The notes under the pieces are model-generated. The model saw nothing but the letters and a program-made list of their open reading frames with translations, was not told where the DNA came from and did no database searches. This document shows positions 1 through 64,000 of a stretch of DNA of 64,000 bases, piece after piece. Numbering within the stretch: position 1 is the first letter of the stretch; each line of letters begins with the position of its first letter. A program made the translations under genes and the position numbers. The stretch covers positions 186,001-250,000 of the forward strand of contig NZ_FNCS01000003.1 in NCBI RefSeq assembly GCF_900100665.1. The letters run 5' to 3'. The DNA is from Pelagibacterium luteolum. GTDB lineage: Bacteria > Pseudomonadota > Alphaproteobacteria > Rhizobiales > Devosiaceae.

Positions 1-1625
1 CCGATCGGAAAAAGGTCGTGATCCTCGGCGGCGGCCCGAACCGCATCGGACAAGGCATCGAGTTCGATTACTGCTGCTGCCACGCTGCATTCGCCCTGTC
101 GGATGCCGGCTACGAAACCATCATGGTCAACTGCAACCCAGAGACCGTGTCGACCGACTACGATACGTCCGACCGCCTTTATTTCGAGCCGCTAACCGAA
201 GAAGACGTCATCGAAATCCTTACCACCGAAAAGCAGAACGGCACGCTGCACGGCGTCATCGTCCAGTTCGGTGGCCAGACCCCGCTCAAGCTTGCCGCAG
301 CTGTCGAACGCGCCGGCGTGCCGATCCTTGGCACGCAGCCCGACAAGATCGACCTCGCCGAAGATCGCGACCAGTTCATGAAGCTCTTAAACCGGCTCGA
401 TCTGACCCAACCCAAGAATGGCATCGCCTATTCGCTCGAGCAGTCGCGCATCGTTGCGGAAGGCTTGGGCTATCCGCTCGTCATCCGCCCGTCCAACGTT
501 CTGGGCGGCCGCGCCATGATGATCTGTCATTCGGCAGAGGATTTTGAGCGCTACGTCCAGTCGACCCTGACCGAACTGGTCCCGCCCGATATCCGCCAGC
601 GCTACCCCAACGACAAGACCGGCCAGATCAATTCGGTCCTCGCCAACAACCCGCTATTGTTCGATAGCTATCTTCAGGGCGCCGTCGAAATCGACGTCGA
701 CTGCCTCTCGGACGGGACTGACGTCTTTGTGGCGGGCATCATGGAGCATATCGAAGAAGCCGGCATCCACTCCGGCGACAGCGCATGCTCGCTCCCCCCG
801 CACTCGCTCAGCCCGGAAATCATCGCCGAACTCAAGCGCCAGGCCGGCGAGATGGCTCGCGCCCTCAGCGTTGGCGGCCTCATGAACGTCCAGTTTGCCC
901 TTAAGGACAACACCCTCTTCGTTCTTGAAGTGAACCCGCGCGCATCGCGCACGGTGCCCTTCGTGGCAAAGGTCATCGGCTACCCGATCGCCAAGATCGC
1001 GGCCCGCATCATGGCTGGCGAAAAGCTCGCATCCTTTGGCCTGGAAGAACGCGTCCTCGAACATATCGCCATCAAGGAAGCCGTCTTCCCCTTCGCACGC
1101 TTCCCGGGCGTCGATACGGTTCTCGGCCCGGAAATGAAGTCGACGGGCGAAGTCATCGGCCTTGATACCGATTACGCCATGGCCTTCGCGAAATCGCAGC
1201 TTGGAGCCAGCGTCAAAGTACCCCGCGAGGGCACAGTGTTCGTCTCGGTCCGCGACGACGACAAAGCCGCCATCGTCGACTCGATCCGCAATCTTTCCGC
1301 CGCGGGCTTCAAGATCATCGCGACCGGTGGAACGCAGCGGTTCTTTGCAGAACAGGGCATCGCCTGCGCCAAGATCAACAAGGTGCTGGAAGGCCGTCCG
1401 CACATCGTGGACGCCATCAAGAACGGCGACGTGCAATTGGTCATCAACACCACCGATGGCGCCAAGGCCGTGTCCGACAGCCGCGACATCCGCCGCGCCG
1501 CTCTGATGAGCAAAGTGCCCTACTACACGACAATCCCGGGCGCTGTCGCTGCAGCCGAAGGCATCATCGCCTACCGCAGCGGCAATTTGACGGTGCGACC
1601 GCTGCAGGATTACTTCGCAGCATGA
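1..1625 (+). CDS. carB: Carbamoyl-phosphate synthase large subunit, C-terminal half (5' end outside window)
   Basis: This chain makes carbamoyl phosphate from bicarbonate, glutamine-derived ammonia and ATP for arginine and pyrimidine synthesis. The reading frame is open from base 3 and no start is visible, so only about the last 540 residues are present. They begin at the second ATP-grasp half: [15 protein letters not shown] opens the pre-ATP-grasp domain, and [12 protein letters not shown] and [13 protein letters not shown] are ATP-grasp signatures. The last ~140 residues are the MGS-like allosteric domain, with [11 protein letters not shown] strong hairpin terminator follows the stop by 5 bp. 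Identity is very secure. Confidence 0.97.
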
Positions 1626-1630
1626 TCTTG

Positions 1631-1657
1631 AGGGGCGCCACGGCGCCCCTTTCTTTT
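1631..1657 (+). terminator. Rho-independent terminator after carB
   Basis: A 9-bp GC-rich inverted repeat (aggggcgcc / ggcgcccct) is followed by ttcttttc. It lies 5 bp past the carB stop and ends that operon. The next 200 bp to the PhyH-type gene show nothing else I can support. Confidence 0.8.
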
Positions 1658-1861
1658 CGGGCCACAGCGCCGCTCCATCCGCACGACCGACATTCCCGCT
1701 CGCTTGACCCGATCGCGTCAGAGCGTATATTCGGCCGCATGTTCATGACGTCCAAAAATTTCGCCGTCTTCCTGAGCGCCTGATCCGGCGCTTTCCTCAT
1801 GGGAAGCTTGTTTGAGCCGGGCCCGCGCCCGACCAGCCGCTATACGCGGCAACGCGAACTC

Positions 1862-2674
1862 ATGGACTATCCAACAATGCCCAATACACCGAACGCGCTT
1901 ACGCAGGCGCAGATCGACTCCTTTATTGCCGACGGTTTCGTCCGGATCGACAACGCCTTCCCGCGCGAATACGCCGACGAAGGCCGCGCCATTCTCTGGC
2001 GTGACACGGGTTGCGATCCCAACGACCCCTCGACCTGGACGAAACCCGTCATCCGCCTTGGCGGCTATGCGGACGCCCCATTCAGGCAGGCTGCCAATAC
2101 ACCGCTTTTGCACGCGGCTTATGATCAGCTCGTGGGGAAAGGCCGCTGGCTAGCACCTCAGGGGCTCGGCACATTCCCGATCCGCTTCCCCTCGACAGAA
2201 GCGCCGGGAGACGATGGCTGGCATATCGATGCAAGCTTCACGCTTCCCACGGACGATGCCAGCGATTTTTTCAGCATCCGCGCCAACATCACATCGAAGG
2301 GTCGCGCCCTTCTGATGCTGTTTTTGTTTTCGGACGTTAAAGAGAACGATGCACCTACCCGGATCCGTGTGGGGTCGCATTTGGACATGGCACGTTTTCT
2401 CCTCCCCTATGGAGAAGATGGAGCAACGATGCGCCAGATGATGGCCGGCAATTTTGCCGACACCGATCGCTGTCCAGAAGCCCTTGCGGCAGGGCCGGCA
2501 GGAACGGTGTATCTCTGCCACCCATTTCTCGTCCACGCCGCACAGCCCAACACAGGAAACCGGGTCAAATTCATGGCACAGCCTCCGCTGATACCCGCGC
2601 ATGGCTTCGACCCCGGCCTGCCGCCCTCTCCGGTGCAGACGGCAATACGACAGGCCTGCCGCTTGGTCCTGTGA
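1862..2674 (+). CDS. Phytanoyl-CoA dioxygenase (PhyH) family protein
   Basis: This is a predicted Fe(II)/2-oxoglutarate-dependent oxygenase of about 270 residues; its substrate cannot be told from sequence. The metal-binding His-x-Asp is in GWHIDASF near residue 121. The distal histidine and the 2-oxoglutarate-binding arginine are in FLVHAAQPNTGNRVKF near the C-terminus. The N-terminus (QAQIDSFIADGFVRIDNAF) is typical of the family. The start is uncertain: ATG codons at 1862 and 1877 are both plausible, an in-frame ATG at 1799 is less so, and none has a clear ribosome-binding site. It ends 1 bp from the convergent methyltransferase gene. Confidence 0.8.
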   Translation: MDYPTMPNTPNALTQAQIDSFIADGFVRIDNAFPREYADEGRAILWRDTGCDPNDPSTWTKPVIRLGGYADAPFRQAANTPLLHAAYDQLVGKGRWLAPQGLGTFPIRFPSTEAPGDDGWHIDASFTLPTDDASDFFSIRANITSKGRALLMLFLFSDVKENDAPTRIRVGSHLDMARFLLPYGEDGATMRQMMAGNFADTDRCPEALAAGPAGTVYLCHPFLVHAAQPNTGNRVKFMAQPPLIPAHGFDPGLPPSPVQTAIRQACRLVL

Positions 2675-2675
2675 C

Positions 2676-3668
2676 TTAGTGCAAAACCGGAGCGGGAGCG
2701 TCCATCGCTTCCGCTTCGGCGATCTCGGTAGCGGCAAGCGTCTGTTCAGGTTTACGCGCAACAAAAAGCATCCCCATGACCGGGACCCCGCGATCCTGCC
2801 GGATGACCTCCTCCGCAACCGCCACCACCTCAAATCCGAGACCTGCAAGAGTCTGACGCACGACATCCCCATTGTGAGCGTAACGCAGGCTATCTTGCAG
2901 CACCTGATCTTCAGGGCCTGCATGCCGCTCGATCGAAAATGCAAACATCCCGCCCTCGCGCAACACCCCATGAACCGCAGCAAAAATGGGCGGAAGCGAC
3001 GGGCAATACATGAACACATCCGCCGCCGTCACCAGATCGGCGACCCGGCCGGGCTCAATGAGAAAATTGAGCAGTTCAGCCCGCTCGAGAGCATCATAGA
3101 TATCCTTGCGAGCCGTCTCGGCCACCATCGCGCCTGAAAGATCGACCCCCACGAGATGCGAAACGGCATGTCGCAAACGCTCGCCCATCAGCCCGGTCCC
3201 GCAGCCCAGATCGATGCCCCGCGCGAAACCCTCAAGCGCGAACGCCGCCATGCTCTCGGCAATCATCGCCTGCAGCTTGCCCGGCACGACATAGTCGAGT
3301 TTCTGCAGCAGGGCGGTCTCGAAATGATCGGCATACTGATCGAAAAGCGCCTCGACATACGCTGCCTGCGTTTCTGGCTCCACATCCGCGATACCGTGTG
3401 CAGCCAGATGCATCTGCGCCCCGAGCGTCCCGGAAGGGTCGAGTTCCGCCGCGTGTTGCCAGTCCGCGATCGCCTCACCCAGTGCGCCAGACTTGAGCGA
3501 AAACTGGCCCTTCATCATCCAGCCTGCCGCCCAGTCCGGAGCTTTCGCCAATGTTTGCGCCATCAAATCGGCTGCTGCGTGAAAGTCGCCGGCATCGGCC
3601 AGCATTTGCGCGTAATGCGCCCGGCGATCGATCAGAAGGTCGCCCGAAGACAGAAATGTCGCGTTCAA
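2676..3668 (-). CDS. TPR-repeat SAM-dependent methyltransferase
   Basis: The protein joins an N-terminal TPR-like helical region (about residues 15-90, with AAADLMAQTLAKAP and GEAIADWQHAAELDP) to a class I methyltransferase domain. SAM motif I is GIDLGCGTGLMGE near residue 151, followed by LVGVDLSGAMVAE. The substrate is unknown. The frame is open upstream to 3740; I chose TTG at 3668 because homologous-looking sequence begins there (SSGDLLIDRRAHYAQML), but the start is weakly supported. It lies downstream of the threonine aldolase gene on the same strand and is probably cotranscribed with it. Confidence 0.75.
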   Translation of the reverse strand: MNATFLSSGDLLIDRRAHYAQMLADAGDFHAAADLMAQTLAKAPDWAAGWMMKGQFSLKSGALGEAIADWQHAAELDPSGTLGAQMHLAAHGIADVEPETQAAYVEALFDQYADHFETALLQKLDYVVPGKLQAMIAESMAAFALEGFARGIDLGCGTGLMGERLRHAVSHLVGVDLSGAMVAETARKDIYDALERAELLNFLIEPGRVADLVTAADVFMYCPSLPPIFAAVHGVLREGGMFAFSIERHAGPEDQVLQDSLRYAHNGDVVRQTLAGLGFEVVAVAEEVIRQDRGVPVMGMLFVARKPEQTLAATEIAEAEAMDAPAPVLH

Positions 3669-3748
3669 GATGGATGTGGTCCGGATGGACCGGCACATGC
3701 CGGCGCGCGGGGAAATGCTCCCGCGCGAGAAAAAAAGCAAGAACAGAC

Positions 3749-4771
3749 TTAGCGCGTCGAGAAGAATTCTTCGACAGCTGCCAGAGCCGCCGCGATCGCC
3801 TCGTCACCCAGATCCTTGTGCACCACCCAGCGCTGCTGCCCATAGCGCCCCGAGACGACGATTCCCGCACCAGCAAGATGATCTGCAAACGCCCCGGCAA
3901 TCTCGTGTTCCGCGGTCAAAAAGATGATATTGGTTTGCGGCATCTCGACGGTCAGTTGTCCATGCCGCGCCAGCCCCTCGGCAAGCCGCCTTGCATGAGA
4001 ATGGTCGTCGGCAAGGCGCTCGATATTGTGCTCGAGAGCATAGAGCCCTGCAGCAGCGACGATACCCGCCTGCCGCATGCCGCCGCCCAGCATCTTGCGC
4101 AACCGCCGGCCCTTCTCGATCAGCTGTTCGCTCCCAACAAGCACCGAACCGATAGGCGCACCAAGACCCTTGGAGAGGCACACCGACACCGTATCGAACG
4201 GCGCGGCGAGGTCTTGCGCCGACCGGTTCGACGCAACCGCCGCATTGAAAATCCGTGCCCCATCGAGATGTGTCGCGAGTCCATGCCGCCGCGCCAATTC
4301 GGTCGCCTCCTCGACATAGGTCTGCGGCAACACCTTCCCGCCGATCGTGTTTTCCAGCGCCAACAGCCGGGTACGCGCGAAATGAATGTCATCGAGCTTG
4401 ATGGCCGCCTCGATCTTGTCGAGCGGCAGACTGCCATCCGGCGCATTTTCGATCGGCTGCGGCTGGATCGATCCCAGCACAGCCGCGCCGCCAGCCTCGT
4501 ATTTATAAGCATGCGCCTGCTGCCCGGCGATGAACTCGTCACCCCGCTCGCAATGGGCCATGAGAGCGATAAGGTTCGACTGCGTCCCGGACGGAAGATA
4601 CAGCCCCACAGCCTTGCCCATCAACTCCGCTACGCGCACTTCCAGCGCCGCAACCGTGGGGTCCTCGCCATAAACGTCGTCTCCCACCGGCGCCTCTGCC
4701 ATGGCTGCGCGCATTCCCGCATCGGGACGTGTCACGGTATCGGAACGAAAGTCATAAACAGGCTGTGTCAT
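3749..4771 (-). CDS. ltaE: Low-specificity L-threonine aldolase
   Basis: A pyridoxal-phosphate enzyme of the beta-eliminating lyase fold that splits L-threonine or allo-threonine into glycine and acetaldehyde. At 340 residues it has the usual family length. The N-terminal FRSDTVTRP is the family fingerprint. HLDGAR (Asp170) contacts the cofactor, and SKGLGAPIGS carries the Schiff-base lysine at position 201. The gene is transcribed away from the cold-shock gene. No good Shine-Dalgarno precedes the ATG, but the N-terminus matches the family so the start is likely right. Confidence 0.92.
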   Translation of the reverse strand: MTQPVYDFRSDTVTRPDAGMRAAMAEAPVGDDVYGEDPTVAALEVRVAELMGKAVGLYLPSGTQSNLIALMAHCERGDEFIAGQQAHAYKYEAGGAAVLGSIQPQPIENAPDGSLPLDKIEAAIKLDDIHFARTRLLALENTIGGKVLPQTYVEEATELARRHGLATHLDGARIFNAAVASNRSAQDLAAPFDTVSVCLSKGLGAPIGSVLVGSEQLIEKGRRLRKMLGGGMRQAGIVAAAGLYALEHNIERLADDHSHARRLAEGLARHGQLTVEMPQTNIIFLTAEHEIAGAFADHLAGAGIVVSGRYGQQRWVVHKDLGDEAIAAALAAVEEFFSTR

Positions 4772-5179
4772 GCTGGGTCACATAAGGAGGGATCGGTGAA
4801 CCATCCATATCTGCCCCCGCAGCCCAGGCCAATAACCCGGTGACTTGCAGCTTTTTCTTCAGCGATCCGCTCTATTCGCCAAACCGCAAATTTTACTGCA
4901 GCAACGCACAAACCATTACTGACATGTCAGCGTTCGCCCCAACTCCTTAGGTCAGGTCTACTGTCTAGTCCAAGGTAAAAAAATTTTGCCCGCGCCGTTA
5001 TTCAGAGACGCTTGAATATTCCCGGCATTTCTTCTAATGATTTAGGATCGAAATTGCGGCCGACTGATCTAGCCGTGCGTTTTTTCGCGCCTGCTGACGT
5101 CCCGAACCAAGACTTCGATATATTCTGGAGAGCCTTGGGGGATCTCCTTGATTACACAGCGACGCGAAAGGACACTGCC
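4772..5179. promoter_or_regulatory. Divergent intergenic region ltaE/csp with 12-bp palindrome
   Basis: This gap holds the promoters of ltaE and the cold-shock gene, including a long 5' leader for the latter. A perfect 12-bp palindrome, CTGACATGTCAG, sits at 4919-4930; the identical palindrome occurs at 27179-27190 upstream of an HTH-protein gene. An A/T-rich stretch (aaggtaaaaaaattttg) lies at 4972-4988. The frame open from 5012 into the csp gene is leader sequence, not protein. Confidence 0.45.
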
Positions 5180-5389
5180 ATGGCAACTGGCACCGTCAAA
5201 TGGTTCAACACTCAGAAGGGCTACGGCTTCATTCAGCCTGACGAAGGCGGGGCGGATGTATTCGTCCACATCTCTGCCGTCCAGACATCCGGCATGACCG
5301 GTCTGGATGAAGGCCAGAAGATCTCCTACGAGATCGTCAAGGACAAGCGCACGGGCAAATCGGCGGCCGGCAACCTCACCGCTGCCTGA
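5180..5389 (+). CDS. Cold-shock domain protein (CspA family)
   Basis: A 69-residue single-stranded nucleic acid chaperone with one five-stranded OB fold. RNP1 is KGYGFIQP and RNP2 is VFVHISAV, and TGTVKWFN is the standard N-terminus. The start at 5180 is chosen because the domain begins there and gaaagg lies about 9 bp upstream. The long untranslated leader (over 150 bp) is typical of csp genes and often folds in a temperature-dependent way, though no thermosensor was demonstrated here. A strong terminator follows. Confidence 0.95.
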
Positions 5390-5446
5390 AACGCAGCCCA
5401 AACCGACAGCATGGCCTGTGCTCTCGGGGCGGGCAAAACGTTAAGG

Positions 5447-5474
5447 GCGCGGACCGATCGGGTCCGCGCTTTTC
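5447..5474 (+). terminator. Rho-independent terminator after csp
   Basis: A perfect 9-bp stem (gcgcggacc / ggtccgcgc) with a 5-nt loop and a tttt tail, 57 bp after the cold-shock stop codon. Confidence 0.85.
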
Positions 5475-5696
5475 ATTTGGGCGCAACCCTTGTGGACGGC
5501 CGGCATCCCTCCCACATAGCGCACAGCCCGATCGTGGCAACCGATGTTCCGGCGATTGCGCTTGACCCAAGGGGCAAGGGCGGGCAACCTGATCACCGTA
5601 GGTTTCCCCGAAAACGTAAAGCGCGTCCGCTGGCAGTCGTCGGCGACGATAATTTCTATTTGCGTCACAACGCGATCTAACCAAGGAGGGATTATT

Positions 5697-6170
5697 ATGG
5701 ACAAGATCCCCATGACCGTAGAGGGCCACGCCGCCCTGCAACTGGAACTCGAGCGCCGCGCCGGCGAGGAGCGCCGCAAAATCATCGATGCGATTTCGGA
5801 AGCGCGCGCCCATGGCGACCTTTCGGAAAACGCCGAATATCATGCCGCCAAGGAGCAGCAGAGCCTGAACGAAGGTCGCGTGATGGAACTCGAGTCGATC
5901 CTCGCCAAGGCGGAAGTGATCGACGTGTCCAAGCTCTCGGGCTCGACAATCAAGTTCGGCGCCACGGTCACCATGGTCGATGAAGACACCGACGAGGAAA
6001 AGACCTACCAGATCGTCGGCGACGCCGAGGCCGATGCATCGGCTGGCCGCATTTCGATCTCCTCGCCTATCGCCCGCGCCATGATCGGCAAGGCCGTTGG
6101 TGATTCTATCGAGGTCTCCGCCCCCGGTGGTTCGCGCGGCTACGAAATCCTCAAGATCGTCTTCAAGTAA
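5697..6170 (+). CDS. greA: Transcription elongation factor GreA
   Basis: GreA enters the RNA polymerase secondary channel and stimulates cleavage of backtracked transcripts. The 157-residue protein has an N-terminal coiled coil (residues ~10-75) with the conserved tip [18 protein letters not shown], which carries the acidic residues that coordinate the catalytic metal. The C-terminal FKBP-like domain ends in [10 protein letters not shown]. The start is fixed by a strong aaggagg at 5683-5689. A GC-rich hairpin without a T tract follows the stop. Confidence 0.96.
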
Positions 6171-6180
6171 GCCCATACGG

Positions 6181-6201
6181 GCGGGGCCATCGCGGCCCCG
6201 C
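6181..6201 (+). terminator. Weak hairpin after greA
   Basis: An 8-bp stem (gcggggcc / ggccccgc) with a 5-nt loop lies 11 bp past the greA stop. There is no T run, so it may only partly terminate transcription or act with Rho. Confidence 0.35.
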
Positions 6202-6324
6202 TCGCATAAGGCGTGCATTTTCGTCGCACTCGCGGGGTTTTCCCCCGCCAAGTGCCCGGAAAGCTTGTAACAACGACACGCCGTGCCATATTTGTGCCAA
6301 CGCAAATTGATCGGCACATCCACC

Positions 6325-7275
6325 ATGCACGCCAAGACAATCATCATCGGCTCGGGCCCGGCTGGCTACACAGCCGCCATATATGCAGCCCGTGCCATGC
6401 TGGAACCTCTCATGATCACCGGCATGCAGCCGGGCGGTCAGCTCACCATCACCACAGACGTTGAGAACTACCCCGGCTTTGCCGATCCCATCCAGGGCCC
6501 ATGGCTCATGGAGCAGATGCGCGCGCAGGCCGAGCATATGGGCACGAAAATCGAAAACGACCTGATCGTCGATGTCGATTTCAACAGCCGCCCTTTGCGC
6601 CTCTTCGGCGACAGCGGCAAAACCTACACTGCCGACAGTGTCATCATCGCTACCGGCGCCCAGGCCAAATGGCTGGGTCTACCGACGGAAGAAAAGTTCA
6701 AGGGCTTTGGCGTTTCCGCCTGCGCTACCTGCGACGGGTTTTTCTATCGCGACAAAACCGTTCTGGTGATCGGTGGTGGCAACACAGCGGTTGAGGAAGC
6801 CCTGTTCCTCACCAATTTCGCCTCCAAGGTCATCATCGCGCACCGCCGCGACCAGTTCTCGGCCGAAAAGGTCATGCAGCAGCGCCTGTTCAAGCACCCC
6901 AAGATCGAGGTGCGCTGGAACACCGTGCTCGATGAGGTAAAGGGCGACAACATGCCCCCTTCGGTCCGCGCTGCAACGCTGCGCAGCACGACCACGAACG
7001 AAACCAGCGAAATCGACGTCGACGGTATTTTCGTCGCCATCGGTCACGCTCCTGCCACGGACATCTTTGACGGTAAGCTCGAAATGAAGCACGGGGGCTA
7101 TATCGTCACCGCGCCCGATAGCACCGCGACGTCGGTTCCGGGGGTATTTGCCGCCGGCGATGTTACCGACGACGTTTATCGTCAAGCCGTCACCGCGGCG
7201 GGCATGGGCTGCATGGCAGCGCTCGAAGCGGAACGGTATCTGGCGGCACATGAATTGGCCGAAGCCGCGGAATAA
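6325..7275 (+). CDS. trxB: Thioredoxin reductase
   Basis: An NADPH- and FAD-dependent flavoenzyme that keeps thioredoxin reduced in the cytoplasm. The 316-residue protein has the FAD-binding GSGPAGYTAA (residues 9-18), the redox-active pair in SACATCDG (Cys133 and Cys136), the NADPH site GGGNTAVEEA, and the C-terminal FAD motif GVFAAGDVTDD. The start at 6325 (MHAKTIIIG) aligns with the family; the longer in-frame extension to 6283 does not. The LysR gene lies 70 bp downstream on the same strand. The gap holds a 7-bp hairpin (7298-7319) without a T tract. Confidence 0.96.
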   Translation: MHAKTIIIGSGPAGYTAAIYAARAMLEPLMITGMQPGGQLTITTDVENYPGFADPIQGPWLMEQMRAQAEHMGTKIENDLIVDVDFNSRPLRLFGDSGKTYTADSVIIATGAQAKWLGLPTEEKFKGFGVSACATCDGFFYRDKTVLVIGGGNTAVEEALFLTNFASKVIIAHRRDQFSAEKVMQQRLFKHPKIEVRWNTVLDEVKGDNMPPSVRAATLRSTTTNETSEIDVDGIFVAIGHAPATDIFDGKLEMKHGGYIVTAPDSTATSVPGVFAAGDVTDDVYRQAVTAAGMGCMAALEAERYLAAHELAEAAE

Positions 7276-7345
7276 GCGGATCAGGCGACACTTGAGGACC
7301 CGGAACTGATGCTCCGGGTGCGCGAACAGAGGGGACTTCGCGACA

Positions 7346-8239
7346 ATGCTGGATTGGGATAAGCTGCGCATATTCCACATTGCCGCGGAATCGGGAAGCT
7401 TTACCCATTCCGCCGAAAAGCTCGGCATGTCCCAGTCTGCTGTGTCGCGGCAGATTTCCGCGCTGGAAGAAGATCTGGGCCTAAAGCTCTTCATCCGCCA
7501 CGCGCGCGGCCTTGTCCTCACCGAAGTGGGCGAGCAGCTTTTCCGTACGGCCCATCGCATGGCTTGGGAACTGCAGTCGGTCCAGGCTCAGATGACCGAG
7601 AGCCAGGACGTCCCAACCGGCCCCCTTCTGGTGACCACCACCGTCGGCTTCGGCTCGACCTGGCTGACCAAGCGCATCCACGAATTTGTCGAGCTCTATC
7701 CAACGATCCAGCTCGAGATCAAGCTCAACGACGCCGAGCTCGACCTTGCTATGCGTGAGGCCGACGTGGCGATCCGCCTGCATCGCCCGAACCAGTCCGA
7801 AATGATTCAGCGCAAGCTGTTCACCGTCCACTTCCATATCTATGCGTCCGAGAGCTACCTCGCACAGCATGGAACGCCGAGTTCCATAGAAGACCTTGAC
7901 GCGCACAAGATCATCACGTTCGGCGAGCCGTCGCCCTCCTATCTTGGCGACGTCAATTTTTTGGAGCGTATCGGCCGGCCCGATAATTCCCCACGCCGCA
8001 CGAGCCTCAAGGTCAACGCCATTTACGGTATGATGCAGGCTTGCCGCCAGGGAATCGGCATCGCAATGCTGCCCGACTACATCACTGAAGAAGAACCCAG
8101 CCTTCAGCGTGTCTTGACCGATATCGACCTGCCGGAATTCGAAACTTATTTCGTCTATCCGCCGGCCCTCAAGAACTCCAAGCGAGTCGGCGTCTTCCGC
8201 GACTTCCTGGTCGAAAAAGCCCGCGACTGGCAATACTGA
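7346..8239 (+). CDS. LysR-type transcriptional regulator, LsrB/VtlR-like
   Basis: A 297-residue LysR regulator with an N-terminal winged HTH (residues ~5-64, AAESGSFTHSAEKLGMSQSAVSRQISALEEDLG) and a periplasmic-binding-like effector domain (residues ~92-295, starting GPLLVTTTVGFGSTWL). In Hyphomicrobiales the gene after trxB is commonly lsrB/vtlR, a regulator tied to redox stress and to AbcR sRNAs. Here three such sRNA candidates follow directly, each behind the same palindrome, so they are its most likely targets. Family is certain; the LsrB/VtlR assignment rests on neighbourhood. Confidence 0.85.
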   Translation: MLDWDKLRIFHIAAESGSFTHSAEKLGMSQSAVSRQISALEEDLGLKLFIRHARGLVLTEVGEQLFRTAHRMAWELQSVQAQMTESQDVPTGPLLVTTTVGFGSTWLTKRIHEFVELYPTIQLEIKLNDAELDLAMREADVAIRLHRPNQSEMIQRKLFTVHFHIYASESYLAQHGTPSSIEDLDAHKIITFGEPSPSYLGDVNFLERIGRPDNSPRRTSLKVNAIYGMMQACRQGIGIAMLPDYITEEEPSLQRVLTDIDLPEFETYFVYPPALKNSKRVGVFRDFLVEKARDWQY

Positions 8240-8388
8240 CCCTATTTTCAGCCCGCACGCCTTGAGCAATCGCCGCACACGGGGGCAATTGCGTAAAAAT
8301 TTTGCCTGCCGGCGATCTCCCCTGCATACAAGAAATCGCTGCAAATCCGGGCACTTTGCTCATTACATGTGCATCGTTATGCAAAATT

Positions 8389-8405
8389 CACATGGCTGGC
8401 ATGTG
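8389..8405. promoter_or_regulatory. Palindromic operator of sRNA 1 (putative LysR box)
   Basis: The inverted repeat cacatg-N5-catgtg contains the core CATGGCTGGCATG (8391-8403), centred on T8397. A -35-like ttgtgg starts 19 bp later (8416-8421), and a -10-like taccta lies at 8439-8444. The core and the 19-bp spacing recur before the two downstream sRNA genes. Confidence 0.65.
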
Positions 8406-8450
8406 CTCGGCGGGGTTGTGGATGCACGATCTTAACTCTACCTATCCGCC

Positions 8451-8561
8451 AGACATTGCGCGCTTTTCCTCCTCCCTTTGGGCGCGTTTGATGTTCCCTC
8501 CTAACGAGAAGCTTGCTTCTCGTCCTAGGCCCCGCTCTCCCCTCGAGCGGGGCTTTTTTTT
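8451..8561 (+). ncRNA. Anti-Shine-Dalgarno sRNA 1 (AbcR/cuckoo-like)
   Basis: This is a predicted trans-acting sRNA of about 110 nt. A stem of gcgcg arms presents ttttcctcctcccttt (8464-8479) in its loop. An unpaired gttccctcctaa follows (8493-8503), then the hairpin acgagaagc/gcttctcgt (8504-8523). The Rho-independent terminator is gccccgct/agcggggc (8529-8553) with eight T; its loop also reads ctcccctc. Such C/U motifs pair with Shine-Dalgarno sequences. AbcR sRNAs of Rhizobiales repress many transporter mRNAs this way. The 5' end is inferred from promoter spacing. No convincing ORF lies here. Confidence 0.75.
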
Positions 8562-8623
8562 GCTCCGAGTTTCCCTGTGCCCATCCGATGAGCAGCCGAC
8601 GATCTCGACACTTGCACGAAATG

Positions 8624-8636
8624 CATGGCTGCCATG
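8624..8636. promoter_or_regulatory. Palindromic operator of sRNA 2 (putative LysR box)
   Basis: CATGGCTGCCATG, centred on T8630, lies exactly 19 bp before a -35-like ttttca (8649-8654). The -10-like catata (8672-8677) follows after 17 bp. It is the second copy of the shared box. Confidence 0.65.
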
Positions 8637-8683
8637 ACGTAACACTACTTTTCAAGTCGTGATTAGATTGGCATATAGAGCGG

Positions 8684-8871
8684 GTCACTGACGCAGCGCG
8701 CTTCTCCTCCTCCTCCCGAAGCCCCCTGCGAGGTGACATTAAAGAGCGGGAAGGTTCCTCCTCCTCCCTCCTGACCGCTCCTAAGGCCGTATTTTCGAAC
8801 CTCCTCCCTCGAAAAGCGGCCGCTAGTTTAGAGGCTCCACCGGTCCTCCCCGGTGGGGCCTCTCTTCTTTT
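8684..8871 (+). ncRNA. Anti-Shine-Dalgarno sRNA 2 (AbcR/cuckoo-like)
   Basis: This is a predicted sRNA of about 190 nt with three hairpins that each expose a CCTCCTCCC-type loop. The first is 8703-8716 inside gcttc/gaagc. The second is 8755-8773 inside gagcgg/ccgctc. The third is 8799-8808 inside ttttcga/tcgaaaa. The terminator stem 8831-8862 (with tcttcttttt) shows tcctccc in its loop as well. It is longer than sRNA 1 and carries more motifs, as if expanded by duplication. Mode of action is inferred from the motif. No ORF with a ribosome-binding site is seen. Confidence 0.75.
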
Positions 8872-8932
8872 TCAGCTTTGCCAATCCATGATGCCTGCAC
8901 ACAAAATGTGCATGCACTTAGGTCTGCCTAAT

Positions 8933-8947
8933 GCATAGCTGCTATGC
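8933..8947. promoter_or_regulatory. Palindromic operator of sRNA 3 (putative LysR box)
   Basis: The perfect inverted repeat gcatag-ctg-ctatgc, centred on T8940, lies 19 bp before the -35-like ttgtgg (8959-8964). A -10-like catatt (8982-8987) follows. It is the third copy of the shared box. Confidence 0.65.
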
Positions 8948-8993
8948 GGTATTGCGCATTGTGGGCGGGAACGGATCGGCTCATATTCACATT

Positions 8994-9187
8994 GTCGATG
9001 AGCGACGCGCCTTACTCCTCCTCCCAAGGCCCCTCGCTCTAGACACCGAACGGGCGATGTATCCTCCTCCCACATCCTTCGTTCAACCGACCTGAGCCGT
9101 CTCCTCCTCCCTCGGCAGGGTCGTAAACTGAGAGATTTGGGCTTTGCCCGGTCAAGGCTCCGTCTTCGGACGGAGCCTCTTTTTTTG
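8994..9187 (+). ncRNA. Anti-Shine-Dalgarno sRNA 3 (AbcR/cuckoo-like)
   Basis: This is a predicted sRNA of about 194 nt. Three hairpin loops carry tcctcctccc: 9014-9025 inside gcctt/aaggc, 9061-9071 inside gatgt/acatc, and 9101-9112 inside gccg/cggc. The terminator is a perfect 10-bp stem with a ttcg tetraloop (9155-9178) and a run of eight T. The array ends 9 bp before the stop codon of the convergent aminotransferase gene. Start inferred from the promoter-like elements at 8959-8987. Confidence 0.75.
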
Positions 9188-9195
9188 TGCTGCGG

Positions 9196-10410
<1,215 letters not shown>

Positions 10411-10552
10411 TCAGGCTGATGTTACCGACGCGTTCTAGCGCGTAATCGCCGTGCCTGCCACGCTCCTATTGGCAAAATTGATACCTTTCAGCGCCCTTGC
10501 GCGTTGCCCATACTCAAGGCAAGCTACTGGATATAAAGAGGAGACGTTGGCG

Positions 10553-10978
10553 ATGTTTGTTGAGTCAATTCTGAGCGGCAAGGGCAATACGGTCGTGACC
10601 GCCAGCCCCGACATGACCATCGGAGAGGTCATCGCCGAACTCGCGCGGCACAATATCGGCGCCATCCCCGTGTGCGAAGGCAGCAAGGTAACCGGCATCG
10701 TGTCCGAGCGCGATATCGTGCGCCATCTCGCCGGGAGTGCCGAAGGGTTCCGCACGCGCCCGGTGTCCGACATCATGACCGCCAATCCAAAAACCTGTAC
10801 GCGTCAGGACACCATCGAAAAGGCGATGGACACAATGACGCGCGGTCGCTTCCGTCACCTGCCCGTGGTGGAAGATGGCGAACTGGTCGGCATCATCTCG
10901 ATCGGCGACGTCGTCAAACGCAAGCTCGACGAAGCCGAGCAGGAAGCCGGAGCCCTGCGCGAATATATCGCCAGCTAA
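10553..10978 (+). CDS. Tandem CBS-domain protein
   Basis: A 141-residue protein made of two CBS repeats (residues ~8-60 and ~72-125: GAIPVCEGSKVTGIVSERDIVR and RHLPVVEDGELVGIISIGDVVK). CBS pairs bind adenosine nucleotides and act as energy sensors; this stand-alone form is common in alphaproteobacteria and its partner is unknown. I start at ATG 10553, 9 bp after gaggag (10538-10543), because the frame upstream shows no domain. Confidence 0.88.
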   Translation: MFVESILSGKGNTVVTASPDMTIGEVIAELARHNIGAIPVCEGSKVTGIVSERDIVRHLAGSAEGFRTRPVSDIMTANPKTCTRQDTIEKAMDTMTRGRFRHLPVVEDGELVGIISIGDVVKRKLDEAEQEAGALREYIAS

Positions 10979-11078
10979 GGCTCGGATCGGGTCGTAACCC
11001 CGGCACCACTTTGCAGTGTTGCCGCCACCTTTGAGACCGGCTAGGACTGGGCAAATCCCTCCAGTTCGGTTTCTCGAC

Positions 11079-12308
11079 ATGCCCTCTGCCCTGCCCCTCG
11101 CCCCAGAGGCGATCCGCGCCTTCTTCCCCGCTTTCGCGGAACCCTCGCTCGCGGGTTGGGCCTTTTTCGAGAACGCAGGTGGCTCCTACACGGCAAGCCA
11201 TGTCATCGATCGCCTGACCAATTTCTATACGCGAACCAAGCTCCAGCCCTACGGCGCCTACCCTGCTTCGATCTCCGGCGGCGAGGCCATGGATTTAGCC
11301 CACGCGCGCCTCGCCTCGGCCCTCAACGTCCCGGTCGAAGCCATTCATTTCGGCCCCTCAACCACTGCAAACGCCTATGTGCTCGCCAACGCCATCGGCG
11401 ACTGGCTTAAGCCCGGCGATACCATCGTCGTCACCAACCAGGATCACGAGGCGAACATGGGCGCCCTGCGTCGCCTCGAAGCACGCGGCATCACCATCCG
11501 CGAGTGGCAGGCGGACCCCGAAACCGGCCATCTCGATCCCGCCGATCTCTATGCGCTGATCGACGACACCGTACGCGTCGTCGCCTTCCCGCACGTCTCA
11601 AATATCGTGGGCGAAATCAACCCGGTCGCCGATATCTGCGCTCGTCTCAAGGGCCAGAATCTCATCACCATCGTCGACGGCGTGTCCTACGCGCCCCACG
11701 GCCTGCCCGATGTCACGGCGCTGGGCGCCGACATCTATCTCTTTTCTGCCTATAAGACCTACGGCCCCCACCAGGGCATCATGGTCGTCCGCCCCGACCT
11801 CAACGATTCCCTCCCCAACCAGGGTCACGTCTTCAACGCCACCCTGCCCCGCAAGCGCTTGACCCCCGCAGGGCCCGATCACGCCCAGATCGCCGCATGC
11901 GCCGGCATGGCCGACTATCTCGAAGCCGTAGCCGCCCTTCTGCCCGAAGACCGGACCGCCAACCCATTCCGCCGGGCCGAGCGCGCCATGCACGATCAGG
12001 AACAGGCCCTGATGGCTCCGCTCCTCGACTACCTCCGCTCACGCAACGACATCCGCCTCATCGGCCCCGCCACGCCAGAAGGCCGCGCCCCCACGATCGC
12101 CCTCGAACTCGATGAGCCCGGCATCGCCGCCGCCAGGCGCCTCGCCGACCATAAGATCATGGCCGGCGGCTCGCACTTCTATGCCTATCGCCTGATGCAG
12201 CGTCTCGGTATCGACCCCGAAAAGGGCGTCCTGCGCCTGAGCTTCGTTCACTACTCGACCCCGGCCGAAGTCGACCAGTTGATCGCCGCCCTCGACGCCG
12301 AACTCTAA
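11079..12308 (+). CDS. Cysteine desulfurase-like class V aminotransferase
   Basis: A 409-residue PLP enzyme of fold type I. The PLP lysine is in FSAYKTYGPHQG (Lys226) and Asp200 (TIVDGVSYAPHG) contacts the pyridine ring. FENAGGSY at residue 30 is typical of the CsdA/SufS-like branch. I see no equivalent of the catalytic cysteine loop: the region before VLRLSFVHYST lacks Cys. True sulfur transfer is therefore doubtful and another lyase or aminotransferase reaction is possible. The start at 11079 is preferred over the longer frame from 11016. Confidence 0.8.
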   Translation: MPSALPLAPEAIRAFFPAFAEPSLAGWAFFENAGGSYTASHVIDRLTNFYTRTKLQPYGAYPASISGGEAMDLAHARLASALNVPVEAIHFGPSTTANAYVLANAIGDWLKPGDTIVVTNQDHEANMGALRRLEARGITIREWQADPETGHLDPADLYALIDDTVRVVAFPHVSNIVGEINPVADICARLKGQNLITIVDGVSYAPHGLPDVTALGADIYLFSAYKTYGPHQGIMVVRPDLNDSLPNQGHVFNATLPRKRLTPAGPDHAQIAACAGMADYLEAVAALLPEDRTANPFRRAERAMHDQEQALMAPLLDYLRSRNDIRLIGPATPEGRAPTIALELDEPGIAAARRLADHKIMAGGSHFYAYRLMQRLGIDPEKGVLRLSFVHYSTPAEVDQLIAALDAEL

Positions 12309-12312
12309 GCCG

Positions 12313-12720
12313 CTACTCGACTCGGCTGAGCCGGATATCTTCGCAAAAGACAAACAGCGCACACGCCTTGAGCTGCATGCGATCATTGCTCGACTGATCC
12401 ACGGTCCCGCCGATATTGAACCCTTCGAGCGTCACCGTCCCCCGCCAATGGTTCAACCGCGTCTGCCGCGCGTCCTTGAACATGTAGGTGTTGAGATATT
12501 TGGTGTTGCGCGCGTCCTTCTTGTCCTCGCGGATCCAGATCAGTTCAGCGCAAAGCCGATCCGAATTCGCCCCACAGATCGTGAACTCATACCGCGACTC
12601 CCGATTGTCCGGCTCCCATACACCCACCGGATTGAACTGCTCCTGAGCCACGGCCGGCACAGCCAGCGCAAGCACCACGCCAAGGGCGGCCATAAGACGA
12701 AGAACGCGCGAGCGTGCCAT
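12313..12720 (-). CDS. DUF2147 family secreted protein
   Basis: A 135-residue protein with a clear Sec signal peptide (residues 1-25, LMAALGVVLALAVPAVAQ). The mature domain fits DUF2147: NPVGVWEPDNRESRYEFTIC near its start and RLCAELIWIRE. Two cysteine pairs suggest periplasmic disulfides. The family is linked to envelope stress but has no defined reaction. It converges with the class V aminotransferase gene, 4 bp away. Confidence 0.72.
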   Translation of the reverse strand: MARSRVLRLMAALGVVLALAVPAVAQEQFNPVGVWEPDNRESRYEFTICGANSDRLCAELIWIREDKKDARNTKYLNTYMFKDARQTRLNHWRGTVTLEGFNIGGTVDQSSNDRMQLKACALFVFCEDIRLSRVE

Positions 12721-13020
12721 GTGCAAATCTCCAAATGGGGAATATCGACTGCAAGCGACACTGCAATCGGGCAACTGAACGCTACATGAATCGCCCCTCA
12801 CGGCTCTGTCACAACACCGTCACCTCCGCCCCCTACCCTCCATTCTGCTGCTGACACACCCCTGTCAGCGTCCATAGCCGATCCATATCCGGCCAACTCC
12901 CGGTCGCCCTGCCCCGGCGGCCGTTTTCTTTTCCTGTGGATGATCGCACCCCGCCCGCCCCACGCGACCCCGCACGCGCTAAAACCAGAAACTCCGCACC
13001 AACGCTCAACAGGACAGCGC

Positions 13021-13617
13021 GTGGCAAAGCTCTATTTTTCCTATGCCGCCATGAACGCCGGCAAATCCACGCTGCTCCTGCAGGCGTCCTACAATTACCG
13101 CGAGCGCGGCATGAACACGCTGCTGTTCACCGCCGCCCTCGACGACCGAGCCGGTACCGGCATGATCGCCTCGCGCATCGGCGTATCGTCCGAAGCCCTG
13201 CTGTTCACTGCCACCGACGATCTCTTCACCATCATCGAGCGCGCCCATGCCGCAACGCCCTATAGCTGCATCTTTTTCGATGAAGCCCAGTTTCTGACCA
13301 CCGATCAGGTCTGGCAACTGGCCCGCGTCGCCGACCGCCTGAACATTCCGATTATGTGCTATGGTCTGCGCACCGATTTCCAGGGCAAGCTGTTCCCTGG
13401 GTCGGCGGAGCTTCTGGCCATCGCCGATACGCTGCGCGAAGTCCGCACCATCTGCCATTGCGGCGCCAAGGCCACCATGGTCATCCGCCTCGGCCCCGAC
13501 GGCCAGCCACTGACGGTCGGCGAACAGGTCGACATCGGCGGCAACGACAAATATATCTCGCTCTGCCGCCGCCACTGGGAAGAAACCGTGGGCCGCTGGC
13601 CGATCAGCAAGGATTGA
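13021..13617 (+). CDS. tdk: Thymidine kinase (type II)
   Basis: Phosphorylates thymidine to dTMP in nucleoside salvage. The 198-residue protein has the P-loop AMNAGKST (residues 10-17), the catalytic acidic motif FFDEAQFL, the lasso/substrate region YGLRTDFQGKLFPGS, and zinc-binding cysteines in ICHCG and SLCRRH. The start is GTG at 13021, where the family N-terminus (AKLYFSYAAMNAGK) begins. The thioesterase gene starts 5 bp after the stop, suggesting cotranscription. Confidence 0.95.
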   Translation: MAKLYFSYAAMNAGKSTLLLQASYNYRERGMNTLLFTAALDDRAGTGMIASRIGVSSEALLFTATDDLFTIIERAHAATPYSCIFFDEAQFLTTDQVWQLARVADRLNIPIMCYGLRTDFQGKLFPGSAELLAIADTLREVRTICHCGAKATMVIRLGPDGQPLTVGEQVDIGGNDKYISLCRRHWEETVGRWPISKD

Positions 13618-13622
13618 TTTTC

Positions 13623-14009
13623 ATGACCGAACCGCGCGGCACTCTCACCATACGCACAATGGCCATGCCGGCCGACACCAACGCTGCCGGTGACATCTTC
13701 GGCGGCTGGGTCATGAGCCAGATGGATATCGCCGGCGCCGTTGCCGCCGTCGAACACATCGGCGGACGCGTCGCCACGGTCGCCGTCGAGGCCATGAGCT
13801 TTATTGCCCCCGTCCAGGTCGGCGACGTCCTCTGCGTTTACACCTGGATCGAGCGCATCGGCACCACCTCGATCAAGGTCGGCATGGAGGCCTGGACCAA
13901 ATCCCGCGCCACCCCCGACCGCACCAAGGTCACTACCGGCCACTTCATCTACGTCGCCCTCACGGACGACGGTCAGAAACGCGTGATCGGCGAAACAGCC
14001 ACCGCCTAA
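13623..14009 (+). CDS. Acyl-CoA thioesterase (YciA-type hotdog)
   Basis: A 128-residue hotdog-fold hydrolase of acyl-CoA thioesters. The family signature TNAAGDIFGGWVMSQMDIAGA (residues ~19-39) holds the catalytic Asn and Asp. FIAPVQVGDVLCVYTWIERIGTTSIKV is the central strand region. It follows tdk by 5 bp. Acyl chain preference cannot be read from sequence. Confidence 0.88.
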   Translation: MTEPRGTLTIRTMAMPADTNAAGDIFGGWVMSQMDIAGAVAAVEHIGGRVATVAVEAMSFIAPVQVGDVLCVYTWIERIGTTSIKVGMEAWTKSRATPDRTKVTTGHFIYVALTDDGQKRVIGETATA

Positions 14010-14061
14010 GCTGCGGTGCCGTCTATCGGCAGAGATACCTGCTGGTTACCCCACCGCCGCC

Positions 14062-14091
14062 GTCATCCCGGGATCTATTGCCGGGATCCAG
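14062..14091. repeat. Short palindromic repeat (cgtcatcccggg-type), copy 1
   Basis: cgtcatcccggga-N-tgccgggatccagc forms a small inverted repeat in the gap between the thioesterase and MOSC genes. Related sequences occur at 27072-27105 and 30078-30115, all intergenic. Confidence 0.5.
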
Positions 14092-14127
14092 CCCAGCGCC
14101 CACCCCAGCCACACACTTTCGATGGCC

Positions 14128-14760
14128 CTAAAGCGCCGCCAAGCGCTTCAGATTGTCGTCCCGATCCCGCTCGGCAATCGGCAGCGCCAACAGTCGCTCA
14201 ATCGTCTCGCGCGACCGCGTCTTTTGAAAGCTGATCGTAAAATGCTCGCCCAGCGTCAACCGATCGCCGGCATAGGCGTCGAGTGACACCGCCTGCCCCG
14301 CTTCAAGCCGCCCTTCACCCAAAACCCGCAAATAGGCCCCCGGCCGACCGCAATCGCGAAATTTCTTGACGAACCCGGGATCGCCCATCCGTTGCGCCAG
14401 CGTCGCACATGGAATGCGGCATGAGGTCACCTCGAGAACGACACCCCCGATCTCGAGCCGATCTCCAATGCAAAGCGCCGCCGACTCCATGCCCGATACG
14501 GTCAAATTCTCCCCGAACACGCCTGGGCCGGTCTCGACGCCCTGCTGCGCCCACCAGTCATAATCGTCGGTCGTATAGAGATATACCGCCTGCCCCGCGC
14601 CGCCATGGTGCTTGGCGTTCAAAACGGCGTCGCCCTCCACACCGATACGATGAATACCCACCGGTCCGGTTATCGGCTGCTTGCAGATGCCGGTTCGCTT
14701 GCGTGGCTTGGCGGCATCGAGCGCGCGCGGCTGGCCGATGTTGACGCTCACAAGGCGCAT
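14128..14760 (-). CDS. MOSC domain protein (YiiM-like)
   Basis: A 210-residue MOSC protein, related to the C-terminal domain of molybdenum cofactor sulfurases. GPVGIHRIGVEGDAV and KHHGGAGQAVYLY are conserved, GVFGENLTVSG is the core motif, and VTSCRIPCATLAQRMGDP carries the conserved cysteine. Stand-alone members bind molybdopterin-type ligands or reduce N-hydroxylated compounds; which applies here is unknown. Monocistronic, transcribed away from the SH3 protein gene. Confidence 0.85.
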   Translation of the reverse strand: MRLVSVNIGQPRALDAAKPRKRTGICKQPITGPVGIHRIGVEGDAVLNAKHHGGAGQAVYLYTTDDYDWWAQQGVETGPGVFGENLTVSGMESAALCIGDRLEIGGVVLEVTSCRIPCATLAQRMGDPGFVKKFRDCGRPGAYLRVLGEGRLEAGQAVSLDAYAGDRLTLGEHFTISFQKTRSRETIERLLALPIAERDRDDNLKRLAAL

Positions 14761-14930
14761 GAATGGCGGACCTTCCTTAAAGCGGGTAAATGTTCATGCC
14801 ACGTTCAACTGGCCCTCTGTAAGCACCTACCCACAATGCCGCATCGGGTAAAGACTCGCCCGACGCGTCGGAACCAAAACGGGCGCTGCAGATTTCTGCC
14901 ATAAAGCCCACCTCTCGAAGGGAGAGCCGT

Positions 14931-15569
14931 ATGTCCATTGCTAAATTTGCTGCCGCCGCTGTTCTGGCCATCGTCGGCGTTTTCGGAGGTGTATCCGCCA
15001 CCTTTGCTTACGAGGCCGCCGCAACTGCGGCCCTCAACGTCCGCACCGGCCCCGGCACCAACTTTGCCGTTGTTGGCGCACTCTCGGCCAATCAGATCGT
15101 AGAGGTCACCGAGTGCAACGCGTCCAACACCTGGTGTAACGTCCGCGCCGCTAATATTCGCGGTTGGGCCTCTGCCCGCTATCTGCGCCCACTCGGCTCG
15201 ACCACACCGCCGACGCGCCCGCAGCCCGTCCAGCCTGACGTTGGCTTTTCTATCAACACCCCGGGCTTCAGCGTCCAGATCGGCTCGGGCAACAACCGCC
15301 CTCAGCCGGCCCCGACTGGCCGCGTTTGCTTCTATGAAGACTATGACTATGCAGGCCGCAGCTTCTGCACCCGCACCGGCGAACAGGATCGTTCGCTCGA
15401 TAACTTCTGGAACGACCGCATCCGGTCCGCTCGTGTTGAAGGCAACACATCGGCGACCGTCTGCACAGGCTCCAATTTCTCAGGTCGTTGTGCGTCTATC
15501 GACCGCTCGATCCGCAATCTTGGCATGCTGGCCGACAACATCTCGTCCTACTATGTCGGCAACCGCTAA
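14931..15569 (+). CDS. Secreted SH3b plus peptidase-inhibitor I36/crystallin-like protein
   Basis: A 212-residue exported protein. It has a signal peptide (residues 1-26, ending SATFA), a bacterial SH3 domain (residues ~30-87, ALNVRTGPGTNFAVVGAL and WCNVRAANIRGWASARYL), a proline-rich linker, and a C-terminal beta/gamma-crystallin or I36-type domain. The last part has two similar Cys-containing units (VCFYEDYDYAGRSFC and VCTGSNFSGRCASI). Probably periplasmic, binding wall or inhibiting a protease. gaagggagag precedes the ATG. A paralogous SH3 protein lies at 31292. Confidence 0.8.
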   Translation: MSIAKFAAAAVLAIVGVFGGVSATFAYEAAATAALNVRTGPGTNFAVVGALSANQIVEVTECNASNTWCNVRAANIRGWASARYLRPLGSTTPPTRPQPVQPDVGFSINTPGFSVQIGSGNNRPQPAPTGRVCFYEDYDYAGRSFCTRTGEQDRSLDNFWNDRIRSARVEGNTSATVCTGSNFSGRCASIDRSIRNLGMLADNISSYYVGNR

Positions 15570-15606
15570 TCTCTGATCAAAGACCTCCAATTCTCTTGAT
15601 CGAAAG

Positions 15607-15636
15607 GCCGTTTCGGGTGACCGGAACGGCTTTTTC
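15607..15636 (+). terminator. Terminator after the SH3/I36 gene
   Basis: The stem gccgtttc/ggaacggc (one G-T pair) is followed by tttttct, 38 bp past the stop codon. Confidence 0.75.
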
Positions 15637-15789
15637 TATTGTGAGAACGGCGTGAAATTGCTGTTGCACATCTGCAATAGTTCCAACTCGATTCGGTGAA
15701 ATCACGATTTGGTCGGATTCGGCCCCAAGTCTCGTCACAAGATCGTGTAGAACCTCTCCCGTCGCCAAACAATAACGGGTCAGGACCGT

Positions 15790-16182
15790 ATGTACTTCAA
15801 AAAGCCAGCCGCGCTTGCCGCGGCGCTATCACTTGGAATTTTCCCTCTCGCCACGACCACATCGATTGCACAGGACACAATAGCTGTCGTGCAAACACTG
15901 AGCGGCACCGCCTCTTGGTACGGCGGCAAATTCCACGGACGCAAAACCGCCAATGGCGAAACCTACAACATGCACGCCATGACGGCGGCCCACCGCTATC
16001 TTCCGTTCGGAACTGAAGTGGTGGTCACCAATCAAAACACCGGCGAAGCCGTCGTTGTCCGCATTAATGATCGCGGCCCCTTTACCGGCGGACGTATCAT
16101 CGATCTCTCCCAGGCCGCTGCCAGCGAAATCGGAATGATCAATTCCGGCACCGCTCGCGTGACTGTGGAAGTGATCGGCTAA
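15790..16182 (+). CDS. rlpA: RlpA-like septal ring lytic transglycosylase domain protein
   Basis: A 130-residue secreted double-psi beta-barrel protein. RlpA enzymes cleave denuded glycan strands of peptidoglycan at the septum. A signal peptide covers residues ~1-27. The domain shows [19 protein letters not shown] and, near the C-terminus, [20 protein letters not shown], which holds the catalytic Asp/His region. There is no lipobox and no SPOR domain, so this is a minimal RlpA that may not be anchored at the septum. Confidence 0.88.
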
Positions 16183-16211
16183 ACCTTAAGCGAACCCCCA
16201 GGGTTTCCGCA

Positions 16212-16243
16212 GCGGCGCGCTCCTGTAAAAGGGGCGCGCCGCT
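16212..16243 (+). terminator. Hairpin after rlpA
   Basis: A 9-bp stem (agcggcgcg / cgcgccgct) lies 30 bp past the rlpA stop. The tail (tgcattt) is only mildly T-rich, so termination is likely but not certain. Confidence 0.5.
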
Positions 16244-16349
16244 TGCATTTCCAGGGCTTTGCGTGCGCCTCGTCCACAGCCCGTGTGGATAGAAACAGAA
16301 AATTTACCGTCAATTTTAGATTCCCCCACAACCCCGGGTTAACCGCGCA

Positions 16350-16605
16350 TACTCATCGGCGTCGGTAGAGGCGTGGTTCCTGAAACGTATCGATCGGCAA
16401 GCGGCAGCAATGCCGTCGGCGTCGTGCGGCACTGTTTGGCGACAGTCGCACGCGCCGGTTTGGGAGCGCGACCGCAAGAAATGCGATCAATCAGGTTTCG
16501 CCTGATTGATCGTCGGGGGCACTAAAAAACCGCTGGGGAGGCCATCGTCACCTGCAGCGCCAACGACAACCATGACCGCGCGGCGGTCGACTGTTGAGGT
16601 GTGCC
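16350..16605 (+). ncRNA. Candidate structured leader RNA upstream of a 39-residue membrane protein
   Basis: About 250 nt without a credible ORF contain strong helices. One is a bulged stem 16418-16428/16447-16456 enclosing actgt/acagt. Another is a perfect 12-bp stem 16484-16495/16501-16512 with a tttcg loop. A third hairpin, gaccgc/gcggtc, lies just before the ribosome-binding site of the small ORF. This may be a riboswitch-like or translational-control leader, or an independent sRNA. The start ggtagaggcg recalls lysine riboswitches but the rest does not fit. I cannot assign it to a known class. Confidence 0.35.
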
Positions 16606-16725
16606 ATGTCGTATAAACTGACGACGCAGAAATTCGTATCGATGTCCGTTGCTGCCCTGACCGGTGCCGGGCTCTGCGCCATGTTCACCATGGTGCTTTT
16701 TGTCACCGGCGCGCTTGCGGCCTGA
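16606..16725 (+). CDS. Small membrane protein, 39 residues
   Basis: A short ORF with a gagg ribosome-binding site 6 bp upstream. The peptide has a polar head (MSYKLTTQKF) and one hydrophobic helix ending in FTMVLFVTGALAA. A second ORF of 33 residues at 20186 has the same design, ending VTVMAFTGAFA, suggesting two related members. Role unknown. The long structured leader and the hydrophobic product also fit a type I toxin, but that is speculation. It converges with the siderophore-binding protein gene. Confidence 0.55.
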   Translation: MSYKLTTQKFVSMSVAALTGAGLCAMFTMVLFVTGALAA

Positions 16726-16739
16726 CACCTAGGACCATC

Positions 16740-17714
16740 TTACGGCTGCGCGTTCTCGGCCGCGGCCGCGAGAAGCGCGACGTAGTCCTCGATGCCCCAG
16801 CGAAGCGATAGCGCCGATGGGGGTGACACCGCGGCAACCTCCTCCACATCCACGATCGTGGCATAGGCACCGGTCTGGGTCTGGGGAAGCCTCGCGATAT
16901 GCGGTGCACTGAAGAACGCGTCGGAGTCCTCCTGATTTTCGTAGTATGAAACCAGGATATCGGACACCAACTGGTCCGCGTTCTCATAACTCACCGAGAA
17001 ATAGAAGCTCTCGTCGTCACCGCTCAATGCATCGAGGCTCGGCGCATAGACCAGCCCGAGATCGGTCAAAAATTTCACGCGGGAATCCAGCCCGGCATAG
17101 ACCGCCAACGATCCGTCATAATCGTTGACCGCAATAAAGCTCGTCCCCTCGAGCCCGGGATACTGCGCCACGGTGTCGGCAACCAATTGCTCGGTCTCGG
17201 CTACCAGCGCATCGGCCTCATCGGCCAGCCCCAGCACCTGCCCCACCGTGCGCGTCACGTCCTGCCACGTTCCGCTCCAGGCCGCGCCCTTATAAGCGAT
17301 GGTCGGAGCGATCTGGCTCAACCGCTCGTATTGCTCCTGGGTAATCCCTGAATAGGCGGCGATGATCACGTCGGGGTCGGCGGCCAGAATTTGCTCATAA
17401 GGCGGCTCGTCGCCCTCGGCCAGTATCAGCGGAGCGTCTCCACCCATCGCCTCGAGCGCGTCCTCAGCCCAGGGATGGATACCGTTGTCCCCACCGCCAT
17501 ACGAAATAAACGGCATCGCAATCGGCTTGACGCCCAGCGCCAGCACCGCATCGGTATTGCCCCACGCCCAGGTCGCGACACGCTCCGGCTGCGCCTCGAT
17601 CACCGTCTCCCCATAGACATGCTCGATCGTAACGGGGAAATCCTGCGCATATCCGCCGCCGGCAAACGCCACCACCGCCGCAAGTCCCAAGAGACCCTTC
17701 CCCATCACATTCAT
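16740..17714 (-). CDS. Iron-siderophore ABC transporter substrate-binding protein
   Basis: A periplasmic binding protein of the FecB/FepB class, 324 residues. It has a signal peptide (residues ~1-25, LLGLAAVVAFAGGGYAQ), then VTIEHVYGETVIEAQPERVAT typical of the family and PDVIIAAYSGITQEQYERLSQIAP. It should deliver ferric siderophore to an inner-membrane permease. No permease or ATPase gene lies beside it, so partners must be elsewhere. The start at 17714 has ggag 7 bp upstream. The longer frame to 17747 runs through the operator and is rejected. Confidence 0.85.
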   Translation of the reverse strand: MNVMGKGLLGLAAVVAFAGGGYAQDFPVTIEHVYGETVIEAQPERVATWAWGNTDAVLALGVKPIAMPFISYGGGDNGIHPWAEDALEAMGGDAPLILAEGDEPPYEQILAADPDVIIAAYSGITQEQYERLSQIAPTIAYKGAAWSGTWQDVTRTVGQVLGLADEADALVAETEQLVADTVAQYPGLEGTSFIAVNDYDGSLAVYAGLDSRVKFLTDLGLVYAPSLDALSGDDESFYFSVSYENADQLVSDILVSYYENQEDSDAFFSAPHIARLPQTQTGAYATIVDVEEVAAVSPPSALSLRWGIEDYVALLAAAAENAQP

Positions 17715-17725
17715 CGTCGCACTCC

Positions 17726-17752
17726 ATAATATGATTGCATCGGTCATATTAT
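17726..17752. promoter_or_regulatory. Iron-responsive operator (RirA-type, TGA-N9-TCA)
   Basis: A perfect 9+9 inverted repeat, ataatatga-N9-tcatattat, lies 12 bp upstream of the binding-protein start. Its inner bases read TGA-N9-TCA, the known RirA iron-responsive operator pattern of Rhizobiales. It overlaps the tattat -10-like sequence on the minus strand, as expected for iron-dependent repression. Confidence 0.75.
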
Positions 17753-17782
17753 TTCATGCGCATGCATGCAAGCACATACGAA

Positions 17783-17813
17783 AAGGGCCCGCCTGTTCTC
17801 AGGCGAGCCCTCA
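17783..17813 (-). terminator. Terminator of the chemoreceptor gene
   Basis: On the minus strand, gggctcgcctg/caggcgggccc with a short loop is followed by ttttc. It lies about 20 bp past the chemoreceptor stop codon and before the RirA-box promoter. Confidence 0.7.
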
Positions 17814-17833
17814 AGATTTGCGAATTGCGACGG

Positions 17834-19831
17834 TCAGAATTCCGACCAGTCATCCTTGAGCGCAGCATTGCCGTGCGTCAGATAGGCCTTCACTGCCGAC
17901 TTCATGTTCGTCTTGGCCGCCGGCTTTTCCGGCTGCACCGCCGTAATCGCCGTCGCGTCGTCGATCGTAAAGATCGCGACGATCCGGTCGAGTTCGCTGG
18001 CCTGCGCCTCGGTCTGCTCGATCGCCGCATTGGTCTCTTCGACCAGCGCCGCATTGTGCTGGGTCATCTCGTCCATCTGCTGGATAGCCGTCCGGACCTC
18101 GCCGATCGCCGTCGTCTGTTCGCGATTGGCTTCCGAAATGCCCTGCATCAGCGAGCTGTTTTCCTTCACCGCGGCAAGGATGTTGGCCAGCTTGGCCGAC
18201 GCTTCCGCCACCAGCCGCGACCCGCCATCGACCTCGGTGCTCGACTGTTCGATGAGCACCTTGACCTCGGATGACGCATTCGCCGCCGACTGCGCCAGCC
18301 GCCGCACTTCGACAGCCACCACGGCAAAGCCCTTGCCTGCCTCCCCAGCCCGCGCCGCCTCAACCGAAGCGTTCAGCGCCAGCAGATTGGTCTGGAACGC
18401 GATATCGTCGATCATCCCGATGATGTTCGAGATCTTGCCCGATGAGGTCGTGATCCGCTCCATCGCGGTCGTCGCCTTCTCCATCACCGCTCCCCCGTCA
18501 TTGGCAAGCGATGCAGCAGCCTGGCTCTTGTCGTACGCCACCTCTGCCTTTTCGGCGTTGCCGCGCACGGTCGTCGTCAGCTGTTCAATCGCCGCCGAGG
18601 TCTCCTCGATCGCTGCCGCCTGCCGCGTCGTACGCTCGGAGAGATCGTTCGCACCGGCCAAAATTTCGCTCGTCGCCGTCTTCAGCCCACGCGAGGTCGT
18701 CTTGAGCTGAACGATGATGTCGCTGAGCTTTTCGGCCACTGAATTCGTGTCGTCGCGCAGAGCCGCGAACGCCCCGTGATAATTGCCTTCCATCCGCTGC
18801 GTTAGGTCGGTGCGCGCCAGTGCCGAAAGCACCTGCCCCGCCTCGCCCAGCCCGGCATTGACCGTGTCGAGCATCGAATTGAAGTTCGCCACCACCCGGT
18901 CGATATCCTCGTCGCCGAAGCTCTCGGTGATCCGCTTGGTGAAATCGCCCGCCACACAGGCGTCGATCACATCATCGAACGCCGTCTGGAACCGCTCCAT
19001 CATCGCAGCCCGCTCGGCAGCCAATTCGGCATTGCGCGCGCGCTCGATATCGGCTTCGGCCATCGCCTGCCCATTGGCGCGAAACACCTGCAAAGCCTTG
19101 GCCATCTGCCCCAGCTCGTGCTCGCGATCGGTGCCCTTGATGTCGAGATCGAAATCCCCGTCAGCCAACCGCCGCATCAGCACCGTCATCCCCGCAATCG
19201 CGCCAGATAACCACTTGCCCATGGCGATCGCCAGTACCGCACCGACCAGGACCGCAAAACCGCTGATCCCTGCGACGGCCCAAACGCTCAACGACGCCAT
19301 ATTGGCCGCCACAGGCCCCAATGTATTCTGACGCTCGGACGCGCGGTCCATCATGCCATCATAGATGTCCTGCAGCTGCGGACCCAAAGTATCCAGCTCG
19401 CGTGCCGCGGCAACGCGGGTCATCACGTCGTTGGATTCCTGCGCTGCAACCATCCGCTGCGCCTGCTCGAGATATTGATACGCCAACACCTGCGCTGCTT
19501 CGAGATCGGCCAGCGCCATCTCGTCGCCCTCAAAGATCGCCAGCCCCTCGGCGTCGTAACTCGCTACATCCTCTGCATAGAGGACCAACTCCGCACCCGC
19601 GTCCGGATTGGGATCGGCCCGATACGAGTAGCTCAGCCGCCGCACCGTCGCGAGGTCTTGTGCGTAATCGTTGACCTCGAGCGAAGCCCGCGCAACCTGC
19701 CGATATTCATTGAAAAGTCCGCCCAGGGTCTGAACCCCGAATGCGCCGGCAAATCCGGCAAGGCAAAGAAGAAAAATAAGAACGCCAAAGGCGCCATACA
19801 CCCTGAAGGCAACACTGAGTCTCGAGAACAT
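17834..19831 (-). CDS. Methyl-accepting chemotaxis protein
   Basis: A 665-residue chemoreceptor that passes ligand state to CheA. TM1 is at residues ~10-32, then a helical periplasmic sensor (to ~200), TM2 (~200-225), a HAMP domain with a second HAMP-like segment ([17 protein letters not shown]), and a long signalling coiled coil. The highly conserved tip reads [21 protein letters not shown]. It ends in DWSEF, matching the x-W-x-x-F pentapeptide that tethers CheR/CheB. I start at MFSRLSVAF (19831); the frame is open to 19999 but the extra part is not membrane-like. No che genes are nearby. Confidence 0.93.
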
Positions 19832-20185
19832 TCTGTCCCAACCGCTTGTTAAATAGCCCGGCCGCGTCAGGGATTTCTTCCCCTCGCGCAGCATTTCAAA
19901 ACAAGGCGGAGTGTGGAGTTTGGGAACGCATAGTCGAGTCCCGGCTTCGCAACTGTCCGCCCGCCAACCCGAGCAAACCGCCGTCCCCTGCGTGTTCACC
20001 GAGCCCCTGCGCCGGACGCTACTGGCAAACGTATTAAAACTTTCCCACTGAACGCCGCGTTCAGGGCGTGTTCAGCGCTCTGCCGCTCAGATGGGTGCGA
20101 AAACACAAAACCGTCAACGGATGAAACCAATCGCGTTATCATCTCGTTAAGGTGTCACTGAGGCGACAAACACTGGAGGCTTAAA

Positions 20186-20287
20186 ATGGCCCGCACCCTT
20201 ATTCAGATGAGCATCGGAACTGCCGCTAGCGCTGTCATGCTGACTATGATGGTCACGGTGATGGCGTTCACAGGCGCCTTCGCCTGA
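20186..20287 (+). CDS. Small membrane protein, 33 residues
   Basis: A short ORF with ggagg 6 bp before the ATG and a perfect terminator 31 bp after the stop, so it looks like a real monocistronic gene. The peptide has a basic start (MARTLIQM) and a hydrophobic helix rich in Met, Val and Thr ending AFTGAFA. It resembles the 39-residue protein at 16606 in size, layout and C-terminus. Function unknown. Confidence 0.6.
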   Translation: MARTLIQMSIGTAASAVMLTMMVTVMAFTGAFA

Positions 20288-20318
20288 TCGACCAAGACAT
20301 CTCAAAGCTTTTCCCAGC

Positions 20319-20357
20319 AAAACCCTCGCCGTTGGCTCACGGCGAGGGTTTTGTTTT
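20319..20357 (+). terminator. Terminator after the 33-residue gene
   Basis: A perfect 13-bp stem (aaaaccctcgccg / cggcgagggtttt) with an 8-nt loop, followed by gtttt. Confidence 0.85.
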
Positions 20358-20512
20358 GACCGTAACCCCATAGGACGAATTTCGAAAACTGCCCTGTTTG
20401 CATATTGCATGCAGTCCAAAATCGTCCTTGAATATGATTTGCGAGTCGATTGGCCCGGTAGCCGCAAGCCTATTTCCGCTCCGGGCGCCCAAAATGACGT
20501 TTGGAAAATTCA

Positions 20513-22369
20513 GTGACCACCCTCTCGGCTGGCCGCGAGCGTTCGCGTGGCGATGCTCGGGCCCATGTTGCCGCCGCCCATAAGGGCCAGGGCCGCAGTC
20601 CCCTGCTGCGCATAACGATGCTGTCGCTGCGCCATTACTGGCAGGTGGCCATCGCCATCGGCGCGACGATCATCGCGGCCGTTCTGCAACTGACCATCCC
20701 GCGTCTTCTCGGCCAGGCTATCGATCAGGCCCAGAACATCTTCTCGGTCTCGACCGAAGGCGCCCAGCAGGCCTTGTGGACCACCGCCCTGCTCCTGCTT
20801 GTCGTATCCATAGCTCGCGGCATCTTCACGCTGTTCCAGAACTATTTCGCTGAATCGGTCGGCCACCATGTCGGCTACGAACTCCGCCTCGCCTTCTACG
20901 ACAAGGTCCAGCGCCTGTCCTATTCCTACCACGACAAGGTCCATTCCGGCGATCTGATCACTGTCGGCCTGCTCGATCTCGATGGCATCCGCATCTTCTT
21001 TTCCACCGGCCTCGTCCGCGTCGTCCTGCTGTCGATCCTCATTGGTGTCGGCGCCTATATGCTGCTCTCCACCGATGTACTGCTCGGCCTCCTCGCCCTG
21101 AGTTTTGTGCCCTTTGTCGCGTGGCGGTCCTCGGTCGCACAGCTAAGTCTGCGCAAGACATGGCTCGCGCTCCAAGAGAAGCTTTCCCGCCTCACCCGCG
21201 TCATGGAAGAAAATCTCGGCGGCATCCGCGTCGTGCGCGCCTTTTCCGGCCAGAAGCACGAGCTCGACAAATTCGACGCCGCCTCGGTCGACGCCCTCTC
21301 TCTGGCGCACGAACGCACCCGCATTCGCGTCAAGAACACCTCGCTGATGACCCTGTCGTTTTTCACGGCAATGGGCCTCGTCCTCTGGGTCGGCGGCAAC
21401 AAGGTGATCGCCGGCGAAATCAGCCTGGGCACGCTGGCGAGCTTTCTCACCTTCATGACCATCCTCCAGATGCCGGTGCGCCAGCTTGGCATGATGGTCA
21501 ACTCGTTCGCCCGCGCCTCCACCTGCGGCAATCGCTTCTTTGCGTTCATCGACGCGCCGGTCGATATCAAGGACAAGCCCGGCGTGCGCGACCTCGCCAT
21601 CACCAAGGGCACGCTGGCCTTCAACGACGTCGACTTCACCTATGCCGGCGCCACCCATCCTACGCTGACGGGAATCAATTTCTCGGCCGCAGCCGGCGAA
21701 ACAATCGGCATCGTCGGCGCGCCGGGGTCGGGCAAATCCACCCTCGCCCATCTGATTGCGCGGTTTTATGACGTAACCGACGGCTCCATCACCATTGATG
21801 GCCAGGACATCCGCGACGTCACCCTCGACTCCCTGCGCACCAAGGTCGCCATCGTGCAGCAGGACACCTTCCTCTTCACGACGACCATCGAAAACAACAT
21901 CGCCTATGGCAATCCCTGGGCGAAGGAAACCCGCATAGAAACGGCTGCCGAAAGCGCCCAGCTTCACAATTACATCATGGGCCTGCCCGCCGAATACGAC
22001 ACCGTCGTGGGCGAGCGCGGCGTGTCGCTCTCGGGCGGCCAGCGTCAGCGCCTGTCGATCGCCCGCTCCCTCGTGCTCAAGCCCGCCGTCATGGTCTTTG
22101 ACGACTCCACCGCCGCCATCGACGCAGGCACGGAGCATCGCATTCGCTCGGCCATCCGCCGCTATGCCAAGGACCGCATCACCATCATCATCGCGCACCG
22201 CCTCTCTTCGCTCATGCACGCCGATACCATCCTCTTCATGGAAGACGGCAAGATCGTCGAGCAAGGCTCCCATGCCGACCTCATCGCGTTGGGCGGTCGC
22301 TATCGCGCGCTTTACGATCTCCAGGTGCGCCCAATCGAAGACCCCGAACACCGGGAGGTCATCCAATGA
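20513..22369 (+). CDS. ABC exporter half-transporter, degenerate-site subunit
   Basis: A fused six-helix membrane domain (residues ~30-320) and ATPase domain, about 618 residues, of the MsbA/multidrug type. Walker A is GAPGSGKST and the signature is LSGGQRQ. Walker B reads VMVFDDST, so the catalytic glutamate is replaced by Asp. That marks the non-catalytic partner of a heterodimeric exporter such as TM287/288 or BmrCD. The start GTG 20513 has tgga about 8 bp upstream; TTG 20501 is in frame. The partner gene overlaps the stop by 4 bp. Confidence 0.88.
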   Translation: MTTLSAGRERSRGDARAHVAAAHKGQGRSPLLRITMLSLRHYWQVAIAIGATIIAAVLQLTIPRLLGQAIDQAQNIFSVSTEGAQQALWTTALLLLVVSIARGIFTLFQNYFAESVGHHVGYELRLAFYDKVQRLSYSYHDKVHSGDLITVGLLDLDGIRIFFSTGLVRVVLLSILIGVGAYMLLSTDVLLGLLALSFVPFVAWRSSVAQLSLRKTWLALQEKLSRLTRVMEENLGGIRVVRAFSGQKHELDKFDAASVDALSLAHERTRIRVKNTSLMTLSFFTAMGLVLWVGGNKVIAGEISLGTLASFLTFMTILQMPVRQLGMMVNSFARASTCGNRFFAFIDAPVDIKDKPGVRDLAITKGTLAFNDVDFTYAGATHPTLTGINFSAAAGETIGIVGAPGSGKSTLAHLIARFYDVTDGSITIDGQDIRDVTLDSLRTKVAIVQQDTFLFTTTIENNIAYGNPWAKETRIETAAESAQLHNYIMGLPAEYDTVVGERGVSLSGGQRQRLSIARSLVLKPAVMVFDDSTAAIDAGTEHRIRSAIRRYAKDRITIIIAHRLSSLMHADTILFMEDGKIVEQGSHADLIALGGRYRALYDLQVRPIEDPEHREVIQ

Positions 22370-24267
22370 GCAGCATCAACGTCGATGACGAAAGCGACAG
22401 CGCCACATTCCCGGGCCAGCGCCCGCCCCGGGCAACCGTCGGCAGCGCCCATATAGAAGAAGAAGTGTTCGGTAAGGCCTACGACCCGCGCACCGTTCGA
22501 CGCATATGGGAGTTCGTGCATCCCTACCGCATGCGCATCTATCTCTCGGTCGCCGCCGTTCTCGTCTTCACGGCCACCCAATTGGCCATCCCGCTGATCA
22601 TCGGCTTCGCCATTGACGCCGGCATGACGCAGGGCGGTGATACAACTAACCTCGTCTGGGCCATCGCCGCCTTCGCCACGGTCGTTGTTCTCAATTTCGC
22701 AGCCTCATGGGTGCAGGAAAAGCAGGTCGGCCAGGTCGCGGAAAACGTCCTCTTCGACATGCGCCGCGCCATGTTCGCGCGCCTTCAAGCCGTCTCGCTC
22801 AGCTTCATGGACAAGACTGAAGTCGGCCGCCTGATGAGCCGCCTGCAGGGCGACGTCAATTCCATGCAGGAGTTTCTGGAAACCTCCGTCATTTCCATCG
22901 GTGATCTCGTCCTGCTGTTTGGCATTGTCGGTGTTCTGCTCAGCCTCGATTGGGCACTCGGCCTTTTGACCCTCGCCACAATGCCTGCCCTGTTCATCGT
23001 CAGGATTTTCTGGCTCCCCCGTGCCAAGCGCGCCTTCTGGGCGGCCCACGAAACCAATTCCGCCACCAATGGTGCCATGGCCGAGGGCATCAATGGCGTG
23101 CGCACCATCCAGAACCTCGACCGGCAGCACGTCAATTTCGACCTTTATGACGACAAGGCCTGGGCCAATCACAAGACCCAGTTGACCGGCTCGAAATATG
23201 CTCAGGTCATGGTGCCCATCGTCGATACCCTCACCGGCATCTCCATGGCCACGGTCATCGTCGTCGGGGGCTCGATGGTCCTCAATGGCGGCTTGCAGGT
23301 CGGCGTCATCGTCGCTTTCCTGTTCTACATCCAGCGCTTTTTCGACCCCATCCGCTCGCTCACCATGCAATATTCCATCATGCAGCGCGCCATGACCTCG
23401 GGCCGCCGCATCACCGAAGTGCTCGACGTTCCGGTCTCCATCGCCGACAAACCGGATGCCAAAACCCTGACCGGCGACATGGACGGCTCCGTCGATTTCG
23501 ACAACGTCGTCTTCGGCTACGACCCGAAGCGCCCCGTTCTCAAGAACGTCTCCTTCCACGTCAATCCCGGCGAAACCGTCGCGCTCGTTGGTCCCACGGG
23601 ATCTGGCAAGACCAGCGCCATGGCCCTCGTCCATCGCTTCTATGAGGTCCAGTCGGGCGCTGTCCGCGTCGGCGGGTTTGACGTACGCGACATCACGCAG
23701 GAAAGCCTTGGCGAACAGGTCGCCATGGTTCTCCAGGAACCCTTCCTGTTTACCGGCTCGGTGTTCGAAAACATTCGCTACAACAAAGCCTCGGCGACCC
23801 TCGATGACGTCATCGCCGCGTCGAAGGCCGTTGGCGCTCACGAGTTCATCGCCCGCCTGCCCGATGGCTACGACACCATCCTCGAACAGCGTGGCTCGAA
23901 CTTCTCCCTGGGCCAGCGCCAGCTCCTGAGCTTCGCCCGCGCCCTCGTAGCCGACGCCAAAATCCTCGTCCTCGACGAAGCGACCGCCAATATCGACAGC
24001 TACACCGAACGCCAGATTCAAAAAGCCCTCGAAACTCTCCTTGAAGGCCGCACCGGTCTCGTCATCGCCCACCGCCTCGCCACCATCCGCGGCGCAGACA
24101 GGATCATCGTCCTGCAGAACGGCGAGTTGATCGAACAAGGCAACCACGACCAGCTCATGGCCAAAAACGGCCTCTACGCCCGCCTCTACACCATGAACTA
24201 CGCCAGCTTCGACGACATCCCCGACGAATTGGTCAATTCCGTCAGCGAGGAAAAGGGCAGGACGTGA
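22366..24267 (+). CDS. ABC exporter half-transporter, catalytic partner subunit
   Basis: A 633-residue exporter half with membrane domain (residues ~50-345) and ATPase domain. Walker A is GPTGSGKT and Walker B is ILVLDEAT with the catalytic Glu. The signature is NFSLGQRQ instead of LSGGQ. This is the expected complement of the upstream subunit: one consensus and one degenerate ATP site per heterodimer. ATGA overlap at 22366 implies translational coupling. The substrate (drug, lipid or peptide) is unknown. Confidence 0.9.
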   Translation: MSSINVDDESDSATFPGQRPPRATVGSAHIEEEVFGKAYDPRTVRRIWEFVHPYRMRIYLSVAAVLVFTATQLAIPLIIGFAIDAGMTQGGDTTNLVWAIAAFATVVVLNFAASWVQEKQVGQVAENVLFDMRRAMFARLQAVSLSFMDKTEVGRLMSRLQGDVNSMQEFLETSVISIGDLVLLFGIVGVLLSLDWALGLLTLATMPALFIVRIFWLPRAKRAFWAAHETNSATNGAMAEGINGVRTIQNLDRQHVNFDLYDDKAWANHKTQLTGSKYAQVMVPIVDTLTGISMATVIVVGGSMVLNGGLQVGVIVAFLFYIQRFFDPIRSLTMQYSIMQRAMTSGRRITEVLDVPVSIADKPDAKTLTGDMDGSVDFDNVVFGYDPKRPVLKNVSFHVNPGETVALVGPTGSGKTSAMALVHRFYEVQSGAVRVGGFDVRDITQESLGEQVAMVLQEPFLFTGSVFENIRYNKASATLDDVIAASKAVGAHEFIARLPDGYDTILEQRGSNFSLGQRQLLSFARALVADAKILVLDEATANIDSYTERQIQKALETLLEGRTGLVIAHRLATIRGADRIIVLQNGELIEQGNHDQLMAKNGLYARLYTMNYASFDDIPDELVNSVSEEKGRT

Positions 24268-24301
24268 GGCTTTCTCCTGACACGCCCTGTCAGCAGGAAC
24301 C

Positions 24302-24316
24302 GTTCACACTCCGTTC
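24302..24316. promoter_or_regulatory. LexA SOS box of alphaproteobacterial type before uvrB
   Basis: GTTC-acactcc-GTTC matches the alphaproteobacterial LexA consensus GTTC-N7-GTTC exactly. It ends 47 bp upstream of the uvrB start, a good position for repression of uvrB until DNA damage. An inverted repeat ctgaca-N5-tgtcag lies just before it (24277-24293). Confidence 0.75.
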
Positions 24317-24363
24317 CGTTGGTGCTATTGAATCACCCGACCTCCGGACCGATATGGTTTCCC

Positions 24364-26916
24364 ATGACCTCCGAAAAAAAATCCCCCTCCGCCGGCCGCC
24401 CCGGTAAAGCCGACTTTTCCATCGACGATTTCATCAAGGAAATCGAGAAGGCCGAGGACGCTCAGGCCTCCAAGCCGCTCTACGCCGAGCGCATGCGCAA
24501 CAAGCGCGCGCTGGATCGTGCCGACCAGAAAGCCGCCGCCGAAGCCGAGCAGGAGACCCGCCTCGCCGGCAAGGGGAAAGACAACGCCAAGGCGAACGCG
24601 CGCAAAGCCAGCGACGCCATCGGCAAATCCTCCAAGGGTGCGCGCAGCGCCGCCACCGGCATGGCCCTCAAAGCCCCGAAATCCAAGGCGAACTCCGTCG
24701 AGCGCCCGACGAACCTCGATGGATTCGCCGAAGCCGCGCAGGCGGGCTTTCACGCCCCCACCGACGTCACCAACTCGTCAGCCGGCGTCTCCGCCACCGT
24801 CGCCGCGCTCGAAAAGATCATCGCCGAGGGCCGCAAGGAGGTCGAGGGCACCAATGCCTGGCGCCCCCATCGCCCGGCCGCGCTGAAAAAGGACCGCGGC
24901 GGCATCCCCTTCCGCCTGCAGACCGAATACACCCCCGCCGGCGACCAGCCCACAGCGATTGCCGAGCTCACCGAGGGCATCACCAATGGCGAGACCGATC
25001 AGGTCCTGCTCGGCGTTACCGGCTCGGGCAAGACCTTCACCGCGGCGCAGGTGATCGCCCAGACCAACCGCCCCGCCCTCATCCTCGCGCCCAACAAGAC
25101 CCTGGCCGCGCAGCTCTATGGCGAGTTCAAGAACTTCTTCCCCGACAACGCGGTGGAATACTTCGTATCCTATTACGACTATTACCAGCCCGAGGCCTAC
25201 GTCCCGCGCACCGACACCTATATCGAGAAGGAATCCACCATCAACGAGCAGATCGACCGGATGCGCCACTCGGCCACCCGCGCGATCCTCGAACGCGACG
25301 ACGTGATCATCGTCGCCTCGGTCAGCTGCATCTACGGCATCGGCTCGGTGGAAGACTACACCACCATGACCATCTGGCTCGAAAAGGGCCAGAAGATCGA
25401 CCAGCGCGCGCTGCTCAACGAACTCGTCGCCCTGCAATACAAGCGCGGCGACATCGGCTTCGTGCGCGGCACGTTTCGCGTGCGCGGCGATACCGTCGAG
25501 GTTTTCCCCGCCCACTATGACGACACCGCCTGGCGCATCACGCTGTTCGGCAACGAGATCGAAAACATCGTCGAATTCGACCCACTCACGGGCAAGAAAT
25601 CGGTCGAACTCACCGCCGTGCGCGTTTTCGCCAACAGCCACCACGTCACCACCCGCACCACGATGAATGCGGCCATTAAGGAGATCAAGCGCGAGCTCCA
25701 GGCCCGCCTGCAGGAGCTCAACGGGATGGGCCGCTTCCTCGAGGCTCAGCGCCTCGAACAGCGCACCGTGTTCGATCTCGAGATGATGGAAGCCACCGGC
25801 TCCTGCGCCGGCATCGAAAACTATTCGCGCTACTTCTCGGGTCGTAAGCCCGGCGAGCCGCCCCCCACCCTGTTCGAATATCTCCCCGACAACGCCCTGG
25901 TCTTCGTCGACGAAAGCCACGTCACCATCGGCCAGCTCGGCGCCATGTATCGCGGCGATCTGCGCCGCAAGGCGACCCTCGCCGAATACGGCTTCCGCCT
26001 GCCCAGCTGCATGGACAATCGTCCGCTGCGCTTTGAGGAATGGAACGCCATGCGCCCGCAGACGGTCTATGTCTCGGCCACCCCCGGCGCGTGGGAGCTG
26101 GAACAGACCAATGGCGTCTTTGCCGAACAGGTCATCCGCCCCACCGGCCTGATCGACCCCAATGTCGAAATCCGCCCCGCCACCAATCAGGTGGACGATG
26201 TGGTCGACGAAATCCGCCAGACCACCGACAAGGGCTACCGCACCCTGCTCACCGTCCTCACCAAGAAGATGGCCGAGGATCTCACCGAATATCTGCACGA
26301 ACAGGGCATCAAGGTCCGCTACATGCACTCGGACATCGACACCATCGAGCGCATCGAGATCATCCGCGATCTGCGCCTGGGCAATTTCGACGTGCTGGTC
26401 GGCATCAACCTTCTGCGCGAAGGCCTCGACATCCCCGAATGCGGCCTTGTCGCCATCCTCGATGCCGACAAGGAAGGCTTCCTGCGCTCGGAAACCTCGC
26501 TAATTCAAACGATTGGCCGCGCCGCGCGTAACGTCGATGGCAAGGTCATCCTCTACGCCGATCGCGAAACCGGCTCCATGGAGCGGGCCCTGGCCGAAAC
26601 CAACCGCCGCCGCGAAAAGCAACTCGCCTACAATGCCGAACACGGCATCACCCCCCAGTCGGTCAAGGCCCGCATCAACGACATCGTGGATTCCGTCTAC
26701 GAACGCGACCACGTGTCGGTCAAGATCCGCCCGGGCAAGGACGGCAAGGACACCGTCCCCGTCGGCGCCAACCTCGCCGCCGTCATCAAGGACCTCGAAC
26801 ACCAGATGCGCGAAGCCGCCACCAATCTGGAATTCGAAAAAGCCGCCAAACTCCGTGACGAAATCAAGAAGCTCCGCGAGCACGAACTGGATGCGCTGGA
26901 GGGCCCGGGCGGCTGA
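24364..26916 (+). CDS. uvrB: UvrABC excision nuclease subunit B, N-terminally extended
   Basis: The damage-verifying helicase-like subunit of nucleotide excision repair, 850 residues. Walker A is GVTGSGKT at about residue 217, against about 39 in ordinary UvrB, so roughly 178 residues are added in front. The extension is charged, Ala/Lys-rich and probably disordered. The beta-hairpin region [16 protein letters not shown]-like VDESH and helicase motifs (IGRAARN) are intact. It ends in the UVR coiled coil that binds UvrC. An SOS box precedes it. Confidence 0.95.
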
Positions 26917-26921
26917 TCCTC

Positions 26922-26996
26922 AACCTCTCCCTTTGGGGGAGAGGTCGACGCAAAGCGTCGGGTGAGGGGGCCTTGCTGTAGCCCCCTGCCCTCACC
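26922..26996. repeat. REP-like palindromic element after uvrB
   Basis: cctctccc-tttg-ggggagagg, cgacgc-aaa-gcgtcg and gggtgagggggcc form a compound palindromic element. Related copies lie at 30490-30537 (inverted) and 30573-30623 (same orientation). The rest of the gap to 27340 holds a cgtcatcctcggg-type repeat (27072-27105) and the promoter of the HTH gene. Confidence 0.6.
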
Positions 26997-27178
26997 CACC
27001 ACCTCTCACCCCGGCCAATACTACGGCGGCAAACTATTCACGCCGCTGCCGACGTTTGTGCGACCTTAGCCCCCCACCGGCGTCATCCTCGGGCTCGACC
27101 CGGGGATCCGCACCGCCGCCGCGTCCACTAACAGGCGTTAGCGCCACAGATCGACCGAAAACCTCAATTGCGCGCCCA

Positions 27179-27190
27179 CTGACATGTCAG
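27179..27190. promoter_or_regulatory. 12-bp palindrome CTGACATGTCAG upstream of HTH gene
   Basis: A perfect palindrome 150 bp before the HTH-protein start, identical to the one at 4919-4930 before the cold-shock gene. A TTAA-N7-TTTG sequence (27247-27261), a degenerate CtrA-like site, lies between it and the gene. Confidence 0.4.
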
Positions 27191-27340
27191 TCACGACTAA
27201 TTATTTATACGTACCAAAGACTTGAATCCCTTTTCCATCTGGTCAAAACTCCAGTGGTTAACAAATGGTTTGGGAGCGTTTAGTACCCGGACCTGCGCAG
27301 GACCGCTGATAAACGCTTCTCTATAAAGGGAGGCAATCAG

Positions 27341-27832
27341 ATGGGACAGTTACTCGAAGGATATACCGGCTTTCGGACGGAAACGTCTGCCGAAGGCTTC
27401 GATCAACTTGAAACCATGCAATCACGTGCTCAATTGGTGCAATACCTGTCGGGCAAGGAACGCCAGGTCGTCATGCTGGCGGTCACCTACATGCGCGCGC
27501 CCCACATCGCGCGCCGGCTGAACATGGAACTCAAGCAGGTCAAATCCATCCTCACTGCAATCAAGAAGCGGTTCGGCGTTCGCTATATCCACGAACTCAT
27601 CGAAATCGTCCGGATCAGTCAGGTCATGTGGGAGCCGACACCGGCTCAGGCACTTTTCCTGTTCACCCAGCACAACCTTATCGGCGCCACCATCCGCGGT
27701 TCCATCGTCCAGGACTCCGAATGGTTCGGTCTCCTCCTCGACATGCCCGACGGTACGACCCGGACCGCGTGGTTTCTCAACGGTCGCGAGGGAGATTGCA
27801 GCAATGGGTGGATAGAGTTGGAGGAGGGGTGA
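27341..27832 (+). CDS. HTH protein with LuxR-like DNA-binding segment
   Basis: A 163-residue protein. Residues ~35-92 (LSGKERQVVMLAVTYMRAPHIARRL... then KKRFGVRYIHELIEIV) have the spacing of a LuxR/FixJ-type four-helix DNA-binding domain, although it sits near the N-terminus instead of the C-terminus. The remainder (residues ~98-163, predicted beta-rich) is unfamiliar. A strong gggagg precedes the ATG by about 8 bp. It is a lone gene just before the toxin-antitoxin island. DNA binding is an inference and its targets are unknown. Confidence 0.6.
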   Translation: MGQLLEGYTGFRTETSAEGFDQLETMQSRAQLVQYLSGKERQVVMLAVTYMRAPHIARRLNMELKQVKSILTAIKKRFGVRYIHELIEIVRISQVMWEPTPAQALFLFTQHNLIGATIRGSIVQDSEWFGLLLDMPDGTTRTAWFLNGREGDCSNGWIELEEG

Positions 27833-27912
27833 GAGTTGCTAAAAACACTCAAAACCATCGTACCTAAAATTCTCTGGTTCACCCCGTACCTGTAACATGG
27901 AACTTCCATCGT

Positions 27913-28356
27913 CTATTTTAATACTGGAAGGATCGGCAACTCTGCATTAGATTCGGCGGAATAACGGGAAACTAGTGCTCTGAAGTACGGATACGTTGAA
28001 AATCTTCCCACACGTCGAACAAAAGCCATGCAATGTTCCTCCTCAACTTCAGGAACATTTGAATACGCAATAAGATAAATCGCCTTCGTGGAGAGCAGAT
28101 TTTTATTGCCGCGCTTCACCGAAACGGTCCATTCAATCTGCGCGCCAAGCAAATTTTCGTTTCGATCGAAAAATGTGTCCACGAAATTTGAATTGAATGA
28201 ATTCTTCCAGTTTCCTGGTGAAAAATTCAGGAAATACTCCGGCTTGACCACAAAATTACTCGACACCAGTCGAATGGACTCAAGCTCCGCGTTCTCCACC
28301 ACGCGGTTATAAGCCTCGACAGCTTCAGCCTTTTTAGACGTCGCACTTTTAGTCAT
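27913..28356 (-). CDS. SecB-like chaperone of a toxin-antitoxin-chaperone operon
   Basis: A 147-residue SecB-fold protein. In TAC systems it stabilises the labile antitoxin until it folds. ELESIRLVSSNFVVKPEYF resembles the first SecB strand. GRFSTYPYFRALVSRYSAES followed by LPILPV closely resembles the same region of M. tuberculosis Rv1957 (GRFALYPYIRE, then LPPLTL) and the corresponding part of E. coli SecB. It overlaps the antitoxin stop by 4 bp (ATGA). Base composition is AT-rich for the window (23 G/C in 28201-28260). The similarity is from memory, without alignment. Confidence 0.8.
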   Translation of the reverse strand: MTKSATSKKAEAVEAYNRVVENAELESIRLVSSNFVVKPEYFLNFSPGNWKNSFNSNFVDTFFDRNENLLGAQIEWTVSVKRGNKNLLSTKAIYLIAYSNVPEVEEEHCMAFVRRVGRFSTYPYFRALVSRYSAESNAELPILPVLK

Positions 28357-28820
28357 GCGAGTTCCTTAGTGGCCATCCAAAAATCACCGTTGTCATTGAG
28401 ACCGGCATCATACGCGCGCTTCGAATGCGTATCGCGACAGATCGCCATCAAGAGCTTTGAAGTCGCCGCCGTGCCATGTCCTTGGTACTCTTCGCTCTCG
28501 GTTTGACGCCATGAAGAAGACCTCGTACCTGCCTCGGCGCCACAAACTTTCTGAATATGGTCATCAACGGGCTCAACGCGGCCTTCCCAACGCCGATTAA
28601 GTGCGAAGAAAATTTTCGCGACACTTTCGAGGGTCAAATTGGCGTCATCAGAAAGCAATTGAGAAACCCAAGCAGCACTGCAGCCAAGTCTCGCAGCCAA
28701 ATCTGCTTGCTTAAGACCGTCAGCCTTCAGTGCTCGGAGGACCTCGTACTGAACGTCCGCGCGCAACTCTTCCACTGCAAAAATTTGAGCTTCATTAGCG
28801 TCAACGGGACCAAAATTCAT
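28353..28820 (-). CDS. HigA-type antitoxin with chaperone-addiction-like tail
   Basis: A 155-residue antitoxin. An XRE/Cro HTH spans residues ~20-75 (GLKQADLAARLGCSAAWVSQLLSD). It is followed by about 70 residues (from ~84, RVEPVDDHIQK, to DNGDFWMATKELA) beyond the usual HigA end. In TAC systems such a C-terminal extension makes the antitoxin depend on its SecB-like chaperone. It should neutralise the toxin and repress the operon. Start MNFGPVDANE overlaps the toxin stop by 4 bp. Confidence 0.82.
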   Translation of the reverse strand: MNFGPVDANEAQIFAVEELRADVQYEVLRALKADGLKQADLAARLGCSAAWVSQLLSDDANLTLESVAKIFFALNRRWEGRVEPVDDHIQKVCGAEAGTRSSSWRQTESEEYQGHGTAATSKLLMAICRDTHSKRAYDAGLNDNGDFWMATKELA

Positions 28821-29209
28821 TTTCCAATTTTCCCCTTCAAATAGTCCGCGAGCTTTAGTGCTGCTCGCTCCAATTTCGCTCGATCGGCAGCATCTTGCTT
28901 TTTCCCCGGATCGATCTCTGTAATCACAAAATCCCCGCCCTCTACAACTCCTCCATAGAGGCGCACCTTCCAAGATTTAAATGCATAGATTTGCACCTTC
29001 GTTCCGCTCTTATCGCCCGTCGAAAAGCGGCCCTCAGCCTTGAATTTCTCCGCGTCAAGAAACTCAAAGCCGTCGGCAGCAAATCGTCGCATCCACTGTA
29101 AGCAACGCGAGCGCGCCTTGGCATCGACACCTCGAAAGGCTTTTGCCACCGGACGAGTAATCCAGACGCGACAAGCTTTTCCTTCGCATACGAGTTCAAT
29201 TTCACCCAT
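28817..29209 (-). CDS. HigB/RelE-family toxin
   Basis: A 130-residue RelE-superfamily toxin, a predicted ribosome-dependent mRNA endonuclease. The core is visible in KFKAEGRFSTGDKSGTKVQIYAFKSWKVRLYGG, then GGDFVITEIDPGKKQDAADRAKLERAA, with several Lys and Arg available for RNA cleavage. It is the first gene of the three-gene operon, and toxin-before-antitoxin order is typical of HigBA. No Shine-Dalgarno is visible, and the predicted promoter leaves only about 10 nt of leader, so it may be translated from a near-leaderless message. Confidence 0.8.
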   Translation of the reverse strand: MGEIELVCEGKACRVWITRPVAKAFRGVDAKARSRCLQWMRRFAADGFEFLDAEKFKAEGRFSTGDKSGTKVQIYAFKSWKVRLYGGVVEGGDFVITEIDPGKKQDAADRAKLERAALKLADYLKGKIGK

Positions 29210-29225
29210 AGGCAGCTAGTCACGC

Positions 29226-29256
29226 CCTCATTAAGTTAAAACTTAATTCTTGACAA
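29226..29256 (-). promoter_or_regulatory. Promoter and palindromic operator of the TAC operon
   Basis: On the minus strand, ttgtca (29256-29251), 17 bp, then taatga (29233-29228) form a promoter pointing at the toxin gene. A perfect 18-bp palindrome attaagtt-aa-aacttaat (29230-29247) overlaps the -10, the position expected for autorepression by the antitoxin. A second small palindrome, tgctga-a-tcagca (29258-29270), lies just upstream. A ttgaca on the plus strand (29250-29255) faces the other way. Confidence 0.65.
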
Positions 29257-29574
29257 CTGCTGAATCAGCACGTCTAGCCCATCCTGTCATCGCTCCTTCG
29301 AAGTTACAAGGAAATGAAGCTGTTAGAGGATAAACTGGAATGTAAGCACGTGGATAAGTTTTGAAGACCAAGCAAAGTCTGCTTGAATTTGTCGCTATCT
29401 CTTCGGAAGCCTACGTGAGCGAGACGGGGGCTCGATATTGCGACCCGTTTGTTGGCCTCCCAATGACCTTATCCCCGCCGCCTCCACGACCCCTATCCTC
29501 TCCTGTCCCACAACCCCGGGCCCGGCGCGTGGAGCCTGCGTTTCTCGCCCGGTCCGAACAGACAGGAGCGGCCG

Positions 29575-30060
29575 ATGCCGTCGGATTTGCAACTCGCCCA
29601 CCTCTACAAGCCCCTCGCCGCTCGTCTCAGAGCAAGCCATAACGAAATTGCCCGTCAGGGCCGCGTCCGTCCCATGGCCGAGGTGCCCATGGACACCCTG
29701 CGGCTGGTCAGGCGCCTGCTCACCGAGGTGCGCCGTTTCGTCGGGTCGATCAGTCGCAAGGCGAGGCTCATCCCTAAACTGCCCCAGGGCAATATCAGGT
29801 TTTCCGCGCTTTCATTGTTCTTGGGCGAAGCGTGCATCCGGTTCGAGACTTTTGGCAAGGCGCTCCAGTTCGATCGCCCCGCCCCCGGCAGCCCCGCGGC
29901 CCATTACCAAGCAGCCGAAGCCGATCTGTCCTCACTGATCGCCGCTGCCACCGCCGACATTCGCCGTGTGCGCGAAAAGGATGCCGCCGAGCGCGAAGAG
30001 AAGCGGAATCGCAACGAGCCCGAGGAACACGAGCCCTACGTCAGCCAGTGGGGATTTTGA
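29575..30060 (+). CDS. Hypothetical protein, 161 residues
   Basis: Not recognised. The protein is mostly helical and soluble, with a basic middle (RLVRRLLTEVRRFVGSISRKARLIPKLP) and a highly charged, probably disordered C-terminus (REKDAAEREEKRNRNEPEEHE). caggagcgg lies about 8 bp before the ATG, supporting the start. It follows the TAC island in the same direction as the downstream stress gene. The 300 bp before it hold only the TAC promoter and no other feature I can support. Confidence 0.6.
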   Translation: MPSDLQLAHLYKPLAARLRASHNEIARQGRVRPMAEVPMDTLRLVRRLLTEVRRFVGSISRKARLIPKLPQGNIRFSALSLFLGEACIRFETFGKALQFDRPAPGSPAAHYQAAEADLSSLIAAATADIRRVREKDAAEREEKRNRNEPEEHEPYVSQWGF

Positions 30061-30144
30061 GCCCGTAGCCTCCCCTCCCCGTCATCCCGGGGCGTGTCCC
30101 CAGGATCCAGTACTGCCTCTCCACATACACGAAACAAAAGACTT

Positions 30145-30360
30145 ATCCCCGCGGCACGAACCTCCATTAGGATCACAGGCATGGGCTTGCATCGGGCGCG
30201 GATGCATACGAGCTTTCGGCAAGCCTGGTCCGGGTTCCTCGCGGGTCGCTGCGGGGAAGGCCCAAACGTCACAAGTGCCGGCCGTCGCCACCATACGACG
30301 GTGTACCGGGGAAACCCGGCGGGGATTGACCCCAGCCTTCTGAAGGGCGACTAAGCCCAA
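30145..30360 (+). repeat. Dispersed ~215-bp repeat, copy 1
   Basis: Near-identical to the reverse complement of 50692-50915. The best-conserved part runs from gggttcctcgcgggtcgc (~30229) through cgtcacaagtgccgg to gaagggcgactaagcc (30355). The left ~80 bp are more diverged. It contains short GC hairpins and no credible gene. Confidence 0.65.
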
Positions 30361-30489
30361 AACCCCGGACATGAACGGCGAAGCTGGCTTCGCACACTAC
30401 AAAAATCGGATGAAGCAAGCTTCGCCGTTCATCGCCCACCCATCCCCCGAGGCCCTTGGCCGTCGGCCATTTCCGCGCGCCCAGCCAAG

Positions 30490-30623
30490 GCCCCCTCACC
30501 CGGCGCTACGCGCCGACCTCTCCCCCGAGGGAGAGGTAAAGGCACCGAGCGCGCTGCAGACTCAACCTCTCCCTTCGGGGGAGAGGTCGGCTGGCGCAGC
30601 CAGACGGGTGAGGGGGCCTTCCT
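30490..30623. repeat. Pair of REP-like palindromic elements in inverted orientation
   Basis: Two copies of the element seen after uvrB: 30490-30537 (ggccccctcaccc...gacctctccc) and 30573-30623 (acctctccc...gggtgagggggcc), facing each other. They lie between a dispersed repeat and the stress-protein gene. Confidence 0.6.
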
Positions 30624-30688
30624 TTATACTCGCGCAACTCTTGGGCTCCCTCCACCGTTCTCCCCAGAACACAAAAAGGAGTTTGCTC

Positions 30689-31198
30689 ATGTCCCACCAC
30701 AACGAACAGGCCGAACAGCTTTCGCCCGCCGAGACCGAAGACCGGATCTGGAAGATCGCCGACGATATCCGCATCTGCATGCTCACCACATGGAGCGGAT
30801 CCGAGCAGCATTCGCGCCCGCTCTCGGCGCACGTCTCGCGTGACGAGCACGCCGTCTATTTCCTCGTCGACGAAAGCGGCCACAAGAACGAGGAGATCGA
30901 GAAATTCCCCGAAGTTTCCTGCGCCTTCGTCGACAAGGGCTCCAACGACTATGTAGTGATCGCCGGCGAAGCGAAAATCACCAACGACCGCGCCAAGATC
31001 AAGGAGCTGTGGTCGAACTTCGCAAAGGCCTGGTGGGACGATGAAAACGACCCCTCCATCCGCCTCCTCACCGTCTCCCCCTCGCGGGGCGAAGTCTGGG
31101 ACGGCCCCGGCAGCGCCATCGCCAAGGCCAAGATGCTGTTGTCCGCAGCCACGGGCGGCGATATCGACATGGGCGAGACGGGTAAAACCAGACTCTAA
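30689..31198 (+). CDS. Pyridoxamine 5'-phosphate oxidase-like general stress protein
   Basis: A 169-residue split-barrel flavin-binding protein of the general stress protein 26 type. RICMLTTWSGSEQHSRPLSAHVSRDEHAVYFLVDESGHKNEEI spans the first half of the barrel, with WDDENDPSIRLLTVSP later. It probably binds FMN or F420-like cofactors; the reaction is unknown. The start at 30689 follows aaaaaggag by 8 bp; the longer frame from 30371 is repeat sequence. Confidence 0.85.
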   Translation: MSHHNEQAEQLSPAETEDRIWKIADDIRICMLTTWSGSEQHSRPLSAHVSRDEHAVYFLVDESGHKNEEIEKFPEVSCAFVDKGSNDYVVIAGEAKITNDRAKIKELWSNFAKAWWDDENDPSIRLLTVSPSRGEVWDGPGSAIAKAKMLLSAATGGDIDMGETGKTRL

Positions 31199-31291
31199 TC
31201 TAAATACCACATTCAGTTAAGGTTCAGGTGGCGTAGGCTTTATTGGGGTCAAGGCAGCAGAGAGCTGCCAGCAACTCACAGGAGAAGCGTC

Positions 31292-31774
31292 ATGGCTCTC
31301 GGTAAAACAGCAATAAAGGGCGGCATCGCCGCTCTGTTTCTCGCGGTGATGACCGTGGGCGCTTCCGCATGGGAAGCCTACGCCACCGCCTCCGTCAATG
31401 TCCGCTCAGGCCCCTCCACCGGCTATCAGGTCATCGACGTCCTGCAGCGTAACCAGGTGGTCGATGTCGAATACTGTCGCTCCGGCTGGTGTTTCGTCGA
31501 TACGGGTCGTTATGGCCGCACCGGCTGGGTGTCGCAGAACTACCTCGCCCAGGCCGGCAATTGGCAGCCCCCGCGCCCGCAGCCTCCGGTGTATCAGCCG
31601 CCGCGTCCGCGTCCTCCGTATTGGGGCCATCCCAACCCGCGGCCTCCGCACTGGAACCCCGGCCCGCAGCGGCCTCCGCACTGGAACCCGCCGCCCCGCC
31701 CGCGGCCCACTCCGCCTAACAACAGCGAAGTGTGCTTCAACGGCCCCAACGGCTATTTCTGCATCGGGAACTAA
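31292..31774 (+). CDS. Secreted SH3b protein with proline-rich tail
   Basis: A 160-residue exported protein with a signal peptide (residues 1-26, ending VGASA), a bacterial SH3 domain (residues ~29-88, ASVNVRSGPSTGYQVIDVL... GRTGWVSQNYL), then about 55 residues dominated by Pro, Arg, Trp and His in PPHWNP-like repeats. It ends with a short Cys-containing motif (EVCFNGPNGYFCIGN). The SH3 part is paralogous to the protein at 14931. Probably periplasmic or wall-associated. caggag precedes the ATG. Confidence 0.8.
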   Translation: MALGKTAIKGGIAALFLAVMTVGASAWEAYATASVNVRSGPSTGYQVIDVLQRNQVVDVEYCRSGWCFVDTGRYGRTGWVSQNYLAQAGNWQPPRPQPPVYQPPRPRPPYWGHPNPRPPHWNPGPQRPPHWNPPPRPRPTPPNNSEVCFNGPNGYFCIGN

Positions 31775-31788
31775 TCCCTGCGACACAA

Positions 31789-31817
31789 TGGCCGGAGCCA
31801 CAAGCTCCGGCCATCTT
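31789..31817 (+). terminator. Terminator after the SH3 proline-rich gene
   Basis: A perfect 10-bp stem (tggccggagc / gctccggcca) with a 5-nt loop and tcttgcttt tail. Confidence 0.75.
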
Positions 31818-31879
31818 GCTTTATCCCCATCGCATTCTGATATGCTAAGCTCTTCCAATCGAGCCTACAGAGCCTATCC

Positions 31880-32095
31880 ATGAAATCCTACGTCAAGCTC
31901 GCCTCCGGCTTCATGCTCTCCGGCGTCAGCGCCGTCTTCCTCGAGCGCGCCGTCGCGTCCGGCATGGCCAACGCCAACATGCACCTGCCCGTCGGCAGCG
32001 GTTGGTTGACGACCGCCATGGCCGTCATCCCCCTCGCCCTCCTGGCGGTCGGTGTGGTGATCTATATCGGCGGCGCCGTCCTGGGCCTGAAATAG
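31880..32095 (+). CDS. Small membrane protein, 71 residues
   Basis: Two predicted hydrophobic segments (residues ~8-26 and ~44-68, AMAVIPLALLAVGVVIYIGGAVLGL) joined by a polar loop. No recognised domain. No strong ribosome-binding site is seen. It converges with the membrane-protein gene that ends 1 bp after its stop. Confidence 0.5.
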   Translation: MKSYVKLASGFMLSGVSAVFLERAVASGMANANMHLPVGSGWLTTAMAVIPLALLAVGVVIYIGGAVLGLK

Positions 32096-32096
32096 C

Positions 32097-32540
32097 CTAT
32101 CCGGTCTTGAGCCGGTCGATGTCGATCCCCCGACCGGCCATCCTGGACTTGAACGTGCGATACAAAAACACGTTCAGTCCATAAAGCGCCGCCACCGCGA
32201 TCAAGAGGGCGATCACGAAGTCCCGCGTCCCCGCGCCCTCGATCGCAAACCCCAGCGCCACGAAAAACGCGATGATCCCGCCGATCGTAGCGATGTAGAA
32301 CCGCTTGTCGCTCTCGGCCCGCACCTCGCGCCCGGCCGCCAGCAGCACGTCCCGCCGCTCTGCGTCGCCCATCGCCGCCATCGCCTCGGGCACCCCCTCG
32401 CGCTCCAAGCTCGCCATATAGCTGTCGGCCCGCTCACCAATGCGCGTGTCTAACCGCTGCGCATTCCACTTGCCCAGCATGAGGTTGCCGATAACCGTAA
32501 TGGCCGCCAGCCCGATGGCCGCGTAGAGCAGTATGATCAA
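32097..32540 (-). CDS. Hypothetical membrane protein, 147 residues
   Basis: Three predicted membrane helices: residues 1-23 (MIILLYAAIGLAAITVIGNLML), ~80-100 (FYIATIGGIIAFFVALGFAI) and ~108-128 (DFVIALLIAVAALYGLNVFLY). Between helices 1 and 2 is a charged cytoplasmic loop (ERADSYMASLEREGVPEAMAAM). Family not recognised; it may be a small scaffold or sensor. Confidence 0.6.
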   Translation of the reverse strand: MIILLYAAIGLAAITVIGNLMLGKWNAQRLDTRIGERADSYMASLEREGVPEAMAAMGDAERRDVLLAAGREVRAESDKRFYIATIGGIIAFFVALGFAIEGAGTRDFVIALLIAVAALYGLNVFLYRTFKSRMAGRGIDIDRLKTG

Positions 32541-32692
32541 AAGATTGCCTCCAGATAAGTTTGGCCCAACATGGCCACCCGGACACCACGATGCAAGTTT
32601 TCCCCACTTACGCCAGTCGGGTTAGACTGTTCGTTCACCGGAGGCTCATCTCCGGTCCGGTACTGTAGCCGCATCGAACAAGGAGCGAAGAC

Positions 32693-32902
32693 ATGGCACT
32701 TACGCGCTGGGGCACAGCATTTCTCCAACTCGGAGCGCTGCTCCTGGCAATCGGCATCCTGCCAGTGGTCGTTATGGAAACACTCTTCCCCGGCGCCTCC
32801 ATGACGGTGCCCATCCTCCTTAGCCTTTCTGCCGCACCTCTGGGTGGAGTGTGTCTGGTGACGGGTCTGGTGATTTGGGCGATAGGTGCGGCGCGGCGAT
32901 AG
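32693..32902 (+). CDS. Small membrane protein, 69 residues
   Basis: Two hydrophobic helices (residues ~8-30 and ~40-65), ending in Ala-Ala-Arg-Arg. aaggag lies about 8 bp before the ATG, a convincing start. The last 83 bp overlap the 3' end of the convergent DMT transporter gene, which is unusually long for a tail-to-tail overlap. Function unknown. Confidence 0.6.
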   Translation: MALTRWGTAFLQLGALLLAIGILPVVVMETLFPGASMTVPILLSLSAAPLGGVCLVTGLVIWAIGAARR

Positions 32903-33821
32903 CGGAACCCTTCATCAGCGGACGCTTGACCGCCAGTTGACGTTCCCGCCACATCACCGCCAGCCCGGCCACGACGATGATGACCCCGCCAGCCAGCGCG
33001 AACCCGTCGATCACCGTACCGAAGACCACAAACCCCAGCGTGATGGCCCATGGCAGCGAAAAATAGTTGAACGGTTGCAACATGCTGGCCGGCGCGTAGC
33101 GAAGCGACACCATCACAAGTCCGTGCCCACCACACATGGTCAGGCACAAGACGCCGACCATCCACAAGTCCTCCATGGCGATCGGCGCCCAGAAGAACAC
33201 ACCCACTGCAGTGGTCAGCACCAAGCCAACCACCGCCACATAAAACAACGACGTGGTCGTGGTATCCACCTGGCTCACCTTTCGCGTCAGCACCAGATAG
33301 AGCGCGTAGAACGCCGAGCTGAGCACCGCGTATATCACGCCCAGCTCGACCGTTATGAAGCCGGGCCTGATGATCAACAGCGCACCCGCAAAGCCCATGA
33401 GAACCGCACTCATGCGCACCATGCCGACCTTTTCGCCGAGCAGCGGAATGGCAAAGACCGTGACCAGCAATGGATAGACCATGTTGATCGCCCCGATGTC
33501 CCCGAGCGCTACCGTCTTGAGCGCCTCAGCGAAAAACCAGATGTCGACGACCAGCAGCACCCCTCGAGCGACTTGCCACCCCACAGCCCGCGAAACAAAA
33601 GCGCGCCGCAGCGTCGAATTGCGCACCACCAGCCAGATGGCCAGCGCAAAAAATGCCCAATAGCGGATCATGACGATCTGAAACGGTGAATAGGTCTCTA
33701 CGAGGATTTTCGAGATCGCGTCCTGAACCCCGAAAATAACCATGGCGGCCAGAAGAAAGCCGACGCCCTTGCCGAGATTGAGTTCACTCGCCGTAAACGG
33801 CACCGATTTCTGCGCAGTCAT
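32820..33821 (-). CDS. DMT superfamily (EamA) transporter
   Basis: A 333-residue ten-helix transporter made of two EamA repeats. The first repeat begins GVGFLLAAMVIFGVQDAISKIL, and the second begins at VELGVIYAVLSSAFYALYLVLTR. Members export metabolites such as amino acids or drugs; the substrate is not inferable. ATG 33821 is preferred over GTG 33833 because gggga precedes it by 7 bp. The polar C-terminal tail after residue ~300 is encoded in the overlap with the small membrane-protein gene. Confidence 0.85.
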   Translation of the reverse strand: MTAQKSVPFTASELNLGKGVGFLLAAMVIFGVQDAISKILVETYSPFQIVMIRYWAFFALAIWLVVRNSTLRRAFVSRAVGWQVARGVLLVVDIWFFAEALKTVALGDIGAINMVYPLLVTVFAIPLLGEKVGMVRMSAVLMGFAGALLIIRPGFITVELGVIYAVLSSAFYALYLVLTRKVSQVDTTTTSLFYVAVVGLVLTTAVGVFFWAPIAMEDLWMVGVLCLTMCGGHGLVMVSLRYAPASMLQPFNYFSLPWAITLGFVVFGTVIDGFALAGGVIIVVAGLAVMWRERQLAVKRPLMKGSAIAAPHLSPKSPDPSPDTLHPEVRQKG

Positions 33822-34013
33822 TGTGGTCCCCACACCGTTCGCCGAGCGATAGGCTGTTCACCGGGAATTGGCTAGCCAAACTTATGCCCGGCCCACCGCA
33901 TATCGCGTATCATTGCTGACACGATCGGGCTGACCGCGACGGTAAACCGGTTGCGTTGCCCATCCGTAATCCCTATTTCCCGATCAACTGAAACACCCAC
34001 ACCGGAGCACATC

Positions 34014-34772
34014 ATGAAAGGCGTCGCCCTCGTCACTGGAGCAGCAGATCGCATCGGCGCCGCCATCGCCATCCGCCTCGCCGCCGAGGACTACGCCGTC
34101 GTGATCCATTACCGGTCCTCGGGCGAAAAAGCCGAGGAACTCGCCCAAGCCATTCAGGGCGATGGCGGTCGCGCCGATATCGTACAAGCCGATCTGGCGA
34201 AGCGCGAAGATCGCATGGGGCTGGTCGCTAAGGCAGCCGAACCGTTCGGCCAGCTCACGGTGCTGATCAACAACGCGTCAGTTTTCGAGCCCGACTCTGC
34301 GGAAACGCTTCACGAGGATCTGTGGGATCTGCACATGGCTGTCCACGCCGAAGCCCCGGCCTTTCTCTCCCGCGATTTTGCCGCCCAACTTCCCGATGGA
34401 GAGGAGGGCAACATCATCAACATCATTGATGAGCGCGTGCTGACGCTATCGCCCGACTATTTCTCCTACACGCTCTCGAAGTCCCTCCTCTGGACGGCGA
34501 CGCGGACCCTGGCCCAATCGCTCGCGCCGCGCATTCGCGTCAACGCGATCGGACCAGGACCAACGCTTGCCAATTCCCGCCAAAGCGAGGAAGAGTTCAA
34601 GGCGTCCCGGAAACGACTGCCCCTGCAGCGCGGCGCCGATCCCGATGAGATCGCGCGAGGCATCGCAGCGATTCTTGACCTGCCGGCAATGACCGGGCAG
34701 ATGCTGGCTCTCGATGGCGGCGAGCATCTCGAATGGAACCAACAGAACGGCCCGACCCCGCGCAAGCAATGA
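34014..34772 (+). CDS. SDR family oxidoreductase (pteridine reductase-like)
   Basis: A 252-residue Rossmann-fold NAD(P)H-dependent reductase. The nucleotide motif is [12 protein letters not shown] (residues 8-19), the structural NNAS is present, and the catalytic YTLSK is in place. It sits directly before uvrC with a 4-bp overlap, an arrangement conserved in Rhizobiales, where the neighbours then run to pgsA and moaDE as here. That hints at a pterin-related role but the substrate is unproven. The start MKGVALVTG fits the family. Confidence 0.85.
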
Positions 34773-36643
34773 CGCCAGATACAGACCCCACCGGCCCCGA
34801 CATCATCCGCGGTTTCGTAAAGACCCTGCCCACCGGCGCGGGCGTCTATCGCATGCTCGATGAAAAGGGCGACGTCATTTATGTCGGCAAGGCGCGAAAT
34901 CTGAAGGCACGCGTCACAAACTACACCCGTTACGAAGGCAATTCGGTTCGCATCAACCGCATGATCTCCTCGACCCGCTCGATGGAGTTCGTGCGCACGG
35001 AAACCGAGGCTCAGGCGCTTCTCCTCGAAGCCAATCTCATCAAGCGCCTTCGACCGCGCTACAACGTGCTCCTGCGCGACGACAAGTCGTTCCCCTATAT
35101 CCTCATCGCCACCGAGCACGAGGCGCCCGAGCTCACAAAGCACCGCGGATCGCGGCGGCGCAAAGGTCATTACTTTGGCCCCTTCGCGTCCGCGGTCGCG
35201 GTGAGCCGCACCATCACCGCGCTGCAAAAAGCCTTTCTTCTGCGCAATTGTTCGGACAGTTTTTATGCAGGTCGTGTCCGCCCCTGCCTGCAGCATCAGA
35301 TCAAGCGCTGTTCCGCGCCCTGCACCGGCGTGATTTCTATCCCGGACTACGCCGAGCTTGTGGAGGAAGCGCGCGATTTCCTCTCCGGCAAATCCAAGGC
35401 CGTTCAGGACCATCTGCAAAAGGAAATGAACGAGGCCGCCGAAGCGCTCGATTTCGAGCGCGCCGCTCGGATACGCGATCGCCTGAGCGCCCTCGCCTTG
35501 ATCCAGGGCTCAGGCATGGCCTCGCAAACCGTCGCTGAAGCCGACGTCTTTGCCATTCACAACGAGGCGGGCAATTTCTGCGTCCAGGTGTTTTTCTATC
35601 GCGCCCACCAAAACTGGGGCAATTACGCGTTCTATCCGCGCGCTGACGACACCGCGACCAATGCCGAGGTCCTTGAAGCCTTCATCGCGCAATTTTACGA
35701 GAACCGCCTGCCCCCACGTCTCGTGCTGCTGTCCGAGGAACTGGCGGAGCCCGATGTGTTGCGTGAGGCTTTGGCAACCCGCGCCGAGCGCTCCGTGAAA
35801 ATCGAAACCCCGCTCCGTGGAGAAAAACGCGCCCTCGTCGAACACGGGCTGACCAATGCGCGCGAGGCATTGGGTCGCCACCTGTCGGATTCCGCCAGCC
35901 AGCGTAAGCTCCTCGAAGCTATGGCCGACACGTTCAGCCTCGACGAAACCCCACGCCGTATCGAGATTTACGACAACTCCCACATCCAGGGCACGAACGC
36001 CGTCGGCGCCATGGTTGTCGCCGGTCTCGAGGGCCTATCGAAAAAGCACTACCGCACCTTCAACATCAAATCGAAAGAGCTCACGCCCGGTGACGATTTC
36101 GGCATGATGCGCGAAGTCCTCACTCGTCGCTTCACGCGCCTCGCCGCCGAAAGCCTGGTCGACGCCGAAGATGACAATACGGGCATGCCCGACTGGCCCG
36201 ACGTATTGCTGATCGACGGTGGCGCCGGCCAGACTAATGCCGTCAAGGCTGTACTGTCCGAAATGAACCTGCCCCGCGAAGTTGCAATCATCGGCATCGC
36301 CAAGGGTGAGGAACGCAATGCGGGGCGCGAGACTTTCTTCATGGAGGGACGCGAGCCGTTCATGCTGCCGGCCCGCGATCCGGTTCTTTACTATGTTCAG
36401 CGCCTGCGCGACGAGGCCCACCGCTTCGCTATCGGAACGCACAGGGCGCGGCGAAAAAAGGAAATGATCAAGAACCCGCTCGACGAAATCGAAGGTATCG
36501 GTCCCACGCGCAAGCGAGCCCTGCTCCAACACTTCGGTTCGGCCAAGGCCGTATCGCGCGCATCGGTCGCCGACATTGCCAATTTGCCGGGCATCTCGAC
36601 CGCAATGGCGCAATTGATCTACGATCATTTCAACCGCAGCTAA
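34769..36643 (+). CDS. uvrC: UvrABC excision nuclease subunit C
   Basis: Makes both incisions in nucleotide excision repair. The 624-residue protein has the GIY-YIG nuclease (GVYRML at 25-30, [13 protein letters not shown] at 37-49), a Cys cluster ([15 protein letters not shown]), a UVR segment ([20 protein letters not shown]), the RNase H-like nuclease ([20 protein letters not shown], and LLIDGGAGQ), and a C-terminal HhH pair ([17 protein letters not shown]). The start at 34769 forms ATGA with the SDR stop; the family N-terminus fits. Confidence 0.96.
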
Positions 36644-36693
36644 GCCCGATGCCGGAACTCTTAGGCACCGAAGCACAGAGGAATAAGCGCTAG

Positions 36694-37269
36694 ATGACCG
36701 ACACCAAATTCGACATGGCCAAGCTGCCCAACTATTTGACCTATGGCCGCATCGCCGCTGTCCCCGTCATCATGCTGCTGATCCTCGCCGATAACACCTT
36801 TCTGCGCTGGCTGGCTCTCATCCTCTATATCGCAGCAGCAATTACCGATTATCTCGATGGCTATTACGCTCGCAAATATGGCACCATCTCGCCGATCGGT
36901 CGCATGCTGGACCCTATCGCCGATAAGCTGCTCGTCGCCGCGCTGCTGCTGGTGTTCTGCTTTGACGGCAGTTTTGGCCATTGGGACTTGATCCCGGCGA
37001 CGATCATCCTCTGCCGCGAAATTTTCGTTTCCGGCCTGCGCGAGTTTATGGGCACCGAAAAGATCGTCGTGCCGGTGACCAAGCTGGCCAAATACAAGAC
37101 GACGGTGCAATTGGTCGCCTTGGCGTTCGTCATCGCCGAGCCGCTAATCTTGGGCATGCGCGAAGTGACCGATATCCTGCTCTGGCTCGCCGCCATTCTC
37201 ACGGCCATCACGGGCTGGCAGTACTGGACCAGCGTCACCAACCATTTCAAGGATGAGGACGCACTTTGA
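36694..37269 (+). CDS. pgsA: CDP-diacylglycerol--glycerol-3-phosphate 3-phosphatidyltransferase
   Basis: An inner-membrane enzyme making phosphatidylglycerol phosphate from CDP-diacylglycerol and glycerol 3-phosphate. The 191-residue protein has the CDP-alcohol phosphotransferase signature D-G-x2-A-R-x8-G-x3-D-x3-D in DYLDGYYARKYG...GRMLDPIADK, about residues 53-76. Several hydrophobic helices follow. It lies 50 bp after uvrC and overlaps moaD by 4 bp. Confidence 0.95.
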   Translation: MTDTKFDMAKLPNYLTYGRIAAVPVIMLLILADNTFLRWLALILYIAAAITDYLDGYYARKYGTISPIGRMLDPIADKLLVAALLLVFCFDGSFGHWDLIPATIILCREIFVSGLREFMGTEKIVVPVTKLAKYKTTVQLVALAFVIAEPLILGMREVTDILLWLAAILTAITGWQYWTSVTNHFKDEDAL

Positions 37270-37517
37270 AAGTTCTCTATTTCGCGTGGCTACGCGAACG
37301 TCTCGGACGTGATTTCGATGAGGTCAGCCCACCGGACGGCGTCCGTTCGATCGCCGACCTGATCGATTGGCTCGGCGCAAAAGACGAAGGTTTCGCGCTC
37401 GCGACGGCGAACCGAGAACTGATCCGCGCCGCAATCGATGACGAGCTCGTCGAGCACGACACACCGATTGGATCGGCGTCCACAGTGGCGCTCTTCCCCC
37501 CGATGACCGGTGGCTGA
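37266..37517 (+). CDS. moaD: Molybdopterin synthase small subunit
   Basis: A ubiquitin-like sulfur carrier of 83 residues that donates the dithiolene sulfur. It ends in PPMTGG, and the terminal Gly-Gly is the site of thiocarboxylation. It starts at TTG 37266, which overlaps the pgsA stop. The moaE reading frame begins before the moaD stop, so the two subunits are translationally coupled. Confidence 0.93.
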   Translation: MKVLYFAWLRERLGRDFDEVSPPDGVRSIADLIDWLGAKDEGFALATANRELIRAAIDDELVEHDTPIGSASTVALFPPMTGG

Positions 37518-37965
37518 CGTGAGCGTGACACTCCAATCCGAGCCGTTCGATCCAGGGGCCTTGGTCAACGCCTTTCTAAGTTCGAGTCAGGGTGCAGGCG
37601 CAGCTGTCACCTTTACCGGCATCGTGCGCTCGAGCGAAGACGACCCCATCGTCTCGATGACACTGGAGCATTATCCGAGCCTCGCCAAACGACAATTGCT
37701 GGATTTGCGCGACGCTGCCATCGCCCGGTTTGCGCTCATCGACGCCACGATCATCCACCGCTTCGGAACGCTGTATCCCGGCGACCCGATCGTGCAGGTC
37801 ATGACACTGGCGCCCCACCGGCAAGCCGCTTTCGATGGCGCCAATTTCATCATGGACACGCTCAAGACCACAGCACCCTTCTGGAAAAAGGAGGAGCGTG
37901 CTGGAGCCTCGGAGTGGGTAAAAGCCAAGCAGAGCGACGACGCAGCAACGGCGCGCTGGGCATAA
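37510..37965 (+). CDS. moaE: Molybdopterin synthase catalytic subunit
   Basis: Converts precursor Z to molybdopterin together with MoaD. The 151-residue protein has AAVTFTGIVRS, LEHYPSLAKRQL, and the active-site region TTAPFWKKEE with its conserved lysines; HRFGTLYPGDPIVQV is typical. The start is GTG at 37510 or 37519; both are followed by family-like sequence. Last gene of the SDR-uvrC-pgsA-moaD-moaE run. Confidence 0.94.
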   Translation: MADVSVTLQSEPFDPGALVNAFLSSSQGAGAAVTFTGIVRSSEDDPIVSMTLEHYPSLAKRQLLDLRDAAIARFALIDATIIHRFGTLYPGDPIVQVMTLAPHRQAAFDGANFIMDTLKTTAPFWKKEERAGASEWVKAKQSDDAATARWA

Positions 37966-37999
37966 AAAAGCCGGGGACGTCAATACGTTATCCCCGGCT
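37965..37999 (-). terminator. Terminator between moaE and ilvE (best for ilvE)
   Basis: The inverted repeat agccgggga / tccccggct encloses an 11-13 nt loop. On the minus strand it is followed by tttttta, so it ends the ilvE transcript; it can also slow the plus-strand moaE transcript. Confidence 0.75.
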
Positions 38000-38026
38000 C
38001 CAGATTCTCTTCTATAGTCTCAGAAT

Positions 38027-38920
38027 TTACTCGGCAGCAGCTTTCTTGGGCTGCACTTCGCTCATATAGGCTTCGACAAGCGTCCGGCAGGCTTCGCCCG
38101 GCGTGAACTTGTATTCACCGACTTCCGAAACCGGTGTCACCTCAGCAGCCGTTCCTGTGAGGAAACACTCGTCGAACTCCGACAGCTCTTCAGGCCGGAT
38201 ATGCCGCTCGGTTACCGTGTAACCATTAGCCTTCGCCAAACCGATCAGCGTCCGACGCGTAATGCCATCGAGGAAGCAATCGGGCGTCGGCGTCGTGATT
38301 TCCTTGCCCTTGACGAAGAAGACGTTCGCTCCGGTCGCCTCGGCAACATAGCCCCGATAGTCCAGCATCAGAGCGTCGGCATAGCCCTTGTCCATGGCAG
38401 CATGCTTGGAGAGCGTGCAGATCATGTAAAGGCCAGCGGCCTTCGCCTTGCACGGAATGGTCTCCGGCGAAGGACGCTTCCAGTCGGCCCATGTCAGGCG
38501 AATGCCCTTGAGGCGTTCTTCAGTCGAAAAATAGCTCGGCCACACCCATGCCGCGATCGCCAGATGCACCGTGTTGTCACGGGCCGGAACCGAAAGCGTC
38601 TCCGATCCGCGCCATGCCACGGGCCGCATATAGGCATCGACCAGATTGTTCTTGGCCAGGACCTGGCGGCAAGCGTCGTCGATCTCGTCAACGGAATAGG
38701 GAATGGTGAAGTCGAGCGTCTTGCCCGAGAAGATCAGCCGCTCGGTATGTTCGCGCAATTTGAAGACCTCGCCGCCATAGGCGCGCTGACCTTCGAAAAC
38801 GCTGCTGGCGTAGTGCAGTCCATGCGTAAGAACATGCAGCTTGGCGTCCTTCCAGGGCACCATCTCGCCGTTGTACCAGATCCACCCATCTCGTTGATCC
38901 ATTGGCACGGTGGCCATGTC
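38027..38920 (-). CDS. ilvE: Branched-chain amino acid aminotransferase
   Basis: A class IV PLP enzyme for the last step of leucine, isoleucine and valine synthesis. The 297-residue protein has FEGQRAYGG, the PLP lysine region PCKAKAAGLYM, ADALMLDYRGYVAEATGANVF and the C-terminal FLTGTAAEVTPV loop. ATG 38920 has gggag 7 bp upstream; the in-frame extension to 39007 is not family-like. Divergent from the MarR gene. Confidence 0.93.
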   Translation of the reverse strand, partial: DMATVPMDQRDGWIWYNGEMVPWKDAKLHVLTHGLHYASSVFEGQRAYGGEVFKLREHTERLIFSGKTLDFTIPYSVDEIDDACRQVLAKNNLVDAYMRPVAWRGSETLSVPARDNTVHLAIAAWVWPSYFSTEERLKGIRLTWADWKRPSPETIPCKAKAAGLYMICTLSKHAAMDKGYADALMLDYRGYVAEATGANVFFVKGKEITTPTPDCFLDGITRRTLIGLAKANGYTVTERHIRPEELSEFDECFLTGTAAEVTPVSEVGEYKFTPGEACRTLVEAYMSEVQPKKAAAE

Positions 38921-39056
38921 GAACTCCCGAATATTTATCAAGTTTGGTTTGGCATACTCATTGATGCGTTCTCTTCCATAATGGCTCATCTTCTCACCAC
39001 TTGGCAAACCATAGCGGCTCTGTGATAAGTCATTAAACGGAGATGTTGGAAGGACG

Positions 39057-39578
39057 ATGCCAGCTCACGCAATAAATGTCAACAAGGCTGACATAAATTC
39101 GGCGATCTACGATTTCCCCGAAATGCCGATCGACATCATGGGCTTGTTTTTCTTCGCCTATCGAGACTTCGTCCGCGACGCTGACGCTTTGCTCGAGATG
39201 CAGGGATTCGGACGTGCCCATCACCGCGTCATCTATTTCGTGAACCTGCGACCGGGCATGACCGTCGCGGATCTTCTCGATATCCTGCGCATCACCAAGC
39301 AGAGCCTTGCCCGCGTGCTGCGCCAATTGATCGACAGTGGGTATGTCGCGCAAAAGCACGGGGAAACGGATCGCCGCCAGCGCCTTCTCTATCCCACCGA
39401 AAAAGGCCGCGACTTCTTTGAAGTTCTCTCCGCTACCCAGGCAAGACGGATAGAAGCGGCCTTTACCGCCCTGCCCGAGGAAAGTCGGGATTGCGTGAAA
39501 CGCTTCTTTGCAGAAATGACCGAACGCGGCGACCAGCAATTGCTGCGAAACTTGCGGCTCGTCGACCAGCTCCCATAG
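39057..39578 (+). CDS. MarR family transcriptional regulator
   Basis: A 173-residue winged-helix regulator: helices from residue ~30 (LFFFAYRDFVRDADALLEMQGFG), recognition region TVADLLDILRITKQSLARVLRQLI, and wing YVAQKHGETDRRQRLLYPTEKG. ggaagga precedes ATG 39057. An inverted repeat atgtca-N7-tgacat (39076-39094) lies just inside this start, so either it autoregulates there or translation begins at a later ATG (MPIDIMG, residue 23). The divergent ilvE gene is a candidate target. Confidence 0.88.
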   Translation: MPAHAINVNKADINSAIYDFPEMPIDIMGLFFFAYRDFVRDADALLEMQGFGRAHHRVIYFVNLRPGMTVADLLDILRITKQSLARVLRQLIDSGYVAQKHGETDRRQRLLYPTEKGRDFFEVLSATQARRIEAAFTALPEESRDCVKRFFAEMTERGDQQLLRNLRLVDQLP

Positions 39579-39590
39579 GATTTCTCCCAA

Positions 39591-40424
39591 TTGGATATCA
39601 TTTCTACGCTGTTCCTGGCGCTCGTTCAGGGCGTGACCGAATTTCTGCCGATCAGTTCATCGGCCCATCTCATCCTGGGCCGCTGGCTACTTGAAGGCAT
39701 CGGCATCTCCACCGGCTCCATGACGCCAGCAGAGGAGCTGGCGTTCGACATTGCTCTGCATGTCGGCACACTCGGCGCCGTCATGCTCTATTTCCGCCGT
39801 GATATCGCAACGCTTTTCATGGGACTGATCGACGGCGTTACGGGCAAGGGCGGCGAGCGCTTCCGGCTCTTGCTCGTTGTGATCGTCGCGTCGATCCCCA
39901 TCATTATCGGCGCCTTTCTGGCGAAAGACTTCATCACGGAATCTGGCCGCTCGATTCCCATCATCGCCTGGACGACCCTGATCTTCGGCATCCTGCTTTG
40001 GTTCGCCGACCGTCGACCGCAGGAAAAATCTGCAATCGAATCCCTTTCGTTCCGCGACGCGCTGATCATCGGCGGCGCGCAGCTGATCTCGATCATTCCT
40101 GGCGTTTCCCGCTCCGGCATCTGCATGACGGCCGGACGCTTCGTGGGCCTTGATCGGCCACTCTCGGCACGGGTCGCAATGCTGTTGTCGATTCCCACCA
40201 TTCTCGGTGCGGGCACGCTCGCCGGCATCGACATGGTGACCAGCGGCGACTCGCAGCTTACGACCGACGCGCTTATCGGCGGCGTGTTCGCCTTCTTTTT
40301 CGCCTTGGCGGCCATCGCACTACTGATGAAATGGCTGCAGCGCCAGAGCTACACCCCGTTCGTTGTATACCGGGTTGTGCTAGGCGCGCTGCTGCTCGGC
40401 CTTCTCGCGTTCGGCCTCAATTAG
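39591..40424 (+). CDS. uppP: Undecaprenyl-diphosphatase (BacA/UppP)
   Basis: An integral membrane phosphatase recycling the lipid carrier for cell-wall synthesis; excess gives bacitracin resistance. The 277-residue protein has the signature LVQGVTEFLPISSSAHLIL (residues ~10-28) and PGVSRSGICMTAGRFVGL, which hold the catalytic Glu, Ser and Arg. It starts at TTG 39591, with agga about 9 bp before. Its last 45 bp overlap the convergent transporter gene. Confidence 0.95.
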   Translation: MDIISTLFLALVQGVTEFLPISSSAHLILGRWLLEGIGISTGSMTPAEELAFDIALHVGTLGAVMLYFRRDIATLFMGLIDGVTGKGGERFRLLLVVIVASIPIIIGAFLAKDFITESGRSIPIIAWTTLIFGILLWFADRRPQEKSAIESLSFRDALIIGGAQLISIIPGVSRSGICMTAGRFVGLDRPLSARVAMLLSIPTILGAGTLAGIDMVTSGDSQLTTDALIGGVFAFFFALAAIALLMKWLQRQSYTPFVVYRVVLGALLLGLLAFGLN

Positions 40425-41591
40425 ATCGGCTTCGGTGGGTGGCACTGCGATACCGTCGCCACCCTCCTCATCAGCCTGATCGAGGTCACGCACCCATTCG
40501 CGCCACATCGAAACGAGAAGCGCCATCAAGACCGGCCCGATGAAAAGGCCGACAAACCCCATCGTCTTCACGCCACCGACCAGTCCGAAAAAAGTCGGAA
40601 GGAACGGCAGCTTGATCGGTCCGCCCACAAGTTTGGGCCGCAAGGTCTTGTCGACGATGAACAGCTCTACCGAGCCCCAGACAAACAGCGCGATGCCCTG
40701 AAAGACCGAGCCGCTGGCGACCAGATAGACGGACACCAGCGTAAACGACAGCGGCGCACCGCCCGGGATCATCGCAGCCACACCGGTGATGACGCCCAGC
40801 AGCACCGGCGATGGCGCCCCCGCCAACCAGTACGCAAAGCCGAGGATGATACCCTCGCCAATCGCGATGATCGTCATGCCCGTCACGGTCGAACTGATCG
40901 TCGCCGGCACGATCCGCGACAGCCTCTGCCACCGCACCGGTAGGATCCGCTCGCCGAACTTGTCCAATTGCGCCGTCAATGACGCGCCATCGCGATAGAC
41001 GAACAGCAGCGCAATCAGCATGAACAGCAGGTTGAGCGATATGTCGAGCAGGCTTCCGCCGGTCGCGAGGATCGTCTGGTAGATGTTGTAGACGTTGGCT
41101 CCACCAATGACCGCTACATACTGACCAAGCGCTCCAGGCCGGCCGATATAGAGGTCCCATTGCTCCGTGGCCCATTCGCCCACGAGTGGCAGCGTCGCAA
41201 ACCACTCGGGCGCAGCGGCACCCGAGGCGTTGGTGGCCAGAACCCAACTGATCAACTGACGCGCCTCGTTGAGCGCATAAGAAAACGCCATCAGGATCGG
41301 GATGAGGATGAACAGCACGATGACCGCGATCATCAAACTGGCTGCCAAGGTCCTGTTGCCACCCAGGCTGCTCAAGACGCGTCGGTAGATCGGCCAGCTC
41401 GCGAACCCGATGATCAGGGCCGCAAGCACAGGGACGAGAAAGCCATGAAAGAAATAAACGCAGGCCAGCAGGATCAGGAGGATCAGCCACCGCGCCACCG
41501 CCATGGGCGGCACGAGCGCCGATCGCGGCGAGCCGGTCAGACCGAGAAGTCGGGGTTCGCGTTCACGCGGAAAAAGTTCGGGCTGTTTCAC
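40380..41591 (-). CDS. AI-2E family transporter (PerM/TqsA-like)
   Basis: A 403-residue membrane protein with about eight helices and the family core (GLVGGVKTMGFVGLFIGPVLMALLVSMW near the C-terminus, with LAAGIGFASWPIYRRV-like sequence near residue 65). Members export small molecules or act as Na+/H+ antiporters; the AI-2 name does not predict the substrate. Overlaps the uppP 3' end by 45 bp. The polar tail (EADLIEAEREKAEQQRA) is coded in that overlap. Confidence 0.85.
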   Translation of the reverse strand: MKQPELFPREREPRLLGLTGSPRSALVPPMAVARWLILLILLACVYFFHGFLVPVLAALIIGFASWPIYRRVLSSLGGNRTLAASLMIAVIVLFILIPILMAFSYALNEARQLISWVLATNASGAAAPEWFATLPLVGEWATEQWDLYIGRPGALGQYVAVIGGANVYNIYQTILATGGSLLDISLNLLFMLIALLFVYRDGASLTAQLDKFGERILPVRWQRLSRIVPATISSTVTGMTIIAIGEGIILGFAYWLAGAPSPVLLGVITGVAAMIPGGAPLSFTLVSVYLVASGSVFQGIALFVWGSVELFIVDKTLRPKLVGGPIKLPFLPTFFGLVGGVKTMGFVGLFIGPVLMALLVSMWREWVRDLDQADEEGGDGIAVPPTEADLIEAEREKAEQQRA

Positions 41592-41670
41592 GGCGGTAGT
41601 CCGATATGTTATCGCTCATCTATAGGCCACAACACGCGCAACAAGACAAGCAAACCCGGTCGCACAAAAA

Positions 41671-42012
41671 CTACATCAGCCTGCGGCCGTTAGGCACGGG
41701 CTTATCGATCTTGGCGAGGACGACTGCGCCCTCCTCATCTTCGAAACCCAGCGTCAAAACTTCCGATTTGAGCGGCCCGATCTGTCGTGGCGGGAAATTG
41801 ACCACCGCCATCACCTGCCGCCCGACAAGCTCTTCCGGCGTATAATGCACGGTGATCTGCGCTGACGATTTCTTGATCCCGATTTCGGGCCCAAAATCGA
41901 TGATAAGGATGATCGCCGGCTTGCGCGCCTCCGGAAACGGTCGTGCTTCCACTACCGTTCCAACCCGGACGTCGACCTTCAGGAAATCGTCAAAACTGAT
42001 CGTGTCGCTCAT
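41671..42012 (-). CDS. csaA: tRNA-binding domain protein CsaA
   Basis: A 113-residue stand-alone EMAP/OB-fold domain. FLKVDVRVGTVVEARPFPEARKPA is the start of the fold, with the conserved ITVHYTPEELVGRQVMAVVNFPPR and the C-terminal VLTLGFEDEEGAVVLA. CsaA has been described as a chaperone-like tRNA-binding protein. The start overlaps the proC stop by 4 bp, so it is the last gene of a ybjN-proC-csaA operon. Confidence 0.92.
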   Translation of the reverse strand: MSDTISFDDFLKVDVRVGTVVEARPFPEARKPAIILIIDFGPEIGIKKSSAQITVHYTPEELVGRQVMAVVNFPPRQIGPLKSEVLTLGFEDEEGAVVLAKIDKPVPNGRRLM

Positions 42013-42824
42013 TGCCCCAAGTCTTCACTTCTCCTGCGCGCCGCGGCAATAGCGCGATCCATGACCGCACCAAGCCCATCGTCGGCCATAAGAACATCAA
42101 GCGCTGCCTGCGTCGTCCCGTTGGGCGAGGTCACGTTCTTGCGCAACTGCGCGGCCGCGCTCGGATCGTTCTCAAGCAGTGCTGCCGCTCCAACGACCGT
42201 TTGGCGCGCCAATGTCATGGCTTGCTCAGGCGAGAGCCCCTGCTTTTCGCCTGCAACTGCCATGGCCTCGACGAGATAAAACACATAGGCCGGCCCCGAA
42301 CCGGAAACCGCCGTCACTGCGTCGATGAGCTTTTCATCTTCGACCCAGACGACCTGCCCCGCTGCAGCCAATAAGGCATCGGTCAAATCCCGATCATGCG
42401 CGGAAACTGCCGGCGTTGCCACTGCGCCTGAGATCCCTTTCCCCAGTTGTGCCGGGGTGTTGGGCATCGTGCGAACCACCCGATCAGTACCTAGACCTGC
42501 GATGAGTTTCTCCAGAGATATTCCGGCGGCAATTGAAACCACCAGCGTCTCGCTGCCCACAATCGGTTTGACCACGGACAGAACCGCACCCATGACTTGC
42601 GGCTTGACCGCTAGAACGATGACCTCTGGTGCATCGCTCGGCAGATCGGCGCGCAAGATAGCGCCATGAGCTTCTGCGAAAGCGCCGACGCTCTCATGTG
42701 GCTGGGGATCGACGAGTGTGAGGCTCGCGCCCGGCAGCCCGGCGCGGATCCAGCCGGACGCCATGGCCATACCCATCTTGCCGGCTCCCACGAGGAGAAC
42801 CGATCCAACAGTCGAAAGGCTCAT
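42009..42824 (-). CDS. proC: Pyrroline-5-carboxylate reductase
   Basis: Last step of proline synthesis, NAD(P)H-dependent. The 271-residue protein has the Rossmann motif LLVGAGKMGMAMASGW (residues ~9-24), VLAVKPQ, RTMPNTPA, and the signature AVSGSGPAYVFYLVEAM with the C-terminal LRKNVTSPNGTTQAAL. Overlaps of 4 bp with both neighbours make a tight operon. Confidence 0.95.
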   Translation of the reverse strand: MSLSTVGSVLLVGAGKMGMAMASGWIRAGLPGASLTLVDPQPHESVGAFAEAHGAILRADLPSDAPEVIVLAVKPQVMGAVLSVVKPIVGSETLVVSIAAGISLEKLIAGLGTDRVVRTMPNTPAQLGKGISGAVATPAVSAHDRDLTDALLAAAGQVVWVEDEKLIDAVTAVSGSGPAYVFYLVEAMAVAGEKQGLSPEQAMTLARQTVVGAAALLENDPSAAAQLRKNVTSPNGTTQAALDVLMADDGLGAVMDRAIAAARRRSEDLGQ

Positions 42825-43321
42825 GCCTCGCCTACTGTTTCAAACATCACTTCAGCCAACGCGTCCTGTGCAGACTTTCCAGCCCAGACGACGAATTGAA
42901 AAGCCTGATAGTAAAGGTCGCAGCTTTCAGACGCCGAGCGCAAAAGCGCCTCGCATTGTTGAGGCGACACTTCCGCACCACCCGAAAGCAGGTGCGAATT
43001 GCGGAAGAGCACGACGCCTTCCTTGTTCCAGATATCGAAATGGCCGATCCAGAGTTGCTCATTGATCAGCGAAATCAACTGCTTGATTTCGCCCCGCCGC
43101 GCATCGGGGACCTTGAGATCGAATGCGCACGCCAAATGCAGCGACTCCATCTCACGCATCCAGTTGAACGACACATGGTAGTCGCTCCAGCCGCCCTTGA
43201 CCGAAATGGAAATCTCGTCGGCATCTTGCCGCTCGAACGACCAGTCGTTGATCGCGGCGATATGCTCGATGATGTCGACCGGATGGATAGTCCGATCAAT
43301 TTCCAGTTCCAGAAGAGACAT
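42821..43321 (-). CDS. YbjN domain protein
   Basis: A 166-residue YbjN-fold protein, related to type III secretion chaperones. DWSFERQDADEISISVKGGWSDYHVSFNWMREMESLHLACAFDLKVP is the core, followed by LISLINEQLWIGHFDIWNKEGVVLFRNSHLL. Such proteins sit before proC in many Rhizobiales; their role is unknown. The start MSLLELEIDRT is favoured over the frame to 43360. Confidence 0.88.
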   Translation of the reverse strand: MSLLELEIDRTIHPVDIIEHIAAINDWSFERQDADEISISVKGGWSDYHVSFNWMREMESLHLACAFDLKVPDARRGEIKQLISLINEQLWIGHFDIWNKEGVVLFRNSHLLSGGAEVSPQQCEALLRSASESCDLYYQAFQFVVWAGKSAQDALAEVMFETVGEA

Positions 43322-43562
43322 AGCTGGCTCCGCACGCTTAAACGAGGTCTGGGAAAGCACCGCCCAGCCGAAATGCTGAACGTGCTACGCGGCACAACCG
43401 AACCGGCCTGACCGGACCCGAATATGTACTTCTTTCAAAGCAGCACCGGGCAGTGGGTGTACGAATCGTCGTTGAGATAGACTGTACACCGCACCGGTCG
43501 GATGAACCCATAAACGCAGGTTCCAAACCGAGATTCTCTTGTGGATGATCGGATCGTCATGG

Positions 43563-43578
43563 TTAACGGGCCCTTAAC
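43563..43578. promoter_or_regulatory. CtrA-type site TTAA-N7-TTAAC
   Basis: TTAA (43563-43566), seven bases cgggccc, then TTAAC match the CtrA consensus exactly. It lies in the otherwise empty 43322-43610 gap between ybjN (240 bp away) and the phosphoesterase stop. A second exact site lies at 48536. Binding is inferred from pattern only. Confidence 0.5.
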
Positions 43579-43610
43579 AAACCCTTTTACACACAGGCTT
43601 TTAAGGCCCG

Positions 43611-44345
43611 CTAGCGTGTGCGCCCATGCTCGAGATCGCGCGCCCATTTTGCGCTGCCGTGGGCATTTGCGATGGCAGCGGCTGCCATATTGTCATAGGC
43701 GACCTGCCGCAGATTGACGTGCCATCCTTCGGCCGACCGCTCGACAACAGCATAGGCTGCCGCCGCAGACCAACGGCTGGCGGAGTCCCGATCGCTCATT
43801 GTAAACGATGGCCGCCCAACGCTGCCGGGATTGAAGACCACGGTGCCATCATCCAGCGTTATCACCCGTGCGACATGGGTATGGCCGCAGCAATAGAGTG
43901 GATAGCGCTTACCTGAGGGAAGCTCCGCCGCCACCTCATCTCCGGTCGCAACGCGAAACGCTTTGCGATCCTTGCGATCGAGCCAATAGGTCTCGTCCGA
44001 CAGGGGTGAGCCGTGGCTGAGAAAGACTTGGTCCTCAAATACCCGCGTCTCGGGAAGCGCTCGAAGCCAGCTCAACGTCGCATCATCGAGCGCAGCAAGC
44101 GTTTCCTGGTCGTGAGTGTCGAGCAGGTCGGGATCGGCGTCCACGAGATAGCGGTCGGTATTGCCGCGAATGGCGGTCATCTCGACTTTTGCGAGCATGC
44201 CCGCCGTACGCACCGGTTCAAGCGGCCCCACGAAATGATCGCCAAGATTGAGCACGGCGTCGACATCGTGCCGATCGATATCGGCAAGCACCGCTTCGAG
44301 CGCCAGCGCGTTGCCGTGGACGTCGGATATGACGGCCAGTCGCAT
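43611..44345 (-). CDS. Metallophosphoesterase (calcineurin-like, YfcE type)
   Basis: A 244-residue dimetal phosphoesterase. All family motifs are present: SDVHGNALALEA (residues 7-18), NLGDHFVGP, IRGNTDRYL, VFLSHGSP and CCGHTHVARV. The second motif has GDH where GDxVG[R/D] is usual. It probably cleaves phosphodiesters; the substrate is unknown. It ends 3 bp upstream of, and on the same strand as, ubiK, so they form a pair. Confidence 0.9.
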   Translation of the reverse strand: MRLAVISDVHGNALALEAVLADIDRHDVDAVLNLGDHFVGPLEPVRTAGMLAKVEMTAIRGNTDRYLVDADPDLLDTHDQETLAALDDATLSWLRALPETRVFEDQVFLSHGSPLSDETYWLDRKDRKAFRVATGDEVAAELPSGKRYPLYCCGHTHVARVITLDDGTVVFNPGSVGRPSFTMSDRDSASRWSAAAAYAVVERSAEGWHVNLRQVAYDNMAAAAIANAHGSAKWARDLEHGRTR

Positions 44346-44348
44346 GGT

Positions 44349-44600
44349 CTAGCTGGTCTTCTTGGTGCGCTTGAAAGCGTCGAGTTCGCGCCGCAGAGCC
44401 TGGATTTCCTCGCCCTGGATCTGCACCATTTCGCGCAGCGCATCGTAATCTTCGCGCTTGACCAGGTTGAGGTCGTTGACCATGCGTTCCATCTGGCCAC
44501 GCACGGCGGTTTCCGCTTCGCGGCGTACGCCGTCCGCCACCGAGGCAGCGTCGTTCATGATCCGCCCCAGATCGTCGAAAAACTTGCTCGATTGGGTCAT
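44349..44600 (-). CDS. ubiK: UbiK-family ubiquinone biosynthesis accessory factor
   Basis: An 83-residue protein of the BMFP/UbiK family. An amphipathic N-terminal region (KFFDDLGRIMNDAASVADGVRREAE) precedes a C-terminal coiled coil (VKREDYDALREMVQIQGEEIQALRRELDAF), the family layout. UbiK forms trimers that support aerobic ubiquinone synthesis in the Ubi complex. ATG 44600 follows aagga by 7 bp; GTG 44606 is in frame but worse. Divergent from lgt. Confidence 0.88.
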   Translation of the reverse strand: MTQSSKFFDDLGRIMNDAASVADGVRREAETAVRGQMERMVNDLNLVKREDYDALREMVQIQGEEIQALRRELDAFKRTKKTS

Positions 44601-44676
44601 CTTCACTTCCTTTTGCTTGGAGCGCGTTCGGTTCGGTCAATATGTAGGGTCTGGCGACGCGCTTGACCAGAGCCGG

Positions 44677-45534
44677 ATGGGGCGTCATGGTCGCGCCGCC
44701 CGTTTCAATGCCTTGAGGCCCGCCTTGCCGTTTCCCGAAATTGATCCCATCGCCTTTGCCATCGGCCCCATCGTCATCCGCTGGTATGCCCTGGCTTATC
44801 TCGCCGGGATTTTCCTTGGCGTGGGATACGGCATGCTGCTGCTCAAGCGCAAATCGCTCTGGGTCAAGGGCACGCCACCCATGACGCCGGACGAGTTGTT
44901 CGATTTCACCTTCTGGATCGTTATCGGCATCATCATCGGCGGCCGGCTGGGCTATGTCTTCTTCTACGACCCGCTCAATTTCCTTGCGAACCCTGCCTCG
45001 ATCATTGCGCTCTGGGACGGCGGGATGAGCTTCCATGGCGGCATGCTGGGGCTGATGGTCGCCATGATAGTCTATCTCTGGCGCAAAGGGGCCAATATCC
45101 TTTCGGGTCTCGACCTTCTTGCCTGCTGCGCGACCATCGGGTTGTTCCTTGGCCGCGTCGCCAATTTCATCAATGCCGAACTCTACGGCTCGGTCACGAC
45201 GATGCCGTGGGGCGTCATTTTTCCCGGCGGCGGTGACCTGCCGCGTCACCCGAGCCAGCTCTATGAGGGCCTGCTCGAAGGCGTCGTGCTGTTCCTAGTC
45301 ATTCGCTTTTTCACCCATAATCTGCTGGCCCTGCGCAAGCCCGGCCTGGTGGCCGGCATCTTCGGTATTGGGTACGCGGCCTCGCGCATTTTCGTCGAGT
45401 TCTTCCGCCTCCCCGACAGCCATATCGGGTATCTCGCGTTCGACTGGCTGACCATGGGCATGGTGCTGAGCCTGCCGATCCTCGTCGGGGGTATCGGCCT
45501 CGTCGCGTGGTCTCAGTCGCGCCGCCATGCCTGA
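44677..45534 (+). CDS. lgt: Prolipoprotein diacylglyceryl transferase
   Basis: The first enzyme of lipoprotein maturation; it adds diacylglycerol to the lipobox cysteine. The 285-residue membrane protein shows LGYVFFYDP, MSFHGGMLG with the essential His, and GRVANFINAELYGSVT, the Lgt signature. ATG 44677 gives the usual family length; TTG 44725 (LPFPEIDP) is an alternative. The stop overlaps the midA-like gene by 8 bp. Confidence 0.94.
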   Translation: MGRHGRAARFNALRPALPFPEIDPIAFAIGPIVIRWYALAYLAGIFLGVGYGMLLLKRKSLWVKGTPPMTPDELFDFTFWIVIGIIIGGRLGYVFFYDPLNFLANPASIIALWDGGMSFHGGMLGLMVAMIVYLWRKGANILSGLDLLACCATIGLFLGRVANFINAELYGSVTTMPWGVIFPGGGDLPRHPSQLYEGLLEGVVLFLVIRFFTHNLLALRKPGLVAGIFGIGYAASRIFVEFFRLPDSHIGYLAFDWLTMGMVLSLPILVGGIGLVAWSQSRRHA

Positions 45535-46609
45535 GACCGCCCTGTCGCTCGGTGATTTGATCGACATGCAAATCCGCCAATCCGGACCCATGTCTTTGGC
45601 GACATATATGGGTCTATGCCTGACGCATCCCACACGCGGCTATTACCGCAAGGCGGATCCTCTGGGACGGTCTGGCGATTTCATCACCGCGCCCGAAATC
45701 TCCCAGACATTCGGCGAAATGATCGGCGCCTGGATCGCCGATCTCTACCTCCAGATGGGCAGTCCTGCGCAATTCACACTGCTCGAACTCGGGCCGGGTC
45801 GCGGGACACTGATGGCCGACGCTTTGCGTGTCGCCACGCGTGCGAGCGGATTGGCGGGCGCCCTCGCGCTTCGGCTTTTTGAAACAAATCCCGTCCTCAT
45901 CTCCATGCAGCGCGAGGCACTGACCGAGTACGCGCCGGTGTGGCTCGACGATATCGAAGCTGTCGCCGATGCGCCGATAATCATCATCGCCAATGAGTTC
46001 TTCGACGCCTTGCCGGTGCGCCAGTTCGTCAAGCGCGATGGCAAATGGTTCGAACGCTGCGTTGGGCTGACCGACGGACAGCGGACATTCGGCCTATCGC
46101 CGACGCCCTATGACGAAGCGCTGATCGGGCAGCCCTACGCAAGCGCCGTCGATGGGGAAGTCGCTGAGATCGGGCTTGCCGCTCAGCAGTTCATGACACA
46201 GCTCAGTGGTTTGATCGCCCCGCGCGGTGGAGCCCTCCTGGCGCTCGATTACGGCCACGCAACAACGCAACCGGGCGAAACGCTGCAGGCCCTTGCCCGC
46301 CATGCCTATGTCGATCCCCTCGCCCAGCCGGGCGCTGCCGATTTGACCACGCATGTGGATTTCGAAGCACTGGCGCGCGCTGCACGCATGGCTGGGTTGA
46401 CGCTGCCCCCACTTGTGACTCAAGGTCAGTTCCTTACATCCTTGGGACTGGCACAGCGCCATTCGGCGCTGGCCGCCGCCAACCCGGATCGCGCCGAGGA
46501 TTTGCGGTCGGCCTTTGATAGGCTCACCGGCCCCGAGCAGATGGGTGACTTGTTCAAAGTGCTTTGTGCCGCCAGCCCGGGCCTCAAGCCCGCCGGTTTC
46601 GCCGCATAA
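45527..46609 (+). CDS. SAM-dependent methyltransferase, MidA/NDUFAF7 family
   Basis: A 360-residue class I methyltransferase; the mitochondrial relative NDUFAF7 methylates an arginine of complex I subunit NDUFS2. HPTRGYYRKADPLGRSGDFITAPEISQTFGE is the family N-terminus, LLELGPGRGTLMAD is SAM motif I and ANEFFDALPVRQFV is the acidic motif. Sits between lgt and pgeF, the conserved Rhizobiales order. An NADH dehydrogenase role is inference. Confidence 0.9.
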   Translation: MPETALSLGDLIDMQIRQSGPMSLATYMGLCLTHPTRGYYRKADPLGRSGDFITAPEISQTFGEMIGAWIADLYLQMGSPAQFTLLELGPGRGTLMADALRVATRASGLAGALALRLFETNPVLISMQREALTEYAPVWLDDIEAVADAPIIIIANEFFDALPVRQFVKRDGKWFERCVGLTDGQRTFGLSPTPYDEALIGQPYASAVDGEVAEIGLAAQQFMTQLSGLIAPRGGALLALDYGHATTQPGETLQALARHAYVDPLAQPGAADLTTHVDFEALARAARMAGLTLPPLVTQGQFLTSLGLAQRHSALAAANPDRAEDLRSAFDRLTGPEQMGDLFKVLCAASPGLKPAGFAA

Positions 46610-46627
46610 CAAGAGTTCAGCCAGCCG

Positions 46628-47398
46628 ATGCATCCTCCTTTGGAAAAAAGCCCCGCCCTTACAACCGCTTCTGGCATTCGCCACGGTTTTTTCGGTCGAC
46701 GGGGTGGCGTTTCCGAGGGTGAATTCGCATCGCTCAACGCCTCGAGCGCCGTCGGCGACGACACCGCGAACGTTGTCGAAAATATCCACCGCGCCGTCAT
46801 GGCCCTCAAGGGTGGCCCCATCGAAGTGGCGCTTGCAAGGCAGGTGCACGGCACAGACGTGCTGGTCGTTGACGATCGCTACGATTTCGCCAAACGCCCC
46901 GAAGCCGATGCAATGGTGACCAAGCGGTCCGGCATTGCGCTCGGCATTCTCACCGCAGATTGCGTGCCCGTGCTGTTGGCCGATCCCGAAAGCGGCATCG
47001 TGGGGGCAGCGCACGCGGGATGGAAAGGTGCTGCCGATGGCATCGTCGAACGCACCGTCGAGGCCATGGTCGCACTCGGCGCTACACAATCGGCGATCAT
47101 CGCCGCCATAGGCCCTGCCATCAGTGCGGAGAATTACGAGATAGGGAACGAAATGGCTGCCGATATCGAAAGCCGTTTTCCCGATGCGGCGCCGTTCGTC
47201 CTCAAAGACGGCTGGCCCCGCCCTCATTTCGACGTCCCGGGCCTCGTTCTCTCGCAGCTTCGCGCTCTTGGAATCGGGGCGGTTGAGCAGGTCGGGGATT
47301 GCACCTACGCACATCCGGAACTCTATTTCTCCCACCGCCATGCGACCCATAATGACACGCGGGCCGGACGACAGATTGCGCTGATTGCCCGAGGGTGA
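46628..47398 (+). CDS. pgeF: Purine nucleoside phosphorylase / laccase-domain protein PgeF
   Basis: A 256-residue YfiH/PgeF protein. The family was first called multicopper oxidase-like. Members act on purine nucleosides, or in peptidoglycan quality control removing wrongly added L-Ser in E. coli. GIRHGFFGRRGGVSEGEF is the N-terminal signature. RQVHGTDV, LTADCVPVLLADP and VGAAHAGWKGA hold the zinc-binding His and Cys residues, with GDCTYAHPELYFSHR near the end. It starts 18 bp after the methyltransferase gene. Confidence 0.92.
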   Translation: MHPPLEKSPALTTASGIRHGFFGRRGGVSEGEFASLNASSAVGDDTANVVENIHRAVMALKGGPIEVALARQVHGTDVLVVDDRYDFAKRPEADAMVTKRSGIALGILTADCVPVLLADPESGIVGAAHAGWKGAADGIVERTVEAMVALGATQSAIIAAIGPAISAENYEIGNEMAADIESRFPDAAPFVLKDGWPRPHFDVPGLVLSQLRALGIGAVEQVGDCTYAHPELYFSHRHATHNDTRAGRQIALIARG

Positions 47399-47526
47399 TG
47401 GTGTGCGTCCGCGCAACATCGACACATCCTCTTCACGCTTCATGCAAAAGTCATATTGATGTTGCCGGGGCATACGTCTAAAGCTCCGCCCCACAAGCTC
47501 GGGGCATGGCGATTTCGGGCATGAAG

Positions 47527-47568
47527 CGCTGCCAGAAAAAGTGGTCGCCACTTTTTGGTTCGGCAGCG
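47527..47568. repeat. Intergenic palindrome (aaaaagtgg/ccacttttt type) before prs
   Basis: cgctgcc-a-gaaaaagtgg-tcg-ccacttttt-gg-ttcggcagcg folds into one long imperfect hairpin. A similar gaaaaagtgg palindrome is widespread in Hyphomicrobiales intergenic DNA. It ends 34 bp before prs. The rest of 47399-47602 shows no gene. Confidence 0.55.
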
Positions 47569-47602
47569 TGACCACATCGAGTGCGACAGATAGAGGCTGA
47601 CC

Positions 47603-48535
47603 ATGAAACTGGTGACGGGCAATTCTAACCTCACCGTGGCCAAGGCCGTTTCTCAATATCTCGAAATCCCCCTGACTGACGCGTCGGTCAAGAAATTTGC
47701 CGACAAGGAAATCTTCGTCGAAATTCTGGAAAACGTCCGCGGCGAGGACGTTTTCGTCCTTCAGTCGACGTCTTATCCCGCCAACGACCATCTGATGGAA
47801 TTGCTGATCCTGATCGATGCGCTGCGCCGCTCTTCGGCCCGCCGCGTCACTGCCGTGCTGCCCTATTACGGCTATGCGCGCCAGGATCGCAAATCGGCCC
47901 CGCGCACCCCGATTTCGGCCAAGCTCGTGGCCAATCTGATTACCGAAGCGGGCGCCAACCGCATCTTGACCCTGGATCTGCACGCACCGCAAATCCAGGG
48001 CTTTTTCGACATCCCGACCGACAACCTCTATGCCGCTCCAGTGCTGACGCGCGACATTTCGGAAAACTACGACACCTCGAAGGTGATGATCGTTTCCCCC
48101 GACGTCGGCGGCGTATTGCGCGCCCGCAACGTTGCCAACCGCATCGGCGCGCAATTGGCCATCGTCGACAAGCGCCGTCCGCGCGCTGGCGTTTCGGAAG
48201 TGATGAACATCATCGGTGACGTCGAGGGCCAGTCGTGCATCCTGATCGACGATATCGTCGATTCCGGCGGCACGCTGGTCAACGCGGCCGAAGCGCTGCT
48301 CAATGCGGGCGCGAGCGAAGTATCGGCCTATATCACGCATGGCGTGCTCTCTGGCGAAGCGCCACAGCGCATTGCCAACTCGCGGCTGAAGGAACTAGTG
48401 ACCACCAATTCGATCGAAATGACCGAAGCCGTGGCCAAGGTCGACAAGATCCGCCACATCTCGATCGCACCGCTGCTTGGCGAAGCCATCGCACGCACTG
48501 CGTCGGAGCAATCGGTATCGAGCCTCTTCGACTAG
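47603..48535 (+). CDS. prs: Ribose-phosphate pyrophosphokinase
   Basis: Makes PRPP from ribose 5-phosphate and ATP for nucleotide, His and Trp synthesis. The 310-residue protein has [21 protein letters not shown], the ATP-binding [18 protein letters not shown], and the catalytic [20 protein letters not shown]. The PRPP loop is [15 protein letters not shown]. gaggctg precedes the ATG. A CtrA-type site begins 1 bp after the stop codon. Confidence 0.97.
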
Positions 48536-48551
48536 TTAACAATTCGTTAAC
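48536..48551. promoter_or_regulatory. CtrA-type site TTAA-N7-TTAAC before a hypothetical gene
   Basis: TTAA (48536-48539), caattcg, TTAAC (48547-48551) is an exact match to the CtrA consensus and lies about 87 bp upstream of the ORF at 48638. A further caattaagc follows. Confidence 0.55.
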
Positions 48552-48637
48552 GCTCAATTAAGCATCCCTCTCAAATTGCTGGTCGGCACGACTCCTCTCA
48601 CCCTCCGATGACGGAAGCGAGATGGGAGCTTTGACCT

Positions 48638-49030
48638 ATGGCGGCGACTCAGCCACAAGCAGGCCCTGCGAGTGGAACCATTGATCGGCTTCGGAATTTC
48701 TTGTTTGTGAAACTCCGTTGGGGCGAGCCTTCGATGTCCGCGAGTGCCGCGTTTTTGGAAGTATCAGTGACATCTAGCCCTCCTGAGCGACCCCGCGTCG
48801 CTCCACGCCTCAATGCCGAAGCAGAGCTTTTGCACCTGCTCGAGGAAATTCCGACATGGCCCGATGCGATGCTTGTGCACATGCACAAGCGGTTCGTTTC
48901 GAGTCGGCTTTTTCGCGTGCATCACGACCCTAACGGCCCCCTCACCAAACGCGCTGAAAGACTGCGCGACGCGGCACTGGCCGAAATGAGGGTTCGTGGC
49001 TTGCAAGCACCACCCGATACCGACGCCTGA
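48638..49030 (+). CDS. Hypothetical protein, up to 130 residues
   Basis: Not recognised. The C-terminal two-thirds look most protein-like (EAELLHLLEEIPTWPDAMLVHMHKRFVSSRLF, then LTKRAERLRDAALAEMRVRG), predicted helical and basic. ATG 48638 has gggag about 10 bp upstream; ATG 48734 (MSASAAFLEVSV) is an alternative. A CtrA-type site upstream suggests cell-cycle control if it is real. Confidence 0.55.
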   Translation: MAATQPQAGPASGTIDRLRNFLFVKLRWGEPSMSASAAFLEVSVTSSPPERPRVAPRLNAEAELLHLLEEIPTWPDAMLVHMHKRFVSSRLFRVHHDPNGPLTKRAERLRDAALAEMRVRGLQAPPDTDA

Positions 49031-49165
49031 TCCCCGCTGAGCGGGGACTTGCCCTCGTCCGGGTGCTCCTGTATAGACCCCGCCCATGAAGCGCTCGTCA
49101 CCCCTGGAGGACGGGCGCGCACTCTGCATTGATTGCAGACTGCACCCAACAAATGGATGAATTCC

Positions 49166-49807
49166 ATGAGCGTCGAGCTTAAGGCTTCGGTGCGGGACCG
49201 GGTGGGCAAGGGGGCCGCTCGTGAACTGCGTCGTCAAGGTCTTGTTCCTGCAGTTATCTACGGCGATAAGAAAGCCCCTCTTTCCATCGCGATTTCCTAC
49301 AAGGACACGTTCCGCAAGATTCATGACGGCGGATTTCTGTCGCACGTCATCGAGATCGACGTGGACGGCTCCAAGCACCGCGTGATCCCCAAGGATTACC
49401 AGCTTGAACCCGTACGCGACTTCCTCGTGCATGTGGATTTCCTGCGCGTCGGCAAGAACGCGACCCTGACGGTCGACGTTCCGGTCCACTTCGAGAACGA
49501 AGAAAAGTCGCCCGGCCTGAAAAAGGGCGGCGTGCTCAACATCGTTCGTCACACTGTCGAAGTGACCGTTCCAGCCGATTCCATTCCGGAAAACCTGGTC
49601 GTCGATCTGACCGGTGCGGAAGTCGGCGACTCGATCCACATCTCGGCGGTTACTCTGCCCAAGGGCGTCGTTCCGACCATCACGGATCGCGACTTCACCA
49701 TCGCCACCATCGCTGCTCCGTCTGCCCTGCGCTCGTCTGAAGGCGCTGAAGGCGACGAGGCCGATGAAGGCGAAGATGAAGCTGCAGCGGAAAAAGACGA
49801 AGAATAG
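49166..49807 (+). CDS. rplY: 50S ribosomal protein L25 (CTC family)
   Basis: A 5S rRNA-binding ribosomal protein of the long, two-domain CTC type, 213 residues. The N-terminal domain ([31 protein letters not shown]) binds 5S rRNA; the second domain ([21 protein letters not shown]) is followed by an acidic tail of about 25 residues. ATG 49166 fits the family. A GC hairpin (49816-49838) lies between it and pth, which starts 51 bp after the stop. Confidence 0.95.
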
Positions 49808-49858
49808 TCTTTGCAGGGTCGGCGGTTTTCGCCGGCCCTTCCTTCCCGGAGAGATGCG

Positions 49859-50569
49859 ATGCACCTTATTGTGGGGCTCGGCAATCCCGGCGCCGAATAC
49901 GCTGCCCACCGGCACAATATCGGCTTTCTGGCCGTCGACGAGATCGCCCGCCAGCACAGTTTCCCGCCCTTCCGGCAAAAATTTTCCGCGTTGATCAGCG
50001 AAGGTCTGATCGATGGCGAAAAGATCATGTTGCTCAAGCCGCAGACCTTCATGAACCGCTCGGGCGATTCCGTTGCCCAGGCGATCAGCTTTTACAAGCT
50101 GGCGCCCGCAGACATTACCGTGATCCACGACGAACTCGACCTCGCACCCGGAAAGGTCCGCATCAAATCGGGCGGCGGCAACGGCGGACACAATGGATTG
50201 CGGTCGATCGAAAGCCAGATCGGTAAGGACTATGTTCGGATCCGGCTCGGTATCGGCCACCCTGGGCATAAGGATCGCGTGCACTCCCATGTGCTCTCCA
50301 ACTTTCACAAAGCCGAAAACGATTGGCTCGAGCCGCTGCTCGATGCCTTGGCCAAAAATGCCGGCCTGATCGCCAAGGGCGACGCCGCCGGCCTGATGAA
50401 CAAGCTGGCGCTGGCCGTCCCGTCGACCAAGGCGGAGCCGGCGCCCAAACCGGCCCCCAAGGCGCAAAGCCACATTCACCAGTCGCGGCCCGCCACGCCG
50501 CAAGCCAAGATGCCGGACAGCGGCCCGATGGCCGAAATGCTCAAAAAGCTGTTCGGTAAAAGAGACTGA
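49859..50569 (+). CDS. pth: Peptidyl-tRNA hydrolase
   Basis: Frees tRNA from dropped-off peptidyl-tRNA. The 236-residue protein has LIVGLGNPGAEYAAHRHNIGF (catalytic His near residue 20), LLKPQTFMNRSGD, VIHDELDLAPGKVRIKSGGGNGGHNGLRSI and IGKDYVRIRLGIGHP. About 45 residues rich in Ala, Pro and Lys follow the usual end, a C-terminal extension common in Rhizobiales. rplY-pth is a standard pair. ggagag precedes the ATG. Confidence 0.95.
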   Translation: MHLIVGLGNPGAEYAAHRHNIGFLAVDEIARQHSFPPFRQKFSALISEGLIDGEKIMLLKPQTFMNRSGDSVAQAISFYKLAPADITVIHDELDLAPGKVRIKSGGGNGGHNGLRSIESQIGKDYVRIRLGIGHPGHKDRVHSHVLSNFHKAENDWLEPLLDALAKNAGLIAKGDAAGLMNKLALAVPSTKAEPAPKPAPKAQSHIHQSRPATPQAKMPDSGPMAEMLKKLFGKRD

Positions 50570-50691
50570 CCCGCGCCGAAGCGTCCGACGGCGATATCCC
50601 CTCGGATGATGGATAGACGGCATGGGGCGATGAACGCTCCGCAGTTTGTTTTTTAGTATGAAGCGATCATCGCCCCAGGCGCTCGGGATTT

Positions 50692-50915
50692 TTGGCTTAG
50701 TCGCCCTTCAGAAGGCTGGGGTCAATCCCCGCCGGGTTTCCCCGGTAAGCCGTCGTATGGTTACCGACGACCGGCACTTGTGACGTTTAGGCCTCCCCTG
50801 CGGCGACCCGCAAGGAACCCGAACCAAACCCGCCCAAACGTTCGTTGCGCTTGCGTCCATAGGCGCGGGTTCGTGCGTGCAGTATGGATGCGGTTGAGAC
50901 GGCGGGGATAAGTTA
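50692..50915 (-). repeat. Dispersed ~215-bp repeat, copy 2 (inverted)
   Basis: The reverse complement closely matches 30145-30360. The best part is 50692-50830 (ggcttagtcgcccttcag to gcaaggaacccgaacc); the distal part is looser, apart from a shared ggggataag end. The 510-bp gap between pth and ychF holds this repeat and no credible gene. Confidence 0.65.
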
Positions 50916-51078
50916 TTTCTTGGCCGAAGGTGGTCGAGGAAACTCAGACCCCTCATCCGGACCCTCTCGCCTGCTGATGACCAGAACTTGATGCAAACCT
51001 TGACTTCTCACCCGCTCTGCACGAGTTAAGGCCCAACATTTTCCTGCGCGCTAAGCGCGCCATCTCCGAGGTTTCATC

Positions 51079-52176
51079 ATGGGTTTCAAATGCGGCATCG
51101 TCGGCTTGCCCAATGTGGGCAAATCGACGCTTTTTAACGCCCTCACCCAGACCGCTGCCGCGCAGGCCGCAAATTTTCCGTTTTGCACGATCGAACCCAA
51201 TGTCGGTGAAGTGTCGGTGCCCGACGAACGCCTCGACAAGCTGGCCGCGATCGGCAAGTCCAAGGAAATCATCCCGACACGGCTGTCGTTCGTCGACATC
51301 GCCGGACTGGTCAAAGGCGCGTCGAAGGGCGAGGGTCTGGGCAATCAGTTTCTCGCCAATATCCGCGAATGCGACGCCATCGCCTATGTGCTGCGCTGCT
51401 TTGAAAATGACGACATCATCCACGTCGCCGGCAAGGTGGACCCGATCGCCGACGCCGAAGTCGTCGAGACCGAGCTGATGCTTGCCGACCTCGAAAGCCT
51501 CGAAAAGCGCATCGGTGGACTGGAAAAGAAAATCCGGGCCAATGACAAGTATGCAAAGCTCACCCTCGAGCTTGTCAATCGTGCCAAGGCACTGCTCGAA
51601 GAGGGCAAGCCCGCGCGCCACACCGAGCGCGCCGCCGACGAGGAAAAGGCGTTCAAGGAGCTTCAGCTGCTCACGGCCAAGCCGGTGCTCTATGTCTGCA
51701 ATGTCGATGAATCGGCAGCCGCTACGGGCAATGAGCACACGAAAAAGGTCGAGGAGTATGCCAAGGCGCAGGATGCGCGCACTGTCGTGATCTGCGCCGA
51801 AATCGAAGCCGAACTGGCTGGGCTCGATACTGCGGACCGTACCGACTATCTCTCCTCGCTGGGCCTTGAAGAACCCGGCCTGAACAAGCTGATCCGCGAG
51901 GGATACAAGCTCCTGCACCTCCAGACCTATTTTACCGTCGGTCCCAAGGAAGCGCGCGCCTGGACCATCCCCGTCGGCACCAAGGCGCCGCAGGCCGCCG
52001 GCGTCATCCACTCCGATTTCGAGCGCGGCTTTATTCGCGCCCAGACCATCGCCTATGACGACTTCGTTGCGCTGGGCGGCGAAGTGCCGGCCAAGGAAGC
52101 GGGCAAGGCACGCGACGAAGGCAAGGAGTATGTCGTCAAGGACGGCGACGTGCTGCTCTTCAAGTTCAACACCTGA
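51079..52176 (+). CDS. ychF: Redox-regulated ATPase YchF (OLA1 family)
   Basis: A universally conserved Obg-related P-loop ATPase that binds ribosomes. The 365-residue protein has G1 GIVGLPNVGKST (residues 6-17), G3 FVDIAGLVKGASKGEGLGNQFL, the NVDE motif in place of NKxD (explaining ATP preference), and the C-terminal TGS domain (TYFTVGPKEARAWTIP, ending VVKDGDVLLFKFN). The Ada-like gene on the other strand overlaps its 3' end. Confidence 0.96.
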   Translation: MGFKCGIVGLPNVGKSTLFNALTQTAAAQAANFPFCTIEPNVGEVSVPDERLDKLAAIGKSKEIIPTRLSFVDIAGLVKGASKGEGLGNQFLANIRECDAIAYVLRCFENDDIIHVAGKVDPIADAEVVETELMLADLESLEKRIGGLEKKIRANDKYAKLTLELVNRAKALLEEGKPARHTERAADEEKAFKELQLLTAKPVLYVCNVDESAAATGNEHTKKVEEYAKAQDARTVVICAEIEAELAGLDTADRTDYLSSLGLEEPGLNKLIREGYKLLHLQTYFTVGPKEARAWTIPVGTKAPQAAGVIHSDFERGFIRAQTIAYDDFVALGGEVPAKEAGKARDEGKEYVVKDGDVLLFKFNT

Positions 52177-52406
52177 TATCGGCGATCGGCGGGGCGGCAC
52201 CTCTTGCAAGCCCGAAACCCCGCAGCAACGCAATCATCGACGGTTTCAAAAAACCGGCAGTTCTTGGCGAGTGGCGTACGCGCCGCACAGCCCATCGTGC
52301 AGAAAATCCCCGTCGAGACGACGCCGACATAGGCCCTGCCGAGCCAGGCCTTGTCGCGGGCGGCGAGCGATGCATAAAGCGTTTCGGTGTCGGTCAATTG
52401 GGCCAT
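52053..52406 (-). CDS. Solo Ada-type metal-binding domain protein
   Basis: Residues ~5-75 match the N-terminal zinc domain of Ada: LYASLAARDKAWLGRAYVGVVSTGIFC, then TMGCAARTPLAKNCRFF and AAGFRACKRCRP. The four zinc cysteines (C-x3-C and C-x2-C) are kept. In Ada this domain takes methyl groups from phosphotriesters in DNA. No AraC, methyltransferase or AlkA part follows; instead the frame runs 124 bp antisense into ychF. It may be a fragment of an ada gene with a tail acquired by read-through. Start uncertain (52469, 52406). Confidence 0.6.
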   Translation of the reverse strand: MAQLTDTETLYASLAARDKAWLGRAYVGVVSTGIFCTMGCAARTPLAKNCRFFETVDDCVAAGFRACKRCRPADRRYQVLNLKSSTSPSLTTYSLPSSRALPASLAGTSPPSATKSS

Positions 52407-52519
52407 CATCGCCTCCCATGCGGGCATTGGGCCACACGCCTTGCCGCTGAGCCACCCGATTTTCGCCATCCCTTCCGAATCACCTAAAGTGCCCGGCCTT
52501 TAACGGCAGGAGGCACAGC

Positions 52520-54199
52520 GTGAAAATCGATCTGGCATTGGTCTCCCCGCCCCTCAAGGCCATACTCGGACAATATCTGCGCACGGCCAAGGTGATCCTC
52601 GCAATCGTGGTCGTTCTGACGATCCTCGGTTCGCTCACCGGGATCACTGCGCCATTTCTGTTTTCGCGTCTCATCGACCAGCTGGACCCGGCCAATCTTT
52701 CAGAGGGACTGATCTGGGGGTTCGTGGCCTATGCCGTGCTGATGGGTGCGTCTTATACGATCCAGCGCATGTCGAGCTTTTTGACGTTCATGACGTCGGA
52801 GAGCCTGAACTTTGTGACCTCGACCGCATTTTTCGAGCGCATCGCAGGCAAGGCGTCGGGGTTCTTTCTGGACCACAACCCGGTGGAGATCGAAACGGCC
52901 CAGCACAGGGGGCTCGAGTCGCTCAACATCGTGGTCCAGTTCACCCTAGCCGCCCTCCTGCCCGGAACGCTGCAGGTGGCGCTAAGCCTCATCATGCTTG
53001 GCACTGTCTTGAGCCCGGATATCGCTTTGATCGTCGTGGTGTATGGCGTGGTTCACATCTGGCTCGTAGCGCGCGCAACGCGCACGACCCGTGTTCACCT
53101 CGACGAGGCGATCGAGCACTCACAGGCCAGCTCGCGCTTTATCGGCAATGCCATTTCGAGCATGGATACGCTGCGTCAGTTCGGCTCGGCGCGCTGGATG
53201 ATCGGCCAGTTCACACGGCGCGAGCAATCGGCGCATTCCGCATGGCAGCGCTATGCCATGGCGCATGTGCGCTATGCGGGTCTGTTTGGAGCCTCGCTCG
53301 CCATCCAGTTCGCGCTGACGCTCTGGCTGCTTGTGCCGCGTGTCGCGGAAGGCAGTTTGACCGTCGGCGATCTCGTGCTGTTCAACACGTTGTTGCTGCA
53401 GCTCAACATGCCGTTCCAGATGATGGGCCAGGCCATCCAACAGATGTCCCAATCCTATTCCAAATTCCTGCCATTCGCCCGCATGTGGCAGGCCGAGTCG
53501 CATGACGATTTTGAAACGGCAGGTGATTTTTCACTCGATGGCGGCGCTGTCACCTTTTCCGATGTCGGCTATGTCTATCCCAATGGACGCGGCGTTTCGG
53601 GCGCCAGCTTTGAGGCCCGGCGCGGAACGATTACATACATCACCGGCGATACAGGCTCGGGCAAGTCGACGCTATTCAAGCTGCTCCTGAAATCGATGGA
53701 GCCGCAAACCGGCACGATCAATATCGACGGTACGTCGATCGGAAATGTCTCGCGCGCCGACTGGTTTGCGCAGGTCGCCGCGGTGCCCCAGGACGTGGTG
53801 CTGCTCAACGATACGCTGGCCACCAACATCGTTTTGGGCCGCTCCCATGACGACGCGCGCTTGCGCCGTGCGGCCGAACGGGCGGCTGTGCTGGGATTTA
53901 TCGAGGGACTCGACGAAGGGTTCGAGACTGTTGTCGGTGAGCGCGGGTTGAAACTGTCGGGCGGGGAACGCCAGCGCATCGCCATTGCGCGCGCCCTTTA
54001 TGCCGATCCGGCGATCCTGTTGCTCGACGAGGCCAGTTCGTCTCTCGATGCCGAAACGGAAAAGGACATCATGGATCAGTTGCGCCATATCCGCGATCAG
54101 GTGACGATCATTGCCATCACCCATCGGCTGAGCGTGATCGAGCCGGAGGACACTGTCGTGAGGATCGGACCTGCGACGGAAAGCGCGGCCACCCCATGA
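52520..54199 (+). CDS. ABC exporter half-transporter (homodimer type)
   Basis: A 559-residue exporter half: membrane domain (residues ~20-310) and ATPase domain with canonical Walker A GDTGSGKST, signature LSGGERQR, Walker B ILLLDEASSSLD and switch His in ITHRLS. With both sites complete it is expected to be a homodimer. The membrane domain is unusual enough that I cannot name a substrate. GTG 52520 follows aggagg by 8 bp. Confidence 0.88.
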   Translation: MKIDLALVSPPLKAILGQYLRTAKVILAIVVVLTILGSLTGITAPFLFSRLIDQLDPANLSEGLIWGFVAYAVLMGASYTIQRMSSFLTFMTSESLNFVTSTAFFERIAGKASGFFLDHNPVEIETAQHRGLESLNIVVQFTLAALLPGTLQVALSLIMLGTVLSPDIALIVVVYGVVHIWLVARATRTTRVHLDEAIEHSQASSRFIGNAISSMDTLRQFGSARWMIGQFTRREQSAHSAWQRYAMAHVRYAGLFGASLAIQFALTLWLLVPRVAEGSLTVGDLVLFNTLLLQLNMPFQMMGQAIQQMSQSYSKFLPFARMWQAESHDDFETAGDFSLDGGAVTFSDVGYVYPNGRGVSGASFEARRGTITYITGDTGSGKSTLFKLLLKSMEPQTGTINIDGTSIGNVSRADWFAQVAAVPQDVVLLNDTLATNIVLGRSHDDARLRRAAERAAVLGFIEGLDEGFETVVGERGLKLSGGERQRIAIARALYADPAILLLDEASSSLDAETEKDIMDQLRHIRDQVTIIAITHRLSVIEPEDTVVRIGPATESAATP

Positions 54200-54262
54200 T
54201 GTCGCCCCCTTGCCCCAGACGAAGATAGGGATAAAATGGGCGTTGACGTTAAGGGTAAGCAA

Positions 54263-54754
54263 ATGACCAATCCGATAACCCATGACCGCCTCCACTATGA
54301 AGATCTTGAGTTGGGGCAGACCATCCCGCTCGGACCCCGGACGGTGAGCAAAGCCGACATCATCGAATTTGCGACCGAGTTCGACCCCTTCCCTTTCCAT
54401 CTCGATGAAAAGGCGGCCAAAGCCAGCCTGCTCGGCGGCCTGGCGGCCAGCGGGTGGCAGACGGGGGCGCTGTCGCTGCGCATGCTGGTCGACGGATTTT
54501 TGTCCAGGATCGCATCCATGGGCGGCTTAGGCTTTACCGATCTGAAATGGAAGCGGCCGCTGATGAAGGGCGACACGCTCTCGGGCACCGCGACGGTCAC
54601 CTCACTGCGGCGGTCGGCCGGTCATCCCAATATGGGGATCCTCACCATCGCCTTCGACATGCGCAACCAGAAGGGTCAGCAGGTGATGACGCTCAATCTC
54701 GCCAATCTCGTCGAAGTGCGCCATCCCGCCATGCTCGAGGAGGCAGCGCAATGA
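54263..54754 (+). CDS. MaoC-like hotdog dehydratase, gene 1
   Basis: A 163-residue single-hotdog protein of the R-specific enoyl-CoA hydratase/MaoC class. The conserved block is EFDPFPFHLDEKAAKASLLGGLAASGWQTGAL; the canonical Asp-x4-His motif reads FDPFPFH. WKRPLMKGDTLSGTATVT follows. Start at 54263 or 54236; both have weak ribosome-binding sites. Overlaps the second MaoC gene by 4 bp, so the two probably form a heteromeric enzyme or act in sequence on acyl-CoA. Confidence 0.85.
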   Translation: MTNPITHDRLHYEDLELGQTIPLGPRTVSKADIIEFATEFDPFPFHLDEKAAKASLLGGLAASGWQTGALSLRMLVDGFLSRIASMGGLGFTDLKWKRPLMKGDTLSGTATVTSLRRSAGHPNMGILTIAFDMRNQKGQQVMTLNLANLVEVRHPAMLEEAAQ

Positions 54755-55302
54755 CGCGGTGGTTTGAAGAAGTCGAGATCGACAAGCCTTTCGATCTCGG
54801 CAGTCATACCTTTAACGAGGATGAAATCATCAGGTTCGGCACGCTGTACGATCCGCAATATTTTCACGTCGATCGCGAAGCGGCCAAACACTCGCATTTC
54901 GGCGGGATCGTTGCTTCGGGCTGGCATACGGTCAGCGTCGGGCATCGCCTGATGGTGGACCGGCTGGAGGCCGAAGAAGAGATCGTGCGGCAAGAGGGTG
55001 GAGAGCCCGGCGTTTCAGGGCCCTCGCCCGGCGTCAACCGCATGGACTTCAAGGCACCAGTGCGTCCTGGCGACACCGTGCGTTACGCGCTGACGGTGAC
55101 CGGCAAGCGTCAGTCAAACTCCATTCCCGGTTGGGGCCTGCTGTTCAACCTGCTCGAGGCGCATAACCAGAACGGCGAGCTTGTCTATTCCGCCGATCTC
55201 GTGGGGTTTTCCAAGCTGCGGGACTACAAGATGCCGCTAAAGACCAAGGCGCTGATGGCGTTGGCAACAATGCTCGTGCTGAGCAAGCTCGTGAGACGAT
55301 GA
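54751..55302 (+). CDS. MaoC-like hotdog dehydratase, gene 2
   Basis: A 183-residue MaoC protein. The catalytic block is YDPQYFHVDREAAKHSHFGGIVASGWHTVSVGHRLMV, with Asp and His in place. KAPVRPGDTVRYALTV is the second conserved strand. A hydrophobic tail (LMALATMLVLSKLVRR) is unusual and might anchor it to the membrane. It overlaps the previous gene (ATGA) and the next one. Confidence 0.87.
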   Translation: MTRWFEEVEIDKPFDLGSHTFNEDEIIRFGTLYDPQYFHVDREAAKHSHFGGIVASGWHTVSVGHRLMVDRLEAEEEIVRQEGGEPGVSGPSPGVNRMDFKAPVRPGDTVRYALTVTGKRQSNSIPGWGLLFNLLEAHNQNGELVYSADLVGFSKLRDYKMPLKTKALMALATMLVLSKLVRR

Positions 55303-55652
55303 GAGCGATAGATCGGATAAGTGTCGGGCTCGCCGGCGTGCTCGGCGCGAGCGGGGTGGCTGCCGCTGCAGCATCGTCGCATGCCGGTGCAGACCTGCTC
55401 GGTCCTTATGCGTTGATCGCGCTGACACACGCGCCGGCGCTGTTGGCGCTGGCCGCATTGCCGGTGCAGACGCGCCTCTTCGATATTGCACAAATTGCGC
55501 TTATGGCTGGCGCGGTCCTCTTTTGCGCCGACCTCGCCTGCCGCTACCTCCTGGGCTCTGCAGTGCTCCCGCTCGCAGCGCCTATGGCCGGAGTGGCGCT
55601 GATTATCGGCTGGATGCTGGTTACAATTGGCGCGGTTTTACGGATGCGTTGA
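55299..55652 (+). CDS. DUF423-like membrane protein
   Basis: A 117-residue protein with four predicted helices, resembling DUF423 (YgdD) in layout: a small N-terminal helix, THAPALLALAAL in place of the usual H-A-L-A-L motif, AGAVLFCADLACRYLL, and the final GVALIIGWMLVTIGAVL. It starts in the stop codon of the MaoC gene (ATGA), closing a three-gene operon. Function unknown. Confidence 0.7.
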   Translation: MRAIDRISVGLAGVLGASGVAAAAASSHAGADLLGPYALIALTHAPALLALAALPVQTRLFDIAQIALMAGAVLFCADLACRYLLGSAVLPLAAPMAGVALIIGWMLVTIGAVLRMR

Positions 55653-56134
55653 CAGGACCATTGTCCTGTGCTGTACTGCCTGTGTTCACCAACGAACTTG
55701 AGGTCCCACTCCGATGATTTGATATCGCAACGCGTCAGTGCAGAGGTCAAAGCGAAGTCGCCGGTATCCGGCAATTCGCAAGATTTGCATTGCGTGGTCG
55801 ATTTCGATCCGATGGGACTACCGGGATTTTCCCGATCTCCTGACATAGCGGAACGCTTGATGGCCGATAAATCGGCCTGATTTCCTGCCGTTTTCAGCAC
55901 CTTCCTTCGCGATCGACATCGCCGCGCATCCAGATGGTCCGTATTTGGCCACTGGAGCAGCACGCAAACCTGCACCCCCTGCACTGCCGCGCAGTCTTAA
56001 GCACGCAATCGGCCCGGGCCACCATGTCCGGGCTCCAATCCATTCATCCCGCGCGGGCCAGGCCCGGTGGTGGGAACGATGCTGCACGCCAGAATCGGAC
56101 AATAGTCCTATGCGCGGGCATCAAGGAGGTTCTT
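55653..56134. other. 480-bp gap with hairpins and no firm gene
   Basis: A perfect hairpin acaggac-catt-gtcctgt (55652-55669) just after the DUF423 stop and ggccgat-aa-atcggcc (55863-55878) could be terminators. A 70-codon open frame at 55668-55880 has protein-like content (RVSAEVKAKSPVSGNSQDLHC) but no ribosome-binding site, so I leave it uncalled. Confidence 0.4.
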
Positions 56135-56311
56135 ATGAACGGGAAGATGTATAAGCTGACCGGCACCGGTCGCTTTGGGAAGGCGCCGCTACCGAAAGGT
56201 CCGCGTTATCAGGCGCCCCTGCCCAAACGCAGAAACGAAACGATAGCAGACCACCTGCCCAAGACCGATACGGCCCCCCTGCCCTTGCCTGACAAGCTCA
56301 AGGGCAAATAG
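56135..56311 (+). CDS. Small basic protein, 58 residues
   Basis: A short ORF with a strong aaggagg (56123-56129) ending 5 bp before the ATG. The product is Lys/Pro-rich and unstructured, with a thrice-repeated A/P-PLP-K motif (GKAPLPKGPRY, QAPLPKRRNE, TAPLPLPDKLKG). No known family. The excellent ribosome-binding site argues for real translation. Confidence 0.65.
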   Translation: MNGKMYKLTGTGRFGKAPLPKGPRYQAPLPKRRNETIADHLPKTDTAPLPLPDKLKGK

Positions 56312-56448
56312 GCCATCTTCCGTCGGCGCCGGAGCTGGTGCCGACGGAGCACCCACGGTGCCTTCAGTGTCGAAGGTGTGAGACGGCAGAGACGTACCGA
56401 AGCCTCAGTGATCGGCGAACATGGGATTGTCACCCGCTGTCTTGGTCG

Positions 56449-56844
56449 TCACTCGGCGGCGTTGGCGGCCCAGACGGCGCCGATGCGCGGCATGCTGGTT
56501 TCGATCCAATCGGCCAGGGCCTGGACGCGTTCAGCGGCCTCACGCCCCAAGGGTGTCAGGCTGTATTCCACATGGGGCGGAACGACGGGATATGACACCC
56601 GCGCGACCATGCCGTCCTCCTCGAGCCATTGCAGCGTCTGCGCCAGCATGCGCTCGGAAACACCGCTCACGCGCCGCCGCAGAGCGCTGAAGCGGTGCGT
56701 GCCGTCCATGAGGGCGATGAGCACAAGCACACCCCATCGGCTGGTCAGATGCTTGAGCACTTCGCGCGATGGGCAGGCCTCGGAAAAAAGCGCGCCGCGA
56801 TCCATGGCAAGGGCGAGAGGACTGCGGTCAGGTGCGTTGGACAT
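56449..56844 (-). CDS. HxlR family transcriptional regulator
   Basis: A 131-residue winged-helix regulator. The HxlR motifs are LKHLTSRWGVLVLIALMDGTHRFSALRRRVSGVSERMLAQTL and EEDGMVARVSYPVVPPHVEYSLTPLG. A single Cys (EACPS, residue 24) sits in the position used for thiol or quinone sensing in some members. It diverges from qorB, an arrangement like ytfH/ytfG in E. coli and qorR in Corynebacterium, so qorB is the likely target. Confidence 0.9.
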   Translation of the reverse strand: MSNAPDRSPLALAMDRGALFSEACPSREVLKHLTSRWGVLVLIALMDGTHRFSALRRRVSGVSERMLAQTLQWLEEDGMVARVSYPVVPPHVEYSLTPLGREAAERVQALADWIETSMPRIGAVWAANAAE

Positions 56845-56854
56845 TTTTCATGCT

Positions 56855-56885
56855 TACTTTTCTGTACGTACTTACTCTTGGTAAG
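56855..56885. promoter_or_regulatory. Probable HxlR operator in the hxlR-qorB intergenic region
   Basis: The repeats cttac-ttttctgtacgtac-ttac and cttac-tcttg-gtaag (56871-56885) cluster around a gtacgtac palindrome between the divergent genes. HxlR regulators commonly bind GTAC-containing sites. Confidence 0.5.
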
Positions 56886-56932
56886 TTTGGTGAATATATG
56901 GGTGTTCCCTCTGCAAAACAAGGAGCATCATC

Positions 56933-57775
56933 ATGTACGCCGTTACCGGAGCCACGGGCCAATTGGGCCGCATCGTCATCGCCGAACTGAAAAAACGCGG
57001 GTTCGGTGACAAGACCGTCGCGCTGATACGCGACCTCGCTAAAGGCGCCGACCTTGGCGTTGAAACGCGGGCCTTCGACTACGACAAGCCTGACGACCTC
57101 GCCAAGGCACTGGACGGCGTCGAGCGGCTTTTGCTGATTTCGGGCAGCGAAGTGGGCAAGCGCGAACCGCAGCACAAGGCCATCATTGCAGCGGCCCAGG
57201 CTGCGGGCGTCAAGGCCGTCGTCTATACGAGCCTCCTGCACGCTGACACCTCACCCATCGTTCTGGCGCCCGAGCACCGGGCGACCGAGGCCGCGATCAA
57301 GGCGTCGGGCCTCGACTACACGATCCTGCGCAACTCCTGGTACACCGAGAACTACACCGGTAGCCTGGGTGGAGCGGTTGCCAGCGGCACGATCGCCGGC
57401 TCGGCCGGGGACGGCAAACTGACCACCGCCAGCCGCCCAGACCTTGCGGAAGCCGCAGCCATCGCTCTCGTCACTGACGGGCACACCGGCAAGACCTACG
57501 AACTCGCCAATGACGACGCCTTCACGATGACCGAACTGGCCGCCGAAGTCTCGAAACAGTCCGGCAAGCCTGTCGTCTATGCGAACCTGCCCAAGGCGGA
57601 GTACGCGAAGTTGCTGGAAAGCTTTGGACTACCCCCTGCCGCTGCCGAGCTGATCGCCGACAGCGACGAGAAGGCGGCGTCGGGTGCACTCTATGATGAC
57701 AGCAAGGCCCTGAGCACGCTTCTGGGCCGCCCGACCCAGACGCTCGAGCAGGCCGTGGCTCTGGCGCTCAAATAG
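56933..57775 (+). CDS. qorB: NAD(P)H:quinone oxidoreductase, NmrA-like SDR
   Basis: A 280-residue atypical SDR related to QorB (YtfG), which reduces quinones with NADPH. The nucleotide motif is AVTGATGQLGRIV (residues 3-15). LLISGSEVGKREPQHKAIIAAAQAAGVKAVVYTSLLHAD and LRNSWYTENYTG are family sequences. Divergent from hxlR, its probable repressor. aaggagc precedes the ATG. It converges with apt; a 9-bp hairpin (57788-57813) without T tract lies between. Confidence 0.92.
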   Translation: MYAVTGATGQLGRIVIAELKKRGFGDKTVALIRDLAKGADLGVETRAFDYDKPDDLAKALDGVERLLLISGSEVGKREPQHKAIIAAAQAAGVKAVVYTSLLHADTSPIVLAPEHRATEAAIKASGLDYTILRNSWYTENYTGSLGGAVASGTIAGSAGDGKLTTASRPDLAEAAAIALVTDGHTGKTYELANDDAFTMTELAAEVSKQSGKPVVYANLPKAEYAKLLESFGLPPAAAELIADSDEKAASGALYDDSKALSTLLGRPTQTLEQAVALALK

Positions 57776-57811
57776 CAGCCCGGCGCAGAGAGAGCGGCGA
57801 GCGTCGCTCTC

Positions 57812-58345
57812 TCAGTGCCCCTCAAAGGCAATGAGCGCTTCGACATCGACGCCCTGCGCGCGCAGTTTGGCGGCCCCGCCGATATCGGGAAGGTCGATGA
57901 CAAAGGCCGAATGCTGAACGCTTGCCCCAGTACGTCGCAGGAGCGATACCGCAGCGATGGCCGTTCCGCCGGTTGCGATCAGATCGTCGACCAACAATAC
58001 AGTGTCATCCGGACCAACCGCATTGGCGTGAATTTCGATCGTGTCGACGCCATATTCCAGAGCGTAGTTCTGCCCTATGGTTTCACCGGGCAGCTTGCCG
58101 GCCTTGCGTATGGGGACAAAGCCCACACCTAGCGCAATGGCCACGCCGGCGCCGAAAATGAAGCCCCGCGCCTCGATACCCGCCACCCGGGTGATCCCCT
58201 TGTCGCGATGCGCGTCGGCGAGCCGTTGGCAGCTCTCGCGAAAACCGTCCGAATTTTCGATCAGCGAAGTGATGTCGCGGAAAATGATGCCGGGCTTGGG
58301 ATAGTCGGGAATCGAGCGCACAAGCGCCTTGAGGTCGAGTGTCAT
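57812..58345 (-). CDS. apt: Adenine phosphoribosyltransferase
   Basis: Converts adenine and PRPP to AMP. The 177-residue protein has LVRSIPDYPKPGIIFRDIT at the N-terminus, IEARGFIFG, and the PRPP-binding loop VLLVDDLIATGGTAIAA (residues ~122-138). Single-gene unit on the minus strand. Confidence 0.95.
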   Translation of the reverse strand: MTLDLKALVRSIPDYPKPGIIFRDITSLIENSDGFRESCQRLADAHRDKGITRVAGIEARGFIFGAGVAIALGVGFVPIRKAGKLPGETIGQNYALEYGVDTIEIHANAVGPDDTVLLVDDLIATGGTAIAAVSLLRRTGASVQHSAFVIDLPDIGGAAKLRAQGVDVEALIAFEGH

Positions 58346-58418
58346 GGTGATGCCTATTGCCCGCGTCGAAATCGGCGCGATCCAATCATGATTCAGACGC
58401 TCGGGAAAGATTTCTCGT

Positions 58419-58622
58419 TCAGAAATACCGGTTGGGCGGCATGACCTTGGCGGTCAATTCGCCAGCCTTTCGAGCGGCGCGCCGTGCGGCCTGCACTGCT
58501 GCCAGCTTACGCTCTGTGGAGACCAGCTTGGGCGCTGCCCTTACGGCAGCACGCACCGCCGGGTTGCGGCTTGCCGCCCAGGCAATGATGGCAACAGTCT
58601 TGGCGACCTTGAAAGCCGACAT
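58419..58622 (-). CDS. Small basic protein, 67 residues
   Basis: An Ala/Arg/Lys-rich helical peptide (VAIIAWAASRNPAVRAAVRAAPKLVSTERKLAAVQAARRAARKAGEL). gggaga lies about 6 bp before the ATG at 58622. It might bind nucleic acid or membranes; no family recognised. Confidence 0.5.
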   Translation of the reverse strand: MSAFKVAKTVAIIAWAASRNPAVRAAVRAAPKLVSTERKLAAVQAARRAARKAGELTAKVMPPNRYF

Positions 58623-58687
58623 GGTAATCTCCCGGTCAACACTGCAACAATGACCAATTCCTGCGGCGAGAACAAGACGCTGCAACG

Positions 58688-58709
58688 AAAAAGGGCCCCG
58701 AGGGGCCCT
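58688..58709 (-). terminator. Terminator of the petABC operon
   Basis: On the minus strand the inverted repeat agggcccc/ggggccct with a tight loop is followed by ttttt, 22 bp past the petC stop. Confidence 0.75.
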
Positions 58710-58731
58710 TTGATGCGTGCTGCGCGGACGC

Positions 58732-59559
58732 TTAGTGCGCGTCGCGCCAGATGCGCCGCTTGACGATATACATCAGCACGGCGAAGCCGATGAGGAAGAT
58801 GATGACCCTGAAGCCCATCGTCTTGCGCGAGACCATGTGCGGATCTGCCGTCCACTGGAAGAAGGCCGCAAGATCGCGCGAATACTGGTCGACGGTCTCG
58901 GGGGTGGTTTCGTCATCATAGCTCACGATACCGTCCGAGAGCGGCGGCGCCATGGCGATGAGGTGGCCCGAATAATACTCGTTGTAGTACTGGCCGGGAG
59001 GCACTTCAAAACCTTCGGGCGCCTCTTCATAGCGGGTCAGAAGGTTGTAGACATAGTCCGCACCCGCTTCCTGATACGCGGTGAAGTAGTTGAAGACCCA
59101 CCAGGGGAAAGGCTGGCTGATGCCACGTGCCTTTGCGATCAGCGACAGATCGGGCGGCAGAGCGCCGCCATTGGCGTCACGGGCGATCTGGTCGCTGGGG
59201 AAAGGCTCGGGCCAGCGATCGGCCGGAATGCCTTCACGCTCGCCGCCATCGGCGGTTTCGTCTGCGATGGTATATTCGGCAGCCAGTGCCCGGACCTGAT
59301 CTTCGCTGTAGTGCGGTCCGCCCGCATCCGACAGATTGCGGAAGGCGATGAAATCGAGGCCGTGGCAGCTCGAGCAGACTTCGCGATAGACCTGGAAGCC
59401 GCGACGAAGCTGGTTCTCGTCATAGGTGCCGAACACCCCCGAAAAGCTCCAGTCCTGCTGGTAGGTCTCGGTGTACTCGCCAGCCGCCTGCACCGCGCCA
59501 CCCGAGAGGGTAACGGCAAGGAAGGCAACTGCGCCAAGGATCGTCTTTTTAAGCATCAT
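58732..59559 (-). CDS. petC: Cytochrome c1
   Basis: Heme-bearing subunit of the cytochrome bc1 complex, 275 residues. A signal peptide covers residues ~1-26. The heme c site is VCSSCHGLDF, the axial Met lies in HLIAMAPPLSDGI, and a C-terminal anchor helix (RVIIFLIGFAVLMYIV) ends in RRIWRDAH. aagga lies 5 bp before ATG 59559. Last gene of the petA-petB-petC operon. Confidence 0.95.
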   Translation of the reverse strand: MMLKKTILGAVAFLAVTLSGGAVQAAGEYTETYQQDWSFSGVFGTYDENQLRRGFQVYREVCSSCHGLDFIAFRNLSDAGGPHYSEDQVRALAAEYTIADETADGGEREGIPADRWPEPFPSDQIARDANGGALPPDLSLIAKARGISQPFPWWVFNYFTAYQEAGADYVYNLLTRYEEAPEGFEVPPGQYYNEYYSGHLIAMAPPLSDGIVSYDDETTPETVDQYSRDLAAFFQWTADPHMVSRKTMGFRVIIFLIGFAVLMYIVKRRIWRDAH

Positions 59560-59577
59560 TGTTGTCCTTGCCCCCAA

Positions 59578-60831
59578 TCAACCCTTGGCCTTGCCGAGCA
59601 CGCTTTCCGAGATGGAAACCGGCAGCGGCGCGGGCTTTTCAATCCGTCCGAGGAGCGGAAGGATGATCAGGAAGTATGCGAAATAGTATGCCGTGGTGAT
59701 CTTGCCGAGCACCGTATAGATGCCCTCCGCCGGCTGGGCCCCGAGATAGGCCAGCGCGATGAAGTTGACGACGAACAGCCAGTAAAACGGCTTGAACAGG
59801 GGGCGGAACGTACCGGCACGCACCTTGGAGGTATCGAGCCAGGGCAGCGCAAAGAGGATCAGCAGCGATCCCGCCATCACGATGACGCCACCGAGCTTGG
59901 AGTCGATGAACAGCACGTTGAAGTCGATCGCCCGCAGCATGGTGTAGAACGGCAGCAGATACCATTCAGGCACGATGTGAGACGGCGTGACCTGCGGATT
60001 GGCCGGAATGTAGTTGTCGGCGTGACCGAGGATATCGGGCGCAAAGAACACGAACCATGCGAACGGGATCAGGAACACGATGATCGCGAACAGGTCCTTC
60101 ATCGTATAGTACGGATGGAAGGGCAGCGTATCGCGGCTTTCCTTGACCTCGACGCCGGTCGGGTTGTTGTTGCCCGGAACGTGCAGCGCCCAGATGTGCA
60201 GTACGACCACCGCTGCGACGATGAACGGCAGCAGATAGTGCAGCGAGAAGAACCGGTTCAGCGTCGGATTGGCAACAGAGAAGCCACCCAGCAGCATGGT
60301 CTGGATCGCTTCGCCAACCAGCGGAACAGCCGAGAAAATGCCGGTGATGACCGTCGCGCCCCAAAGGCTCATCTGGCCCCAGGGCAGAACGTAACCCATG
60401 AACGCAGTTGCCATCACGAGGATGAAGAGCACGACGCCCAGCATCCAGATGATTTCGCGCGGCGCCTTGTAGGAGCCGTAATACATCCCGCGGAAGATGT
60501 GGACGTAGATTGCCGCAAAGAACATCGAGGCGCCCACGGCGTGGGTACCCTGGATGATGCGGCCATAGTTGACGTCGCGGCGAATGTGCTCAACCGAAGC
60601 AAACGCCAGGTCCACATGGGGTGTGTAGTGCATCACGAGGATGATGCCGGTGACGATCTGCACCACCAGCATGAAGGCCAGAATACCGCCGAAGGTCCAC
60701 CAGTAGTTGAGGTTCTTCGGGGTCGGGAAGTCCATCAGGTGTTCTTTGGAGAACCTGACGATCGGGAGACGGTCGTCGAGCCAACGCTCGAACCCGGAGC
60801 CCGGCGTATAATTGCCAGCGTGATTTGCCAT
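59578..60831 (-). CDS. petB: Cytochrome b of the bc1 complex
   Basis: The 417-residue membrane core that oxidises quinol at Qo and reduces quinone at Qi. [24 protein letters not shown] begins the first helices. The heme-ligating histidines are in [20 protein letters not shown] and [20 protein letters not shown], and the Qo motif is the PEWY of [14 protein letters not shown]. It lies 13 bp after petA and 18 bp before petC. Confidence 0.97.
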
Positions 60832-60844
60832 GATGTGCTCCCCC

Positions 60845-61369
60845 TTACCCGATCTCTACAATGGTATCGGATACGAATTCATAAGGCGGCACCACCAGAT
60901 TGGTGGGCGCAGGACCGCGGCGAATACGGCCGGCCGTATCGAACTGCGAACCGTGACAGGGGCAGAACCAGCCGCCGAAGTCACCCGATTCACCGACGGG
61001 AACGCAACCCAGATGGGTGCAGTTCGCGACCATGATGAGCCATTCTTCGTGCCCTTCGAGCACACGCTCTTCATCGCCTTCCGGATCGCGGAGTTCCGAC
61101 AGCGGCACGGCACGGGCCGCTTCGATCTCCTCTGGCGTACGATGACGCACAAAGACCGGAAGACCCCGCCACAAGATGGTCACCGACGAGCCTTCGGGCA
61201 CCGTCGAAACATCGAACCGGATGGATGCCAGTGCCAGCACCGAGGCGCTGGGATTTAACTGACTGATCAATGGCCAGGCGGCGCCGGCCACCCCGACCGC
61301 ACCCACCGCACCTGTTGCGATGTATAGAAAATCGCGTCGTGTCGCTTTTGTTTCGCTCGCTGTCGCCAA
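60845..61369 (-). CDS. petA: Rieske iron-sulfur subunit of the bc1 complex
   Basis: Carries the [2Fe-2S] cluster that takes the first electron from quinol. The start is TTG 61369, giving 174 residues with a Tat signal anchor ([22 protein letters not shown]). Cluster ligands are in CTHLGCVPV and CPCHGSQFD. The frame is open for another 73 codons upstream but that part has no family character. First gene of the operon, divergent from trmL. Confidence 0.95.
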
Positions 61370-61598
61370 AGCTCTAGTCCCCAAAAGGCCTGCACAAATT
61401 TGTTCTGAGCACCCGCGTGGGCCGCCTTGTGGTGTTTGAGGGTACACGACTCGGGCCCGCCGCCCGGAAGGCGGTGCGGATTTTTGGCTTCTTTTTGCAC
61501 TGTCTATTGGACTTGTCCAGCCTTGGGACTGGTGACGAAGCCGATATGCGACACTATACCCACCTGGATTTCGCCAACCTGCCGCCACGGTTTAGCCA

Positions 61599-62069
61599 TT
61601 GCCCCTCGCCCTTGCACTTTATCAGCCCGATATCGCCCAGAACACCGGCACTTTACTGCGGCTCGGCGCGTGTCTCGGCATCGCCATACACATTATCCAT
61701 CCGACCGGCTTTCCGTTTTCGCGCGCCACGCTCAAACGGTCCGGCATGGATTATCTCGATCAGGTCGAAATGGTGGAACACGACAGCTACCAAGCTTTCG
61801 ACGGATGGCGCAGAGAGGCCGGCCATCGGCTGATGCTCCTGACGACGAAGGCATCGACGCCGCACACAAGCGCACATTATGCCCCGTCCGATATCCTGAT
61901 GGTCGGCCGCGAGAGCGCCGGCGTGCCGGAAGACGTGGCTGAAAACGCGGATCTGAGACTGCGTATCCCCATGCGCACCGGGGCACGGTCGCTCAACGTC
62001 GCGATCTCGGCTTCGATTGTACTCGGGGAGGCTCTGCGTCAGACTGGCGGGTTCGACAGCTTGTCGTGA
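61599..62069 (+). CDS. trmL: tRNA (cytidine/uridine-34-2'-O)-methyltransferase
   Basis: A minimal SPOUT methyltransferase of 156 residues that methylates the ribose of the wobble base in tRNA-Leu. ALYQPDIAQNTGTLLRLGACLG is the N-terminal motif, LMVGRESAGVPEDV the middle motif and RIPMRTGARSLNVAISASIVL the knotted SAM site. It starts at TTG 61599, the family N-terminus; no longer start is plausible. Confidence 0.94.
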   Translation: MPLALALYQPDIAQNTGTLLRLGACLGIAIHIIHPTGFPFSRATLKRSGMDYLDQVEMVEHDSYQAFDGWRREAGHRLMLLTTKASTPHTSAHYAPSDILMVGRESAGVPEDVAENADLRLRIPMRTGARSLNVAISASIVLGEALRQTGGFDSLS

Positions 62070-62093
62070 GCCCGGTGTGGCATGCTGTCGCTT

Positions 62094-62107
62094 TTGACCT
62101 CGATCAA
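62094..62107. promoter_or_regulatory. FNR/FixK-type box before hemF
   Basis: TTGAC-CTCG-ATCAA fits the FnrL/FixK pattern TTGA-N6-TCAA. It is centred 72 bp upstream of the hemF start, in the gap after trmL. Regulation by oxygen is a reasonable inference. Confidence 0.5.
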
Positions 62108-62172
62108 CCTTAACGCGGGCGCCCTGCGCCATGGTCTCTGGCGAAATGACATGCTAGGGACCGGCCAACGCC

Positions 62173-63069
62173 ATGAACGCTCCGATCAAAGATACCATGC
62201 CCCTCCCCCACGACATCGAAGACAAGAAAACCAAAGCCTCTGCGTGGTTTCGCCAGGTCCGCGACGATCTTTGCGCCGCGATCGAACGGCTTGAAGACGA
62301 GGTCACTGGCCCTCACGCGGACCGCGCGCCGGGCCGCTTCGAGCGCGACGTCTGGGATCGCCCGGCCGGCGGTGGCGGCGAAATGTCGATGCTGCATGGG
62401 CGGGTCTTTGAGAAGATGGGCGTTCACATCTCGACGGTGTTCGGGGAGTTTTCGCCCGAATTTGCCAAGCAGATCCCCGGCACAGAGGATAACCCCCAAT
62501 TCTGGGCCTCGGGCATTTCGGTTATCGGGCACCCCTGGAACCCCAACGTTCCGGCGGTGCACATGAACACCCGCATGGTCGTGACCTCGAATTGGTGGTT
62601 TGGCGGCGGCGGCGACCTGACCCCGGTGCTCGATGTACGGCGCACGCAGGATGACCCGGATTCGGCCGCGTTTCACGCAGCGATGAAGGCGGCCTGCGAT
62701 CCGCATCCCCAAGTCGACTACCAGCGCTACAAGGATTGGTGCGACGAGTATTTCTACCTCGCCCACCGCCAGGAGCCGCGCGGCATCGGCGGGATTTTCT
62801 ATGATCGTCATAACACGGGCGACTGGGCAGCGGACTTTGCCTTTACCCAGGACGTTGGGCGGCAATTCGTCGAAATTTATCCTGAACTCGTTCGGCGCAA
62901 TTTCGAAAAACCCTGGACCGAAGAACAGCGCCACGAGCAGCTCGTGCGGCGGGGTCGCTATGTCGAGTTCAACCTGCTCTATGACAGGGGAACGATGTTC
63001 GGCCTGAAGACCGGCGGTAACGTCACTTCGATTCTTTCCTCGATGCCGCCCGAAGTGCGCTGGCCCTGA
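62173..63069 (+). CDS. hemF: Oxygen-dependent coproporphyrinogen III oxidase
   Basis: Converts coproporphyrinogen III to protoporphyrinogen IX using O2 in heme synthesis. The 298-residue protein has the signatures [13 protein letters not shown] and [11 protein letters not shown], the loop [12 protein letters not shown], and the C-terminal [38 protein letters not shown] of the family. An FNR/FixK-type box lies upstream. No anaerobic hemN is in this window. Confidence 0.96.
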
Positions 63070-63150
63070 TTTTTCAGGTCGGAACCCGCCCTCGTATTGC
63101 CCGTTTTATGGTTTCCTCTATTCATTCAACAAAGGATACGGAGGAAGACC

Positions 63151-63336
63151 ATGAAACGCTTTGATGGCGGGTCGTTGATCCCCGGAGCAACCTGGCACGC
63201 AACGGCCGAAACCGAGGCTGAAGTCGTCCGCAAGGCGGTCGAAAAGCTGAGGGCCGAGCACGGCGAAACCGATGTGCGCCCCGATATGGTCGAGCGCATC
63301 AAGGAACGTATCTTCGACGTGCCGACCAAACACTGA
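63151..63336 (+). CDS. DUF1059-like small protein
   Basis: A 61-residue soluble protein resembling DUF1059: GGSLIPGATWHATAETEAEVVRKAVEKLRAEHGETDVRPDMVERIKERI follows the family's helix pattern. The cysteines usual near its start are missing. ggagga lies 6 bp before ATG 63151. Role unknown. Confidence 0.7.
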   Translation: MKRFDGGSLIPGATWHATAETEAEVVRKAVEKLRAEHGETDVRPDMVERIKERIFDVPTKH

Positions 63337-63343
63337 TGACGTC

Positions 63344-63375
63344 ATGCCCCGGCCAACCCCCGGGGCATTATTTTA
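63344..63375. terminator. Bidirectional terminator between DUF1059 gene and cca
   Basis: atgccccgg / ccggggcat form a 9-bp stem followed by tattttat on the plus strand. It serves the plus-strand DUF1059 gene and lies at the end of the convergent gene. Confidence 0.7.
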
Positions 63376-64000
63376 TCGCGGCGTGACGACGCGCGTGAGT
63401 AGATCGGCCTTGGTCAGAGCACCGTCCGATTCGAGCCACAAGCGCTCCAGCCGGCTAAGCTCGGCACCGATGGCCGGACCGGGTGTGAAACCTTTCGCAA
63501 TAAGATGTGCCCCGGAAAGCGGGAATTTGCGGCCCAGCCTCGCGTGCGTCGATTTTTCGGCGCTCAGACGCCAATCTGCGTCGCGGACCGTGACAGCCTG
63601 AGCGACGGCGATACCATCCATCGCGACATCGGGACCGAACTGTGCCAATTCGAGCCAGCGTCCTGACGCCGCGATATCCGCCGCGCGACGCGTTCTGTCG
63701 ATGACCTCCATAGTCGCGTTCGAGAGCCGCCAGCTTTCTCGCAAGGGGGCAATATCACGCCCCAGCGCGGCCAAAAGGCCAAGCCGCTGTGTGGCCGTGG
63801 GCTCGCTCTGCACCTCCCGAAGCGCCAATGCATCAAGGCCAATTTCGTCAAACAGCGCCGGGTCGAGCAAACCGATCCGAGCCATTTGCTTTAAGGTACG
63901 CGCGCATTTAGGCGCGTCGAGCAGGCGCATCATTTCAGCGCCGACTCGCTCGGCCGAAAGCGCGCCCAGATCGCCGGCGGCGCGCTCGCAGGCTGAAATG
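63373..64000 (-). CDS. cca: CCA-adding tRNA nucleotidyltransferase, C-terminal part (5' end outside window)
   Basis: The frame is open to the window edge, so the N-terminal catalytic domain lies beyond base 64000. The visible ~209 residues are the RNA-binding body and tail: LSAERVGAEMMRLLDAPKCARTLKQM is typical of the alphaproteobacterial enzyme, followed by helical repeats (LRESWRLSNATMEVIDRTRRA). The enzyme adds or repairs the CCA end of tRNA. Without the nucleotidyltransferase motifs the call depends on this C-terminal similarity. Confidence 0.8.
   Translation of the reverse strand, partial: ISACERAAGDLGALSAERVGAEMMRLLDAPKCARTLKQMARIGLLDPALFDEIGLDALALREVQSEPTATQRLGLLAALGRDIAPLRESWRLSNATMEVIDRTRRAADIAASGRWLELAQFGPDVAMDGIAVAQAVTVRDADWRLSAEKSTHARLGRKFPLSGAHLIAKGFTPGPAIGAELSRLERLWLESDGALTKADLLTRVVTPR

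Follow-up and report, generated by a model that had tools for sequence, protein, structure and literature searches.

A putative LsrB-linked array of one AbcR-like and two alpha-r14/cuckoo-like small RNA genes in Pelagibacterium luteolum and other Devosiaceae

In bacteria that live in symbiosis with plants and in pathogens of plants and animals, LsrB/VtlR controls small RNAs (sRNAs). There its targets are scattered, and this control is mixed with a redox role. A locus of Pelagibacterium luteolum, a member of Devosiaceae, places three sRNA-like units next to a gene of an LsrB/VtlR-like regulator. The question is whether these units are copies of one gene, pieces of one transcript or separate genes of different RNA families, and what LsrB may do with them. 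The locus lies in a stretch of 64,000 nt (contig NZ_FNCS01000003.1), which is called the window below; all coordinates are window positions. A first-pass annotation of this DNA regarded the units as three tandem copies of AbcR with one, three and three C/U-rich hairpin loops, i.e., as an expanded riboregulator array.

The units, designated A, B and C, are flanked by the LysR gene on one side and a convergent aminotransferase gene on the other (Table 1). The gene order trxB-vtlR is well conserved across Alphaproteobacteria (PMC7486931), and the LysR gene of the window also follows a trxB-like gene. Its product matches the PDB chain 9hh1_A with an E-value of 7.2e-114 over residues 2-297, and the next best match has an E-value of 4.1e-38. 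The entry 9HH1 is named twice in the paper on Agrobacterium LsrB (PMC11975290). Thus, both the position after trxB and the nearest solved structure, that of Agrobacterium LsrB, assign the regulator to LsrB/VtlR, in agreement with the annotation. Proteins 91-96% identical to it are encoded in eight named loci, seven from Pelagibacterium and one from a Rhizobiales bacterium.

Table 1 Features of the lsrB locus of P. luteolum (window positions)
Feature	Position	Strand	Basis
trxB-like pyridine nucleotide-disulphide oxidoreductase gene, upstream of lsrB	6283..7275	+	ORF; Pfam Pyr_redox_2, 193 bits
LsrB/VtlR-like LysR regulator gene, 297 aa	7346..8239	+	Pfam HTH_1 and LysR_substrate; best PDB match 9hh1_A
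Putative LsrB operator of unit A, ACAT-N3-TG-N3-T at 8390-8402 (one mismatch to GCAT-N3-TG-N3-T)	8389..8404	+	18.3 bits, third best in window
Putative promoter of unit A, TTGTGG-N17-TACCTA	8416..8444	+	read by eye; no hit in consensus scan
Unit A, AbcR-like sRNA (putative)	8451..8561	+	CCUCCUCCC-loop hairpin, GUUCCCUCC linker, small hairpin, terminator; fold z -5.6
CCTCCTCCC loop of unit A	8468..8476	+	unpaired 0.97
GTTCCCTCC (linker GUUCCCUCC, C/U-rich, outside any stem), possible counterpart of the second AbcR motif GTTCCCCTC	8493..8501	+	
Terminator of unit A	8527..8555	+	terminator scan
Putative LsrB operator of unit B, GCAT-N3-TG-N3-T at 8623-8635	8622..8637	+	20.4 bits, second best in window
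Unit B, alpha-r14/cuckoo-type sRNA (putative), three CCUCCUCCC hairpins	8684..8872	+	ar14 49.8 bits; fold z -7.5; covariation
Three CCTCCTCCC loops of unit B at 8709, 8760, 8800	8709..8808	+	motif count, folding
Terminator of unit B, six-base loop UCCUCC	8830..8863	+	terminator scan, folding
Putative LsrB operator of unit C, GCAT-N3-TG-N3-T at 8933-8945	8932..8947	+	21.1 bits, best in window
Putative promoter of unit C, TTGTGG-N17-CATATT	8959..8987	+	read by eye
Unit C, alpha-r14/cuckoo-type sRNA (putative), three CCUCCUCCC hairpins	8994..9184	+	ar14 37.0 bits; fold z -4.8; covariation
Three CCTCCTCCC loops of unit C at 9017, 9063, 9103	9017..9111	+	motif count, folding
Terminator of unit C	9155..9178	+	terminator scan
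Class I/II aminotransferase gene, convergent, closes the array	9196..10398	-	ORF; Pfam Aminotran_1_2, 267 bits

The sequence CCTCCTCCC occurs seven times in the window, always on the plus strand and within units A-C, against 0.72 copies expected; none of 100 shuffles reached seven. Each unit was folded (z scores of the MFE against shuffled sequence are given in Table 1). The folds leave the motifs in loops, one in unit A and three each in units B and C, just as had been annotated, and burial of the motifs was not seen. The mean unpaired probability is 0.97-1.0 for six of the seven copies and 0.68 for the copy at 9063, which is partly paired in the MFE structure. A terminator-like hairpin with a T run ends each unit, so the annotated division into three separately terminated sRNA-like units is confirmed. 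The scan found five terminator-like sites in positions 7800-9800, one nested in the terminator of unit B and one on the other strand, compared with 1.7 in shuffles.

The promoter-like elements claimed for the units need qualifying. A scan with the E. coli-type consensus found no promoter at the three proposed places; it gave one weak match elsewhere, with 0.8 expected. By eye, a hexamer is seen near each unit (TACCTA for A, CATATA for B and CATATT for C), and each of them ends seven bases ahead of the proposed start. The starts themselves (8451, 8684 and 8994) are inferred positions.

Operator-like sites were scored with a matrix of 20 sites that had been picked, by pattern or by eye, from the DNA following lsrB in other families of the order; these were chosen after the window boxes were known, which makes the scores mildly circular. 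The three best sites of the window are distributed one per unit. Simulation of 60 windows gave no more than 19.8 bits for a best site and 16.2 bits for a third-best one. Each site of the window begins 62 bp before the proposed start, a spacing that hinges on the inferred starts. In Sinorhizobium meliloti the LsrB/VtlR site GCAT-N3-TG-N3-T lies at -61 to -49 of the abcR1 promoter (PMC8844928), and LsrB binds and activates the nfeR1 promoter as well (PMC10746234). The boxes of B and C match this published site exactly and that of A with one difference, all at the same distance. Units B and C carry an operator-like site at the published position and may have an LsrB-dependent promoter, a trait of alpha-r14 RNAs. 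In relatives, 104 of 119 multi-motif units have a site scoring 12 bits or more ahead of them, in most cases 84-86 bases from the first motif. The same holds for 52 of 65 single-motif units, where the distance to the motif is in most cases 78-82 bases; none of 184 shuffled regions has such a site. The pattern GCATNNCTGNCATG has four exact matches in the 4.3 Mb genome, namely the box of unit B and three inside open reading frames. With at most one mismatch allowed, the operator pattern has 120 matches in this genome against 20 for the reversed pattern, which may reflect either a wider regulon or base composition. An operator scan done on one strand of eight ar14 loci of other families gave mixed scores.

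The cuckoo RNA family is defined by two to four adjacent hairpins, each with the loop CCUCCUCCC. Units B and C, with three hairpins each, agree with this definition. A rival reading is that one long LsrB-controlled transcript is cut into pieces in the manner of Rhodobacter CcsR1-4, as opposed to three independent genes. In its favour, the units lie head to tail on one strand, and the Rfam model CcsR1 (RF02791) matches unit B, although with 31.5 bits it stays below the cut-off of 65.3. The Rhodobacter CcsR RNAs share the motif and are cut from one precursor, which also includes a DUF1127 gene and has an RpoHI/RpoHII promoter (PMC10253847). In the P. luteolum genome, however, none of the five DUF1127 matches lies on the contig of the window. 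A single precursor would also not be expected to have a terminator-like hairpin closing each unit or, as is the case for most units in relatives, an own operator-like site at near-fixed spacing, while the spacing between units varies widely among relatives. We therefore consider a single precursor very unlikely.

The array is not confined to P. luteolum. A multi-motif unit, i.e., one with at least two motifs and a terminator, was found within the sequence covered downstream of lsrB (up to 3 kb) in 61 of 80 named family loci, and 37 of the 80 have the order single, triple, triple. The 19 loci without such a unit include four with less than 1.1 kb of downstream sequence (L046, L049, L073 and L107) and three in which the multi-motif unit lies further along the same contig (L179-L181); among the other twelve, L112 and L114 carry single-motif units only. 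At the level of whole genomes, the triple-motif pattern is present in 107 of 136 genomes of the family, and the reversed pattern is absent except in one (G058). The exact triple pattern is missing from the remaining 29 genomes, and the units of some relatives carry two motifs or one. Counted by hand in the 82 genomes with both coordinates listed, triple-motif units lie at most 5 kb downstream of lsrB on the same strand in 79; in three they lie on other contigs. One genome (G077) has an extra triple-motif unit at C1:108600-108695, on a contig other than that of its lsrB array. Of the annotated expanded riboregulator array, the array thus stands and the local expansion does not, since the set is family-wide.

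Compensatory change has preserved the stems of units B and C, a sign of selection at the RNA level. An alignment of 32 unit B sequences has 89.8% of its cells paired, and both sides have changed in 36 of 53 pairs; the values for 31 unit C sequences are 92.3% and 31 of 52. The consensus structures were derived from the same alignments, which favours them. None of 500 shuffles reached the real values for either unit, and structures slid by 1-3 columns fall to 26-48% paired. The gap to these controls is so large that a chance origin of the covariation is unlikely. For unit A, 24 chosen family sequences gave 16 predicted pairs, six of them with double changes.

Which RNA families do the units belong to? 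At gathering scores, Rfam has no match in the whole window. The model ar14 gives 49.8 bits for B, 37.0 for C and 29.0 for A, all below its cut-off of 58.8. Orthologues of unit B exceed the cut-off in two of 20 loci scanned (L041, 61.0 bits; L057, 59.0 bits) and in the genome G130 (62.2 bits). Alpha-r14 RNAs have three hairpins with unpaired CCUCCUCCC and variable stems; this was found in B and C, the copy at 9063 being unpaired at 0.68. Units B and C also have the anatomy given for NfeR1 and for SmelA075 and SmelA099, two RNAs from a survey of 2011, in which several hairpins have the same CCUCCUCCC loop on stems that vary (PMC3927594, PMC10746234).

The linkage of these RNAs to lsrB is peculiar to the family within the data covered. 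Among 55 genomes of other families with both coordinates listed, compared by hand, no listed ar14 match shares a contig with lsrB at a distance below 100 kb; lsrB and a listed ar14 match share a contig in 18 and lie on separate contigs in 37. The nearest match on one contig is 186 kb from lsrB (G254). An ar14 search of the P. luteolum genome at E <= 1 gave no further convincing copy of B or C among the matches inspected, those at C14:600218 and C31:262936. It also returned weak matches at C8:7005 and C37:149501 (E about 0.2); at the same threshold sub-cut-off matches are also obtained in three of 14 control genomes. The C31:262936 match has no motif and extends into the end of a coding region; it was set aside as chance.

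Another ar14 match of this genome, L003:1505-1620 (G000:C14, about 600218-600336), lies directly after a DUF2852 gene and contains CCCTCCTCCC, GGTTCCCTCC and a hairpin; the unit A model scores it with 30.1 bits. It is a candidate 3'-UTR sRNA. No LsrB-type box was found there on the strand scanned (best score 8.2 bits). At two further loci (L174 and L175), nine copies of CCTCCTCCC within 400-450 bases make up three closely spaced tandem units of the alpha-r14 type with three motifs each. About 460 bases upstream of them, the strand scanned has a single strong operator-like site.

The model ar15, which describes AbcR, has no match in positions 8230-9220 even at E <= 10. With stricter filters, it has none at E <= 0.01 in the P. 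luteolum genome and the 14 other genomes of the family that were sampled. Across the order, ar15 matches exceed the cut-off in 20 of 297 genomes and reach E <= 0.01 in 66. Nevertheless, the place of the array is that of AbcR, directly downstream of trxB-lsrB; in Agrobacterium and Sinorhizobium, too, abcR1 and abcR2 lie beside lsrB, downstream of vtlR in the former (PMC7486931, PMC8844928). AbcR also carries two distinct anti-Shine-Dalgarno motifs, the second being GUUCCC(C)U. Only unit A has both, and its second motif is short, hence a weak sign taken alone. Of the 55 family loci with a single-motif first unit, 48 have GTTCCCTCC after the loop, whereas just 2 of 119 multi-motif units contain GTTCCC. 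The sRNA that directly follows lsrB in other families has the layout of unit A; there, GTTCCC[CT]TC lies within 1.5 kb downstream of lsrB in 23 of 40 loci.

A model of unit A gives 97.5 bits on unit A of the window, whose sequence is part of the model, and it is unspecific: unit B of the window scores 31.8 bits and unit C 32.2 bits, and further units in relatives reach 52.6 bits. Apart from L003, its best score in 85 kb of other sequence from the same genome is 14.1 bits. The two AbcR-like copies of L158 and the two of L133 aligned with it in register (24.3, 18.7, 23.2 and 17.8 bits), and so did the first motif alone of L121. At other AbcR-like loci three alignments were poor or out of register, and so was that of L141. 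Because the model also scores B and C and misaligns on AbcR-like loci, we call unit A AbcR-like and not AbcR; its possible homology to AbcR rests mostly on place, layout and two short motifs. An alignment of AbcR-like sequences from other families (19 rows, picked by the GTTCCC motif) was rejected as a model source, its consensus structure being poor (8 pairs). As the rows were selected by GTTCCC, the invariance of this motif in them is no evidence.

These results bear on the reading that abcR was multiplied locally beside lsrB, so that the units would be three AbcR paralogues in tandem, two of them with a multiplied motif. Besides the place of the array, the CCUCCUCCC motif and the operator-like sites common to all three units speak for it. 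Still, the best Rfam match of the motif hairpins in each unit is ar14 and never ar15, unit B orthologues surpass the ar14 cut-off, GTTCCC is nearly confined to single-motif units, and the set is family-wide. This reading is unlikely, and three AbcR copies, as first annotated, are not supported: only unit A has the AbcR position and layout. The array rather appears to consist of one AbcR-like and two alpha-r14/cuckoo-like genes, an old trait of the family and not a recent expansion of AbcR.

Other families offer two observations on the region downstream of lsrB. In L144 and L146 (family f24) there is a GTTCTCCCCTCTGGAT stretch like the second AbcR motif and no obvious first C/U hairpin; these loci possibly carry a reduced AbcR. 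In L156 (family f37) there are three tandem sRNA-like units, each with two C/U stretches (CTCCTCCC and a shorter one). Triplets of this kind beside lsrB may therefore have originated repeatedly.

We next turn to the regulator. LsrB of A. tumefaciens has a conserved cysteine pair, C144/C273, and C273 matters for peroxide resistance (PMC11975290). The LsrB protein of the window has valine at both positions and one cysteine in its whole length. In an alignment of 81 LsrB proteins of the family, none has cysteine at either position. Among 23 aligned LsrB proteins of other families (from 40 loci), each of the two cysteines is present in two and absent in 21. Hence thiol sensing via C144/C273 looks like a lineage trait. 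Since the redox pair is missing, the signal sensed by LsrB of the window is probably different from that of Agrobacterium LsrB.

Taken together, the locus is best explained as a one-place LsrB riboregulon, in which three sRNAs with anti-Shine-Dalgarno loops, each a gene of its own, would be activated by LsrB and would silence many mRNAs; we assign this reading a probability of about 0.8. By analogy with the relatives, LsrB would bind at three promoters that come right after its own gene, each with one operator ahead of it, and would activate transcription of A, B and C separately. Unit A would be the AbcR counterpart, with one CCUCCUCCC loop and a GUUCCC linker motif, and B and C would be of the alpha-r14/NfeR1/cuckoo type with three exposed CCUCCUCCC loops each. 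The loops would pair with purine-rich Shine-Dalgarno regions and so block translation of many mRNAs. In S. meliloti AbcR1/2 silence transport and metabolic mRNAs via two anti-Shine-Dalgarno motifs, and AbcR1/2 bind Hfq while NfeR1 does not (PMC8844928). Therefore unit A may need Hfq and units B and C may not. The targets are most likely uptake and metabolic genes.

A search for targets found GGGAGGAGG 2-10 bases before an ATG six times in the genome, against three times for the reversed pattern, which is a weak and uninformative difference. Four of the six frames were translated, and two of the products (155 aa and 271 aa) resemble, by eye, a transporter subunit and a TIM-barrel isomerase; this is not evidence. 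The weak enrichment of perfect sites and the presence of seven identical loops at one place would also be compatible with RNA sponges or decoys, whose C/U loops titrate purine-rich RNA, ribosomes or another sRNA instead of silencing particular mRNAs. We regard this as quite improbable: the three identical motifs of S. meliloti NfeR1 contribute redundantly to inhibition of translation (PMC8844928).

A further proposal goes beyond the riboregulon itself. LsrB of Devosiaceae might be a dedicated non-redox switch of a one-place sRNA regulon, in which one AbcR-like and two NfeR1-like RNAs act in parallel and their seven identical anti-Shine-Dalgarno loops form a multivalent brake on uptake and metabolism. 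We put this forward tentatively and hold it to be rather doubtful. If it is true, the old conserved job of LsrB is control of adjacent anti-Shine-Dalgarno RNAs, and cysteine-based peroxide sensing in Agrobacterium and Sinorhizobium is a later addition.

No report of such an LsrB-linked arrangement was found in listings of open-licence papers. The parts are known, and their gathering in one place appears to be new. Judging by sequence features, AbcR-like and NfeR1-like RNA types share one place in Devosiaceae: counterparts of the two LsrB-controlled sRNA types of S. meliloti stand side by side at lsrB, each with an operator-like site, and the regulator has no redox cysteine pair. Devosiaceae include cultured environmental strains. 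Because both sRNA types adjoin an lsrB without the redox pair in a cultured family, the array makes it testable whether an sRNA brake is the core job of LsrB, and also which signal LsrB responds to and what the benefit of a repeated identical anti-Shine-Dalgarno loop is.

The array can be compared with three known systems. The cuckoo RNAs CcsR1-4 of Rhodobacter share with units B and C the tandem hairpins with CCUCCUCCC loops; unlike them, units A-C each have their own terminator and operator-like site, and their contig has no DUF1127 match. AbcR1/AbcR2, or alpha-r15 (RF02345), resemble unit A in being the first sRNA after lsrB and in having one C/U-loop hairpin, GUUCCC, a terminator and a putative LsrB-type operator. 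Unit A differs from them by its full CCUCCUCCC loop, shorter second motif, other stems, single copy and lack of an ar15 match. Units B and C are most similar to NfeR1, or alpha-r14 (RF02344), of Sinorhizobium and its relatives, with which they share hairpins with CCUCCUCCC loops and variable stems and, putatively, a promoter with an LsrB-type site. In contrast to NfeR1, they have three such hairpins before a separate terminator and are about 190 nt long instead of 115 nt (PMC8844928), and, unlike alpha-r14 in the 55 genomes of other families compared, they adjoin lsrB.
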